Source: an uncultured Flavobacteriales bacterium (GTDB taxonomy: Bacteria; Bacteroidota; Bacteroidia; UBA10329). From it: a stretch of DNA of 44,349 bases. Shown here piece after piece: positions 1 to 44,349 of the stretch. The number at the start of each line of letters is the position of its first letter. Positions within the stretch are counted from its first letter, which is position 1. The notes beneath the pieces are model-generated. The model saw nothing but the letters and a program-made list of their open reading frames with translations. It searched no databases and had not been told where the DNA came from. The translations under genes and the position numbers were made by a program. The stretch is from NCBI GenBank assembly GCA_937900875.1, contig CALCGD010000150.1, positions 1-44,349 on the forward strand, given 5' to 3'.

Positions 1-17
1 CTATCTCTTCTGGCCAT
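1..17 (-). CDS. Possible start of a leftward gene cut by the window edge
   Basis: An ATG on the minus strand at 17 opens a frame reading M-A-R-R-D before the window ends. A TAACTTTG box, a perfect match to the Bacteroidota -7 element TAnnTTTG, lies on the same strand at 35-28, about ten bases upstream. The two together suggest a gene divergent from rpmH. Only five codons are visible, so no function can be given, and the call could be a chance ATG. Confidence 0.25.
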
Positions 18-27
18 GTTTGAGCGG

Positions 28-35
28 CAAAGTTA
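28..35 (-). promoter_or_regulatory. Possible -7 box of a leftward promoter
   Basis: The minus strand reads TAACTTTG, which fits the Bacteroidota -7 consensus TAnnTTTG exactly. No clear TTTG -33 element sits 19 bases upstream, so this is a partial match. It would drive the gene that seems to start at 17 and leave the window. Confidence 0.35.
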
Positions 36-65
36 TTTTAATGAAACTATTTTACGGAAGATATG

Positions 66-96
66 TTTGCAAAAATTAAAACGAAGTCTATCTTTG
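66..96 (+). promoter_or_regulatory. rpmH promoter (Bacteroidota TTTG-N19-TAnnTTTG)
   Basis: TTTG at 66-69 is followed, after exactly 19 bases, by TATCTTTG at 89-96. This is a full match to the Bacteroidota housekeeping promoter consensus read by the primary sigma factor. Transcription should start a few bases after 100, giving a leader of about 15-18 bases before the rpmH ATG. It is the best promoter match I found in the window. Confidence 0.85.
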
Positions 97-118
97 CACG
101 CCCAAATAAGAAGGAGTA

Positions 119-277
119 ATGAAAAGAACATTTCAACCATCTAGAAGAAAGAGAAGCAACAAGCACGGATTCCGTAGCAGAATGGCTTCAGCGAACGGAC
201 GTAATGTTCTAGCAGCTAGAAGAGCAAAAGGAAGAAAAAAACTTACTGTGTCTGACGAACGAGCAGATAAGAAGTAA
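119..277 (+). CDS. rpmH: 50S ribosomal protein L34
   Basis: This 52-codon gene encodes ribosomal protein bL34, a small basic protein of the large ribosomal subunit. The N-terminus [20 protein letters not shown] matches the family signature closely, and the rest is rich in Arg and Lys ([17 protein letters not shown]). The C-terminal tail [10 protein letters not shown] is a few residues longer than in the usual 44-46 residue proteins. The start is fixed by the conserved N-terminus. An AAGGAG sequence at 111-116 lies only two bases before the ATG, which is too close for a normal Shine-Dalgarno interaction. The usual partners rnpA and dnaA are not next to it. It has its own promoter and terminator, so it is probably monocistronic. 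Confidence 0.97.
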
Positions 278-298
278 GCTTTATATAGGTAAAACTTG

Positions 299-331
299 AA
301 AAAGCCTGTCCAATTTGGACGGGCTTTTTTT
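299..331. terminator. Bidirectional intrinsic terminator between rpmH and the hydrolase gene
   Basis: The arms AAAAAGCCTGTCC and GGACGGGCTTTTT form a hairpin of about 12-13 pairs with one G-U pair and a small loop around AATTT. It is followed on the plus strand by seven T. The A-run on the left becomes a T-run on the minus strand, so the element can end transcription of both rpmH and the convergent hydrolase gene, whose stop codon it overlaps. Confidence 0.85.
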
Positions 332-1130
332 ATTGGATTTGATCTTTGAGTACCTCTGCGTGCTTTTTGGTAAGCAAGTGGTGTCCGGCATTTAGCATTA
401 TCACGCTAGCAGACTTGCAGTTATCGCCAGATAGCTTTTTAGCAAGTTTTGGATGGATTACTCGGTCGTTTATGCCAAAAACTAACGTGAGTTTCATGCG
501 ATAACGCCAAATTTTCTTTCTAACGTCATCTAAATTTGGCACTGTTTTCTTGAAAATTTGCCATGTGTCGTACACCTTTTGTCGCTTTTCCTTATTGCCC
601 ATTTGGCTAGTAACAAAATCATGAATTTTCGGATTCATTAATCTTGATTTCGCCAAAATCCAACTCGTTCCTAAAAACGGCTGCGGAAATCGAATAATTA
701 GCTTGAATAACAATCTTCCAATAACTGTATTCGTTGCAAATCCATAAAACGGGTTGACTTTTAATCCATCGGGTGCTATTAAAACAACTCTGTCAATTTT
801 ACCAGGCGCCAGTTCCACCATCTTCAAAACTACCTTTCCGCCAAGGCTAAAGCCAAAGAGGTTACATGATTTAACATCCGTTTCGATGAGAGCTTTCCCA
901 AGTAATTCTGCAAGCTCTCCTGGTTTTATAAAGCCTTTTTCTACGAACGTTTCTCCATGTAATGGTAGGTCAAAACTGAGAATTCGAGCATCAGGTCTAA
1001 GCGTTTTTAAAAAGTGATTTACCACCTCAGCCCCTTGACCAAAGCCATGAAATCCCAGCCAAACCTCGTCTCCTTTTTCACTGTCAAGATAACTCCAGTG
1101 TACTCGGCCTATTTTAATGATTTTTCGCAA
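330..1130 (-). CDS. Alpha/beta-hydrolase fold protein
   Basis: A 266-residue soluble alpha/beta-hydrolase of unknown substrate. Visible elements are the oxyanion-type HGFGQ near residues 28-32, the nucleophile elbow GFSLGG at 93-98 (Ser95), a late acid at Asp222 in GIND, and the catalytic His in GHH at 249-251. No signal peptide is seen, so it is probably cytoplasmic. A helical cap appears to lie between about 130 and 200. The gene converges with rpmH and shares its terminator. It is divergent from carB across a 110-base spacer that holds a TACCTTTG box on its strand. It could be an esterase, a thioesterase such as a MenH-like enzyme, or a C-C hydrolase; the sequence alone does not decide. 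Confidence 0.85.
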   Translation of the reverse strand: MRKIIKIGRVHWSYLDSEKGDEVWLGFHGFGQGAEVVNHFLKTLRPDARILSFDLPLHGETFVEKGFIKPGELAELLGKALIETDVKSCNLFGFSLGGKVVLKMVELAPGKIDRVVLIAPDGLKVNPFYGFATNTVIGRLLFKLIIRFPQPFLGTSWILAKSRLMNPKIHDFVTSQMGNKEKRQKVYDTWQIFKKTVPNLDDVRKKIWRYRMKLTLVFGINDRVIHPKLAKKLSGDNCKSASVIMLNAGHHLLTKKHAEVLKDQIQ

Positions 1131-1175
1131 GAGTCGTTTAGGGGATAAAATGTTTAAAACTGACTACGATTTTCA

Positions 1176-1183
1176 CAAAGGTA
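1176..1183 (-). promoter_or_regulatory. Probable -7 box for the hydrolase gene
   Basis: The minus strand reads TACCTTTG, a full match to TAnnTTTG, about 45 bases upstream of the hydrolase ATG. A convincing TTTG at -33 is missing. A weaker TAACTTCG on the plus strand at 1199-1206 could serve carB, so this 110-base spacer may hold two divergent promoters. Otherwise I see nothing in it. Confidence 0.4.
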
Positions 1184-1240
1184 GCATCGTCTAGACACTA
1201 ACTTCGCAGGAATTTGAGCAGTCGACAAACCCAATAGAAA

Positions 1241-4057
1241 ATGCCAAAAGATAATTCGATAAAACACGTTTTGATAATAGGCTCCGGACCAATAGTTATT
1301 GGACAGGCTTGTGAGTTTGATTATTCTGGTTCGCAGGCCTCCAGGTCTTTACGAGAAGAAGGAATTGAAGTGACTCTTATCAACTCAAATCCAGCAACCA
1401 TTATGACCGACCCTGTGACGGCTGATAATGTGTATCTGAAACCTCTTGAACCTAAAAGCATCGTTGAAATTCTGGAGGCGCATGATATTGACTGCGTTCT
1501 TCCTACAATGGGAGGTCAGACTGCCTTAAATCTTGCAATAAAATGCAAGGAGATGGGCATTTGGAAGAAATATGGTGTACGGATGATTGGGGTAGATGTA
1601 GAGGCGATTGAGGTGACTGAAGACCGCGAGAAGTTCCGAAAATTAATGGGTGAAATTGGAGTTGCTATGGCTCCGCAAACTACCGCCAAATCATTCCTAG
1701 AAGGAAAAGAAGTAGCACAGGAATTTGGATTTCCATTGTGTATTCGGGCTTCCTACACCTTGGGTGGAGCAGGAGCCGCCATTGTTTATGACCCCGCTGA
1801 GTTTGATAAGCAGTTAACGCGAGGACTTCATTTGTCTCCTATTCATGAGGTAATGATTGATAAAGCAGTTCTCGGCTGGAAGGAGTTTGAATTGGAGTTA
1901 CTTCGAGACAACAACGATAATGTTGTCATCATTTGTTCCATCGAGAATTTCGATCCGATGGGTATCCATACTGGTGATTCTATCACAGTAGCACCAGCTA
2001 TGACACTTAGTGATAAAACATATCAGCGAATGCGAGATATGGCAATTCACATGATGCGCTCCATCGGAAATTTTGCTGGCGGATGTAACGTTCAGTTTGC
2101 TGTGAGCGATGATGTGAATGAGGACATCATTGCGATTGAGATAAACCCACGGGTAAGTCGTTCTTCTGCTTTGGCTTCAAAAGCTACGGGATATCCAATT
2201 GCGAAGATTGCTGCCAAGTTGGCAATTGGTTACAATTTGGATGAATTGGATAATCAGATTACAAAAACGACATCAGCGTTTTTTGAGCCTACGTTGGATT
2301 ATGTAATTGTGAAAATTCCACGTTGGAACTTCGATAAATTCAAAGGGTCTAATAGAGAATTAGGACTTCAGATGAAGTCTGTTGGTGAGGTGATGGGAAT
2401 TGGTCGCACCTTTCAAGAAGCACTTCAAAAAGCTTGTCAGTCGCTTGAGATAACGAGAAACGGACTGGGTGCTGACGGCAAAGAACTCAAGAATCAAGAT
2501 GAGATTCTTCATAGCTTGAAACATGCAAGTTGGAACCGGTTGTTCCATATTTATGATGCCTTTAAAATGGGCATTCCAACTAAAACGATTCAGAAGATTA
2601 CCAGAATTGACACATGGTTCTTGGAACAAATACATGAGTTAATTGAGTTGGAAAATGAGATTCAGAGCTTCAAGCTCGATAATTTACCAAAGCCACTCCT
2701 TTACGAAGCGAAGCAAAAGGGTTATGCCGATAGGCAGATTGCTCACTTGCTTAATTGTTGGGAAAGTGAGGTGTTTAAAAAACGGCAAGAGTTCAATATC
2801 CAGCGAGTTTACAAACTAGTGGATACCTGTGCTGCCGAATTTCCAGCACAAACACCCTACTACTATTCAACTTTTGAAGACAAGAACGAAAGTGTTGTAA
2901 CCGACAAGAAGAAGATTGTTGTTCTAGGTTCAGGCCCAAATAGAATTGGGCAGGGAATTGAGTTCGATTACTGCTGTGTTCACGGGGTTTTAGCCGCCAA
3001 AGAATGTGGCTACGAAACCATTATGATTAACTGCAATCCAGAAACGGTTTCTACCGATTTTGATGTAGCTGATAAGCTCTATTTCGAACCTGTTTTCTGG
3101 GAACACATTTACGACATCATCCTTCATGAAAAACCTGAAGGAGTTATAGTTCAATTAGGTGGTCAAACCGCACTTAAGCTTGCCGAGAAACTTGAACGTC
3201 ACGGAATTAAAATCATCGGGACCGACTTTAAATCATTGGATTTAGCAGAGGATCGTGGGCGGTTTTCTGCGCTTTTAGCGGAAAACAACATTCCCTATCC
3301 AAAATTCGGAGTTGCGGAAGACGCTGACAAAGCGCTGGAGGTTTGTAAGGACCTCGGGTTTCCTCTTTTGGTTCGCCCTTCTTATGTGTTGGGAGGTCAG
3401 AATATGAAAATTGTGATCAACGAGCAGGAATTAGAAAATCACGTTGTCAATCTTTTAAAGGATATTCCAGGAAATAGAATTCTTTTGGATCATTTTCTCG
3501 AAGGCGCTATTGAGGCGGAAGCCGATGCGATTTGTGATGGAGAAGATGTCTACATCTTAGGAGTGATGGAACATATTGAACCCGCTGGAATCCATTCTGG
3601 AGATAGCTATGCGTTGCTTCCTTCGTTCGACTTAAGTGATAACGTGCTAGAACAGATTGATCGATATACGCGCATCATTGCGATGAAATTGAACACAATA
3701 GGACTCATCAACATTCAGTTTGCGGTGAAGGACGAGGTGGTTTATATCATTGAGGCAAATCCACGTGCATCACGAACAGTTCCTTTCATCGCAAAAGCTT
3801 ACCGCGAACCTTATGTGAACTACGCTACAAAGGTTATGATGCGCGAGAAGATGTTAAAAGACTTTAAATTCAATCCTTACAAAAAAGGGTACGCAATAAA
3901 GATTCCTGTATTCTCATTTGAGAAATTCCCCGATGTAAATAAGGAATTAGGCCCTGAAATGAAGTCGACTGGAGAAGCAATTCGGTTCATCGATGACCTC
4001 GATGATGAGTTCTTCAGAGAAATATATTCTGAGCGTAACCTATATCTTAGCCGATAG
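1241..4057 (+). CDS. carB: Carbamoyl-phosphate synthase large chain, without the C-terminal regulatory domain
   Basis: The large subunit makes carbamoyl phosphate from bicarbonate, ATP and ammonia supplied by CarA, feeding arginine and pyrimidine synthesis in the cytoplasm. The two homologous ATP-grasp halves are clear. The first opens with GSGPIVIGQACEFDYSG near residue 14 and the second with GSGPNRIGQGIEFDY near 562; both carry the INPRVSR / ANPRASR metal-site motifs. At 938 residues the protein ends where the second ATP-grasp unit ends, so the MGS-type allosteric domain (about residues 937-1073 in E. coli) is absent. From memory, CarB of about this size is common in the phylum. carA is not in the window. 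A DUF4834 gene follows after 14 bases. Confidence 0.96.
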   Translation: MPKDNSIKHVLIIGSGPIVIGQACEFDYSGSQASRSLREEGIEVTLINSNPATIMTDPVTADNVYLKPLEPKSIVEILEAHDIDCVLPTMGGQTALNLAIKCKEMGIWKKYGVRMIGVDVEAIEVTEDREKFRKLMGEIGVAMAPQTTAKSFLEGKEVAQEFGFPLCIRASYTLGGAGAAIVYDPAEFDKQLTRGLHLSPIHEVMIDKAVLGWKEFELELLRDNNDNVVIICSIENFDPMGIHTGDSITVAPAMTLSDKTYQRMRDMAIHMMRSIGNFAGGCNVQFAVSDDVNEDIIAIEINPRVSRSSALASKATGYPIAKIAAKLAIGYNLDELDNQITKTTSAFFEPTLDYVIVKIPRWNFDKFKGSNRELGLQMKSVGEVMGIGRTFQEALQKACQSLEITRNGLGADGKELKNQDEILHSLKHASWNRLFHIYDAFKMGIPTKTIQKITRIDTWFLEQIHELIELENEIQSFKLDNLPKPLLYEAKQKGYADRQIAHLLNCWESEVFKKRQEFNIQRVYKLVDTCAAEFPAQTPYYYSTFEDKNESVVTDKKKIVVLGSGPNRIGQGIEFDYCCVHGVLAAKECGYETIMINCNPETVSTDFDVADKLYFEPVFWEHIYDIILHEKPEGVIVQLGGQTALKLAEKLERHGIKIIGTDFKSLDLAEDRGRFSALLAENNIPYPKFGVAEDADKALEVCKDLGFPLLVRPSYVLGGQNMKIVINEQELENHVVNLLKDIPGNRILLDHFLEGAIEAEADAICDGEDVYILGVMEHIEPAGIHSGDSYALLPSFDLSDNVLEQIDRYTRIIAMKLNTIGLINIQFAVKDEVVYIIEANPRASRTVPFIAKAYREPYVNYATKVMMREKMLKDFKFNPYKKGYAIKIPVFSFEKFPDVNKELGPEMKSTGEAIRFIDDLDDEFFREIYSERNLYLSR

Positions 4058-4071
4058 AGTACTGATTTGAT

Positions 4072-4341
4072 ATGCTACTTAAGGTAATTCTGTTCTTGGT
4101 TGTTTTCTACTACCTCTGGAAAGTGTTGTTCAGACTCTTCTTTCCAGTGGTAGCAAAAAAGGTGGTAGAAAAGGCCCAGCAGAACATGGAGGAGAAAATG
4201 CGCCAAGCCTACGAAGGCCAAAATGGCTATTCAGATTTTCAGGAAGGAGATGTAGTTATTCAGAAAGGAGCCGAAAAAAAGAAAGAAGGTGTTTCAGACA
4301 CGGAAGGCGATTATGTTGACTTTGAGGAAATCAAAGAGTAG
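4072..4341 (+). CDS. Small membrane-anchored DUF4834-type protein
   Basis: An 89-residue protein with one N-terminal hydrophobic segment (about residues 2-27). It is followed by a lysine- and glutamate-rich tail ending in DYVDFEEIKE. This layout, with the acidic YxDFEEI end, fits the DUF4834 family of Bacteroidota, whose function is unknown. It is probably anchored in the inner membrane with a soluble cytoplasmic tail. It lies 14 bases after carB and 42 bases before the YfhO-type gene, so the three may be co-transcribed. The family call rests on pattern and neighbourhood. Confidence 0.75.
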   Translation: MLLKVILFLVVFYYLWKVLFRLFFPVVAKKVVEKAQQNMEEKMRQAYEGQNGYSDFQEGDVVIQKGAEKKKEGVSDTEGDYVDFEEIKE

Positions 4342-4383
4342 CAAATTTGACAACTTCATTACCCCACATTTACATTATTTATC

Positions 4384-6822
4384 ATGGATAAACTGAAGAA
4401 ATTCTTGCCTCATTTAGCCGCTTTAATAGCGCTTTTGTGTGTGGCTGTAGCGTATATGAATCCGGTAGTATTCAAGAAGAAGGAGTTGGTGCAATCTGAT
4501 ATTGTCAATTTCCTTGGTATGAGTAAGGAGATTGTCGATTTCAGAGAAGATACAGGCGAAGAACCACTTTGGACCAACTCCATGTTTGGTGGAATGCCAG
4601 CTTATCAAATTTCGGTTTTGTACCCAAATAACTGGGCGCAAAAGGCGCTTAAGGCTATGAATCAGTTGATTCCTCGCCCAATCAATTATCTGTTTTTCAT
4701 GTTTGCCGGAGCGTATTTTATGTTCTTAATGATGGGAGTTGGATGGCGTTATGCACTTGCCGGTTCGCTTGCATTTGGGTTGGCATCTTACACATTAATT
4801 ATTATCGAGGCTGGTCATAATTCAAAGGTGCATGCCATGGCTTATATGGCGCCTGTTATTGGTTCCATTTTGCTCACATACAAGGGGAGATATTTTCTGG
4901 GCTCCGCACTTCTTGCACTTTTTCTATCCCTCGAAATAGCTACTAATCACCTTCAGATTACCTACTATCTTCTGCTAACCGTTCTCATTTTGGGTGCTGT
5001 TAAGTTAGTTGAGGCTATTAAAGCAGGTCAGGTTGCCAACTTTAGTAAGGCCACCGGAATGATGGTCGTTGCTGCATTGATTGCAGTTGGGCCTAATATT
5101 AGCGCCCTTTGGACAACTGCAGATTACGGTGCAGAAACCATGCGTGGAAAATCTGAGTTGTCGACACAGCAAGGTGAAAGCGGACTAGAGAAGTCGTATG
5201 CTATGCGCTGGAGTTATGGAGTAGGCGAGACCTTTACATTACTCATACCAAACTTTATGGGCGGTAGTAGCATGAATTCGTTTCTTCAAGATGAGAAATC
5301 TGAAACCTATCAGGAATTTGTTTCTCATCGACCTAAAACTCAAGAAGAAGCGCAACAACTTCAGAGACTACAGCAGCAAACTTCTTCCTATTGGGGGGCT
5401 CAGCCATTTACCTCTGGACCGGTTTACTTAGGTGCCATTATCTGTTTTTTGGCAGTGCTAGGAATGTTCGTGGTCAAAACATCAGATAGATGGTGGCTGC
5501 TCATCGCTTTCTTATTGTCAATAATGCTCTCTTGGGGTGAGAATTTTGCTTGGTTTGCCGATTTGTTCTTCAATTATTTCCCTGGATATAACAAGTTCAG
5601 GGCAGTGTCAATGACTTTGGTAATTGCTCAACTGGTTCTGCCAATTTTAGCCGTTTTGGGCTTAAAGGCATTTTTTGAAACGGAGGATAAGGCTTCGTTG
5701 AAAAAACCACTGATGTTTGCTACCGGAATTGTTGGCGGTTTGTGTCTGTTATTTGCTGTGGTACCTAGTATGTTCCTAGATTTTCTTTCAGACTCTGATG
5801 TACAACTAATCGGCACAAATTTCGAATGGCTTGCGGATGCATTGCAGGAAGATCGTAGCAGTCAAGTGTCATCTGACGCTAGGCGCTCACTAATATTTGT
5901 ATTGCTTGCGGCAGCAGTATTATTTGTTGGTCAAATGGGTAAATTGAAGTCGGGCGTAGCTGCTTTAATCATCTCAACATTGGTGCTTGTTGATCTTTGG
6001 CAAGTTGATCAGCGTTATTTAAATGACGATGATTTTGTGAAAAAATCGCGAGCTAAGAGCGTGATTGCGCCAACTGCAGCAGATAAGCAAATACTAGCAG
6101 ACACGGACCCTAATTTCAGGGTATTGAACCTAACTGTAAGTACGTTCAACGATTCAAAAACTTCTTATTTCCACAAATCGATAGGTGGTTATCATGGCGC
6201 CAAGTTGAAACGATACCAAGAGCTGATTGATTCTTGCATCAGCAAGACCAATTTGGGCGTTCTCAACATGCTTAATGCTAAGTATTTCATTACGCCAGAT
6301 AGAGAAGGAAAACCACTTGTTAGAGCCAATCCGCTGGCTATGGGGAATGCCTGGTTTGTGGGTGATGTTGCAATGGTTGATAATGCTGATCAGGAATTAG
6401 CGTGGTTGAGTAGAGACGATTTTAACCCAGCTCAAATTGCGGTTATTGACAAGCGATTTGAGAATGAGTTGAGTGAGTTTACTCCGAGTAAAGACAGTCT
6501 GGCTAACATCTACTTTATGGAATATCAACCCAACTATCTGAAATACGAATCTGAGAGTTCATCAGATCAATTGGCAGTATTTTCTGAAATTTATTTTGCA
6601 AATGGATGGAACGCCTATGTGGATGGTGAACTTAAACCTCATTGGAGAGCAAACTATGTATTAAGGAGTATGATTATTCCAGCTGGAGATCACACGGTTG
6701 AATTCAAATTTGAACCAAAAATCTACGAAACAGGAGAAACCCTTTCACTGTTCGGCTCAATACTTATGATCCTATTTGTAGTTGGAGGAGTGGCGCTAGA
6801 TGTACGCTCGAAAAAAGATTAG
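4384..6822 (+). CDS. YfhO-type polytopic membrane protein (possible GT-C-fold glycosyltransferase)
   Basis: A large 812-residue membrane protein. The first membrane segment lies at about residues 10-29, many hydrophobic helices follow up to about 550, a soluble domain covers roughly 555-770, and a last helix precedes the cytoplasmic tail VRSKKD. This layout and segments such as YPNNW and FFNYFPGYNKFRAVSM match the YfhO family. Members in Gram-positive bacteria are linked to glycosylation of surface polymers with lipid-linked sugars. Here that role is an inference. The next gene, a GT4 glycosyltransferase, starts five bases after its stop, so the two are very likely translated from one mRNA and may act on the same glycan. 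Confidence 0.85.
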   Translation: MDKLKKFLPHLAALIALLCVAVAYMNPVVFKKKELVQSDIVNFLGMSKEIVDFREDTGEEPLWTNSMFGGMPAYQISVLYPNNWAQKALKAMNQLIPRPINYLFFMFAGAYFMFLMMGVGWRYALAGSLAFGLASYTLIIIEAGHNSKVHAMAYMAPVIGSILLTYKGRYFLGSALLALFLSLEIATNHLQITYYLLLTVLILGAVKLVEAIKAGQVANFSKATGMMVVAALIAVGPNISALWTTADYGAETMRGKSELSTQQGESGLEKSYAMRWSYGVGETFTLLIPNFMGGSSMNSFLQDEKSETYQEFVSHRPKTQEEAQQLQRLQQQTSSYWGAQPFTSGPVYLGAIICFLAVLGMFVVKTSDRWWLLIAFLLSIMLSWGENFAWFADLFFNYFPGYNKFRAVSMTLVIAQLVLPILAVLGLKAFFETEDKASLKKPLMFATGIVGGLCLLFAVVPSMFLDFLSDSDVQLIGTNFEWLADALQEDRSSQVSSDARRSLIFVLLAAAVLFVGQMGKLKSGVAALIISTLVLVDLWQVDQRYLNDDDFVKKSRAKSVIAPTAADKQILADTDPNFRVLNLTVSTFNDSKTSYFHKSIGGYHGAKLKRYQELIDSCISKTNLGVLNMLNAKYFITPDREGKPLVRANPLAMGNAWFVGDVAMVDNADQELAWLSRDDFNPAQIAVIDKRFENELSEFTPSKDSLANIYFMEYQPNYLKYESESSSDQLAVFSEIYFANGWNAYVDGELKPHWRANYVLRSMIIPAGDHTVEFKFEPKIYETGETLSLFGSILMILFVVGGVALDVRSKKD

Positions 6823-6827
6823 TCGCC

Positions 6828-8114
6828 TTGAAAAAGGTACTCATCATTTCTTATTACTGGCCGCCAAGTGGTGGGGCTGGCGTGCAGCGTTGGCTTAAGT
6901 TTGTTAAATACTTACGCGAGTTTGGATGGGAGCCAATCGTTTACACTCCCGAAAACCCAGAATTTCCTGCAATCGATGAATCCTTGCTGAAAGATGTGCC
7001 CGAGGGCATTGAAATACTGCGGCAGCCTATTTGGGAACCATATACATGGTATCGTCAGTTTTTAGGTCAGAAGAACAAAAAGATTGCAGCAGGTTTTGTC
7101 TCCGAGAAGAAAGAACCAAGTTTATTGAAAAAGATAGCTGTTTGGGTGAGGGGGAATTTCTTCATTCCTGATGCAAGGCGTTTTTGGATAAAGCCATCAG
7201 TTAAGTATCTCACTCAGTATATCAAAGAGCATAAAGTTGATGTTGTCGTCTCCACAGGCCCGCCTCATAGCATGCATCTTATTGCCCTTGAGTTGAAAAA
7301 GACCCTCGGGGTTAAATGGGTAGCCGATTTCAGAGATCCGTGGACCAATATCGATTTTTACCAAGAGTTAATGTTGTCTAGATGGGCGGATAGAAAACAC
7401 CATAGTTTGGAGCACGATGTGCTTCAAAACGCAGACCTCACTCTAACTATTGGGTATACCATGACGGAGGAAATGAAGGCATTGGGAGCTAAGAGAGTTG
7501 AAACACTCACCAATGGCTATGATTTGGCAGATTTTCCTGAGACTAAGGTTACTCTAGATGAGAAGTTTACGATTAGTCATATAGGAACATTTACGCCTTC
7601 TCGAAATCATATTATGTTCTGGAAAGCTCTTTCAGAATTGAAACAAGAGTATTCCGACTTTGCGTCAGACCTTGTTATTAGAACCGTTGGAGTAGTTGAT
7701 TATTCCGTGAGAGAATCCATTAAGGAATTCGGGCTAGAAGAAAATTGGGAAGAGATTGCTTATGTCCCCCATGTTGAGGTTCTTAACTATCAAAGAAGGA
7801 GCAAGGTATTACTGGTTTGCATCAACAATACGTTAAACGCTACAGGAATTTTACCAGGAAAATTCTTCGAATACCTTGCCTCTGGAAGGCCAATTTTGGC
7901 GGTTGGTCCAACAGTTAGCGACATCGGACGCGTTTTAGAGATTACAAAAGCAGGAATTATTGCCGATACAAACGATTTGCTAGCTATTAAATCTGCCATT
8001 TTAAGTCTGTACCAAAATCAATCAGTCGAAGCATCTAATTCTGCTATTCAAAAATTCAGCAGAAAAGGTTTGACTAAGGATTTGGCTGCCCTTTTGGACT
8101 CAATCTTAGGTTAG
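6828..8114 (+). CDS. GT4-type glycosyltransferase
   Basis: A 428-residue GT-B fold enzyme, probably moving a sugar from a nucleotide sugar to a lipid or glycan acceptor on the cytoplasmic face of the inner membrane. It opens with MKKVLIISYYWPPSGGAGVQ, typical of a subgroup that begins with a Rossmann strand and a glycine loop. DFRDPW lies near residue 167. The donor-site region GKFFEYLASGRPILAVGP lies near 345-361, with the family Glu in FEYLAS. The start is a TTG; no other start keeps the first beta strand. It sits five bases downstream of the YfhO-type gene. Donor and acceptor cannot be read from the sequence. Confidence 0.9.
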   Translation: MKKVLIISYYWPPSGGAGVQRWLKFVKYLREFGWEPIVYTPENPEFPAIDESLLKDVPEGIEILRQPIWEPYTWYRQFLGQKNKKIAAGFVSEKKEPSLLKKIAVWVRGNFFIPDARRFWIKPSVKYLTQYIKEHKVDVVVSTGPPHSMHLIALELKKTLGVKWVADFRDPWTNIDFYQELMLSRWADRKHHSLEHDVLQNADLTLTIGYTMTEEMKALGAKRVETLTNGYDLADFPETKVTLDEKFTISHIGTFTPSRNHIMFWKALSELKQEYSDFASDLVIRTVGVVDYSVRESIKEFGLEENWEEIAYVPHVEVLNYQRRSKVLLVCINNTLNATGILPGKFFEYLASGRPILAVGPTVSDIGRVLEITKAGIIADTNDLLAIKSAILSLYQNQSVEASNSAIQKFSRKGLTKDLAALLDSILG

Positions 8115-8174
8115 GTTGGCGCTTCCTAAGATCGAATGTCTTACTTTGTTGAGTACACGTTGGCTTCTTAGCAT

Positions 8175-11100
8175 ATGGCTCTAAGGCACTTTCTTGACAT
8201 TCCTAAATTAGTTGCTACAACCGTAGTGTGCTTTGTGGTTATCTGTAATGTTCTTGGTCAAAACCCGTTAATTGTATTCGAACAACCCATTAATGAGTTC
8301 GAAGGTGGAGGAATTCCAGACCTCGGTAATGGAGATTGGTTTGGTTATGCAGTCGCATCTATCGGGGATATCAATCAAGATGGATTTATGGACCTCGCGG
8401 TTGGAGCGCCTTACGATGACGATGGTGGATCAAACAAAGGAGCGCTCTACATTCTATTCATGGATGCGAGTGCACAGGTTGGGTCGTATCAAAAAATAAG
8501 CGCTATAGCAGGTGGGTTTCAAGGCAATTTGGTGGAGGAAAGCTTCTTCGGCTCTGAAATAACCAATATTGGCGATTTAGATGGAAATGGCGTTGAAGAT
8601 CTTGTTATTGGCGCAAGCGGAGATGACGATATAGGAGGTTGGGCTGGTGCTCTCTGGGTTCTTTTTATGAATTCTGACGGAACAGTTTTAACCGAACAGA
8701 AAATTAGCGCTTCCGTAGGGTGGTCCGGTTCGCCACTTGGCACTTCCGATAGATTTGGAAAGGGATTAGACTCTATAGGAGATATAAATGGTGATGGTGT
8801 GATAGACATAATGGCTGGAGTTCATGAAGATGACGATGGCGGCAACAATCACGGGGCCGCGTATGTTCTGTTTCTCAATGCAAATGGAACCGTTCAAAGC
8901 CACGTTAAAATCTCAGAAATTACTCCTGGTTTCAATAGTACCTTAACCAATAATGCAGGTTTGGGTTGGTCTATAGCGTGCCTTGGAGATTTAGATAATA
9001 ATGGCACAACGGAAGTGCTGGTAAGTGCACCTTTTGATGATGTTTTGGCCGTAGACGATGGCAGAGTTTACATTATGTCAATATCCAGTACAGGAAACTT
9101 AGTGTCTAATACCGAGATAAGTGCAGCGGTTTCTCCCATTCTTGCTGCCGAAATAAGTGCTGGAGATAAGTTTGGGTCAGCAGTGTCAAGAGGTTTTAGT
9201 ATGTGGTGCGATGATGCTGCAGATATTGCAGTTGGATCCATGAATTACGGTTCGCCATCGGTCGGTGGCGTCCTCCTAATTGACCTTAATTCTTTCTTCG
9301 AAGTCCAAGCAGTACAGGTAATCACCGAAGGCCAAACTAATTTTCAAGACAATCTTAATTCGGGTGACAAATTTGGAAGAGCACTGGATTTAGTAACCGA
9401 TTATGACGGAAACGGTTATCCTGATTTGTTTGTTGGCGATATGGTTTTTGGCAGCTCTGGAGGTACTTGGCTGCTATCGCTCGGCCCAGCGGAAGCACCA
9501 TCGGTATTTTCAGATTCTATTCAATTGTGCGAAAACTCATCGTTTCAGTTGTTTCCCGCCATCCCTGTGGATGACATTCTTTGGAGCACCGGAGCTACTT
9601 CAGACACCATTCTGGTTCAACAATCCGGTACAGTCTGGATAGAAGGTGTTGCTGCAGGTTGCACAATTAATGACACAATCAACGTAATCATTAGTCCAAT
9701 TCCCGAACTCAGCTTAGGCAACGATACCTTGGTCTGTGACTCTTTGCTGCTGAATACCTCTGAATCAAATTATCAAACTAATTGGAGCACAGGAGCCCAA
9801 CTTCAATCAATTTCGGTCAGTGAGTCAGGCACTTACTGGGTGACAATTGATGGGGTATGCGGTGTTTTTTCAGATACCATTCATATTGAAATCCCAGAAG
9901 ACCTCAGCTTCAGTTTAGGTGCGGATACCATTATTTGTGAAGGAAATAATCTATTGCTTCAACCAACGCTTTTTTCAGGAAATGCGGATGTTTTTGAATG
10001 GTACAATGGTTCATCCTTGGAGCAAAACACAGTCTCTATTGAAGGTGATTTCTGGTTAACAATTAGCGAGCAATGTTCGATTGAAACGGACACCATCCAT
10101 GTTGACTTAGGATACAACCCAGTCATTTCAATTCCTGCCGACACTTTGGTTTGCGCCACTTCCATAGACATTCTTGCTGAGGCGGAAACTTACGGCAGTT
10201 ACACTGCAACCTGGAGTACAGGTGACGTTGGCTTATCTGCAACCATAGATTCTTCTGGAACATACGTTTTAACGCTCAACGATATTTGCGGGTCAGCTAC
10301 AGATTCTATTGAGGTCAGCATGCTTAATGCTGTATTTATCCAACTTCCCAACGACACCACCATTTGTGATGGAGATGTCATAGATTTAACGCCAGATGCT
10401 TCTTGGTTTGGAATTCTAGATTTTCTGTGGTCTAGTGGAAGTGGAGATACAACCATAACCGCAATGGCCGCTGGCGAATATTGGATTGAAGCTGTCACAA
10501 ACTGTGGTTCTATATCAGACACAATGCTCTTATTTACTTCTGGTGGTCCTTATTTTTCTTTAGGCTCAGATACTGTGCTTTGCGCAGAAAACCTCGAAAT
10601 CCAACCTCAAGGTTCTTTTATTGGCGAAGTGGAATATGACTGGAGTTCTAACGAAATAACCAACACAATTACCGTTGATACTTCTGGACTATATATTCTT
10701 GAGGCAACAGATGCATGTGGAAGTTTTTTAGATACTATTCATGTAGAACTTATTCAGGGGGATGTCAATATTAATCTGCCAGATTACGCTTTTGTCTGCA
10801 CAGGAGACAGCATTCTATTGACCGCAGAAGTTTCCAATTTAAACGCCCAAGTGTTTTGGAGCACAGGCGAGATTGGAGAATCGATAACTGTCTCAAACTC
10901 TTATTGGTACAGTGCAAGTGTATCTGAGCAATGTGGCGGAGATGCTGACACCACATATGTTTATCGAGTGGATAATGAACCCATTTATACGTCATTAGCC
11001 AATTTGGCCTGTGGTTCAGCAACCATTCTTAAAATAGATAGTGTAAGACAATATTCAGACTGGTTGGCCCCACTTCAACCAGCCTATTTGTGGAGCACTG

Positions 11101-11471
11101 GATCTAATGATACAATTATCACTGTGTCGGAATCTGGAGATTATTGGCTTGAGCAAACAGGGTATTGTGGTGTTGACTCAGCTTTTTTCTCTGTAGAGTT
11201 AGACGATTGTTGGTCCAGTAGTGTTCCGAACGTTATTACACCAAATGGCGATGGATTGAATGACATATTTGTCCCTTTTTCTGTCGAGTGTAGTTCGTGT
11301 GCATATCGATTGCGCGTTTACAATAGGTGGGGGATACAAGTTTTCGATGAAGTAAATACTCCATGGGATGGAATTTTGAAAACCAACAGGCCGTCTGTTT
11401 CCGGGGTGTACTTTTACATCTTAAATGTGGGAGAAACCACCCATACTGGCTATTTGGAAGTGTTACCTTGA
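8175..11471 (+). CDS. Secreted FG-GAP/repeat protein with type IX (type B) sorting domain
   Basis: A 1098-residue predicted surface or secreted protein. A signal peptide ends near residue 29 (VLGQ). Residues about 50-437 hold roughly six FG-GAP (integrin-alpha-like) blades with calcium-loop patterns such as GDINQDGFMDLAVGAP and GDLDGNGVEDLVIGA. Residues about 440-1016 hold eight degenerate repeats of 65-75 residues. Each has a DTxxC start, a WSTG-like core, a SGxYW strand, a second Cys (CG) and DTIxV. The last 82 residues (from VPNVITPNGDGLNDIF) are a gliding-motility-associated C-terminal domain, the type B signal for the type IX secretion system. A role in adhesion is likely but inferred. 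A TTACTTTG box at 8141-8148 may be part of its promoter. Confidence 0.93.
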   Translation: MALRHFLDIPKLVATTVVCFVVICNVLGQNPLIVFEQPINEFEGGGIPDLGNGDWFGYAVASIGDINQDGFMDLAVGAPYDDDGGSNKGALYILFMDASAQVGSYQKISAIAGGFQGNLVEESFFGSEITNIGDLDGNGVEDLVIGASGDDDIGGWAGALWVLFMNSDGTVLTEQKISASVGWSGSPLGTSDRFGKGLDSIGDINGDGVIDIMAGVHEDDDGGNNHGAAYVLFLNANGTVQSHVKISEITPGFNSTLTNNAGLGWSIACLGDLDNNGTTEVLVSAPFDDVLAVDDGRVYIMSISSTGNLVSNTEISAAVSPILAAEISAGDKFGSAVSRGFSMWCDDAADIAVGSMNYGSPSVGGVLLIDLNSFFEVQAVQVITEGQTNFQDNLNSGDKFGRALDLVTDYDGNGYPDLFVGDMVFGSSGGTWLLSLGPAEAPSVFSDSIQLCENSSFQLFPAIPVDDILWSTGATSDTILVQQSGTVWIEGVAAGCTINDTINVIISPIPELSLGNDTLVCDSLLLNTSESNYQTNWSTGAQLQSISVSESGTYWVTIDGVCGVFSDTIHIEIPEDLSFSLGADTIICEGNNLLLQPTLFSGNADVFEWYNGSSLEQNTVSIEGDFWLTISEQCSIETDTIHVDLGYNPVISIPADTLVCATSIDILAEAETYGSYTATWSTGDVGLSATIDSSGTYVLTLNDICGSATDSIEVSMLNAVFIQLPNDTTICDGDVIDLTPDASWFGILDFLWSSGSGDTTITAMAAGEYWIEAVTNCGSISDTMLLFTSGGPYFSLGSDTVLCAENLEIQPQGSFIGEVEYDWSSNEITNTITVDTSGLYILEATDACGSFLDTIHVELIQGDVNINLPDYAFVCTGDSILLTAEVSNLNAQVFWSTGEIGESITVSNSYWYSASVSEQCGGDADTTYVYRVDNEPIYTSLANLACGSATILKIDSVRQYSDWLAPLQPAYLWSTGSNDTIITVSESGDYWLEQTGYCGVDSAFFSVELDDCWSSSVPNVITPNGDGLNDIFVPFSVECSSCAYRLRVYNRWGIQVFDEVNTPWDGILKTNRPSVSGVYFYILNVGETTHTGYLEVLP

Positions 11472-11531
11472 CAGCCTAATTTATTTCTACCTGTGATGTT
11501 AAATTTTCTTAGTAGAATTTTCCTTTTCAAA

Positions 11532-11539
11532 TATCTTTC
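11532..11539 (+). promoter_or_regulatory. Possible -7 box for the flippase gene
   Basis: TATCTTTC matches seven of eight positions of TAnnTTTG and lies 24 bases before the ATG at 11563. The expected -33 position (11509-11512) reads TTAG instead of TTTG. The 91-base spacer after the secreted protein gene shows no convincing terminator, so read-through is also possible. Confidence 0.35.
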
Positions 11540-11562
11540 GGCTAGCACGTTGTAAATTGTAA

Positions 11563-13044
11563 ATGGGCGTAATTCGAAAGCAAAGTATTCTCACATCCAT
11601 TATTTCCTACCTCGGTTTTGGGTTGGGATATGTGAATGCAGTTCTTCTTTTTCCGGCTTTTTTCCAACCAGAAGAATTTGGACTCACCAGAGTGCTTATT
11701 GCAGTAGTGGGTATTTCAGCACAATTCGCCCTTTTTGGAATGACCAATGCAATCATCAAATTCTTCCCTCAGTTTAGAGACGGAGATGAAAATAATCATC
11801 ACGGATTGCTGGGTATTTCTCTGCTTTGGGGGCTTTTAGGAGTTGTTGTTATTTCCATTCTTCTATACCTTTTTCAGCCCTTAGTTATTGAGTTTAAACG
11901 AGATGGTTCTGCACTGTTTGTAGACTATTACCTGCTTCTATTTCCGTTTTTAGCCTTCGAAGTTTTTTATCAGCTACTAGCAAACTATACTCGAGCGCTT
12001 TACCATAGTGTTGTCAATGTTTTCTTCAAAGAGGTATTCTTGAGAATGACTACAACCGTGCTCATTTTGCTCTACTATTTGGAGTTGGTAGACATCCATC
12101 AATTCCTGTGGTTGTTTGTTCTGCAACAAGGATTATTGGCATTAGGAATGGTAATTTATCTTAAAAAGATCGGTCATTTGGGCCTTAAAATTGACAGAAC
12201 GTTTCTCACCTCCAAGCTCAACAAGGAAATATTCAAATACCGATCATTTACTACCCTCACCAGCGTTAGCGCACATCTTTTACTCCATGTAGATTTAGTA
12301 ATGATAGGTTACATGATTAACCTAGAAAGCACGGCATTCTACGCGGTGGCTATCTACATAGTTGCGCTTATGAATATTCCTCGAAATGCAATCAGTAATA
12401 TTTCGTTGCCCGTGGTTTCCGATGCCTGGAAACGAGATGATAAGGGCATGGTTCAAGAAGTATATGCCAAAACATCAATCAATCAGTTATTGTTTGGAAC
12501 ACTAATCTTTGCAGGGCTATGGGCTAATGAGGCCAATATTTTTCTGCTTTTACCTTCCGAATATTCGAGTGGGAAATGGGTGCTCTTTTTTGTTGGATTG
12601 GGCAGGATGGTCGATATCGGATTTGGACTTAACGGAGGAGTAATTACAACCTCAAAATGGTACAAATTCGATACTTATTCGAATCTGGTTTTGTTGGTGC
12701 TTACGGTAATGTTAAATCTGTTTTTTATTCCTCTTTATGGAATTGTTGGTGCTGCAATAGCCACAAGTATTTCACTCTGCACATTTAATGTTGCTAAGTA
12801 TTTGTTCCTGAAAATGATGTTTGGTTTCGAGCCGTTTAGCTGGAAATCAGCCGCAACTTTAATCCTTGGGTTGGGTAGCTACGGGGTTAGCACTTTGCTC
12901 CCAGTGCAATCACATTTTGTTCTGGATATCATCTTAAGGTCAACGTTGATTATTGTTCTATTTGTGCCACTCGCGCTTTGGTTAAAGCTATCTGAAGACG
13001 TGAACGACATGATGCTTTCGGTTTGGAGTAAACTAAAGCCATAA
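11563..13044 (+). CDS. Wzx-like polysaccharide flippase (MOP superfamily)
   Basis: A 493-residue polytopic protein with about 12-14 hydrophobic helices. It is probably an inner-membrane flippase that moves lipid-linked oligosaccharide units to the periplasm. The N-terminus IRKQSILTSIISYLGFGLGY and the helix with QPEEFGLTRVL are typical of the oligosaccharide-flippase family. A repeat-like start of the second half occurs around FKYRSFTTLTSVSAHLLL, where such proteins have their internal duplication. With 14 glycosyltransferase genes in the window, a role in surface glycan export is the natural reading. It converges with the sulfotransferase gene at a distance of only ten bases. Confidence 0.88.
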   Translation: MGVIRKQSILTSIISYLGFGLGYVNAVLLFPAFFQPEEFGLTRVLIAVVGISAQFALFGMTNAIIKFFPQFRDGDENNHHGLLGISLLWGLLGVVVISILLYLFQPLVIEFKRDGSALFVDYYLLLFPFLAFEVFYQLLANYTRALYHSVVNVFFKEVFLRMTTTVLILLYYLELVDIHQFLWLFVLQQGLLALGMVIYLKKIGHLGLKIDRTFLTSKLNKEIFKYRSFTTLTSVSAHLLLHVDLVMIGYMINLESTAFYAVAIYIVALMNIPRNAISNISLPVVSDAWKRDDKGMVQEVYAKTSINQLLFGTLIFAGLWANEANIFLLLPSEYSSGKWVLFFVGLGRMVDIGFGLNGGVITTSKWYKFDTYSNLVLLVLTVMLNLFFIPLYGIVGAAIATSISLCTFNVAKYLFLKMMFGFEPFSWKSAATLILGLGSYGVSTLLPVQSHFVLDIILRSTLIIVLFVPLALWLKLSEDVNDMMLSVWSKLKP

Positions 13045-13054
13045 AACCGCTTGT

Positions 13055-13687
13055 TCAATGCGTAGGGTAAAGCAATTCGTAATCTCGTTGATAAATTTTT
13101 CTGATACGAGCACGATTTTCGTCTGTTAACTCAATTTTCCGAGTGCCTGAAGTATTCTTTTTGTAAGCCTTTTTTATAGGCATTCCAATGGCATCTGCTA
13201 CCTGCTGAAAATCAGCATCAAAGCTTTCTAATCTCCCTAAAAAATCGAGGTTTTCCAAATCGATGAGTGAATGCTGAGAACGTAAATGCTCCTCTGCTTC
13301 ATCAATATTTAGCGTTTCAACCCATGATAGAAAAAGATTGAGGTCCTTCATCTTTTCGTAGGTCTCAGAGTCAAAATCAAAGAAATTTTGGTTCAGCACT
13401 TTATCCTTCCAGCAACTAATAAAACGATCTGTTGGCTCCCTAACAAAAGCAAATCTATACCAATCCTTAAAGTCGTCTGAATTGTACCCAACCGCAGAGC
13501 TATAGATGTATTGATCATCAGGTGTGTTCTCTAGGAAATGCTCATTAATAGATCGACTTCCAACTTTCGGTGTCCTAAACCATAGGCACTTGTACTTGTA
13601 ATTGTACGAAAGGGCAAACCGTCTTTTTACGAATGGCGACACCAAAAATTTGTTCTTGTAATAATGCCTGAACTTGTACAGATTCAT
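13055..13687 (-). CDS. Sulfotransferase of the carbohydrate sulfotransferase (Sulfotransfer_2) type
   Basis: A 210-residue protein with both PAPS-binding signatures. The 5'-phosphosulfate loop is at residues 39-46 (TPKVGSRS), and the 3'-phosphate region is at 79-93 (FAFVREPTDRFISCW). Such enzymes move a sulfo group from PAPS to a hydroxyl or amino group of a glycan. No membrane helix or signal peptide is evident, so it likely works in the cytoplasm on a lipid-linked precursor. Its ATG overlaps the stop of the upstream SDR gene (ATGA), showing translational coupling. No PAPS synthesis genes are in the window. Confidence 0.85.
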   Translation of the reverse strand: MNLYKFRHYYKNKFLVSPFVKRRFALSYNYKYKCLWFRTPKVGSRSINEHFLENTPDDQYIYSSAVGYNSDDFKDWYRFAFVREPTDRFISCWKDKVLNQNFFDFDSETYEKMKDLNLFLSWVETLNIDEAEEHLRSQHSLIDLENLDFLGRLESFDADFQQVADAIGMPIKKAYKKNTSGTRKIELTDENRARIRKIYQRDYELLYPTH

Positions 13688-14361
13688 GCCTTAACCGTGT
13701 AGTATTTAGTAAGCAATTTGTCAAGATTAGATATTGTAAAACCAGGATGTGATTTTATTTCTTCTGAAATTTCAACAGCATAGCAATCTCCCTTTTCAAC
13801 AGATTCAAACAACGCTTTTTTGTTTAGAGCGCGTTCTAAGCCTGAAACAATATCGGTCACTCTAAGTTGATCAGTACTGCTCACGTTATAAATACCATTT
13901 GCAAATTTGGAATCGTTGATAATGGACGGGAGAATGTTGGTCAAATCTTCAACGGACAATAAATATCTACAGGCTTTTGAATATAGCGTAAAGCGTTGAT
14001 TTTGGTGAATATTGTTCACTAAAAAATTAACCAACGTATTGGGGTTTTTTGAACCGCCAACCATAATTGGAAGCCGAAAAATGATGTGTGAATTTGATTC
14101 AGTCTGAATCAGTTTCTCCATCGCCAGTTTGTGCTTAACATAAGCTGAGTTTGAAAGGCTAGGGTCGAAAACACTAAACGTGCTGAAGTAAACAAGTAAT
14201 GTGTTTTTTCGGAGATGATTGCGCAACAAGTTTTCTTCTCTAGCATAGGCTTCTGACGAAGTCTCACTCGAGTTCGAAACTCCTGACGCAAAAATTATCA
14301 CATCTTCCCTTTCTTTGAACAAAGAAAAGGCTCCAGCAATTAACCCATTTCCTACAACCAT
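13684..14361 (-). CDS. NAD(P)-dependent SDR/epimerase-type protein
   Basis: A 225-residue Rossmann-fold protein of the extended short-chain dehydrogenase type. It opens with VVGNGLIA, a nucleotide-binding glycine loop at residues 3-9. It has FASGVSNS near 24-31 and a Tyr-x-x-x-Lys pair at Tyr74/Lys78, preceded by FSTFSVFD. It is shorter than classical sugar epimerases (about 310-340) but has the substrate-side segment FRLPIMVGG. It may modify a nucleotide sugar that the coupled sulfotransferase and neighbouring glycosyltransferases use; the substrate is unknown. It is divergent from the GT4 gene across 50 bases. Confidence 0.8.
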   Translation of the reverse strand: MVVGNGLIAGAFSLFKEREDVIIFASGVSNSSETSSEAYAREENLLRNHLRKNTLLVYFSTFSVFDPSLSNSAYVKHKLAMEKLIQTESNSHIIFRLPIMVGGSKNPNTLVNFLVNNIHQNQRFTLYSKACRYLLSVEDLTNILPSIINDSKFANGIYNVSSTDQLRVTDIVSGLERALNKKALFESVEKGDCYAVEISEEIKSHPGFTISNLDKLLTKYYTVKA

Positions 14362-14383
14362 CCACTTTCTTTCTGACCGGCCT

Positions 14384-14404
14384 CAAAGCTAATTGTTATC
14401 TTCG
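14384..14404. promoter_or_regulatory. Overlapping divergent promoter elements between the SDR and GT4 genes
   Basis: On the minus strand TAGCTTTG (14391-14384) is an exact TAnnTTTG box 22 bases before the SDR ATG. On the plus strand TATCTTCG (14397-14404) matches seven of eight positions and ends only seven bases before the TTG of the GT4 gene, implying a nearly leaderless transcript. Neither has a clear TTTG at -33. The two boxes lie five bases apart, so simultaneous use may be mutually exclusive. Confidence 0.4.
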
Positions 14405-14411
14405 AAACGAA

Positions 14412-15467
14412 TTGAAAAACGGGAAAATCATATACTCACAGAATGTGAAATCCTCGTTTGCAAGGAAAGATTTAGAGGTCTTAGAAAGCGAGTTTGATGT
14501 GGTGAGATTCGAGTTTATTCCAAGGAAGAAATTTCTTGTTCCGCTCTTGTTTGTTCATCAGTTTTTCTTCCTTCTTTTTCATCTACCAACTGCTAAGGCT
14601 ACGGTTACCTTATTTGGCGGTTATCATTCATTTTTACCGGCTCTTTTTTCACGGCTGTTCAATAAACCCGCAATTATTGTGCTGGGCGGAAGTGATTGTG
14701 TCTCCTTTCCATCTATCAACTACGGTAATTTCAACAACGCTCTGCAAGGAGCTTTTACCCGATGGTCGCTCAATTTCGCAACGCACATTGCCCCGGTTGA
14801 TGAAAGCTTAAAGTTCACAGAGTACGGTTACACAGATAGTGACTTGCCAAAGCAAGGCTACACTGTTTTTTGCCCGAAGGCTACCGCGCCATGCACTACT
14901 ATTCATTTTGGATATGATTCAGAATTATTTCAAAAAAAGACAGATAAGAATCCAGGTTCATTTCTTACGGTTGGCTATTTGAATCCCGCCAATTTTTACA
15001 GAAAAGGAGTTGATCTAATTTTTGATCAGGCGATAAGAAGACCTGAGAATACTTTCACCATTATTGGAGGAACAAAAGAGGATTTACCCGAAGGAACTTC
15101 GGTTCCAGACAATGTAAATCTGATTGCCTCCGTTACATATGACGAGCTAACAGCACATTACTCTACACACCAATTTTACTTCCAATTGTCTATGATGGAG
15201 GGGTTTCCTAGTGCCATTTGCGAAGCAATGTTGTGCGAATGCGTGCCTATCGGTTCCAATGTGGCTGCCATTCCTAATATAGTTGGAGAGACGGGTTTCT
15301 TGTTGCTGAAAAAAGACACCAATCAGCTTCATGAATTGGTTGAAAAAGCGTTGCAATCTGCTGTTACCGAACTAGGCTTAGAAGCTCGCAAAAGAATCAT
15401 GAAAAGATATCCGAAAGAAGAGCGGATGAAACTACTGGAACTGGTAAAGACTGAGGTAAAAAACTAG
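14412..15467 (+). CDS. GT4-type glycosyltransferase
   Basis: A 351-residue GT-B fold enzyme. The C-terminal donor half contains FLTVGYLNP and the signature MEGFPSAICEAMLCECVPIG around residues 260-280, with the family Glu-x7-Glu pair (EGFPSAICE). The N-terminal acceptor half has a hydrophobic stretch near residues 43-60 that may touch the membrane. The only plausible start is TTG at 14412; the protein then begins MKNGKIIYS, a normal first strand. Its TAG stop lies in a CTAG palindrome that also gives the stop of the convergent DUF2147 gene. Donor and acceptor are unknown. Confidence 0.88.
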   Translation: MKNGKIIYSQNVKSSFARKDLEVLESEFDVVRFEFIPRKKFLVPLLFVHQFFFLLFHLPTAKATVTLFGGYHSFLPALFSRLFNKPAIIVLGGSDCVSFPSINYGNFNNALQGAFTRWSLNFATHIAPVDESLKFTEYGYTDSDLPKQGYTVFCPKATAPCTTIHFGYDSELFQKKTDKNPGSFLTVGYLNPANFYRKGVDLIFDQAIRRPENTFTIIGGTKEDLPEGTSVPDNVNLIASVTYDELTAHYSTHQFYFQLSMMEGFPSAICEAMLCECVPIGSNVAAIPNIVGETGFLLLKKDTNQLHELVEKALQSAVTELGLEARKRIMKRYPKEERMKLLELVKTEVKN

Positions 15468-15898
15468 CTATCGGCAGGTAACCAAGTCTGAGTCCTGTAT
15501 AGAAAAGAAATATAGCCTCGCACCTTCAGCTTGCCGTCTTCCACCCACAATTTACATCTATAAACCTTCCCGTTTTCTGGGTCCAAAATATCTCCATCTT
15601 CATATTCAGAACCATCTTTAACCATATTCCGGATAACCTCTAAGCCAACAATTGGTTTCATGTAACGAGGGTCGTCAGAAGCACATTCTTCACAAACAGG
15701 ATCTGGTTTTTCGGGATCAAAAAGCTCCAACACCATTCCAAATAACTTTCCGTTTTTCTCAGAGATTTCCACCACTGATTTGGTTTTTCCTGTGTTGTCG
15801 TCAATAGTTTTCCATTTGCCGATTGGCGAGGTTTGCTGAGCGAACCCATTAAGAATAAATAGTGCAGAAACAATAAATAAAGAGAAGAATGTTTTCAT
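15464..15898 (-). CDS. Exported DUF2147 family protein
   Basis: A 144-residue small exported protein. A signal peptide (MKTFFSLFIVSALFILNGFA) is followed by a compact domain that starts PIGKWKTIDDNTGKTKSVVE and contains the turn GSEYEDGDILDPENGKVY and the closing GYISFLYRTQTW. These are the marks of DUF2147, a beta-rich periplasmic family of unknown function. A CxxC pair (VCEEC) lies in a loop near residue 70. It is the last gene of the leftward operon, 12 bases after the M1 peptidase gene, and overlaps the convergent GT4 gene by four bases. Confidence 0.87.
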   Translation of the reverse strand: MKTFFSLFIVSALFILNGFAQQTSPIGKWKTIDDNTGKTKSVVEISEKNGKLFGMVLELFDPEKPDPVCEECASDDPRYMKPIVGLEVIRNMVKDGSEYEDGDILDPENGKVYRCKLWVEDGKLKVRGYISFLYRTQTWLPADS

Positions 15899-15910
15899 AA
15901 TTATAGGAGT

Positions 15911-18900
15911 TTAGAATGCTTGATTAATACCAATAATCCATCGAAAAGCCCAAGGCTCAGGGTCAAGTGCAGGAGTACGATTAAGGAAAAATGGCATATC
16001 AAAACGTATAGTTAACGGCTTTGCTTTCTCTAAAACACCCCATTCCTTTATGGTAATTGTGGTGCCTATTCCTGCATCTGCTCTTGGTGCCGCAAAAGTG
16101 AAATCATCACCAGGTTGGTTGGTGCTTATTAAGCCAATATCTCCGAAAATGTAAAGGTCAATATCCAACCAATTTTTAGTCCACCAAGGGCGAAGTCCAA
16201 AGATTTCATCAAATTCCAGTTCGGCATTAATAGATGCACCGCTATTACCTGCATAGGCCAATACGATATCGCCATCAACATTTTCTGGCGCCAAATAACC
16301 TACGTATCCACGCAAATTAAGGCCACCGCCAGCATGTAAATGGTTGGAGCTTTCTTGAATAGTTGCCCATTCGGATGGGAAAATTCCTGCCGACCGTGTG
16401 AATTTATTGTACATCATTTCCTCTGGATTGGCTCCTGCCAGATAAAGTTGAGATTCGGGCGCCCAATTTGACCCAGTTCCTAGCTGCGCGAAAAATCGTG
16501 TATTCAGTTTGAGTCTCCATAAATTGGTGTTGTTCAGGGCTTCAAGTTTGAGCTGATGATAATCGTAATCGCTACCTAAAGAAGAACTTCGTAATCCTAC
16601 GTTCAATTCCCCTTTTCCGGATTGATATCGATACGTGTGTTTTACTTCTAAGTTGAAGGAGTTGTTCCACATATCTGCTTCCCAAGTACTGCGGTTAAGT
16701 AGGTAGGCAATGTCTCTGTCTTGCTGTCTGTAAAGAGCTCGGTAGTACACTCGAAACGTGGTCGTTTTCTTTCTATTCTGCTTCTCTAGCCCAAGTTCTG
16801 CATTGTACAATCCATCTAATATGCGCCCAGAAAAATCAATGTTACTGTTCTTCCAATATCTAGATAGAGACGTTTTGTAATCGAACAAAACGGAAATAGG
16901 CATAAACTCGTTGAGTTTAACATCGGACGGAACATCCCATTGTGCCAAGCCAGAATTGGCCCATAAATACAGATTGAATTTGTGGTTCAGGTTAAAGTGA
17001 CTACCGTTTAAGTGTACACCAAATTTGAATCCATCATAGCCATTGTACCAAATATCAGGTCGCGCAAAAATCTCATACAATCGCCAATCTGACCGATTTC
17101 GTATTTGACTATCAAATTCAAAATCAATGGCAGAAGCCGTTGTGTTGTTCAACATGTTTACATCGGCTAAGCGATGTGTTGGGTCAATTTCAACTTTCTT
17201 GATTCCTTCTGGAATGTTGATTTCAACTTTGTGCGTCTTGTTTAAATCGCCAAATCCTGTCCATTTTGGTAGAACCGTTGCATTGGTTTCTTTGGTGAAC
17301 CAACTATTTGAAATATGATATTCATGAACATCATCGTTCTGGTCGGTCACTACAAAGTCGATTGGCATTTGCATGCCACCTTTCCGTTTAAATCGAACAA
17401 TATAATTTCCTTTTTCGGTTCCTTTTCTCACACCAGAAATTGAATAGTCCACCTGCGTATTGCTTTCAAGCCATTGGTCAAAAAACCAGTTTAAGTCAAC
17501 TTTGGTATATCTAATAAATGAGCTTCTGAAATCCTCAAAATACGGGTGACAAAACCTCCATTCATTAAAATAATGCTGCATTGCATTAGCAAATAACGTG
17601 TCGCCAAGCACGTATTCTAGATTGTACAACATGGTTGCCGTTTTGTAATAAACGTGCCCGTAACCATGGTAATAGTTGTCTTCAAACTGATCGGAATGGG
17701 TGTTCAATCGTGGGTCGCTAAACTGAGTTGCGCTACGCATAAAACCGTAGTATATTTCATCATCAATGGCTCTCGATGGCTTTTCAAATCGTCTTCTGTA
17801 CCAATTTTCTGCCGGTTCTTCTATTACAGTATCACCGTCAATTTTTTTCATGCCATACACGGTTAAGTATTGGGTAAACCCCTCATCTAATGCCGCTCGG
17901 TACGTTTCATTGTTTCCCACCTGACCATAAAACCAATTATGTCCTATTTCATGTACAAGTAGACTTCTATAATCAGGGTCGCTACCGCCATCTAGCGTTA
18001 GCATGGGGTATTCCATACCATCTCTAGCATCTGCCACAATCATTTTATGGTACTGATACATGCCAATGCCTTCAGAAAAAACTTTGATGATTTTAGCGGT
18101 ATAATCTGCTGCATTTTGCCAACCAGCCGCATGACTTTCTTGAGCCAATGAGTAGCATTTGACGCCATTCCATTCCGCTTCGCCAATTCTGTAGTTTGGG
18201 TCTGCCGTAAAGGCGAAATCGTGCACATTTTCAGCATGATATACCCAGGTTTTGTGTTCGGTGCTATCGTAAGGAATTATTATGGATGCTTTTTCTCCCC
18301 AAGGCTTGTCTGCAAAGTTTTTAATGTCCAGCTTTTTCCGTAGCTCCTCGGGCAATACATTTTCCCGGTTCAGCAAATTACCCGTAGCTTCTACGATGTA
18401 GTTGCTAGCAAAAGAGAGTGCGACATCAAACGTTCCAAAATCACCATAGAATTCACTCCCAAGATGCTGGTCAGTAGTCCAACCAAACTTTCTATCGTAA
18501 ACTGAAATTCGAGGATACCAGTGCACCCCATCGTAATGAGTGAACCCTTTAGAGTTAAATAGCTTCATTCTTCTGCCCATCGAGCCTTGGTCGAAGTATG
18601 TTTTGAACTCAAATTGAAACTCAGTTTTCGAATTGGGGAGTAGAGGTTCACTCAAAATAAGTTTGAGAATAGTGTTGTCTAGTTCTTGTTTTACGGGTTT
18701 AAAATTGACAGAAACCGCAACGATTTCAGTTCCTTTCCCTTGTTTTTCGTACTTGCCAAAATGATGGTTTTGACCTTTCGCCTTGTCATTTTTGTCAGCG
18801 TAAGAATTTGGTTGAAACGCATTTTGATACAAATGGAAATAGACTTCGTATAAAGTATCAGGAGAATTGTTCCAATAACTCAGTTCCATTTTGGCGGAAA

Positions 18901-19102
18901 TGATGTCCGTTTTCTCGTCAACATTTGCCGCAATTCTATAGTGCACGTCTTGCTGCCAATAATCAGTGTTTGGGGTTCTATTCTTCCAATAAATTGGGTT
19001 GTCTGCTGAGCGAAAGGTATTGGGTGGCGAAAGCGGGTTGTATTGACTCCAAACCAAAAAGGAGTGTAAAATGAGGCAAAGTAGGATGGTATACTTTTTC
19101 AA
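15911..19102 (-). CDS. M1 family metallopeptidase with a C-terminal barrel-like extension
   Basis: A 1063-residue exported gluzincin. A signal peptide ends near residue 19 (VWSQ). The M1 catalytic module covers about residues 40-640: GMEYP at 362-366, the zinc motif HEIGH at 384-388, the third ligand Glu407 at the expected spacing, and a probable catalytic Tyr near 485 (HVYYKT). Residues about 660-1063 are unusual for M1. They are rich in alternating amphipathic strands, contain LNLRGY near 928-933 and IFGDIGLIS near 985-993, and end in a strand closing with Phe. This resembles an Omp85/surface-antigen-type outer-membrane barrel. The start is a TTG, forced by the signal peptide; it overlaps the stop of the yihY-type gene. 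Confidence 0.92.
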   Translation of the reverse strand: MKKYTILLCLILHSFLVWSQYNPLSPPNTFRSADNPIYWKNRTPNTDYWQQDVHYRIAANVDEKTDIISAKMELSYWNNSPDTLYEVYFHLYQNAFQPNSYADKNDKAKGQNHHFGKYEKQGKGTEIVAVSVNFKPVKQELDNTILKLILSEPLLPNSKTEFQFEFKTYFDQGSMGRRMKLFNSKGFTHYDGVHWYPRISVYDRKFGWTTDQHLGSEFYGDFGTFDVALSFASNYIVEATGNLLNRENVLPEELRKKLDIKNFADKPWGEKASIIIPYDSTEHKTWVYHAENVHDFAFTADPNYRIGEAEWNGVKCYSLAQESHAAGWQNAADYTAKIIKVFSEGIGMYQYHKMIVADARDGMEYPMLTLDGGSDPDYRSLLVHEIGHNWFYGQVGNNETYRAALDEGFTQYLTVYGMKKIDGDTVIEEPAENWYRRRFEKPSRAIDDEIYYGFMRSATQFSDPRLNTHSDQFEDNYYHGYGHVYYKTATMLYNLEYVLGDTLFANAMQHYFNEWRFCHPYFEDFRSSFIRYTKVDLNWFFDQWLESNTQVDYSISGVRKGTEKGNYIVRFKRKGGMQMPIDFVVTDQNDDVHEYHISNSWFTKETNATVLPKWTGFGDLNKTHKVEINIPEGIKKVEIDPTHRLADVNMLNNTTASAIDFEFDSQIRNRSDWRLYEIFARPDIWYNGYDGFKFGVHLNGSHFNLNHKFNLYLWANSGLAQWDVPSDVKLNEFMPISVLFDYKTSLSRYWKNSNIDFSGRILDGLYNAELGLEKQNRKKTTTFRVYYRALYRQQDRDIAYLLNRSTWEADMWNNSFNLEVKHTYRYQSGKGELNVGLRSSSLGSDYDYHQLKLEALNNTNLWRLKLNTRFFAQLGTGSNWAPESQLYLAGANPEEMMYNKFTRSAGIFPSEWATIQESSNHLHAGGGLNLRGYVGYLAPENVDGDIVLAYAGNSGASINAELEFDEIFGLRPWWTKNWLDIDLYIFGDIGLISTNQPGDDFTFAAPRADAGIGTTITIKEWGVLEKAKPLTIRFDMPFFLNRTPALDPEPWAFRWIIGINQAF

Positions 19103-20088
19103 GATCGATCTCCTTTTTCTATTTCTTCTTCTAATGAAATCCCAAGAGACCGTTTCCCTATTTCAATTTCGCGAAGTTTAGCATCTTCTATACTGGCATT
19201 CAATTCAAATCCGATCAATAGGGCCATCGAATTAAGCAGCATCCAAAGCATTACGATTACCAAAGTACCGATAGAACCATAAAGTTTATTGTAAGTTCCG
19301 AAGTTATCTACGAAGTAGGTAAATCCTACTGAAGTAACCAATACTAGCACTGTTGCCAATGATGATCCAGCGGAAAAAAATCTCCAGCTGGTTTGTTTCG
19401 CTGGCCCGAGAAAATAGAGCACTGATATGGCAAAAAACAGCAGCGTAATAATGATAATGTAGCGCCCAAGGTTTAATGAAAAACGTACAAATCCATCTTC
19501 TACCCACCCTTTCTGGGCGAGGTAATGCATTCCTAGCTGACCAAATATGATTAACCCAATAGCCAAAACCACAAAGAATACTAGAATGAGGGTGATTAAA
19601 AGGGCAAAACCACGTTGGATAAAATAGGGTCTGCTTTCAATTGTATGATATGTGGTGTTGAAACTGTCGATTAAAGCACTTACTCCATTAGTTGAAAAAT
19701 ACATTGCTGAAATCACGGTTACGGAAAGTAAACCACCTCGCTGACGGGTAATAATATCTTCAATCGTTTCACTTATTGAAGAGTAAGCGTTTTCTGGTAA
19801 CATGACTTTCATTATGGCCATTAATTGTTCCTGAAAGCCATCGATTGGTATGTAAGCTATTAGTGTAAAAAAGAAGATAATAGCCGGGAATATGGCAAGG
19901 ATAAAGTTGAATGCAACAGCACTGGCTCTAAGGTTTAGCCATCCTTCTTGCATGCCTTTTATGAAAAATGCCATTACATCGTAAAGCGGCAGCCCGTCAA
20001 ATCCCGGTATTCGAATTTCTTTAGAAAGCCGAAGCAGATTCCTAATTATTGGAAGCTGTAATATTTTAACAATGAGTTTTCTGACCAT
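19099..20088 (-). CDS. YihY/BrkB-type inner-membrane protein
   Basis: A 329-residue membrane protein of the YihY/UPF0761 family (once called ribonuclease BN). The family start MQEGWLNLRASAVAFNFILA lies near residues 46-65, followed by the FFFTLIAYIP helix. Further helices are at about 155-185, 205-225, 235-255 and 265-295, with the usual NxYGSIG-like turn (YNKLYGSIGTLVIVMLW). The molecular role is unsettled; it is not RNase BN. It sits one base after nadC and overlaps the M1 gene by four bases, so it belongs to the same operon. The charged cytoplasmic tail LEEEIEKGDRS closes it. Confidence 0.92.
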   Translation of the reverse strand: MVRKLIVKILQLPIIRNLLRLSKEIRIPGFDGLPLYDVMAFFIKGMQEGWLNLRASAVAFNFILAIFPAIIFFFTLIAYIPIDGFQEQLMAIMKVMLPENAYSSISETIEDIITRQRGGLLSVTVISAMYFSTNGVSALIDSFNTTYHTIESRPYFIQRGFALLITLILVFFVVLAIGLIIFGQLGMHYLAQKGWVEDGFVRFSLNLGRYIIIITLLFFAISVLYFLGPAKQTSWRFFSAGSSLATVLVLVTSVGFTYFVDNFGTYNKLYGSIGTLVIVMLWMLLNSMALLIGFELNASIEDAKLREIEIGKRSLGISLEEEIEKGDRS

Positions 20089-20089
20089 C

Positions 20090-20923
20090 CTAGGTCGCTT
20101 TCAGGCTAAGGTCGAGACTTTTAATGTTATGCGTTAACGCACCAACAGAAATGTAATCAACACCAGACAGAGCATGAGCTCGAATGGTGGTTTCGGTAAT
20201 GCCACCAGAAGCTTCAGTTTCGTACTTACCAGCAATTAACTCAACTGCTTTCTTCTCATCATCAGGATGAAAGTTATCAAGCATAATACGATGAAACCCT
20301 CCGACTGCCAATGCTTGGTTTAGTTCGTTAAAATCGCGGACTTCAATCTCAATTTTAAGGTTTTTCCCAATGCTGGCAAGGTGAGTAACGGTTCTAGAAA
20401 TGGCTTGTTCAATTCCTCCCGCCATGTCAATATGATTGTCCTTAATCATCACCATATCAAACAATCCAAAACGATGGTTTACCCCTCCGCCAATCTTTAC
20501 CGATAGTTTTTCCAATTCCCGAAGGAGGGGAGTTGTTTTTCGTGTGTCCAACAATTTGGCATTAGTGCCAGCAATCAACTTGTTGAGATTTGCCGCTTTT
20601 GTAGCAATCCCACTCATGCGTTGCATGAAATTAAGCACCAACCGTTCTGCCTTTAAGATAGAATGAGACGAACCTTCAACGGTTAGGATAATGTCTCCGA
20701 CACGTATCTCCTCGCCATCACAAATAAGAATTTCAACCTTGAGGTCTGCATCAACTTTTAAGAAAATTTGCTTTGCTAAATCGACTCCCGCTATTACGCC
20801 ATCTTCCTTAACTAACAACTTCGCTTTCCCTTTTGCGTGTTTTGGAATACAGGCGTCTGATGTATGGTCGCCATCACCAATATCTTCCCGAAGAGCTTCG
20901 TCAATAATTTGATCAACGGTCAT
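20090..20923 (-). CDS. nadC: Nicotinate-nucleotide pyrophosphorylase (carboxylating)
   Basis: The enzyme forms nicotinate mononucleotide from quinolinate and PRPP in de novo NAD synthesis. The 277-residue length is normal. Signatures include EDIGDGDHTSD near residue 13, QRMSGIAT at 101-108, the quinolinate-binding DTRKTTP at 126-132, HR at 150-151 and KDNH at 161-164. The barrel ends with EASGGIT and DYISVGALTH. It lies eight bases after the DUF4783 gene and one base before the yihY-type gene. nadA and nadB are not in the window. Confidence 0.97.
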   Translation of the reverse strand: MTVDQIIDEALREDIGDGDHTSDACIPKHAKGKAKLLVKEDGVIAGVDLAKQIFLKVDADLKVEILICDGEEIRVGDIILTVEGSSHSILKAERLVLNFMQRMSGIATKAANLNKLIAGTNAKLLDTRKTTPLLRELEKLSVKIGGGVNHRFGLFDMVMIKDNHIDMAGGIEQAISRTVTHLASIGKNLKIEIEVRDFNELNQALAVGGFHRIMLDNFHPDDEKKAVELIAGKYETEASGGITETTIRAHALSGVDYISVGALTHNIKSLDLSLKAT

Positions 20924-20931
20924 AGAGGCTG

Positions 20932-21321
20932 CTAATCGTTTGCTTCAAAACGTAATTGTTGTACCCGCAAAACGCCATTTACATCTTTGGTTAAAACATA
21001 CGTTCTATACGTAGTGTTGGCCGTTGTGAGGGTGCCAATGGCATATTGTGCTCCATCTGGAGATTTTCCCCTATGAATTACCTGATAGTTGGTCACTTTA
21101 TCATTCGAGAAGAAATCCTTCACAATAAGCTCTGCTTGAGCTTTGCTGTAGCTGGCTTCCTTGGTGCCAATTGTCAGTTCAACTTTGGTGTCAAAGTGTT
21201 TTGAAAGTTCCTTATAGTTGCCCAATTTGATGGCGCCACTAATATTTTCGTTGGCATCCTGGGCAAATCCCACGGATAAGGCCAAACAGAGTATGATGAA
21301 TATGGAAGTTAATTTCTTCAT
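20932..21321 (-). CDS. Exported DUF4783 family protein
   Basis: The likely start is the ATG at 21321, giving 129 residues that begin with the signal peptide MKKLTSIFIILCLALSVGFA. The frame stays open for 18 codons further upstream (to 21375), but that extension would hide the signal peptide. The mature part, with IKLGNYKELSKHFDTKVEL and a closing LRVQQLRFEAND, fits the Bacteroidota DUF4783 family. That family has an NTF2-like or lipoprotein-like alpha+beta fold and unknown function. It is the first gene of the operon with nadC, and a TAACTTAG box on its strand (21334-21327) may be its -7 element. It is divergent from rlmH, a neighbourhood often seen in this phylum. Confidence 0.8.
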   Translation of the reverse strand: MKKLTSIFIILCLALSVGFAQDANENISGAIKLGNYKELSKHFDTKVELTIGTKEASYSKAQAELIVKDFFSNDKVTNYQVIHRGKSPDGAQYAIGTLTTANTTYRTYVLTKDVNGVLRVQQLRFEAND

Positions 21322-21416
21322 GTTTGCTAAGTTACCGATTCGCAACAATCGCGCCACGTCAAGTTGTTGCGGCACAAAATAAATCTATACTTTGACCAAC
21401 ACCAAAAGAGAATGCC

Positions 21417-21887
21417 ATGAAGTTGTGCCTTTTTCTTGTAGGAGAAACCGATGATGCTGAGTTAAAAGGCGCCATAGCTCGGTATGTTAAGCGTTTAGAC
21501 CACTATTGCACTTTCGAAACCGAGGTGTTAAAAGCGCCCAAACAGTTTAAAAAACTAGCTCAGGCAGAATTAAAGATAGCAGAAGGAAAATTGATTTTGG
21601 ACAGTTTGACGGCACAAGATTTTTTGGTTTTGCTTGATGAGAAAGGAACCGAATTTGGTTCAATTGCCTTTTCTGACAAACTCCAGAAATGGTTGAATGC
21701 CGGGCATAGACGAATTGTTTTTCTCGTTGGTGGGGCATTTGGCTTTTCAGACGAAGTTTATCAACGAGCAAATTTTAAACTTGGGTTATCAAAAATGACT
21801 TTAACCCATCAAATGGTACGCCTGTTTTTTACTGAACAACTTTATCGAGCGTTTACCATTTTAAAGAATGAAAAATATCATCACTAG
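21417..21887 (+). CDS. rlmH: 23S rRNA (pseudouridine1915-N3)-methyltransferase
   Basis: RlmH, a SPOUT-fold methyltransferase, methylates pseudouridine 1915 in helix 69 of 23S rRNA after the ribosome has assembled. The 156-residue length is normal. The SAM-binding knot region is visible as FLVGGAFGFSDEV around residues 101-113 and LSKMTLTHQMVRLFFTEQLYRA around 124-145. The C-terminus is the usual NEKYHH. The spacer before it carries TATACTTTG at 21386-21394, an imperfect -7 element. Its TAG lies in a CTAG palindrome shared with the stop of the convergent GT4 gene. Confidence 0.97.
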   Translation: MKLCLFLVGETDDAELKGAIARYVKRLDHYCTFETEVLKAPKQFKKLAQAELKIAEGKLILDSLTAQDFLVLLDEKGTEFGSIAFSDKLQKWLNAGHRRIVFLVGGAFGFSDEVYQRANFKLGLSKMTLTHQMVRLFFTEQLYRAFTILKNEKYHH

Positions 21888-23110
21888 CGACTAATCTGCT
21901 GGTAAACTTCATTGTATTTCTTCACGCCTTCTTCTAAGGAATAGTATTTCTGCGCAGCATTTTGCAAGGTGGAAACTGGAATTTTTAACAGTTCATCTAG
22001 TTGGTCAACCGCACTCGTGTAAGCTGCATTATTTAATTCGCGAACAAGTATTCCACTATTTGTGTCCTCAATAATTCTATCAACGTCTCCAACTCCAGCA
22101 TTGGCAATTACAGGTAGTCCCATGCCTAGCATTTCACCATGTTTTGTTGGTGAAGATCCTGATTTTGAGAAAATAGGTTGAATGAAAAATATTGCGGCAT
22201 TTGCAAGACTTAAAAATGTTGGAACATCCTCTCTTTTAGCTGGCGCAATGGAAATGCGGTCTAATGGGATATTCTTTTTTGTAGCGGGGATTGTTATTGT
22301 TGAAGGTTCATCCGTTGTGATAAAGAGAAAACGCGCATTTGGTTTTTTACTAATCAAAACACGAAAAAAGTCTAGCATTTCATCAAGCAAATACCACGTG
22401 CCAATAGAACCTAAGTAGGTAATTACAAAGTCCTTCTCATCTATTTGAAGATCAGACTTTAATTTGGCTTGAAGGGTTTTGTTAACCTGAGAAGGGTTGA
22501 AGTGATGCAAATCTGCGCAGCACGGAATCACTTTCACAGGAACTGGTTGGTTTTGTACCTGAGGCCAAGAGTGAATAATATCTTTCCCTTTTTCGGTTAG
22601 GCTAATGGAATAATCGGCAGTACTCAAAAAAGCAAGCTCCTTTTTCTTGAAATAGTTGTACACTGCTTTAAACAGCGGGTTTTTCAGATTCCATAGGCCA
22701 CCATCTATCCGTTCATCCGCATAGAAAGCTCTCATGTCAAAAACAAACTTGGTACCGAATTTCGATTTGGTACGCAATCCAACTAAGGACGTAATGTAGC
22801 TTCTGCAATGAAGTAGGTCAAATGGAGACGCGCGATGTAATTTATCTACAGTGTTGGTCAATCGGTACACATCGTAAATTGTAGAAACGACAGGCGGAGA
22901 CGATGTGTAGGAAAGGGGATGCCACTTCAATCCAGCTTCATCCACAATCTTTTGTATGTTTTTCTTGTCACTTTGAAAAGGTATTTTCTTTTCAAAACTT
23001 ACAATTGTAATAGAGTGCCCAAGTTTGCTAAGCCCAATGATATACGGCAGAACTTGCGAACGCCCAAGACTATCAGTTAGGCCATCGTAAGAAAGGTAAA
23101 GGACATTCAT
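21884..23110 (-). CDS. GT4-type glycosyltransferase
   Basis: A 408-residue GT-B fold enzyme, predicted cytoplasmic. It begins MNVLYLSYDGLTDSLGRSQV, a glycine-poor variant of the usual first loop found in one Bacteroidota GT4 subgroup. The acceptor half contains VFDMRAFYADERIDGG near 122-137. The donor half contains ITYLGSIGTWYLLDEML near 230 and SGSSPTKHGEMLGMGLPVIA near 315-335, where the usual Glu-x7-Glu is recast as KHGEMLGMG. The gene abuts rlmH tail to tail and is divergent from the polytopic membrane protein gene. A TAATTTCG element (23123-23116) on its strand may be a -7 box. Confidence 0.88.
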   Translation of the reverse strand: MNVLYLSYDGLTDSLGRSQVLPYIIGLSKLGHSITIVSFEKKIPFQSDKKNIQKIVDEAGLKWHPLSYTSSPPVVSTIYDVYRLTNTVDKLHRASPFDLLHCRSYITSLVGLRTKSKFGTKFVFDMRAFYADERIDGGLWNLKNPLFKAVYNYFKKKELAFLSTADYSISLTEKGKDIIHSWPQVQNQPVPVKVIPCCADLHHFNPSQVNKTLQAKLKSDLQIDEKDFVITYLGSIGTWYLLDEMLDFFRVLISKKPNARFLFITTDEPSTITIPATKKNIPLDRISIAPAKREDVPTFLSLANAAIFFIQPIFSKSGSSPTKHGEMLGMGLPVIANAGVGDVDRIIEDTNSGILVRELNNAAYTSAVDQLDELLKIPVSTLQNAAQKYYSLEEGVKKYNEVYQQISR

Positions 23111-23149
23111 TTGAGCGAAATTAGTTCATCTCCCAAGACCTTGAGTAAA

Positions 23150-23180
23150 TTTGAAGGCATGAACCTTAATTCTATTTATT
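23150..23180 (+). promoter_or_regulatory. Possible promoter of the polytopic membrane protein gene
   Basis: TTTG at 23150-23153 is followed after exactly 19 bases by TATTTATT at 23173-23180. The spacing and -33 element are perfect; the -7 element matches six of eight positions. The start codon at 23188 would then lie only a few bases after the transcription start. Confidence 0.4.
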
Positions 23181-23187
23181 CCGCAAG

Positions 23188-24612
23188 ATGAAGTACGTAG
23201 GCATTTGGGATTTCATTTGGGTGCCATTTTACCTTCTGTTGGTTCATTATTTTGCAAGCAGGGTTCCCAGAGATAAAATTGCAGATAATCGCGCTTATCG
23301 ATATTACAAGCCCGCTTTTCTTGCCAAAATTTACGGTGGGCTAGCATTCGCACTTATTTATGTCTTTTACTATGGGGGCGGTGATACTACCGCTTATTGG
23401 CTGGATGCTGGAAGATTAGCTTCATTGGTTTTTTCCGAACCCAAATGTTTCGTGGAAATTTTATTCGGAAATACCTCTTTGCACAATTTTTATTGTTTTG
23501 ATTTAAGCTCAAATACACCAATTCATTATCTGCGTGATCAGCAAGCATACTCTGTCACTCGATTTACCAGCTTATTTCATTTCCTGTCTGTAGATAGTTT
23601 CTTTGGATGTACCATCTTAATAGCCTGGGTGTCTTTTGGAGGTGTCTGGCGACTGTACCTTGTTTTTTGTGAGGAATATCCAAAACTTACCAAAGAGTTG
23701 GCGATAGCCTTTTTGTTTATTCCATCCGTAGTTTTCTGGGGCTCAGGAATTATGAAGGATACGTTTACGTTTACTGCTGCGTGCTGGATGACTTCTTCCG
23801 TCTACGGATTATTATTGAAAAGGCGGGATATTTTTTGGAATTTAATCTATGTGTCTTTCTCCGCCTATGTGATGATTTCCATGAAGCCATACGTGTTTGT
23901 CGCGCTACTTCCTGGCTGTTTAATTTGGGTAGTTTTTAATCGAATTCAACAGATTCAGAATCACATCATTAGGTTATTAGCGGCACCAATTATTATGATG
24001 GTTGGGCTTATTGGTGCAGCAGGGATTTTTTCGCAGGCTTCGAACAATTTGGGTGATTACGGTTCGGTAGATACTATCATGGAACGAGCTGTAGCCACTC
24101 AGGAAGACTTGAAGAGAGATGCCTATGAGGGAAATTCATTTGATATAGGAACGATAGATCCATCGATTGGTGGAATGCTTTCTAAAACTCCGGTGGCCAT
24201 TTTTGCTGGTTTGTTTAGACCAACATTATTGGATGTAAGAAACCCGGTAATGCTTATTTCTGCATTAGAAAACACAGCGCTAATGATATTCTTGATTTAC
24301 ATGCTATTTAAGGCAGGGCCTGCTGCTTTTGTACGTTACATTTTTTCAAAACCGATGGTGTTGTTTTCCTTTATTTTCGCCATGTTTTTCTCTTTTGCCG
24401 TTGGACTAACAACCTCAAACTTTGGTTCATTAGTACGTTACAAAATACCAGCCTTGCCGTTTTTCTTGGCCAGTTTGTACATGATTAAGTACAATAGGGA
24501 ACGAACAATTTATGGAGAGGATTTCGATCCGTATGTGCCTGAAAAACCATCGTTGCCAAAGTCCTCAGGCCCTACGCCCGGTTTTGAGCCAATTAGGACC
24601 GAACGCGATTAG
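23188..24612 (+). CDS. Polytopic membrane protein, candidate Wzy-like polysaccharide polymerase
   Basis: A 474-residue protein with about ten hydrophobic segments. They lie near residues 6-23, 48-66, 132-158, 168-185, 190-207, 213-248, 257-280, 362-378, 393-410 and 424-437. A long non-membrane stretch between about 280 and 360 includes a loop rich in Asp. Motifs GGGDTTAYW (about 64-72) and FWGSGIMKDTF (about 183-193) look conserved. The second recalls the charged motif after a helix in EpsG/Wzy-type polymerases. The tail is proline-rich. I do not recognise the family with confidence. The location among glycosyltransferase genes and the topology make a polymerase or ligase plausible. Its end overlaps convergent asnB by 20 bases. 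Confidence 0.6.
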   Translation: MKYVGIWDFIWVPFYLLLVHYFASRVPRDKIADNRAYRYYKPAFLAKIYGGLAFALIYVFYYGGGDTTAYWLDAGRLASLVFSEPKCFVEILFGNTSLHNFYCFDLSSNTPIHYLRDQQAYSVTRFTSLFHFLSVDSFFGCTILIAWVSFGGVWRLYLVFCEEYPKLTKELAIAFLFIPSVVFWGSGIMKDTFTFTAACWMTSSVYGLLLKRRDIFWNLIYVSFSAYVMISMKPYVFVALLPGCLIWVVFNRIQQIQNHIIRLLAAPIIMMVGLIGAAGIFSQASNNLGDYGSVDTIMERAVATQEDLKRDAYEGNSFDIGTIDPSIGGMLSKTPVAIFAGLFRPTLLDVRNPVMLISALENTALMIFLIYMLFKAGPAAFVRYIFSKPMVLFSFIFAMFFSFAVGLTTSNFGSLVRYKIPALPFFLASLYMIKYNRERTIYGEDFDPYVPEKPSLPKSSGPTPGFEPIRTERD

Positions 24613-26437
24613 CAAACCATTGATGCAAAAGAATCAACAACCAAATGCGGTTGTAAAGATGGTTCTGACCATTGCTGAATTTGGTAAGAAGAGCCTTTAC
24701 TTCAATCCATTTTACCACGCCTGTACCTGAAACAACATTCTCGTTTAAGTACTCGTCAATTAAATAAGCAAGGTCCGATTTTAGCCATTTCCCTAGTGGA
24801 ATACTGAATCCCCATTTTGGTCGGTCAAAAATCTTTTTGGGAACGAAATCATACAAAACTTCCTTTAGTAAGTATTTCTGGACACCATTTTTAACCTTCA
24901 ATTTTGGGTCTAGATTCAAAGCAAACTCGACAACCGTATGGTCCAAAATAGGAACCCGTGCTTCCAGAGAATACTTCATTGACGCGACATCAACTTTAGT
25001 TAAAAGATCATCCTTCAAATAATGCTCAATATCGAAAAGGGCTTGATTTTCAGTCGGAGTTAATATTCTCTTTGAATTTAAATCTAGGTCCAAAAGCGAA
25101 TAGTTCATTTCATTTGTGCCCACCAAAAGTTTGCTAATCTCTGAAGTGGAGAACATATATTGTTCCTGGGAGAAGATGTGAGAATGCATCTGATTTTCTC
25201 CCGGATAGTCGAACACTTTAGCTATACGTTTGTACCGGTCATCACCAAGCGAAAGTGCCTTACTTATGGGCCAGCTTAATGCTTGAATGGCAGGGTTTGC
25301 CAACCTTTCTGCCCAATTATACATACCGTAACCGTGAAACAGTTCGTCTCCTCCATCGCCAGAAAGTGTCATCGTCACCTCTTGTCGCGCCATTTTTGAG
25401 ACGAGCATAGTTGGGATGGCCGATGAATCAGAATAAGGCTCATCATACTGAGGAATGATGGACGGTATCAATTCTAAAGCGTCTTTTTCCGTAATGCGGT
25501 ATTCGTAATGCTCGGTGCCTAAATGATTAGATACTTGCCTGGCAAAATTCGATTCATCGTGCTTTGCATCATCAAACCCAATTGAGAATGTTTTTAGTTT
25601 ATCGGCCGAGACGCTCTGCGCTAAAGCAGTAACCAGACTAGAATCGATACCACCACTGAGAAAAGTTCCATAAGGGACATCACTCATCAATCGTCTTTCT
25701 ACCGAAGATTGTAATAGGCTTTTTAGTTGAGATTTGGCTTGTGTTTCATCGGATAAAACGTTGGACGTTAATTGTTCTGAAGCCTTCCAGAATGAATTGA
25801 TTTCGAACGATTTTCCGTCTGAAACAGCCCAGCTTCCCGAAGGGAACTTCTCAATTTCATTGTAAATGGTAAGTGGCTGAGGAATGTATCCAAGATGAAG
25901 GAAGTACGGAATAGCCCCTCTATTTACACTCAAATTCACTTCATCTTTCAGTGCTACAATCGCTTTCATCTCGGAGGCAAATGCCAATAGCCCGTTTTTA
26001 CGATAAACATACAGTGGCTTAATCCCCATACGATCTCTGAAGAAATAGAATTTTCGCTCAAGAGTATCGAAAATTACAATCACAAACATCCCATTGAGCC
26101 GATTGACCATTTCTGGTCCCCATTTAGCAAATGCCTCAAGAATCACCTCCGAATCGCCAGTGGTGTTCAATTTTTCGCCTAACTCTTTAGCAACTTCTTT
26201 ATAGTTGTAAACCTCACCGTTAAAGGCCATCCAATACCGGCCATTATGCGATTGCATGGGCTGATTGGCAGCTGTACTAAGGTCGATGATGCTTAACCTA
26301 CGATGTGCTAGACCAAAATTTTCATCGGTAAAAAAACCTTCGGCATCTGGTCCTCGGTGTGAAATTGCATCCGACATAAGCTTCAAATTCTCTTTTGAAA
26401 CGCCATTTGGATTAAAGATGCCTGCTATGCCACACAT
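24593..26437 (-). CDS. asnB: Asparagine synthase (glutamine-hydrolysing)
   Basis: A 614-residue class II amidotransferase. The N-terminal Ntn glutaminase domain starts MCGIAGIF with the catalytic Cys2. It contains SHRGPDAEG and RLSIIDLSTAANQPM. The synthetase domain has the PP-loop SGGIDSS near residue 260 and SGDGGDELFHGY further on. The usual product is asparagine from aspartate, glutamine and ATP. Homologues encoded in polysaccharide loci often act as amidotransferases of the pathway instead. Because it sits among glycosyltransferase genes that second role is possible, and sequence alone does not separate the two. It is divergent from a GT4 gene; a TATCATTG element (26464-26457) may be its -7 box. 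Confidence 0.88.
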   Translation of the reverse strand: MCGIAGIFNPNGVSKENLKLMSDAISHRGPDAEGFFTDENFGLAHRRLSIIDLSTAANQPMQSHNGRYWMAFNGEVYNYKEVAKELGEKLNTTGDSEVILEAFAKWGPEMVNRLNGMFVIVIFDTLERKFYFFRDRMGIKPLYVYRKNGLLAFASEMKAIVALKDEVNLSVNRGAIPYFLHLGYIPQPLTIYNEIEKFPSGSWAVSDGKSFEINSFWKASEQLTSNVLSDETQAKSQLKSLLQSSVERRLMSDVPYGTFLSGGIDSSLVTALAQSVSADKLKTFSIGFDDAKHDESNFARQVSNHLGTEHYEYRITEKDALELIPSIIPQYDEPYSDSSAIPTMLVSKMARQEVTMTLSGDGGDELFHGYGMYNWAERLANPAIQALSWPISKALSLGDDRYKRIAKVFDYPGENQMHSHIFSQEQYMFSTSEISKLLVGTNEMNYSLLDLDLNSKRILTPTENQALFDIEHYLKDDLLTKVDVASMKYSLEARVPILDHTVVEFALNLDPKLKVKNGVQKYLLKEVLYDFVPKKIFDRPKWGFSIPLGKWLKSDLAYLIDEYLNENVVSGTGVVKWIEVKALLTKFSNGQNHLYNRIWLLILLHQWFANRVRS

Positions 26438-26487
26438 ATGCTTGTTTTATCGGATTCAATGATACACAATGCGGTTCATATTGCTTT

Positions 26488-27786
26488 GTGCATCAGAATG
26501 TGGTAATTCGCAACGTGAGTTCGTCAGACAGACATCTAATTATAGTGTGCAGCAACTTTCCTTTTGGTTTTGGCGAACCGTTTTTGGAGGTTGAATTGAC
26601 ATATTTAAAACAGGAATTTCAGAAAATTACCATTTGCACAACCGGAAAAGTTGATGACATAAAGCAGTTCGAAGTTCCAGATTCGGTTTCACTCATCGAG
26701 CTCAATCCGAATCCAACGTTTCTAGAAAAGGCGTGTTCGATTTGGAGATTGGTTTTTGATACAGAAGTACGAAATGAACTTAGGGTAATATCTGAGGATT
26801 ATCACGGTTCGCGAAGTTTTGGAAAGGTTAAAACTTTGCTGGTTTCTCGTATTCGCGCTTTGAAAATGAAATCGCAGATTAGCACCAAGGTCGAAGTGAA
26901 ACCCGAGGAAAACCTCTTTTTATATAGTTATTGGACGGATGATGCAGCGTTAGCCATTTCGTACCTAAAAGAGGAAAATTCGAAGGCAATTTCTTTTTGT
27001 AGACTACACGGATGGGACCTCTATTTCGAGCGAAGTCAATATCATTATCTCCCATTTAGAAAAACCATTTTTAATGGTTTGGATGCTGTTTTTGCCATAT
27101 CCGAAAATGGAAGAAATTACTTGTTAAGTCACTTCAGTTCAATCATTAATGAAGGACGAATTTATCAAAGTAGACTGGGTATAAGGACGGTGGACAAACT
27201 AGAACCACACGAACGAAATTTTAGACGTTTTAAGCTCATAAGTTGTTCCAATCTTATTCCAATAAAACGGGTTCACTTAATCGTAAAGGCGCTTTCTCAT
27301 ATAGAAGGTTTGGAAATAGAATGGACCCATTTTGGCGATGGGCCAGAGAAAGACTCACTGGTTAGTATGTGCGAGAAAGTGCTAGGACCTAAAGAGAACA
27401 TTCAGTTCCACTTTCTAGGGCGAGTTCCAAACTGGAAAGTGCTTGAATATTACTCTACCCACATGGTGGACTTGTTCATTAGCTTGAGTAGATATGACGG
27501 CATTCCTGTTAGCATCATGGAAGCCATGTCGTTCGGAATCCCCGCCATTGCAACAGACGTTGGAGGGGTTTCAGAGATTGTAATTAATGGAAAGACGGGT
27601 TTTCTGTTAGATCAAGAAATAAACCCAAAAGATGTGGCGGAGGTTATTCAACATTTGAGTTCGCTGGATACTAAAGATTACAATGCTATGCGTGCTGAGG
27701 CCAAAAACATTTGGGGCACTTTTTACTCTGCCGATATCAATTATCCAGAATTTTGTAAGCGGGTTTTAACGCTTAGTGAGCGATAA
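26488..27786 (+). CDS. GT4-type glycosyltransferase
   Basis: A GT-B fold enzyme of up to 432 residues. The frame can start with GTG at 26488, but GTG at 26500 or 26515 would place the first strand (HLIIVCSNFPFGFGEPFLE) closer to the N-terminus, as is normal for this subgroup. A TTGCTTTG box at 26481-26488 also argues for a later start. The donor half has LISCSNLIPIKRV, HFGDGPEKDSL and the signature SRYDGIPVSIMEAMSFGIP near residues 330-350. The middle segment RLHGWDLYFER, with a nearby FAISENGRNYL, is typical of its group. Its 3' end overlaps the convergent GT4 gene by 21 bases. Confidence 0.88.
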   Translation: MHQNVVIRNVSSSDRHLIIVCSNFPFGFGEPFLEVELTYLKQEFQKITICTTGKVDDIKQFEVPDSVSLIELNPNPTFLEKACSIWRLVFDTEVRNELRVISEDYHGSRSFGKVKTLLVSRIRALKMKSQISTKVEVKPEENLFLYSYWTDDAALAISYLKEENSKAISFCRLHGWDLYFERSQYHYLPFRKTIFNGLDAVFAISENGRNYLLSHFSSIINEGRIYQSRLGIRTVDKLEPHERNFRRFKLISCSNLIPIKRVHLIVKALSHIEGLEIEWTHFGDGPEKDSLVSMCEKVLGPKENIQFHFLGRVPNWKVLEYYSTHMVDLFISLSRYDGIPVSIMEAMSFGIPAIATDVGGVSEIVINGKTGFLLDQEINPKDVAEVIQHLSSLDTKDYNAMRAEAKNIWGTFYSADINYPEFCKRVLTLSER

Positions 27787-28917
27787 GTAGAGCTGCTCAA
27801 TTCTGCCCATTTCAATCTGACGATTCCCAAATTTGGAAACGTTTTCAAAAGCCGAATTCAATTTTTCTTTGGGATAATTTTCTGTTGAATCTTGAATTAA
27901 TTGGGTCAATTCTGAAACTGAATCCGTTTTCATTCTTTGACAGAAATTTTCAGAAAATAAGTCTTCATCATACTTGAACGAACCCAAGATTAGCGGACAT
28001 CTGGCAGCCATAGCTTCTAGCGCAGAATTTGGAGTTCCGTCTGTTTTTGGGGTCATAATGGAGAGCGAACTCAGCTTGAACATCGACCACATTTCGTGTT
28101 GCGTCAATGATTCAAAAATGTGAAATGGAATGCCCAATTTCTTCAATAAATCTTCAATCTTATGCAAATAAGATTCTGTAGTTCTTTTTCCTTTAATCAG
28201 AACTAAGGCCAGTTGCGGTCTAATGTCATCCGATATCTCCATCAACGCTTTTAATTGCAATTCTGTGCGGTAAATGGGTTGGATATATCGAGGCAGAAAA
28301 ACAATCTTCTTTCCGTTAAAGATTGAGGGTAGTTTCAGTTCGGGTTTAACTGAGTTTATGTCATCAACGTTAACCCCAGTTCTAATAATTTCACCCGTTA
28401 AGTTGGTCTCAAAAATTGAGTTAATTCTCTCTAATTGGCCTTGTGAAGTACACGTAATGGCAGCAGCATTCTCAAATGCAGATTTAAAGCGATTCAATAA
28501 TAGTTTTCCGTGGATTTGATGCAATAATGACCCTTTGCCTAGACCGGCTAAAACCACATGTACATCAGAACCACGCGTTGTAATGATGGATGGAATAGAA
28601 AGCGTTTTGGTCCAAAGTGAAAATGGCGTTGCAAACAACGGATGAATTACATCAATCTTCCGCTTTTGAATGACTTCATTGATTTTAGCAAGTGAGTCAC
28701 TGTTTTCCCAAAAACGCCACAGAGAATAACTTTTAATTGGACCTTCAACAGTGATTTGAAGCTCTTCAAATTGCTTTTTCCTTTCTGATGTCATAAGGTT
28801 CATTTCGTGCGATTGAACCAGAAAATAAACCTCAAAGTTGGGTTGAGTACTGAAAAAGCTCACCCATTTTATGTCGTGTACGCTGCTTGGGTCTCCGATA
28901 TAAAGGATGCGTGTCAT
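27766..28917 (-). CDS. GT4-type glycosyltransferase
   Basis: A 383-residue GT-B fold enzyme. The acceptor half shows ILYIGDPSSVHDIKWVSFF at the start and TTRGSDVHV near residue 113, a common pattern of this group. The donor half shows VFLPRYIQPIYRTELQLKA near 209 and DGTPNSALEAMAARCPLILG near 289-308. The gene lies one base after the asparagine-synthetase-like gene and must be co-transcribed with it. The two may therefore act in the same step or on the same glycan. Donor and acceptor are unknown. Confidence 0.88.
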   Translation of the reverse strand: MTRILYIGDPSSVHDIKWVSFFSTQPNFEVYFLVQSHEMNLMTSERKKQFEELQITVEGPIKSYSLWRFWENSDSLAKINEVIQKRKIDVIHPLFATPFSLWTKTLSIPSIITTRGSDVHVVLAGLGKGSLLHQIHGKLLLNRFKSAFENAAAITCTSQGQLERINSIFETNLTGEIIRTGVNVDDINSVKPELKLPSIFNGKKIVFLPRYIQPIYRTELQLKALMEISDDIRPQLALVLIKGKRTTESYLHKIEDLLKKLGIPFHIFESLTQHEMWSMFKLSSLSIMTPKTDGTPNSALEAMAARCPLILGSFKYDEDLFSENFCQRMKTDSVSELTQLIQDSTENYPKEKLNSAFENVSKFGNRQIEMGRIEQLYLSLTKR

Positions 28918-28918
28918 C

Positions 28919-30697
28919 CTATTTTATAGAGATGTTGTGACGCTCTAACCAAGCATCTAAAATGCTCATGTTAATCACCATTCGAGCTAGGTTAGGATGC
29001 AATGGCTGTGATTTTGAATACAGGTTTAGAAGGTAATTCTTTCTACTCCCAAGAAAATACTCAGCCACACCGTTAGGCCTTGAAATGATTTTAGAGAAAT
29101 GATCTTTCAGAAATGGAAGATGAATCCAGTCCTCAAAGCATGAGTTCAACCCGACCTTTTTTCGGTAAATGAAATCCTTGCTCATGTACTGGTCAAGAAT
29201 TTTCTTCAAAGGGTATTTAATCGTGTTTTCCAAGGTTTTCTCGGCCCAAGAATAATGTCCTTGATCTTCGAGAATTGATTTCCAAGTAAACGGATAAAGG
29301 CCAGAGTTTTCTGGCTGAGAATTGTCATACGATTTAGCAGTATTGTTCTTACAAGCGTAGTTCACCATTTTAAAAACGCTGTATTTCATCCAATCATCCT
29401 GATTCGATTTATCAGCCTTCAAATAATCGTAATAGTATTGCCAAAGGGGCAATAACGACTCAGAATGCTTCTTAGAATCCTTCAGCCACATATTCCCGAA
29501 TGGCCCCAGATATACATCCATAAATTGAAGATACGGGTCATTGATGTAGCTGTCGCGAGGATGAAATCGTTCGTAATTGGGTAATTTTCGACTTTGAAGT
29601 TGAGCTGCAATCCACTCATTTAAGCGTTGTTGCCATTGCGGCCTGTCGGGAATTTCTCCAATAACTGATCTATTGTAATTGGTTGATCCGTAGCATCCAT
29701 CAGCCAAAGTGCCATCAATAATCTTGTGCCCAGCGTGCTTCTGATTCCTGAAGTGATAAGCGGTTGAAATGGTCGAACTTTCACCTATTGGCTGAATGGC
29801 GTGTTCGTTCTGGTATTCAAAACTAGGAATGGTGTCTTCTGGTTGGAAAAGTGCAATCTCAAGTTCAGCTTTTGAAGCTTTAGCGGCCTCTTGGGCAAAT
29901 TTTAGTTCGGGATCGTCTTTCCCAAATTGGATGTAATAAGCTGGGTAAGGTTTGTCGATGAATTTGTCAATAAGGCAATTTGCCAAAGTGCTGTCAACTC
30001 CACCAGAAATTGGGACAATTGGATTCAAACTTGCCACAAACTCGAATTGTGAGTCCATCAATTTTTCCGTTTTCGGAAGGTCTCCACCATCCATCGGAAA
30101 ATCGAGCTTAAAGAAGAATTCAAATGCTTCGCGAGGAATTTCACCACGTTTCAGCCATTGATCAAACTCCTTTGGACCGAATTTTAATTCCTGGCCAACC
30201 GGAATACAATGAATTCCTTTTACAACAGTGATGTATTCAGGAACATCTCCATATTTAAGGATTGAGAAAGCGCCCATTGGGTTCATTTCTCGCGTGGAAT
30301 AGGGAATAAGCTCCCTAAGATCGTCCGACCAAAGAATACCATCTTCTACAAAAAGGAAATATATTCTAGCCCGTGTAATACGAGCAGAAGAAGCATATGC
30401 CGACCACCCATTTTCAGTTTTTTGAATCTGAAAACCCGCAAAATTATTCTCGGCCAACGGTACCAGTTCAGCTAATTTCTGATCATTAGTAGTTACGGAT
30501 GTGTAGCCATCTTTAGATTGAACATAAGGAGTTTCTGAAGTAAAGATGAGACCATTCGCGCCAATGGAAAGTAAACCTCTTGGCTTTCGCCCAAAATCGT
30601 TACTCAAAAGCACTATTTCGTCAAGGATGGTTTGCTTAAAACCTTCCCCTTTCTCAACCAAAAATCGACTAGAATTCTTTACTGTTCCGAGTAACAT
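28919..30697 (-). CDS. Asparagine-synthetase-like ligase lacking the glutaminase cysteine
   Basis: A 592-residue relative of asparagine synthetase. The ATP-pyrophosphatase loop SGGVDST is intact at residues 231-237, and IIDGTLADGCYGS lies where AsnB has its SGDGGDELF motif. The N-terminal part (about 1-180) keeps the outline of the Ntn domain, including SDDLRELIPYS and GIHCIPVGQELKF. It begins MLLGTV, so the nucleophilic Cys2 is missing, as in beta-lactam synthetase and lasso-peptide cyclases. It probably adenylates a carboxylate and joins it to an amine or free ammonia; the substrate is unknown. Its partner gene downstream is a GT4, and CapA is encoded divergently. I am sure of the fold but not of the reaction. 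Confidence 0.78.
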   Translation of the reverse strand: MLLGTVKNSSRFLVEKGEGFKQTILDEIVLLSNDFGRKPRGLLSIGANGLIFTSETPYVQSKDGYTSVTTNDQKLAELVPLAENNFAGFQIQKTENGWSAYASSARITRARIYFLFVEDGILWSDDLRELIPYSTREMNPMGAFSILKYGDVPEYITVVKGIHCIPVGQELKFGPKEFDQWLKRGEIPREAFEFFFKLDFPMDGGDLPKTEKLMDSQFEFVASLNPIVPISGGVDSTLANCLIDKFIDKPYPAYYIQFGKDDPELKFAQEAAKASKAELEIALFQPEDTIPSFEYQNEHAIQPIGESSTISTAYHFRNQKHAGHKIIDGTLADGCYGSTNYNRSVIGEIPDRPQWQQRLNEWIAAQLQSRKLPNYERFHPRDSYINDPYLQFMDVYLGPFGNMWLKDSKKHSESLLPLWQYYYDYLKADKSNQDDWMKYSVFKMVNYACKNNTAKSYDNSQPENSGLYPFTWKSILEDQGHYSWAEKTLENTIKYPLKKILDQYMSKDFIYRKKVGLNSCFEDWIHLPFLKDHFSKIISRPNGVAEYFLGSRKNYLLNLYSKSQPLHPNLARMVINMSILDAWLERHNISIK

Positions 30698-30750
30698 GAA
30701 CGTGAATTGTGGCTAAAATTCGCAATTAATCTTTAGTATTGGGCAAGCAC

Positions 30751-31815
30751 ATGGCTAGCAGGCAACCTATTCGGATTAAGTTTATTGGAGACGTGTCGTT
30801 TAACAACGATTACATTCAGCTTATTGAGTCAGGCGAAAAGCCTTTTGAGGCCATGCATTCTATTTTGTCTGACGCAGATTTTGTTGTAGGAAATTTAGAG
30901 TGCTTGGCATCAGGAACAGCACAAAATGAGGCTAAAATTCCTCGAATTCATACTTCTTTAAAAGCGCTTGAAGCGCTAAAAGATTTGAATTTGGGATTGG
31001 TTTCGCTCGCAACAAACCATGTTTACGATAATCTAGAGGAAGGATTTCGAAACACGGTAAATAAATTGGATGAACTAGGTATTGATTATTTGGGGGCTTC
31101 GTGTATGAAGGAAATGGCATCAATGCCGTTCGTGTTTGAGAAAGAAGGTTGGAAAATTGGCTTTCTTAATTACGTGCATGAAGACACCAATCCAAAGATT
31201 CCTAGAGAGGCTGAGGTATTTGCTAGTTCGTATTGGATGCATCAGATTTTGGAAGATATTAACAGACTGAAAGACGAAGTAGATAAAGTGGTTGTGCTAT
31301 TACATTGGGGCGGAAAATGCGACTACGGTTACCTGCCTCATCAAGAGCAAGTACAGCATGCAAAACAGATGATTGATGCAGGTGCAAGCGCCATTATAGG
31401 ACACCACACACACACATTTCAATCATCATTTAAGTACAAAAACGCTCCGATTTATTTCAGTTTAGGAAACTTCTGTTTTGATGATATTGTGATGGGAAAA
31501 CAGATTTTCCGAATTCGAGAAAGTGGTAGAAAGAGTGGGGTAGTGGAGTTGGAGATTTCTGATACTGGTATATCAGATCAAGTATTTCCATTCAGGTTAA
31601 ATGGGCTAAAGGTGGAGCCTGATTCTTCCTTAAAGAGTCAACTTTCCTCATGGAATCGCAGATTTTGTTGGGTAAGAACTGTACCTGGGTTGTACAATTT
31701 CTACCACTACCTACTAAAACGATGGGAGCCAGTTCATTTTCATGCACAGCTTACCAATACAAATATTGTGGGTGTAGCAGTTAGCAAGGTTAAACGCATC
31801 TTTGGCCTAGGATGA
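30751..31815 (+). CDS. CapA family protein (poly-gamma-glutamate-capsule-type metallophosphatase fold)
   Basis: The start is taken at ATG 30751 (354 residues), because a TTG at 30739 adds only four residues and lies inside a possible -7 box (TAGTATTG, 30734-30741). Metal-site motifs of the CapA/PgsA fold are visible: GDVSFN at 13-18, GNLE at 47-50, ATNH at 87-90, LLHWGG at 183-188 and GHHTH at 217-221. Homologues take part in poly-gamma-glutamate capsule formation, but many occur in other glycan loci with unknown roles. No signal peptide or anchor is seen, unlike PgsA, so this copy is probably cytoplasmic. It overlaps the next gene by ATGA and is divergent from the asparagine-synthetase-like gene. 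Confidence 0.88.
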   Translation: MASRQPIRIKFIGDVSFNNDYIQLIESGEKPFEAMHSILSDADFVVGNLECLASGTAQNEAKIPRIHTSLKALEALKDLNLGLVSLATNHVYDNLEEGFRNTVNKLDELGIDYLGASCMKEMASMPFVFEKEGWKIGFLNYVHEDTNPKIPREAEVFASSYWMHQILEDINRLKDEVDKVVVLLHWGGKCDYGYLPHQEQVQHAKQMIDAGASAIIGHHTHTFQSSFKYKNAPIYFSLGNFCFDDIVMGKQIFRIRESGRKSGVVELEISDTGISDQVFPFRLNGLKVEPDSSLKSQLSSWNRRFCWVRTVPGLYNFYHYLLKRWEPVHFHAQLTNTNIVGVAVSKVKRIFGLG

Positions 31816-32870
31816 ATGAACTCAAGAAACACGTAAGAAGCATTCTTTATGTGCTAATGTATCACGGTTTTTACCGCTGGTTGCGCGTTTGGGACCGTAC
31901 GCGAAGTAATGAACCGCTGAAAGACGGAATTACAGCTGTTGTGTCTGCAAAAAATGAGGCGTACATTTTGCCGTTTTGCCTCGAAAGTTTGATTGGGGTG
32001 GTAGATCAGGTTGTATGTGTTGATAATGGTTCTGATGACGGAACGTTAGAGGTCATGCAGGCGTTTAAGGAGAAGTTTGGTCATAAGATTGAAGTTGATA
32101 TTCTTGAGATGCCCGATGCGCTGTTGGGAGATTGCCGCAACGCGGGACTAGAACGTACACGCTACAAATGGCACTTGCGTTGGGATGCAGACATGGTTTG
32201 TAGAACATCTGGCCCTGATGACATGAAACTGCTGCGCGAAAAAGTGCTAAAGGATGACAGACCAAGAACCATTCAACTTCCAAGAACCAACCTTCGGGGA
32301 GACTTGCATCATACGAGAAAAAACCTGCCAGCAATTGATCCAGGAGAACCGATTTTAGTACGCTTTGGGAAGGATATTGAATATGTTGAATATGGGAAGT
32401 TTGATGTAATACGAGTGCCATTTTACTACGCGATTGAGAAGGAAAGTAAACGCTATTATTTTCATTGTGAAGGGTTGAAGTCGGACGATAATTTGATTTA
32501 CCGAAGGCAGTATTTTGAATGGCGTGAGGCCTATAATAAGCATACAGATTCTTCGAGACCAGTAGAAATTTCTGATTTCGAAATTTTCAAAAAGGCATGG
32601 TGCAAAAAAGAATTTGGCACCGCTCACCCGCATAGTTTAAAATGGAGATTTCAGCGAGAGTTTTGTAATCGCTTGGAGAAGATTGACAAGAAGCTTTTTG
32701 GTGACTATCCAGATATTTTAAAGCCAGAATTGCATAACGAGAAGACCCGGTTTAAGGTGGTAATGAAACGAGAAAAACCCTATTACCGCGTAGATTCTTT
32801 GGATGATGAAATGATCAACTACGAGCCGAAGGAAGAAGACCTTGCTTGGGCAAGAAAGCACATTCCGTAG
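31812..32870 (+). CDS. GT2-type glycosyltransferase
   Basis: A 352-residue GT-A fold enzyme. TAVVSAKNEAYILPFCLESL near residue 40 is the first strand and loop, VVCVDNGSDDGT near 66-77 binds the nucleotide, and WDADM near 124 is the metal-binding DxD. The SAKNE opening resembles the waaE/KdtX-type GT2 branch that acts on lipid A core or similar acceptors. The C-terminal 150 residues are basic and aromatic, with no membrane helix. It is translationally coupled to CapA (ATGA overlap), and its TAG directly abuts the stop of the convergent GT4 gene. Confidence 0.87.
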   Translation: MNELKKHVRSILYVLMYHGFYRWLRVWDRTRSNEPLKDGITAVVSAKNEAYILPFCLESLIGVVDQVVCVDNGSDDGTLEVMQAFKEKFGHKIEVDILEMPDALLGDCRNAGLERTRYKWHLRWDADMVCRTSGPDDMKLLREKVLKDDRPRTIQLPRTNLRGDLHHTRKNLPAIDPGEPILVRFGKDIEYVEYGKFDVIRVPFYYAIEKESKRYYFHCEGLKSDDNLIYRRQYFEWREAYNKHTDSSRPVEISDFEIFKKAWCKKEFGTAHPHSLKWRFQREFCNRLEKIDKKLFGDYPDILKPELHNEKTRFKVVMKREKPYYRVDSLDDEMINYEPKEEDLAWARKHIP

Positions 32871-34007
32871 TTATTTTCTTCTTTCATTAAGTAATCTTTC
32901 GTACAAAGAAAAGACCTTTTGGGCGTACTGTTTGAGCCCATATTTTTGACTGAATTTCAACGCGTCAGAACTCATTTTTGAGTACAAATCTTTATTTTTT
33001 GCCAGTTTAGATACCGCTTGCGTAAATGCAGAAAGGTTATCTCGCTGAACAATAAATCCGTTTAGGCCATCTACCGCCACTTCTGCAGGACCGCCATCAT
33101 TAAAACAAACCACAGGCTTTCCGCAGGCCATTGCTTCAAGTAAAACTAGGCCAAAAGCCTCGTAGTGCGAAGCATGAATAAGCAAGTCAGCTCGGTTCAA
33201 ATAATCTTGCGGATTGTCGACAGTGCCAGGATAAAGGATTCGATCTGCCACCCCAAGTTCTGTAGCTAATGCACGCAGGTTGGGTTCTTCGGCTCCACTT
33301 CCAAGAAGGGTTAGGTCTGATTGAATTCCATGCTTGTGTAATTCCGCCACAACTCGCACTAAAAACTGCTGATTCTTGTTGTAGTTCAGTTTTCCAACAG
33401 CTATCAGATGAAAGTTGGAGTCATTCGATTCGATGGACTTAGGACTGAATAAATCCGTGTCTACAGCATTACTTATGATGGTACAATGGGCAGGATTCGC
33501 GTCTAAATGCTCAACTACAAACGCCTTCATAAATTCAGAAATACATAGAAAATGGTTGTTGCATTTTCGATAGCCAAGAATGAGATTTCGCTTGGAGTTC
33601 CAGTTCCACCACGTATCTTTTTTCAGGAAGTCTAATAAAGGTGCTTTCCTGAGCATTTCTGGACATCCGTGCCAATGCGAGATGTAAACCGCCTTTTTAA
33701 TTGGTTTATGACGGCTAATAAATTCCGCTTCAATTAGGTGGCTATGAATAATGTCTGGATTGAAATCTTCAACGGCTTTATCAAATGCTTGCGTATCTGA
33801 AGTATCCGTGCCTAAGAGAGAATACGAGACGTTGGCCGGGGTAATTACAACCTCCGTTTTGTTGTTAAGCGATGTGTAAAGGTTCTCATCATGTAGTGCA
33901 AATATTTTTACTTCATGCCCGTTTGTCTCCAGTTCTTTGGTAAGGTTGAGTACTAATCGCTCGGCACCGCCTCTAATTAATGAAGGAACAACTTGTAAGA
34001 TTCTCAT
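32871..34007 (-). CDS. GT4-type glycosyltransferase
   Basis: A 378-residue textbook GT4 enzyme. MRILQVVPSLIRGGAERLV is the first strand and glycine loop, and IIHSHLIEAEF marks the acceptor half. AVGKLNYNKNQQFLV starts the donor half near residue 202, and SHYEAFGLVLLEAMACGKP lies near 279-297 with the Glu-x7-Glu pair. It is the last gene of the long leftward series and shares one base with the stop codon of the preceding GT2 gene (TAATG), so the two are coupled. No terminator hairpin follows before the convergent stop codon. Confidence 0.93.
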   Translation of the reverse strand: MRILQVVPSLIRGGAERLVLNLTKELETNGHEVKIFALHDENLYTSLNNKTEVVITPANVSYSLLGTDTSDTQAFDKAVEDFNPDIIHSHLIEAEFISRHKPIKKAVYISHWHGCPEMLRKAPLLDFLKKDTWWNWNSKRNLILGYRKCNNHFLCISEFMKAFVVEHLDANPAHCTIISNAVDTDLFSPKSIESNDSNFHLIAVGKLNYNKNQQFLVRVVAELHKHGIQSDLTLLGSGAEEPNLRALATELGVADRILYPGTVDNPQDYLNRADLLIHASHYEAFGLVLLEAMACGKPVVCFNDGGPAEVAVDGLNGFIVQRDNLSAFTQAVSKLAKNKDLYSKMSSDALKFSQKYGLKQYAQKVFSLYERLLNERRK

Positions 34008-34963
34008 TACGCGGGAGAAACAAATTTGGGCAATCTACCTTCGGTAAATTTTTTCACCAAGGGTATTGTAGACCCAATTACTAACAGTTTGTCCTTAAAA
34101 AAGTGGCTAGGATCTACCCAAATCGAATGGAGAATACTTATGTAGAATTTCCAGATTCTGTGTTGTTTTAAATAGCTAATTGCCAACTTATAATAAGCCG
34201 CGCTTAGAGCGAATTTCCTCCACTCGGGCCGAATTAGCCCCGCTTTATCCTGAGCTATTATTCTCTTTCTAATCGTCAGGTTGGCCAAGTATGTATCCGT
34301 GTTCTGATAGTCGATAGTACGATCTCCGAGATCACGCAAAACAACCGTATACTGATTGGAATGAATAATGGGGTAATGTGGTACGATTCTACTCCACAAC
34401 TCCTGATCCTCTCCTACACGAAGCCCAATATCATATCTAAACTTTTTGAGAATAGAAGCTTCCATACAAACGCGCTGAGAACAGATTGAAATTTTAAGAA
34501 CTAACTCAATGGGTTCGTCAGTTTGTGTTACGTACGGAGGGTCTTTTCTGAATTCTCCATTTATTTCAGCTAACGAATTCCCTAGAATCATTGCCTTTGG
34601 AAAACTGTTCGCAACTATGGTTTCGTGAAATTTTGAAAGGTGCTCTTCTAAGTAAATGTCATCACTATCCAGAAAACAGATATACTTTCCTTTAGCCAGT
34701 TCAATTCCATGATTTCGGGCTGCGCTGCGTTCGGCATTTTCTTGAAAAATATACTTAACTCTAGCGTCTAAATTGGAGACAGGCTCAAGTATTTCTCGCG
34801 TATTGTCCGTAGAGCCATCATCAATTACAAGCAGCTCAAAATCTCCAAATGTTTGAGTTTGAACGCTTGAAACGGCCTCAAAAATTGATTTAGCTCGATT
34901 GTAAGTCGGGATAATCACCGAAAAAAACGGGTCTGCTAATTTGCTGTCCGTTCTTTCTGTCAT
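34007..34963 (-). CDS. GT2-type glycosyltransferase
   Basis: A GT-A fold enzyme of 318 residues if it starts at ATG 34963. The frame also permits a TTG at 34981, which would overlap the methyltransferase gene. FFSVIIPTYNRAKSIFEAV opens the domain, LLVIDDGSTDNTREI follows, and the DxD motif FLDSDD is near residue 99. The RSAARNHGIELAKG helix is typical of family 2. The C-terminal part has basic and aromatic residues and no clear membrane helix. It sits one base after the methyltransferase stop and is coupled to the GT4 gene that follows. Confidence 0.9.
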   Translation of the reverse strand: MTERTDSKLADPFFSVIIPTYNRAKSIFEAVSSVQTQTFGDFELLVIDDGSTDNTREILEPVSNLDARVKYIFQENAERSAARNHGIELAKGKYICFLDSDDIYLEEHLSKFHETIVANSFPKAMILGNSLAEINGEFRKDPPYVTQTDEPIELVLKISICSQRVCMEASILKKFRYDIGLRVGEDQELWSRIVPHYPIIHSNQYTVVLRDLGDRTIDYQNTDTYLANLTIRKRIIAQDKAGLIRPEWRKFALSAAYYKLAISYLKQHRIWKFYISILHSIWVDPSHFFKDKLLVIGSTIPLVKKFTEGRLPKFVSPA

Positions 34964-34964
34964 T

Positions 34965-35672
34965 TTAAGCTTTTTGAGCAATAATGCAAAGATCTTCCCC
35001 AGGTCGATTGTGCGTAAAAGGCACGTCTGCCAGTTTATTAAATGGACCTAGACACTTTACGTTTTTGAATAAACCGGACTGGTTAATTGCGTATTCCATG
35101 CCCTCCTGATCAAAACACCAATAATGGGCTTGATGAGGCAAGCTGTGGGTGAAAATGGAGAAATAAAAACTCTGAGGACTTCCTTTTTCTACCCTCGTTT
35201 CGGCCCATTCTGCAAAAGCTGAAGGTATATCTAATGATTTGTGTCGATACATATTCACCATAGTTTCTAAATCAGGAACCGTGATTAGCAGCCAGCCATC
35301 ATCATTCAATAATTTGTGAAAATTGGTAAGGGCTAACGGTATTCCTTCAATAGGTAAATGCTCCAATACGTGTTGCATTCTTATCAGGTCGAATTTGCCC
35401 ATTTGGGAAAATTTCTCTTGGGGATGATCCAGGGTAGCATTGAACTGAAAGTATCTGTCTTTTAGTTTCTCATTGGCTTCTTCTGGCGGATAGAGGTCAG
35501 CAAAAAAGAAACCGTCACTAAAACTTCCAGAGGCGCCCATATCCATCCAACGAGTTTTCCCCTCTTGCTTTAACTTTTCTCCTAGCCCGTTTTTTTTCTT
35601 TTTATACCGTAAGTGATAGGAATAGATGGCTCTTAACCGGAGCGTGTAATACATTCTAAAGAGCCAATTCAT
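34965..35672 (-). CDS. Class I SAM-dependent methyltransferase-like protein
   Basis: A 235-residue Rossmann-type methyltransferase. Motif I is atypical: WMDMGASGS at residues 42-50 replaces the usual DxGxGxG. The later elements FDLIRMQHVLEHL (94-106) and DGWLLITVPDLE are normal for a Methyltransf_11/23-type domain. Genes of this kind in glycan loci often methylate a terminal sugar. It starts after the longest non-coding gap of the leftward series and leads the last three-gene unit (methyltransferase, GT2, GT4). A possible promoter lies just upstream. The basic N-terminus (LRYKKKKNG) may bind the membrane surface. Confidence 0.8.
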   Translation of the reverse strand: MNWLFRMYYTLRLRAIYSYHLRYKKKKNGLGEKLKQEGKTRWMDMGASGSFSDGFFFADLYPPEEANEKLKDRYFQFNATLDHPQEKFSQMGKFDLIRMQHVLEHLPIEGIPLALTNFHKLLNDDGWLLITVPDLETMVNMYRHKSLDIPSAFAEWAETRVEKGSPQSFYFSIFTHSLPHQAHYWCFDQEGMEYAINQSGLFKNVKCLGPFNKLADVPFTHNRPGEDLCIIAQKA

Positions 35673-35690
35673 TTAAACAAACTGTGGGTT

Positions 35691-35721
35691 GAAATTTATA
35701 AGCATGTGAATTCGGGGTAAA
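35691..35721 (-). promoter_or_regulatory. Possible promoter in the 148-base gap before the methyltransferase gene
   Basis: On the minus strand TAAATTTC (35698-35691) matches seven of eight positions of TAnnTTTG, and TTTA lies exactly 19 bases upstream (35721-35718). The ATG at 35672 follows at a fitting distance. The rest of the gap (35722-35820) holds an A-run and no open reading frame or convincing terminator. It is the largest gap in the window and may separate two transcription units. Confidence 0.4.
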
Positions 35722-35820
35722 GAAAAAAAAAGAACGGACACTAAAGACAATTTGTGCCTACCTATTTGGGTTTAAAATCCAAAGATTCACTCAACATTGT
35801 GTGTGGCGTTTGTTGTAGAA

Positions 35821-36846
35821 TTAAAACTTTAGCTTCTGCTTAAAACATTTTAGGTAAATGCTTGCAACTAGTTTAGGTTCGTCAGAAAATTTACCGCCAT
35901 CTAGTTGTCTTAATAGTGGCAATACGTTGCTGCCTTTGCTGGCAAAAAAATTGGCCAAGTGATAGAAGTGTACGACCAATTGATTCCTCAGAAACTCCGG
36001 TTCTATATACGCGCTGACTGAATTAGCATTGTTCATTCTGTTTATTAAATCGACAAGCATATCTAGCTTCTCAGCATCAAACCACTCGTAATTCTGGTAC
36101 ATCATCCACATAATAAGCTCCAAATCCAGATTGGTTGGTTGAATGCCAATGCTTTGAAATATTCTGCGCTTAACTACACTTGAATTATTCCATTGAATCT
36201 CAGAAAATTGACTCGAAACGCGGCCATCATGCTGCCGAATGAGGTAATGCGATTTATGCAGATTTGAAATCTCACTCACGTTGCCTAGTCGGTCAAAGAA
36301 ATCGTAATCCTCAGCGTGTTTGAAATTGGGATCAAATTTTAATTGATTTTCCTTAATTACGCTGTTTCTAAGCATGGCGGTACCATGTATAATGTGTATT
36401 TGGTAGAGGTGTTTAAACCTCACCATTTCGTGGTTATCGGAAAAACGGGTGCCGGTTTTTATACTTCCATCAGGAAAAAGGCTATCGAATCCAGTGCCTA
36501 ACGCACCTACCCGAGGGTGAGATTCCATAAACGAAATTTGATGTTCGAATCTATCAGGCAAACAAATGTCATCGGCATCTGTGCGGGCTACGTATTTGGT
36601 TTCAATTTTATCTAAACCCACGTTAAGCGCGTTTACCAAACCCGCGTTCTTTGGCAAATTGAGGATTTCAATTCTATCATCTTTCAGACCCTCAATAATT
36701 GCTATAGAATTATCTGTGCAGCCATCATCAATTACTAGTAACTTGAATCGAGAAAATGTTTGGTTTAGTACACTAATAACGGCCTCCGAAACATGCTCTT
36801 CGGCATTGTAAACCGGCATTAGTACAGTTAATATTGGGTCACTCAT
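35821..36846 (-). CDS. GT2-type glycosyltransferase
   Basis: A GT-A fold enzyme. The start is taken at ATG 36846 (341 residues); TTG at 36852 is an in-frame alternative. PILTVLMPVYNAEEHVSEAV opens the domain, LLVIDDGCTDNSIAII follows, and the DxD motif RTDADD is near residue 92. The C-terminal third contains a long acidic and aromatic region and IYLKCFKQKLKF at the very end, without obvious membrane helices. Its ATG overlaps the stop of the preceding GT2 gene by eight bases. It is the last gene before the 148-base gap. Confidence 0.9.
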   Translation of the reverse strand: MSDPILTVLMPVYNAEEHVSEAVISVLNQTFSRFKLLVIDDGCTDNSIAIIEGLKDDRIEILNLPKNAGLVNALNVGLDKIETKYVARTDADDICLPDRFEHQISFMESHPRVGALGTGFDSLFPDGSIKTGTRFSDNHEMVRFKHLYQIHIIHGTAMLRNSVIKENQLKFDPNFKHAEDYDFFDRLGNVSEISNLHKSHYLIRQHDGRVSSQFSEIQWNNSSVVKRRIFQSIGIQPTNLDLELIMWMMYQNYEWFDAEKLDMLVDLINRMNNANSVSAYIEPEFLRNQLVVHFYHLANFFASKGSNVLPLLRQLDGGKFSDEPKLVASIYLKCFKQKLKF

Positions 36847-37879
36847 CGTCAATAGTTAACTGTTTGAGATTCGATTGAAGCGCAAAAACCTTTCTATAGT
36901 TATCGAGGTACTTGCTCTTTAACTGGTAGATTTTTTGAATATGCCCTAGTTTGGCAGTTGCGGTGAGTATTCTGTCATTTCCTTCCAATTTCGAGAATAA
37001 ACCGGCTGTCAGAATTGGAAAATCTGATAATAGATTTCCTAAAAGGTATGTAATTCTATCGCGCCAAAACGGCAATTTCCCCTCAACGGGCAGAGCTTGG
37101 CCTGAAGCTACTGCGGTATAAGTTTCCATAAAGGCTTTGGTTTTGCCAAATCCAGAATATAGCCGCCTAACGTAATTCCAATTTACTCTGCCTTTCGGTA
37201 GATGGTGCTTGAATGTAAGTTGTTGTAAATATTTTAATTGATATCCGGCCATTCTGAAAACATAACATAGCTCTGTGTCTCCACCTGACATTAAGTTCGA
37301 ACCGGTTCTATCCGTCAGAATACTGCTAAATCCTGAAGCTTTGATTTTGTTTAATGCGTTCAACCTCAGTGCTAACCCAGCGCCATATAAGTGCTCAATT
37401 TCTCTCGATTCATCTACATGCTGATTCCCAACAGCAAAGCAATTGGCGTATTTTTCGAACCAGTCTGGTGGACTTTCTTCCAATTGGGCAATCCCCAATC
37501 CGCCAACCATTCCAATTTTTTGGTCATCCTCAAATCCAGCAAAAACGCCTTCAACATAGTTTGGTGCTAGACTATTGTCGTCATCAACCATTAGCACAAT
37601 TTCATACACAGATTCCGCGAATCCTTTATTGCGTGCATGACTCAACCCTGGGGTGCTTTCTTGAACCACGCGGAACGAAACTTTTGAGCCATAAAGACTC
37701 ATGTGTTTTGAAGCTACTTTTGCTGTATCGTCTGTTGAATTATTGTCTATAAGAATGATTTCCCAATCAAGTTTAGACTGGAATTCTTGATTAACTAGAT
37801 GCTCTAGAGTTAATTCAATTCGCTTAGCGCTATTGTAGCAGCAAACTATTACTGAAATGCCAGGTTTTAGCTTTATCAC
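36839..37879 (-). CDS. GT2-type glycosyltransferase
   Basis: A 346-residue GT-A fold enzyme with a GTG start at 37879. GISVIVCCYNSAKRIELTL opens the domain, ILIDNNSTDDTAKVA follows, and the metal site reads MVDDDN near residue 96. The GLSHARNKGF helix and the later GGDTELCYVFRMAGYQLKYL match a GT2 branch common in surface polysaccharide loci. The GTG shares one base with the stop codon of the preceding gene (TAGTG), and the next gene overlaps its end. The acceptor is unknown. Confidence 0.9.
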   Translation of the reverse strand: MIKLKPGISVIVCCYNSAKRIELTLEHLVNQEFQSKLDWEIILIDNNSTDDTAKVASKHMSLYGSKVSFRVVQESTPGLSHARNKGFAESVYEIVLMVDDDNSLAPNYVEGVFAGFEDDQKIGMVGGLGIAQLEESPPDWFEKYANCFAVGNQHVDESREIEHLYGAGLALRLNALNKIKASGFSSILTDRTGSNLMSGGDTELCYVFRMAGYQLKYLQQLTFKHHLPKGRVNWNYVRRLYSGFGKTKAFMETYTAVASGQALPVEGKLPFWRDRITYLLGNLLSDFPILTAGLFSKLEGNDRILTATAKLGHIQKIYQLKSKYLDNYRKVFALQSNLKQLTIDDE

Positions 37880-38724
37880 TACAGCGTTTTAAGTTTAAAC
37901 CAAGTGGAGTAGTAGCCTATCCAATTTTTCTGATTGCGATAGTAGTATAGAAGTTTATCTAAATGCTTTTTGGTGGCTTCATTTACTGAAGATTGCAATG
38001 TTTCGCGCACGAGAAGCTTAATTGTTTTTAAGGCTACCAGTTTATTAAGAAGTTGCTTCTCTTCTTCCAGACCTGTCCATACGCCTCCTTCGTGTTGGCG
38101 ATATGCCGAGGTTATTTCTGGAAAATAGAAGTAATCTCCTTGTTGAATTAAAATTGCGTGAAGAATCCAATCGGCAAACGGACTCTGGTAATATGCTGAT
38201 GGAAAGCCGTTAAAGAGTGTACTTCTAAATACTATGGTGCACGTTGGAATTGGATTGAAATGCAGTTTCATGAATTGCTCCGCATCAACAATATTGTAAG
38301 GTTGATCTACATACGGATATTCGGCTTTAATTCCTTTTGAATCAATAATAGTAGCATTGCTAAAACATGCAGATACGTTGGGGTTTTTCTCTAAAATATC
38401 TACCTGGTGTTGCAGTTTTTTCATGTCTAACCAAACATCATCACCTTCACAAATAGCAATGTATTTTCCTCTACATGCAGCAATTGTTCTAGCCCAATTA
38501 CGGTGCATTCCTAAATTCCCATCATTTGCAAGCACCCTAATTCGATCATCAGATTCTGCAAATTCAGCGATTATCAATGGAGTTTGATCCGTAGAGCAAT
38601 CATCTCCAACCACAATTTCGTAATCACAGCTAAGATTCTGGTTGATAACAGACTGAATTGTTTCGGATATGAACTCTTCTTGGTTGTAAGAGATTACACA
38701 AGCGCTTATGAGAGGCGGCTTCAT
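37879..38724 (-). CDS. GT2-type glycosyltransferase (CEGDDxW subgroup)
   Basis: A GT-A fold enzyme, 281 residues from ATG 38724; a TTG at 38733 adds three residues. PLISACVISYNQEEFISETI and VVGDDCSTDQTPLII open the domain, and the metal site is CEGDDVW near residue 94. KLQHQVDILEKNPNVSACFS then follows. This run is shared with the genes at 38766-39737 and 40890-41924, showing that the three are paralogues of one GT2 branch. It lies about 40 bases after the previous gene and is coupled to the next one. Confidence 0.9.
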   Translation of the reverse strand: MKPPLISACVISYNQEEFISETIQSVINQNLSCDYEIVVGDDCSTDQTPLIIAEFAESDDRIRVLANDGNLGMHRNWARTIAACRGKYIAICEGDDVWLDMKKLQHQVDILEKNPNVSACFSNATIIDSKGIKAEYPYVDQPYNIVDAEQFMKLHFNPIPTCTIVFRSTLFNGFPSAYYQSPFADWILHAILIQQGDYFYFPEITSAYRQHEGGVWTGLEEEKQLLNKLVALKTIKLLVRETLQSSVNEATKKHLDKLLYYYRNQKNWIGYYSTWFKLKTL

Positions 38725-38765
38725 TTTTGGCAAGGTAAAATCTGACTTTTATTCATGTAACGCAA

Positions 38766-39737
38766 CTAAGATTTAGCTGAGAAACTCCGATTCTTGAGTT
38801 TGTGGAACATTTCTGGAGCCGCCACAAACATGAAGTCTTTATGCGATTTTAGTCGAAAATCTGGAGCGTAATACATACCAATAAATAGGTATTTAAACGC
38901 TGAAAATATTTTTCGTAACGAAAGTAAGGTGTAGAAAAGTTGGTATGCCTTGGCACCAATTATATGGTTAAATTTTTCTTTTACCTCAGGGTGGCCATTG
39001 GCAAGGAAAGCTTTCCTCAGCTCTCGGTTTATTTCTAAACTCTTCTTGCTTAAAAAGGTCCTTTTTACCAAAGCTGTAATGTTGTTTTCGTGTTTACGAT
39101 AACTGCTCATTACTCTGTTAAGATAGTAGATGTTCCCTTTAAGAGCTACCATGGTTTGCATACAATAATCCATATGATTAGCACTGTTCCTAATCCAATT
39201 TGGAATTTTGTTAGGCAAACAACTTCTTCTAACTATGGTAGTGTTTCCTGGACCTAATGGTCGTTCTAATAAGTAATTGTAATCAACGATTGTGTCCTTA
39301 TCGAATGGCGGTTTAATTGGATGTATTCCTTCCTTCCCTTCGTAAATAACTTGATAGTTGTGGAAACACGCAGATAGCGTAACATCATTCTCTAAAATGC
39401 TAATTTGAGTTGCAAATTTCTTGTTGTCTATGAGGTAGTCATCAGCATCAACTTGTGCAAAGAAAGTACCCTTACCGCGCTCCAAAAGACTCACAAAATT
39501 TGCGCTATAGCCTAGGTTTAAAGGCTGATAAATGGGGGTAATTTTCTGAGGATATTTATCATGATACTTGGCAATTATTGCTCGAGTTTTATCGGTAGAG
39601 CCATCGTCACCCACAAGAATTTCCATCGGAAAATCTACTTGCTGGTCTAAAATACTGTCAAGACATTGTTCAAGTAGTTTTTCAACATTGTAGGCGCATA
39701 CAATTACGCTAAGCTTAATGTTTTTTGGTTCTGACAT
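38766..39737 (-). CDS. GT2-type glycosyltransferase (paralogue of neighbours)
   Basis: A 323-residue GT-A fold enzyme. IKLSVIVCAYNVEKLLEQCL opens the domain, LVGDDGSTDKTRAII follows, and the DxD motif is QVDADDYL near residue 99. Then come the subgroup elements QISILENDVTLSACFHNY and RPLGPGNTTIVRRSCLP. The C-terminal 70 residues are basic and hydrophobic (AFKYLFIGMYYAPDFRLKSH), suggesting a membrane-surface contact. It is related to the genes on both sides but has D-A-D instead of E-G-D-D at the metal site. The distance to its neighbours is 41 and 57 bases. Confidence 0.9.
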   Translation of the reverse strand: MSEPKNIKLSVIVCAYNVEKLLEQCLDSILDQQVDFPMEILVGDDGSTDKTRAIIAKYHDKYPQKITPIYQPLNLGYSANFVSLLERGKGTFFAQVDADDYLIDNKKFATQISILENDVTLSACFHNYQVIYEGKEGIHPIKPPFDKDTIVDYNYLLERPLGPGNTTIVRRSCLPNKIPNWIRNSANHMDYCMQTMVALKGNIYYLNRVMSSYRKHENNITALVKRTFLSKKSLEINRELRKAFLANGHPEVKEKFNHIIGAKAYQLFYTLLSLRKIFSAFKYLFIGMYYAPDFRLKSHKDFMFVAAPEMFHKLKNRSFSAKS

Positions 39738-39794
39738 TTACAATTGCAAGATGGAAAATCTGATTTAAATGTGTGAATTCCGATACAACCTAAG

Positions 39795-40817
39795 CTACGA
39801 TGAGTAGCCTATGAGTTTCAGAACTCTATCACCAGTCCGCGTAATAAATAAGTTTCTGGTTGTTGGTGTCGCCAATGCAGTCCAACGCATATACTTCAAT
39901 ACTAAATGGTCCATTTTGTTACGAGGATTCCTAAATCGCGCTGGGTTGTCTTTTTTTCCTATTGCGAATTTTTCCCAATTCATGTCCCATATGTCGCATG
40001 TGATAAAATAGCGAGTTCCGTACTTATCCAGATACTCAAGAAGCCGGTAATCATGCGAATAGTCATACCCTTCAACAACGGAGGTAACGTCAATGCCTAA
40101 GTCGTTATAACCCTTAAACCAACTGAGGTTAGAATTTAGTAGGTTTTTAGAAGGCGGGCGTTGAAAATACTTTCTGTATATGTTCGGCCCGTAAAGTGAT
40201 TTCCCCACCCTTTCGTAAGTGCTGTACCAACGTACCTTAGCTCGTCCTCGACCATAATTTGTAGATTGATAATGCAGTAGTTTAATCTCGGAACATCGAA
40301 GAATAGTAATGTCGTATGCTGGCCAGGGTACACGGCCCATGTGCATTACGTTTCCCTGAATCATAGATTTCTCGTCATCTACAAACGCAACTTCAATCAT
40401 GTTGCCAATTGAATACTTCGTGTGGTCTGGTCTGAGATTACTCCATGGCATTCTAACAATTGACCCTTTGGGTAGATTGAGTATGGTGCTCCATTCTGCC
40501 GAAGTCATATAATTGGCAGAGATTAACTCATCTGCATCTAGGTTAAAAATAATCCGTTTGTCAGCCTCAATTTTACGAGCTGTTTCATAGAGTAAGGACC
40601 GCATAGCTAATTCGTTCCAATCTCTATTTGGACTGTTTACAACAGTTACTTTCTCGTATTTCTGGGCAATTTCAAGCGTGTTGTCTATTGACTCCTGATA
40701 GCCGATAATGATATGGTCTGCCCAAAGAGATGTACAGGTTAAAAACCGGTCTAATTCAAACGCCTCGTTCACCACGGGTGTAAGGCAAATGAGTTTTGTT
40801 CCTTCGGGCTTGTTCAT
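39795..40817 (-). CDS. Divergent GT2-like (GT-A fold) glycosyltransferase
   Basis: A 340-residue protein. TKLICLTPVVNEAFELDRFL opens a GT-A domain, and IIIGYQESIDNTLEIA replaces the usual IDDGSTD loop. NLDADELIS near residue 92 is a clear DxD. The rest (MPWSNLRPDHTKYSIGNMI, LHYQSTNYGRGRAKVRWYS) resembles the GT2-like or GT92-like proteins that carry a WxxxxxR-type acceptor half. It has no transmembrane segment. It lies 57 bases after one GT2 gene and 72 before the next, so the transcript may be continuous. I place it in the GT-A clan with confidence but not in an exact family. Confidence 0.8.
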   Translation of the reverse strand: MNKPEGTKLICLTPVVNEAFELDRFLTCTSLWADHIIIGYQESIDNTLEIAQKYEKVTVVNSPNRDWNELAMRSLLYETARKIEADKRIIFNLDADELISANYMTSAEWSTILNLPKGSIVRMPWSNLRPDHTKYSIGNMIEVAFVDDEKSMIQGNVMHMGRVPWPAYDITILRCSEIKLLHYQSTNYGRGRAKVRWYSTYERVGKSLYGPNIYRKYFQRPPSKNLLNSNLSWFKGYNDLGIDVTSVVEGYDYSHDYRLLEYLDKYGTRYFITCDIWDMNWEKFAIGKKDNPARFRNPRNKMDHLVLKYMRWTALATPTTRNLFITRTGDRVLKLIGYSS

Positions 40818-40889
40818 TTTTGTTTTAATCCCTGATGTTTTATTAACATAATGCCACCAATTTTAAATAGAGGTTGAACATTGGTTTAA

Positions 40890-41924
40890 CTACGAAGTAA
40901 GGCCTTTTTTCCAATAATATCCTAGGTTTCTTAAATGAGAAATGTACGATTTGAATGGAGTTCTCACTGGTTTAATCATCAAACCTTTAAAGAAATGACC
41001 TATTGCTTTACTGTAATTTCCTTCTTCAGCAAATGTGTATGAAAGCTGATCATGGTACCAAAATGTTCCGTTTCGTTTTTTTTCGGAATACGGAGTAGGA
41101 AGCAATTGAGAAGCAAAATTGTCTAGATCTAAAAGATTCAAGAGGTGCGTTTTTGAATCTTGCGATCGCATTAAGCTTGTATCGTGAATACGATATATAG
41201 CAGTATTCTTATTGAGAAAATGAATTCTCCCCATAGAAACAGCGGTGTAAACTAGACACCAATCTCCAAATGGAATGCTAGGAAATGCTTCTTGAGTCAT
41301 GCATTTTTCGGCAACCTCTTTCCGAAACATGAATGTACAGTAGGCAAATATGTTTATGCGCTTATCTCCAAAAAAGTCTGAGACAGAGCTTAGTTCGTTG
41401 GGAAACGTTTTGGCTTGATTGAAAAATTCAGATAAATCCCCGTGTTGATTTAACACCTTCAAATTAGTTGTGGAAAGCATAACCTCAGGCTCACTTTCTA
41501 ATACTTCAAATTGCTTCTGTAATTTGTGCGGGTCGGTCCAATAATCATCACCCTCGCATGTCGCTATATACCGGCCCTTGGCCATGTGCATATTGTACAT
41601 CATGCTGAAACGACCGGTTGGATTTCCACCAATAGCTATATTGTTTTCTCGTTGGTGTAGAAAGAGGCGAATTTTATCGGGGTGTTTTTCCGCGTATTCT
41701 ACACATATTTCTTTCGTTCCATCGGTCGATGCATCATCACTCAATAATATTTCAAATACAAAACTTGTTTGTTGATTTAATATGCTGTTTATACACTCTT
41801 GTATAAAAGCACCATGCTTGTAGGTTTGAATGCAAACTGAAACTAGTGGCATTTCTAAAGCCGAGTTTGACAGTTCGGTCACAGGTTTGTGTTCGTATTT
41901 AGCCTGAAATTCTATGAAAGTCAT
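40890..41924 (-). CDS. GT2-type glycosyltransferase (CEGDDxW subgroup)
   Basis: A 344-residue GT-A fold enzyme with a 26-residue extension before the catalytic domain. PLVSVCIQTYKHGAFIQECI and LSDDASTDGTKEICV open it, and CEGDDYWTD near residue 125 is the metal site. KLQKQFEVLESEPEVMLST follows, matching the gene at 37879-38724. FGDWCLVYTAVSMGRIHFL and AIYRIHDTSLMRS are usual later elements. It is 36 bases downstream of the sulfotransferase gene and probably part of the same transcript. The acceptor is unknown. Confidence 0.9.
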   Translation of the reverse strand: MTFIEFQAKYEHKPVTELSNSALEMPLVSVCIQTYKHGAFIQECINSILNQQTSFVFEILLSDDASTDGTKEICVEYAEKHPDKIRLFLHQRENNIAIGGNPTGRFSMMYNMHMAKGRYIATCEGDDYWTDPHKLQKQFEVLESEPEVMLSTTNLKVLNQHGDLSEFFNQAKTFPNELSSVSDFFGDKRINIFAYCTFMFRKEVAEKCMTQEAFPSIPFGDWCLVYTAVSMGRIHFLNKNTAIYRIHDTSLMRSQDSKTHLLNLLDLDNFASQLLPTPYSEKKRNGTFWYHDQLSYTFAEEGNYSKAIGHFFKGLMIKPVRTPFKSYISHLRNLGYYWKKGLTS

Positions 41925-41960
41925 TCTAACAATAACGATTTTGTATTTCGGAATGCTGTG

Positions 41961-42953
41961 TCACAAATATGGGTTTCCAAGGTTGCTTAAATGGGCTTGA
42001 ATTGCCAATTCGATTTGTTGAAGGTCTTGGTTTTTTGCGTCTAAGGAATTCGACACAGCAAAATCTGCAGGTATTTTGTCGACAATTTCAGCGTTGGTTC
42101 TTGCAGAAATTACTTCGACAAGATTATTAATTTCCTTAGGTATGTCTTCGTAGTTTATGGTAATTACGTTGGCAGCTAAAACCTTATTTAATTGATTTTC
42201 AATAAGCCGATTCGTTTCTGCCACTTGGTATACCACTTGTTCGTATGGAGTAAGATTTGCAACCGCCATATTGCCGGGAAGTTTGAATGAATACCATTTA
42301 GAAATATCTCCGAAATACTCTTTGCGAGCCTGAAGTAATGATAAAGCATTATTCGCCAATTTTCGCTTAACATGAATCACAATATCGTTGCTGTTTGGCC
42401 CCACTATTTCGGAAATGCAATTATTGGCAATCATACCTTTAAGAAGAAGCGGCTTGCCGAATACCCGCTTTATTTCATTCAAACCAGTTTCAAATGCTTG
42501 AAGCTGATTGTGGTTTTGCACATTTATGTAACCGAATTCGTTTGGAGTGAAATGTAATCTCCAGTAATACCAAAATTCATTGGGAGATAAAGCCCCTTTG
42601 GTTTTACCCAATTCCGAATTGAGATTAATTGAGGTCTGATTGCCAAGTAATTCGCCCTTAGCATCTAAATCAGACATTAACCGTTGAACCAAACTCCCTA
42701 TGTACGGTGCGTAAAAGAAACGAGAAATAAGGTTAGTAGGATAACATAAATCCAACATTTTGACCAGCAACTGATGCAATACGGTGGAACCGCATCTCGC
42801 ACAACCAACGATGTATATGTTGGGAATCGCACTGGGGTCATCACCTATAGAATAATCAATTTTAGGGTGGGCCAAAAGTCGAGTAAGTTCTGATAAAACC
42901 GCTTCGGTTTCAGAATTCCGTTTATGCTGTTCGCTTCGAGATTCGTTTAACAT
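41961..42953 (-). CDS. Sulfotransferase family protein (second, different type)
   Basis: A 330-residue protein with a P-loop-like PAPS site VGCARCGSTVLHQLL at residues 49-63, which is the 5'-phosphosulfate loop of the Sulfotransfer_1/3 branch. VIHVKRKLANNALSLLQARK lies near 195 where the 3'-phosphate site is expected, and INYEDI occurs later. This is a different branch from the short sulfotransferase at 13055-13687. It probably acts in the cytoplasm on a nucleotide-linked or lipid-linked glycan, or on another hydroxyl acceptor. Its ATG overlaps the stop of the PLP enzyme gene by seven bases, so the two are translationally coupled. Confidence 0.82.
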   Translation of the reverse strand: MLNESRSEQHKRNSETEAVLSELTRLLAHPKIDYSIGDDPSAIPNIYIVGCARCGSTVLHQLLVKMLDLCYPTNLISRFFYAPYIGSLVQRLMSDLDAKGELLGNQTSINLNSELGKTKGALSPNEFWYYWRLHFTPNEFGYINVQNHNQLQAFETGLNEIKRVFGKPLLLKGMIANNCISEIVGPNSNDIVIHVKRKLANNALSLLQARKEYFGDISKWYSFKLPGNMAVANLTPYEQVVYQVAETNRLIENQLNKVLAANVITINYEDIPKEINNLVEVISARTNAEIVDKIPADFAVSNSLDAKNQDLQQIELAIQAHLSNLGNPYL

Positions 42954-43903
42954 AACCCTTCTATCAAGTCAACGATTTTACTCATTTCGCTAACCCCGTA
43001 ACGCTGATCAATGGGTAGAGCTACCAAGTTATTAATTAGTTCAGCGCTTAAAGAATTAGGTTCAGATAGAATGTTTTTGTTTGGCCAATACTTAGCAGAA
43101 TAAACTTGATTTTCATTTAGTTTTTTTCTTAAATCAACCCCATTATTAATCCAGTAAGGATAAACCATGGGCACAGCCTCATCAGATAAATCGATACTTA
43201 GCCGATTAGATATGCCTAATTTATTGTGTAGCCATCCGAAGTTTTCACGCCTTATTCTTGCAGTAGTGTCATAGTCAATTCCAGCTAAAATGGCTTGAGT
43301 AAGATTCGACATTCTCTTCACCTCTAAAGTGCTTAGCAATTCCTCGTTTTGTTGATAGTCGAGGTAGCCACTTTCCGCTGTATAGTCTGAGCGCTCTAAT
43401 AAATGGTTATATCTGTTGGCAGATTTATCCTGAGAAAGTCCATCGGTAGAAATGCCTTGAGCATATAAGTATGCTCCATCGCTTACTCCGAAGAATTTAC
43501 GAGCAGAGTAAAAAGTGTCAATTCCATCGGTAGGCGATGCGAAAAAAGCCTGTGCATTATCAACAATTACATTCTTATAGCTGGTCGATAATTTCTGACA
43601 ATAGTTGGTTTTTAATCCGAAGTAATTTGTGTAGATGAGAACCTCATTAGATTCTAGTTTAAGGAGGTTTGTATCTATCTCCAAATCTGAATTTATCTCA
43701 TAATATTCTACCTGAATATTGAGTTTTACGATAGGTTCTAAAACGGCATCGCACGTGTAAAACGGCACAAATACTTTTTTATATCCACGTTCAAACAAAA
43801 TTAATTGAAGAGCATTCCTGCCGGTATTAATAGCAAATGCCGATTTGTGAAACTCTCCAGAGCTGCTTAATTCTAACTCAAAATAACCTCCTATTGCACT
43901 CAT
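42947..43903 (-). CDS. DegT/DnrJ-type PLP-dependent enzyme, short form
   Basis: A 318-residue fold-type I PLP protein, shorter than the usual 360-400. The DegT/DnrJ/EryC1/StrS layout is visible as FAINTGRNALQLIL (23-36), KVFVPFYTCDAVLEPI (43-58) and VIVDNAQAFFAS (112-123, Asp115). The PLP-lysine region YSARKFFGVSDGAYLY (132-147) has Lys136. LVALPIDQRYGVSEMSKIVDLI closes the protein like the final helix of the family. The usual reaction is transfer of an amino group to a keto sugar nucleotide. The atypical NTGR and SARK motifs make a changed substrate possible. It overlaps the WbqC-type gene by four bases and the sulfotransferase gene by seven. Confidence 0.78.
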   Translation of the reverse strand: MSAIGGYFELELSSSGEFHKSAFAINTGRNALQLILFERGYKKVFVPFYTCDAVLEPIVKLNIQVEYYEINSDLEIDTNLLKLESNEVLIYTNYFGLKTNYCQKLSTSYKNVIVDNAQAFFASPTDGIDTFYSARKFFGVSDGAYLYAQGISTDGLSQDKSANRYNHLLERSDYTAESGYLDYQQNEELLSTLEVKRMSNLTQAILAGIDYDTTARIRRENFGWLHNKLGISNRLSIDLSDEAVPMVYPYWINNGVDLRKKLNENQVYSAKYWPNKNILSEPNSLSAELINNLVALPIDQRYGVSEMSKIVDLIEGLC

Positions 43904-44349
43904 TCCAATGAATAATTAGAAAGCATGTTTTTTACTTCATCTTTTGAACAAAACATGAGTACATCTAAAATTGATAAGGATGGTTGAAAGCTCTGATTAT
44001 ATTGGTTATAGGGAGATATTTTTGATTGAATGAACTTTAATTCGACTCCGTTTTTTTTAAAAAAAGAGGGGTCATACAATGCCTTTCCACCACTGGCATT
44101 GATATATGTAGTTGCCCCCTCTTTTGCACATATATCAAGTACTCGGTTTGGCCCACTCAATTCGATGTTATCGTAGATTTCTGACGAATTAATAACCACT
44201 GTGCTGATTTCAAGATATTCTTTGCATCTCAATAGGCTCTCACGAGCTAGGTCGGCTATGAACGAATCCTTCTTTTCAATTGTTTTCTGTACAAATGGGA
44301 AAACACTATTAAAATGAGGTGCTTTACTATAGGTTTGTTCTATAGTTCG
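43900..44349 (-). CDS. WbqC family protein, N-terminus cut by the window edge
   Basis: The frame is open to the very end of the window, so at least 150 codons are present and the N-terminus lies outside. A TTG at 44232 is not the start, because the residues before it (TIEQTYSKAPHFNSVFPFVQ) are typical of the family. The later part has YINASGGKALYDPSFFKKNG and FQPSLSILDVLMFCSKDEV, both hallmarks of WbqC-like proteins. These occur in O-antigen and other glycan loci and have no settled function. It is coupled to the PLP enzyme gene by ATGA. A role in modifying or placing the amino sugar made by that enzyme is only an inference. Confidence 0.85.
   Translation of the reverse strand, partial: RTIEQTYSKAPHFNSVFPFVQKTIEKKDSFIADLARESLLRCKEYLEISTVVINSSEIYDNIELSGPNRVLDICAKEGATTYINASGGKALYDPSFFKKNGVELKFIQSKISPYNQYNQSFQPSLSILDVLMFCSKDEVKNMLSNYSLE

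Follow-up and report, generated by a model that had tools for sequence, protein, structure and literature searches.

An M1-family peptidase joined to a candidate Omp85-type outer-membrane barrel in Bacteroidota

A single gene in the window, the 44,349-nucleotide stretch of DNA analysed here, encodes a signal peptide, an M1 zinc peptidase and a C-terminal barrel. This architecture, the intact active site, the conserved motifs and the existence of a wider family were established by computation. The reading favoured here, which as a whole we hold to be probable, is of a secreted M1 zinc peptidase built on a POTRA-less, 16-strand Omp85-type barrel, which would be locked by its lid and would trim peptides in the periplasm. 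The plan is in part a known one, that of an Omp85-type barrel; what is new is that an M1 peptidase takes the usual place of the POTRA domains. No description of an M1–Omp85 fusion was found in a search of the open-access literature. The barrel is invisible to routine annotation because the family libraries (Pfam, NCBIfam) recognise only the M1 half. The features are collected in Table 1.

Table 1. Features of the M1-barrel gene and of its immediate neighbours, with positions in the window
Feature	Residues	Positions	Strand	Basis
Whole gene, M1 peptidase plus barrel	1063 aa	15911..19102	-	open reading frame; full-length homologues
Signal peptide	1-19	19046..19102	-	sequence; similar N-termini in homologues
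M1 N-terminal and catalytic domains	~45-548	17459..18970	-	PF01433; Foldseek
GMEYP	362-366	18005..18019	-	G362, E364, Y365, P366 invariant
HEIGH, zinc and catalytic residues	384-388	17939..17953	-	H384, E385, H388 invariant
E407, third zinc ligand	407	17882..17884	-	invariant
Y485, putative catalytic tyrosine	485	17648..17650	-	invariant in 64 homologues
Domain III-like beta-sandwich	~553-640	17183..17446	-	strand pattern of model
Predicted 16-strand outer-membrane barrel	676-1063	15914..17077	-	AlphaFold2; alternation; profile tests
Predicted strands 1-8	676-687, 691-702, 706-716, 736-745, 753-762, 765-775, 781-792, 811-826			
Predicted strands 9-16	829-840, 847-861, 864-879, 955-963, 979-993, 1007-1018, 1030-1040, 1056-1061			
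Long loop L6, strands 11/12 (75 residues)	880-954	16241..16465	-	AlphaFold2
LRGY, Omp85 L6 signature motif, inside L6	930-933	16304..16315	-	conservation; PMC4490367, PMC12611786
FGDIG (F986-x-D988-x-G990), on strand 13	986-990	16133..16147	-	PMC4490367
Last strand with C-terminal Phe (RWIIGINQAF), beta-signal-like	1054-1063	15914..15943	-	
DUF2147 protein, neighbour		15464..15898	-	
YihY/BrkB-family membrane protein, neighbour		19099..20088	-	

The gene and its peptidase half

The host genome is that of a member of the Bacteroidota, 3.6 Mb in size. The gene starts with a TTG codon, which overlaps the stop codon of the upstream yihY/brkB-like gene, and the segment 15911-17125 corresponds to residues 660-1063 together with the stop codon. 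Inspection places signal-peptide cleavage before Q20, and there is no lipobox cysteine. The protein matches PF01433 (Peptidase_M1) in Pfam with an E value of 1.1e-14 and 55 bits, against a curated cut-off of 27.7. The 50 best PDB matches of the whole model in Foldseek are all M1 aminopeptidases and all fall on the M1 part, so that this search is no test of the barrel.

HEXXH-X18-E is present in 64/64 homologues. The earlier note had read a signal peptide and a complete M1 module with HEIGH at 384-388 and Glu407, and its residue numbers are exact. GMEYP, which from knowledge of M1 enzymes we take to be the equivalent of the GAMEN substrate-binding motif, keeps an invariant Glu, whilst the Asn is replaced by Tyr. 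Y485 is the probable catalytic tyrosine by motif similarity to PepN, and, judged by residue conservation in the 64 homologues, the active site is complete. The protein shares HEXXH-X18-E, a probable catalytic Tyr and domains I–III with PepN, ERAP1, IRAP and LTA4H; it has GMEYP, a candidate GAMEN-like motif, where they have GAMEN, and a barrel in place of helical domain IV.

Neither a type A nor a type B C-terminal sorting domain of the type IX secretion system (T9SS) was found in the protein with Pfam and NCBIfam, and on this ground it is not classed as T9SS cargo. Elsewhere in the window (8175-11471) a secreted repeat protein of 1098 aa comes near the threshold for the T9SS type B sorting domain TIGR04131, with 33.4 bits against 35.

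The C-terminal barrel

Supplied with an alignment of 64 homologues (A1), AlphaFold2 gave a model of mean pLDDT 88.7 and pTM 0.83, in which M1 domains I–II are followed by the beta-sandwich (553-640) and then by a barrel of 16 predicted strands covering residues 676-1061. The alignment was needed for a confident model, the tail as a single sequence giving a pLDDT of 29.6. No POTRA domain was found with Pfam, and in the model the M1 part runs into the barrel. Hydrophobic/polar alternation over the 16 predicted strands, as a mean over the 64 homologues, scored 50.0 against 21.5 for shuffled sequences, a score reached by none of 5000; for the M1-domain strands of the model the figures were 29.4 and 21.1, and 138 of 5000 shuffles scored at least as much. 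The terminal residue, F1063, is Phe in 60/64 homologues and Leu in 4/64. Eight barrel residues (R931, F986, D988, G1011, G1013, D1035, P1037 and R1054) are invariant in A1, and since invariant residues are present in both halves of the protein, the M1 half and the barrel are under joint selection.

In FhaC, TamA and BamA both of the motifs seen here occur in the same places, L6 between strands 11 and 12 and strand 13, where an Arg–Asp salt bridge forms the 'lid lock' (PMC4490367). The Omp85 consensus is (V/I)RG(Y/F) for the L6 motif and (F/G)xDxG for that of strand 13. The L6 motif of Flavobacterium johnsoniae BamA is likewise LRGY (PMC12611786). Alongside the invariant R931, F986 and D988, the residues G932, Y933 and G990 are nearly invariant in the 64 homologues. 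Strand 14 bears G1011 and G1013, and it is on this strand that BamA and TamA have the conserved glycine which receives the Phe of FxDxG (PMC4490367). An RG[YFW] motif with an FxDxG-like motif after it at barrel spacing was found in 37/38 relatives and 29/32 Bacteroidota Omp85 proteins, in 0/20 PorP and 0/19 FadL proteins, and in 97/7600 shuffled tails.

The 404-residue tail as a single sequence has no Pfam match and no relevant NCBIfam match, and neither the single sequence nor narrow profiles gave a barrel match in Pfam or the PDB. Family profiles were needed because the single sequence matches no Omp85 model. Against a Bacteroidota Omp85 profile, the narrow family barrel profile gave P values from 0.0089 to 1.7e-4; the wide profile, with distant M1-barrel relatives added, reached P 4.1e-7 (probability 92.8%), in an alignment which spans LRGY through FxDxG to strand 14. 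The wide profile gave P 0.39 against PorP and 0.25 against FadL. Searched against 247 genomes, barrel profile A3 retrieved M1 fusions and free-standing barrels, followed by a small number of frames of 733-763 aa (E 3e-7 to 8e-6). The three of these that were checked are all Omp85, and the two of the three that were compared with NCBIfam both match TamL, one below the cut-off as a truncated reading. The best PDB matches of A3 are to BamA (E 0.022), and PF01103 is matched by two A3 members (best 0.0043).

These separate lines, each modest, are different in kind and agree, and they support an Omp85-type barrel. The earlier note had proposed such a barrel fused to the M1 module and had suggested a search by structure prediction for 12-16 strands; the confident 16-strand model and the profile links to Omp85 bear it out. 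Its alternating strands and terminal Phe are both present, its LNLRGY lies at exactly 928-933, and its D15-like end resolves into LRGY, FGDIG and the terminal strand, the L6, strand-13 and C-terminal features of Omp85. The profile match to Omp85/D15 which it anticipated was obtained with family profiles, but not with the single sequence. The reading that the tail consists of soluble beta-sandwich domains found no supporting point; the model, the strand alternation and the terminal aromatic beta-signal all argue against it, and its probability is close to nil. Convergence of a 16-strand barrel from another family upon Omp85-like features is very improbable: sequence similarity is indeed low and limited to the final third of the barrel, as convergence would allow, but each of the two separate motifs occupies its proper element, one the loop and the other the strand, their key residues are invariant, the reverse search with A3 retrieves Omp85 proteins, and the non-Omp85 barrels PorP and FadL give no signal.

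Relatives and gene order

Scanning one genome for each species yielded at least 578 candidate loci, of which the best 80 were kept. Nearly all of these best 80 are full length, with 49-75% identity by best segment, and they come from Flavobacteriales, Chitinophagales and other Bacteroidota. By sequence comparison this is a conserved family rather than a one-off, with close relatives in Flavobacteriales and Chitinophagales and distant fusions across the phylum. At 15911-21887 the window has in order a 156-aa gene (21417, on the opposite strand), the nadC-like gene (20090), the yihY/brkB-like gene (19099) and the M1-barrel gene, nadC being a name that we take from our own reading of the sequence. 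The order nadC, yihY, M1-barrel is found in about 35 of the 80 loci, many of the 80 ending at contig ends, and its recurrence points to vertical inheritance rather than mobility. The yihY/brkB-like neighbour is conserved, whilst the DUF2147 gene is kept beside the M1-barrel gene in few relatives only.

In a tree of the M1 domain, the distribution of tail and no tail needs three changes. The window's genome carries two further M1 genes. One (L224) encodes 620 residues of M1 without a tail; the other (L184; G000:C52, ORF 1313-4315) encodes an M1 protein of 1000 aa whose tail is homologous to the barrel (group profile 97.5%, P 7.8e-12). Many members of the L184 group have an FxDxG-like strand, the group has no clear LRGY, and about 10 residues extend beyond the last strand. 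Similar proteins occur in many members of the class (L188-L201); the 'barrel_RGY' labels of L191, L194 and L197 in the M1 tree probably reflect RG[YF] matches by chance.

Omp85-type barrels that stand alone, without POTRA, measure about 400-455 aa and have a signal peptide (L254:1483-2781, L258:1483-2676 and L260-L267) occur in nearly all sampled genomes of one family (f23); such barrels are also found in f21 beside a fusion. They have no Pfam match and carry GGANLRGY with FYDAG or similar. The f23 genomes with a free-standing barrel also encode, at another locus, an M1 protein that lacks a barrel; the two genes were side by side in 0/21 genomes. In an unrooted barrel tree the free-standing barrels form one clade (100), which branches with the window's clade (97) among the fusions; the 'standalone' labels of L003 and L252 in this tree are wrong, arising from a domain-cut artefact and a contig edge. 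Given this position, the M1 half has probably been lost in that clade, as far as an unrooted tree allows. Two further proteins (L204:1059-4169 and L220:2059-5889, 1036 and 1276 aa) are Omp85 proteins with POTRA domains and a long extra N-terminus, most of it with no convincing Pfam assignment.

Membrane face, role and known systems

With the N-terminus in the periplasm, the predicted strands give eight outer loops totalling 151 aa and seven inner turns totalling 45 aa. Longer outer loops than inner turns are the usual asymmetry of such barrels. This orientation puts L6 on the outer side, as required, and because the strand number is even both chain ends would be periplasmic. In PlpD, re-examined in 2024, the patatin domain is periplasmic (PMC11116518), and an F on strand 13, as in BamA and TamA, goes with a closed, kidney-shaped barrel, as against the G (GxDxG) of the wider FhaC translocases (PMC4490367). 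Because of loop lengths, even strand number, PlpD and the strand-13 F, the M1 domain is placed in the periplasm, and the peptidase is probably held at the inner face of the outer membrane.

From these features we infer the lid lock, the periplasmic face and a role in peptide trimming. Sec would export the protein by means of its signal peptide, and BAM would insert the barrel. L6 would fold into the lumen, where R931 of LRGY would lock to D988 of FGDIG on strand 13, and the pore would therefore be closed. With an even number of strands and a chain that goes into the barrel on its periplasmic side, the M1 domain would stay periplasmic, just beneath the outer membrane; the barrel would occupy the chain position of helical domain IV in soluble M1 aminopeptidases. 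There the M1 domain would most likely trim peptides that have been imported, or pieces of envelope proteins that have failed. Our best guess is that the protein is most likely a periplasmic aminopeptidase or oligopeptidase tethered to the outer membrane; that GMEYP retains its Glu suggests binding of free peptide N-termini rather than endopeptidase action.

The main rival, albeit a doubtful one, keeps the same anatomy and periplasmic site and assigns a quality-control role, in which the barrel engages assembling outer-membrane proteins and the peptidase removes those that fail. Known Omp85 barrels with FxDxG are insertases (PMC4490367), BepA, an M48 peptidase at the E. coli BAM, offers a precedent (PMC8423444), and vertical inheritance beside nadC and yihY suits a housekeeping function. 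However, a POTRA domain that could receive clients is missing, the conserved GMEYP Glu suggests free-N-terminus binding rather than an endopeptidase, and the description of the F. johnsoniae BAM complex reports no M1 protein (PMC12611786). Export of the M1 domain to the cell surface by the barrel, in the manner of type Vd autotransport and with external peptides as substrates, is improbable. PlpD was first so described and the barrel is Omp85-type (PMC4104836), but the PlpD passenger has since been shown to be periplasmic (PMC11116518), the motif is the FxDxG of BamA and TamA and not the GxDxG of FhaC translocases (PMC4490367), and residues 640-676, modelled at high confidence, give no sign of a disordered cleavage linker. 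Unlikely, too, is a Bacteroidota Omp85 subfamily with a peptidase replacing POTRA, in which the barrel would recognise or open to substrates and the periplasmic M1 domain would cut them, the modules being split into separate genes in one clade.

PlpD (Pseudomonas aeruginosa) and FplA (Fusobacterium), of type Vd, likewise have an enzyme N-terminal to a 16-strand Omp85 barrel, and the comparison with PlpD drawn in the earlier note holds good, now pointing to a periplasmic enzyme (PMC11116518). Their enzyme is a phospholipase, with POTRA between enzyme and barrel, whereas the window's protein has a peptidase and no POTRA. Type Vd is defined by a patatin passenger, in whose place M1 stands here, by POTRA, and by a passenger outside the cell, against which the predicted topology speaks. 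BepA is also a zinc peptidase at the periplasmic face of the outer membrane, but belongs to M48, has no barrel of its own and associates non-covalently with the E. coli BAM. BamM, a BAM subunit of Bacteroidota, was considered as the M1-barrel protein and ruled out, being a surface lipoprotein with a PPI fold (PMC12611786).

Insertion and translocation are the activities for which Omp85 proteins are known, but PlpD showed that some of them have a periplasmic enzyme instead, and such activity is not known for every member. If the favoured reading is true, a second enzyme class, a zinc peptidase, sits on Omp85 barrels in a family widespread in Bacteroidota; such barrels would then serve repeatedly as anchors in the membrane or as partners of enzymes, and a peptidase would be built in at the inner face of the outer membrane. 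For the latter we know of no precedent.

The 2014 survey of Heinz and Lithgow distinguished ten Omp85 subgroups, including patatin, WD40 and 'Metallo' (PMC4104836). The criterion of at least one POTRA domain does not hold for its 'noNterm' subgroup (PMC4104836), whose barrel is POTRA-less as here but lacks an enzyme domain, and which the free-standing L254 and L258 resemble. Because POTRA is absent, we class the window's protein among Omp85-type barrel proteins rather than with the classical POTRA-Omp85 proteins. 'Metallo' proteins also join an N-terminal enzyme domain to an Omp85 barrel and are not among the POTRA-bearing clusters (PMC4104836). Their N-terminal domain is PF00149, however, whereas that of the window's protein is PF01433, a true peptidase family. 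PF00149 we take to be the calcineurin-like metallophosphoesterase family, and 'Metallo' is for this reason not the M1-barrel family. The label 'metalloprotease' for the PF00149 subfamily (PMC4104836, again in PMC11116518) looks like a repeated slip.
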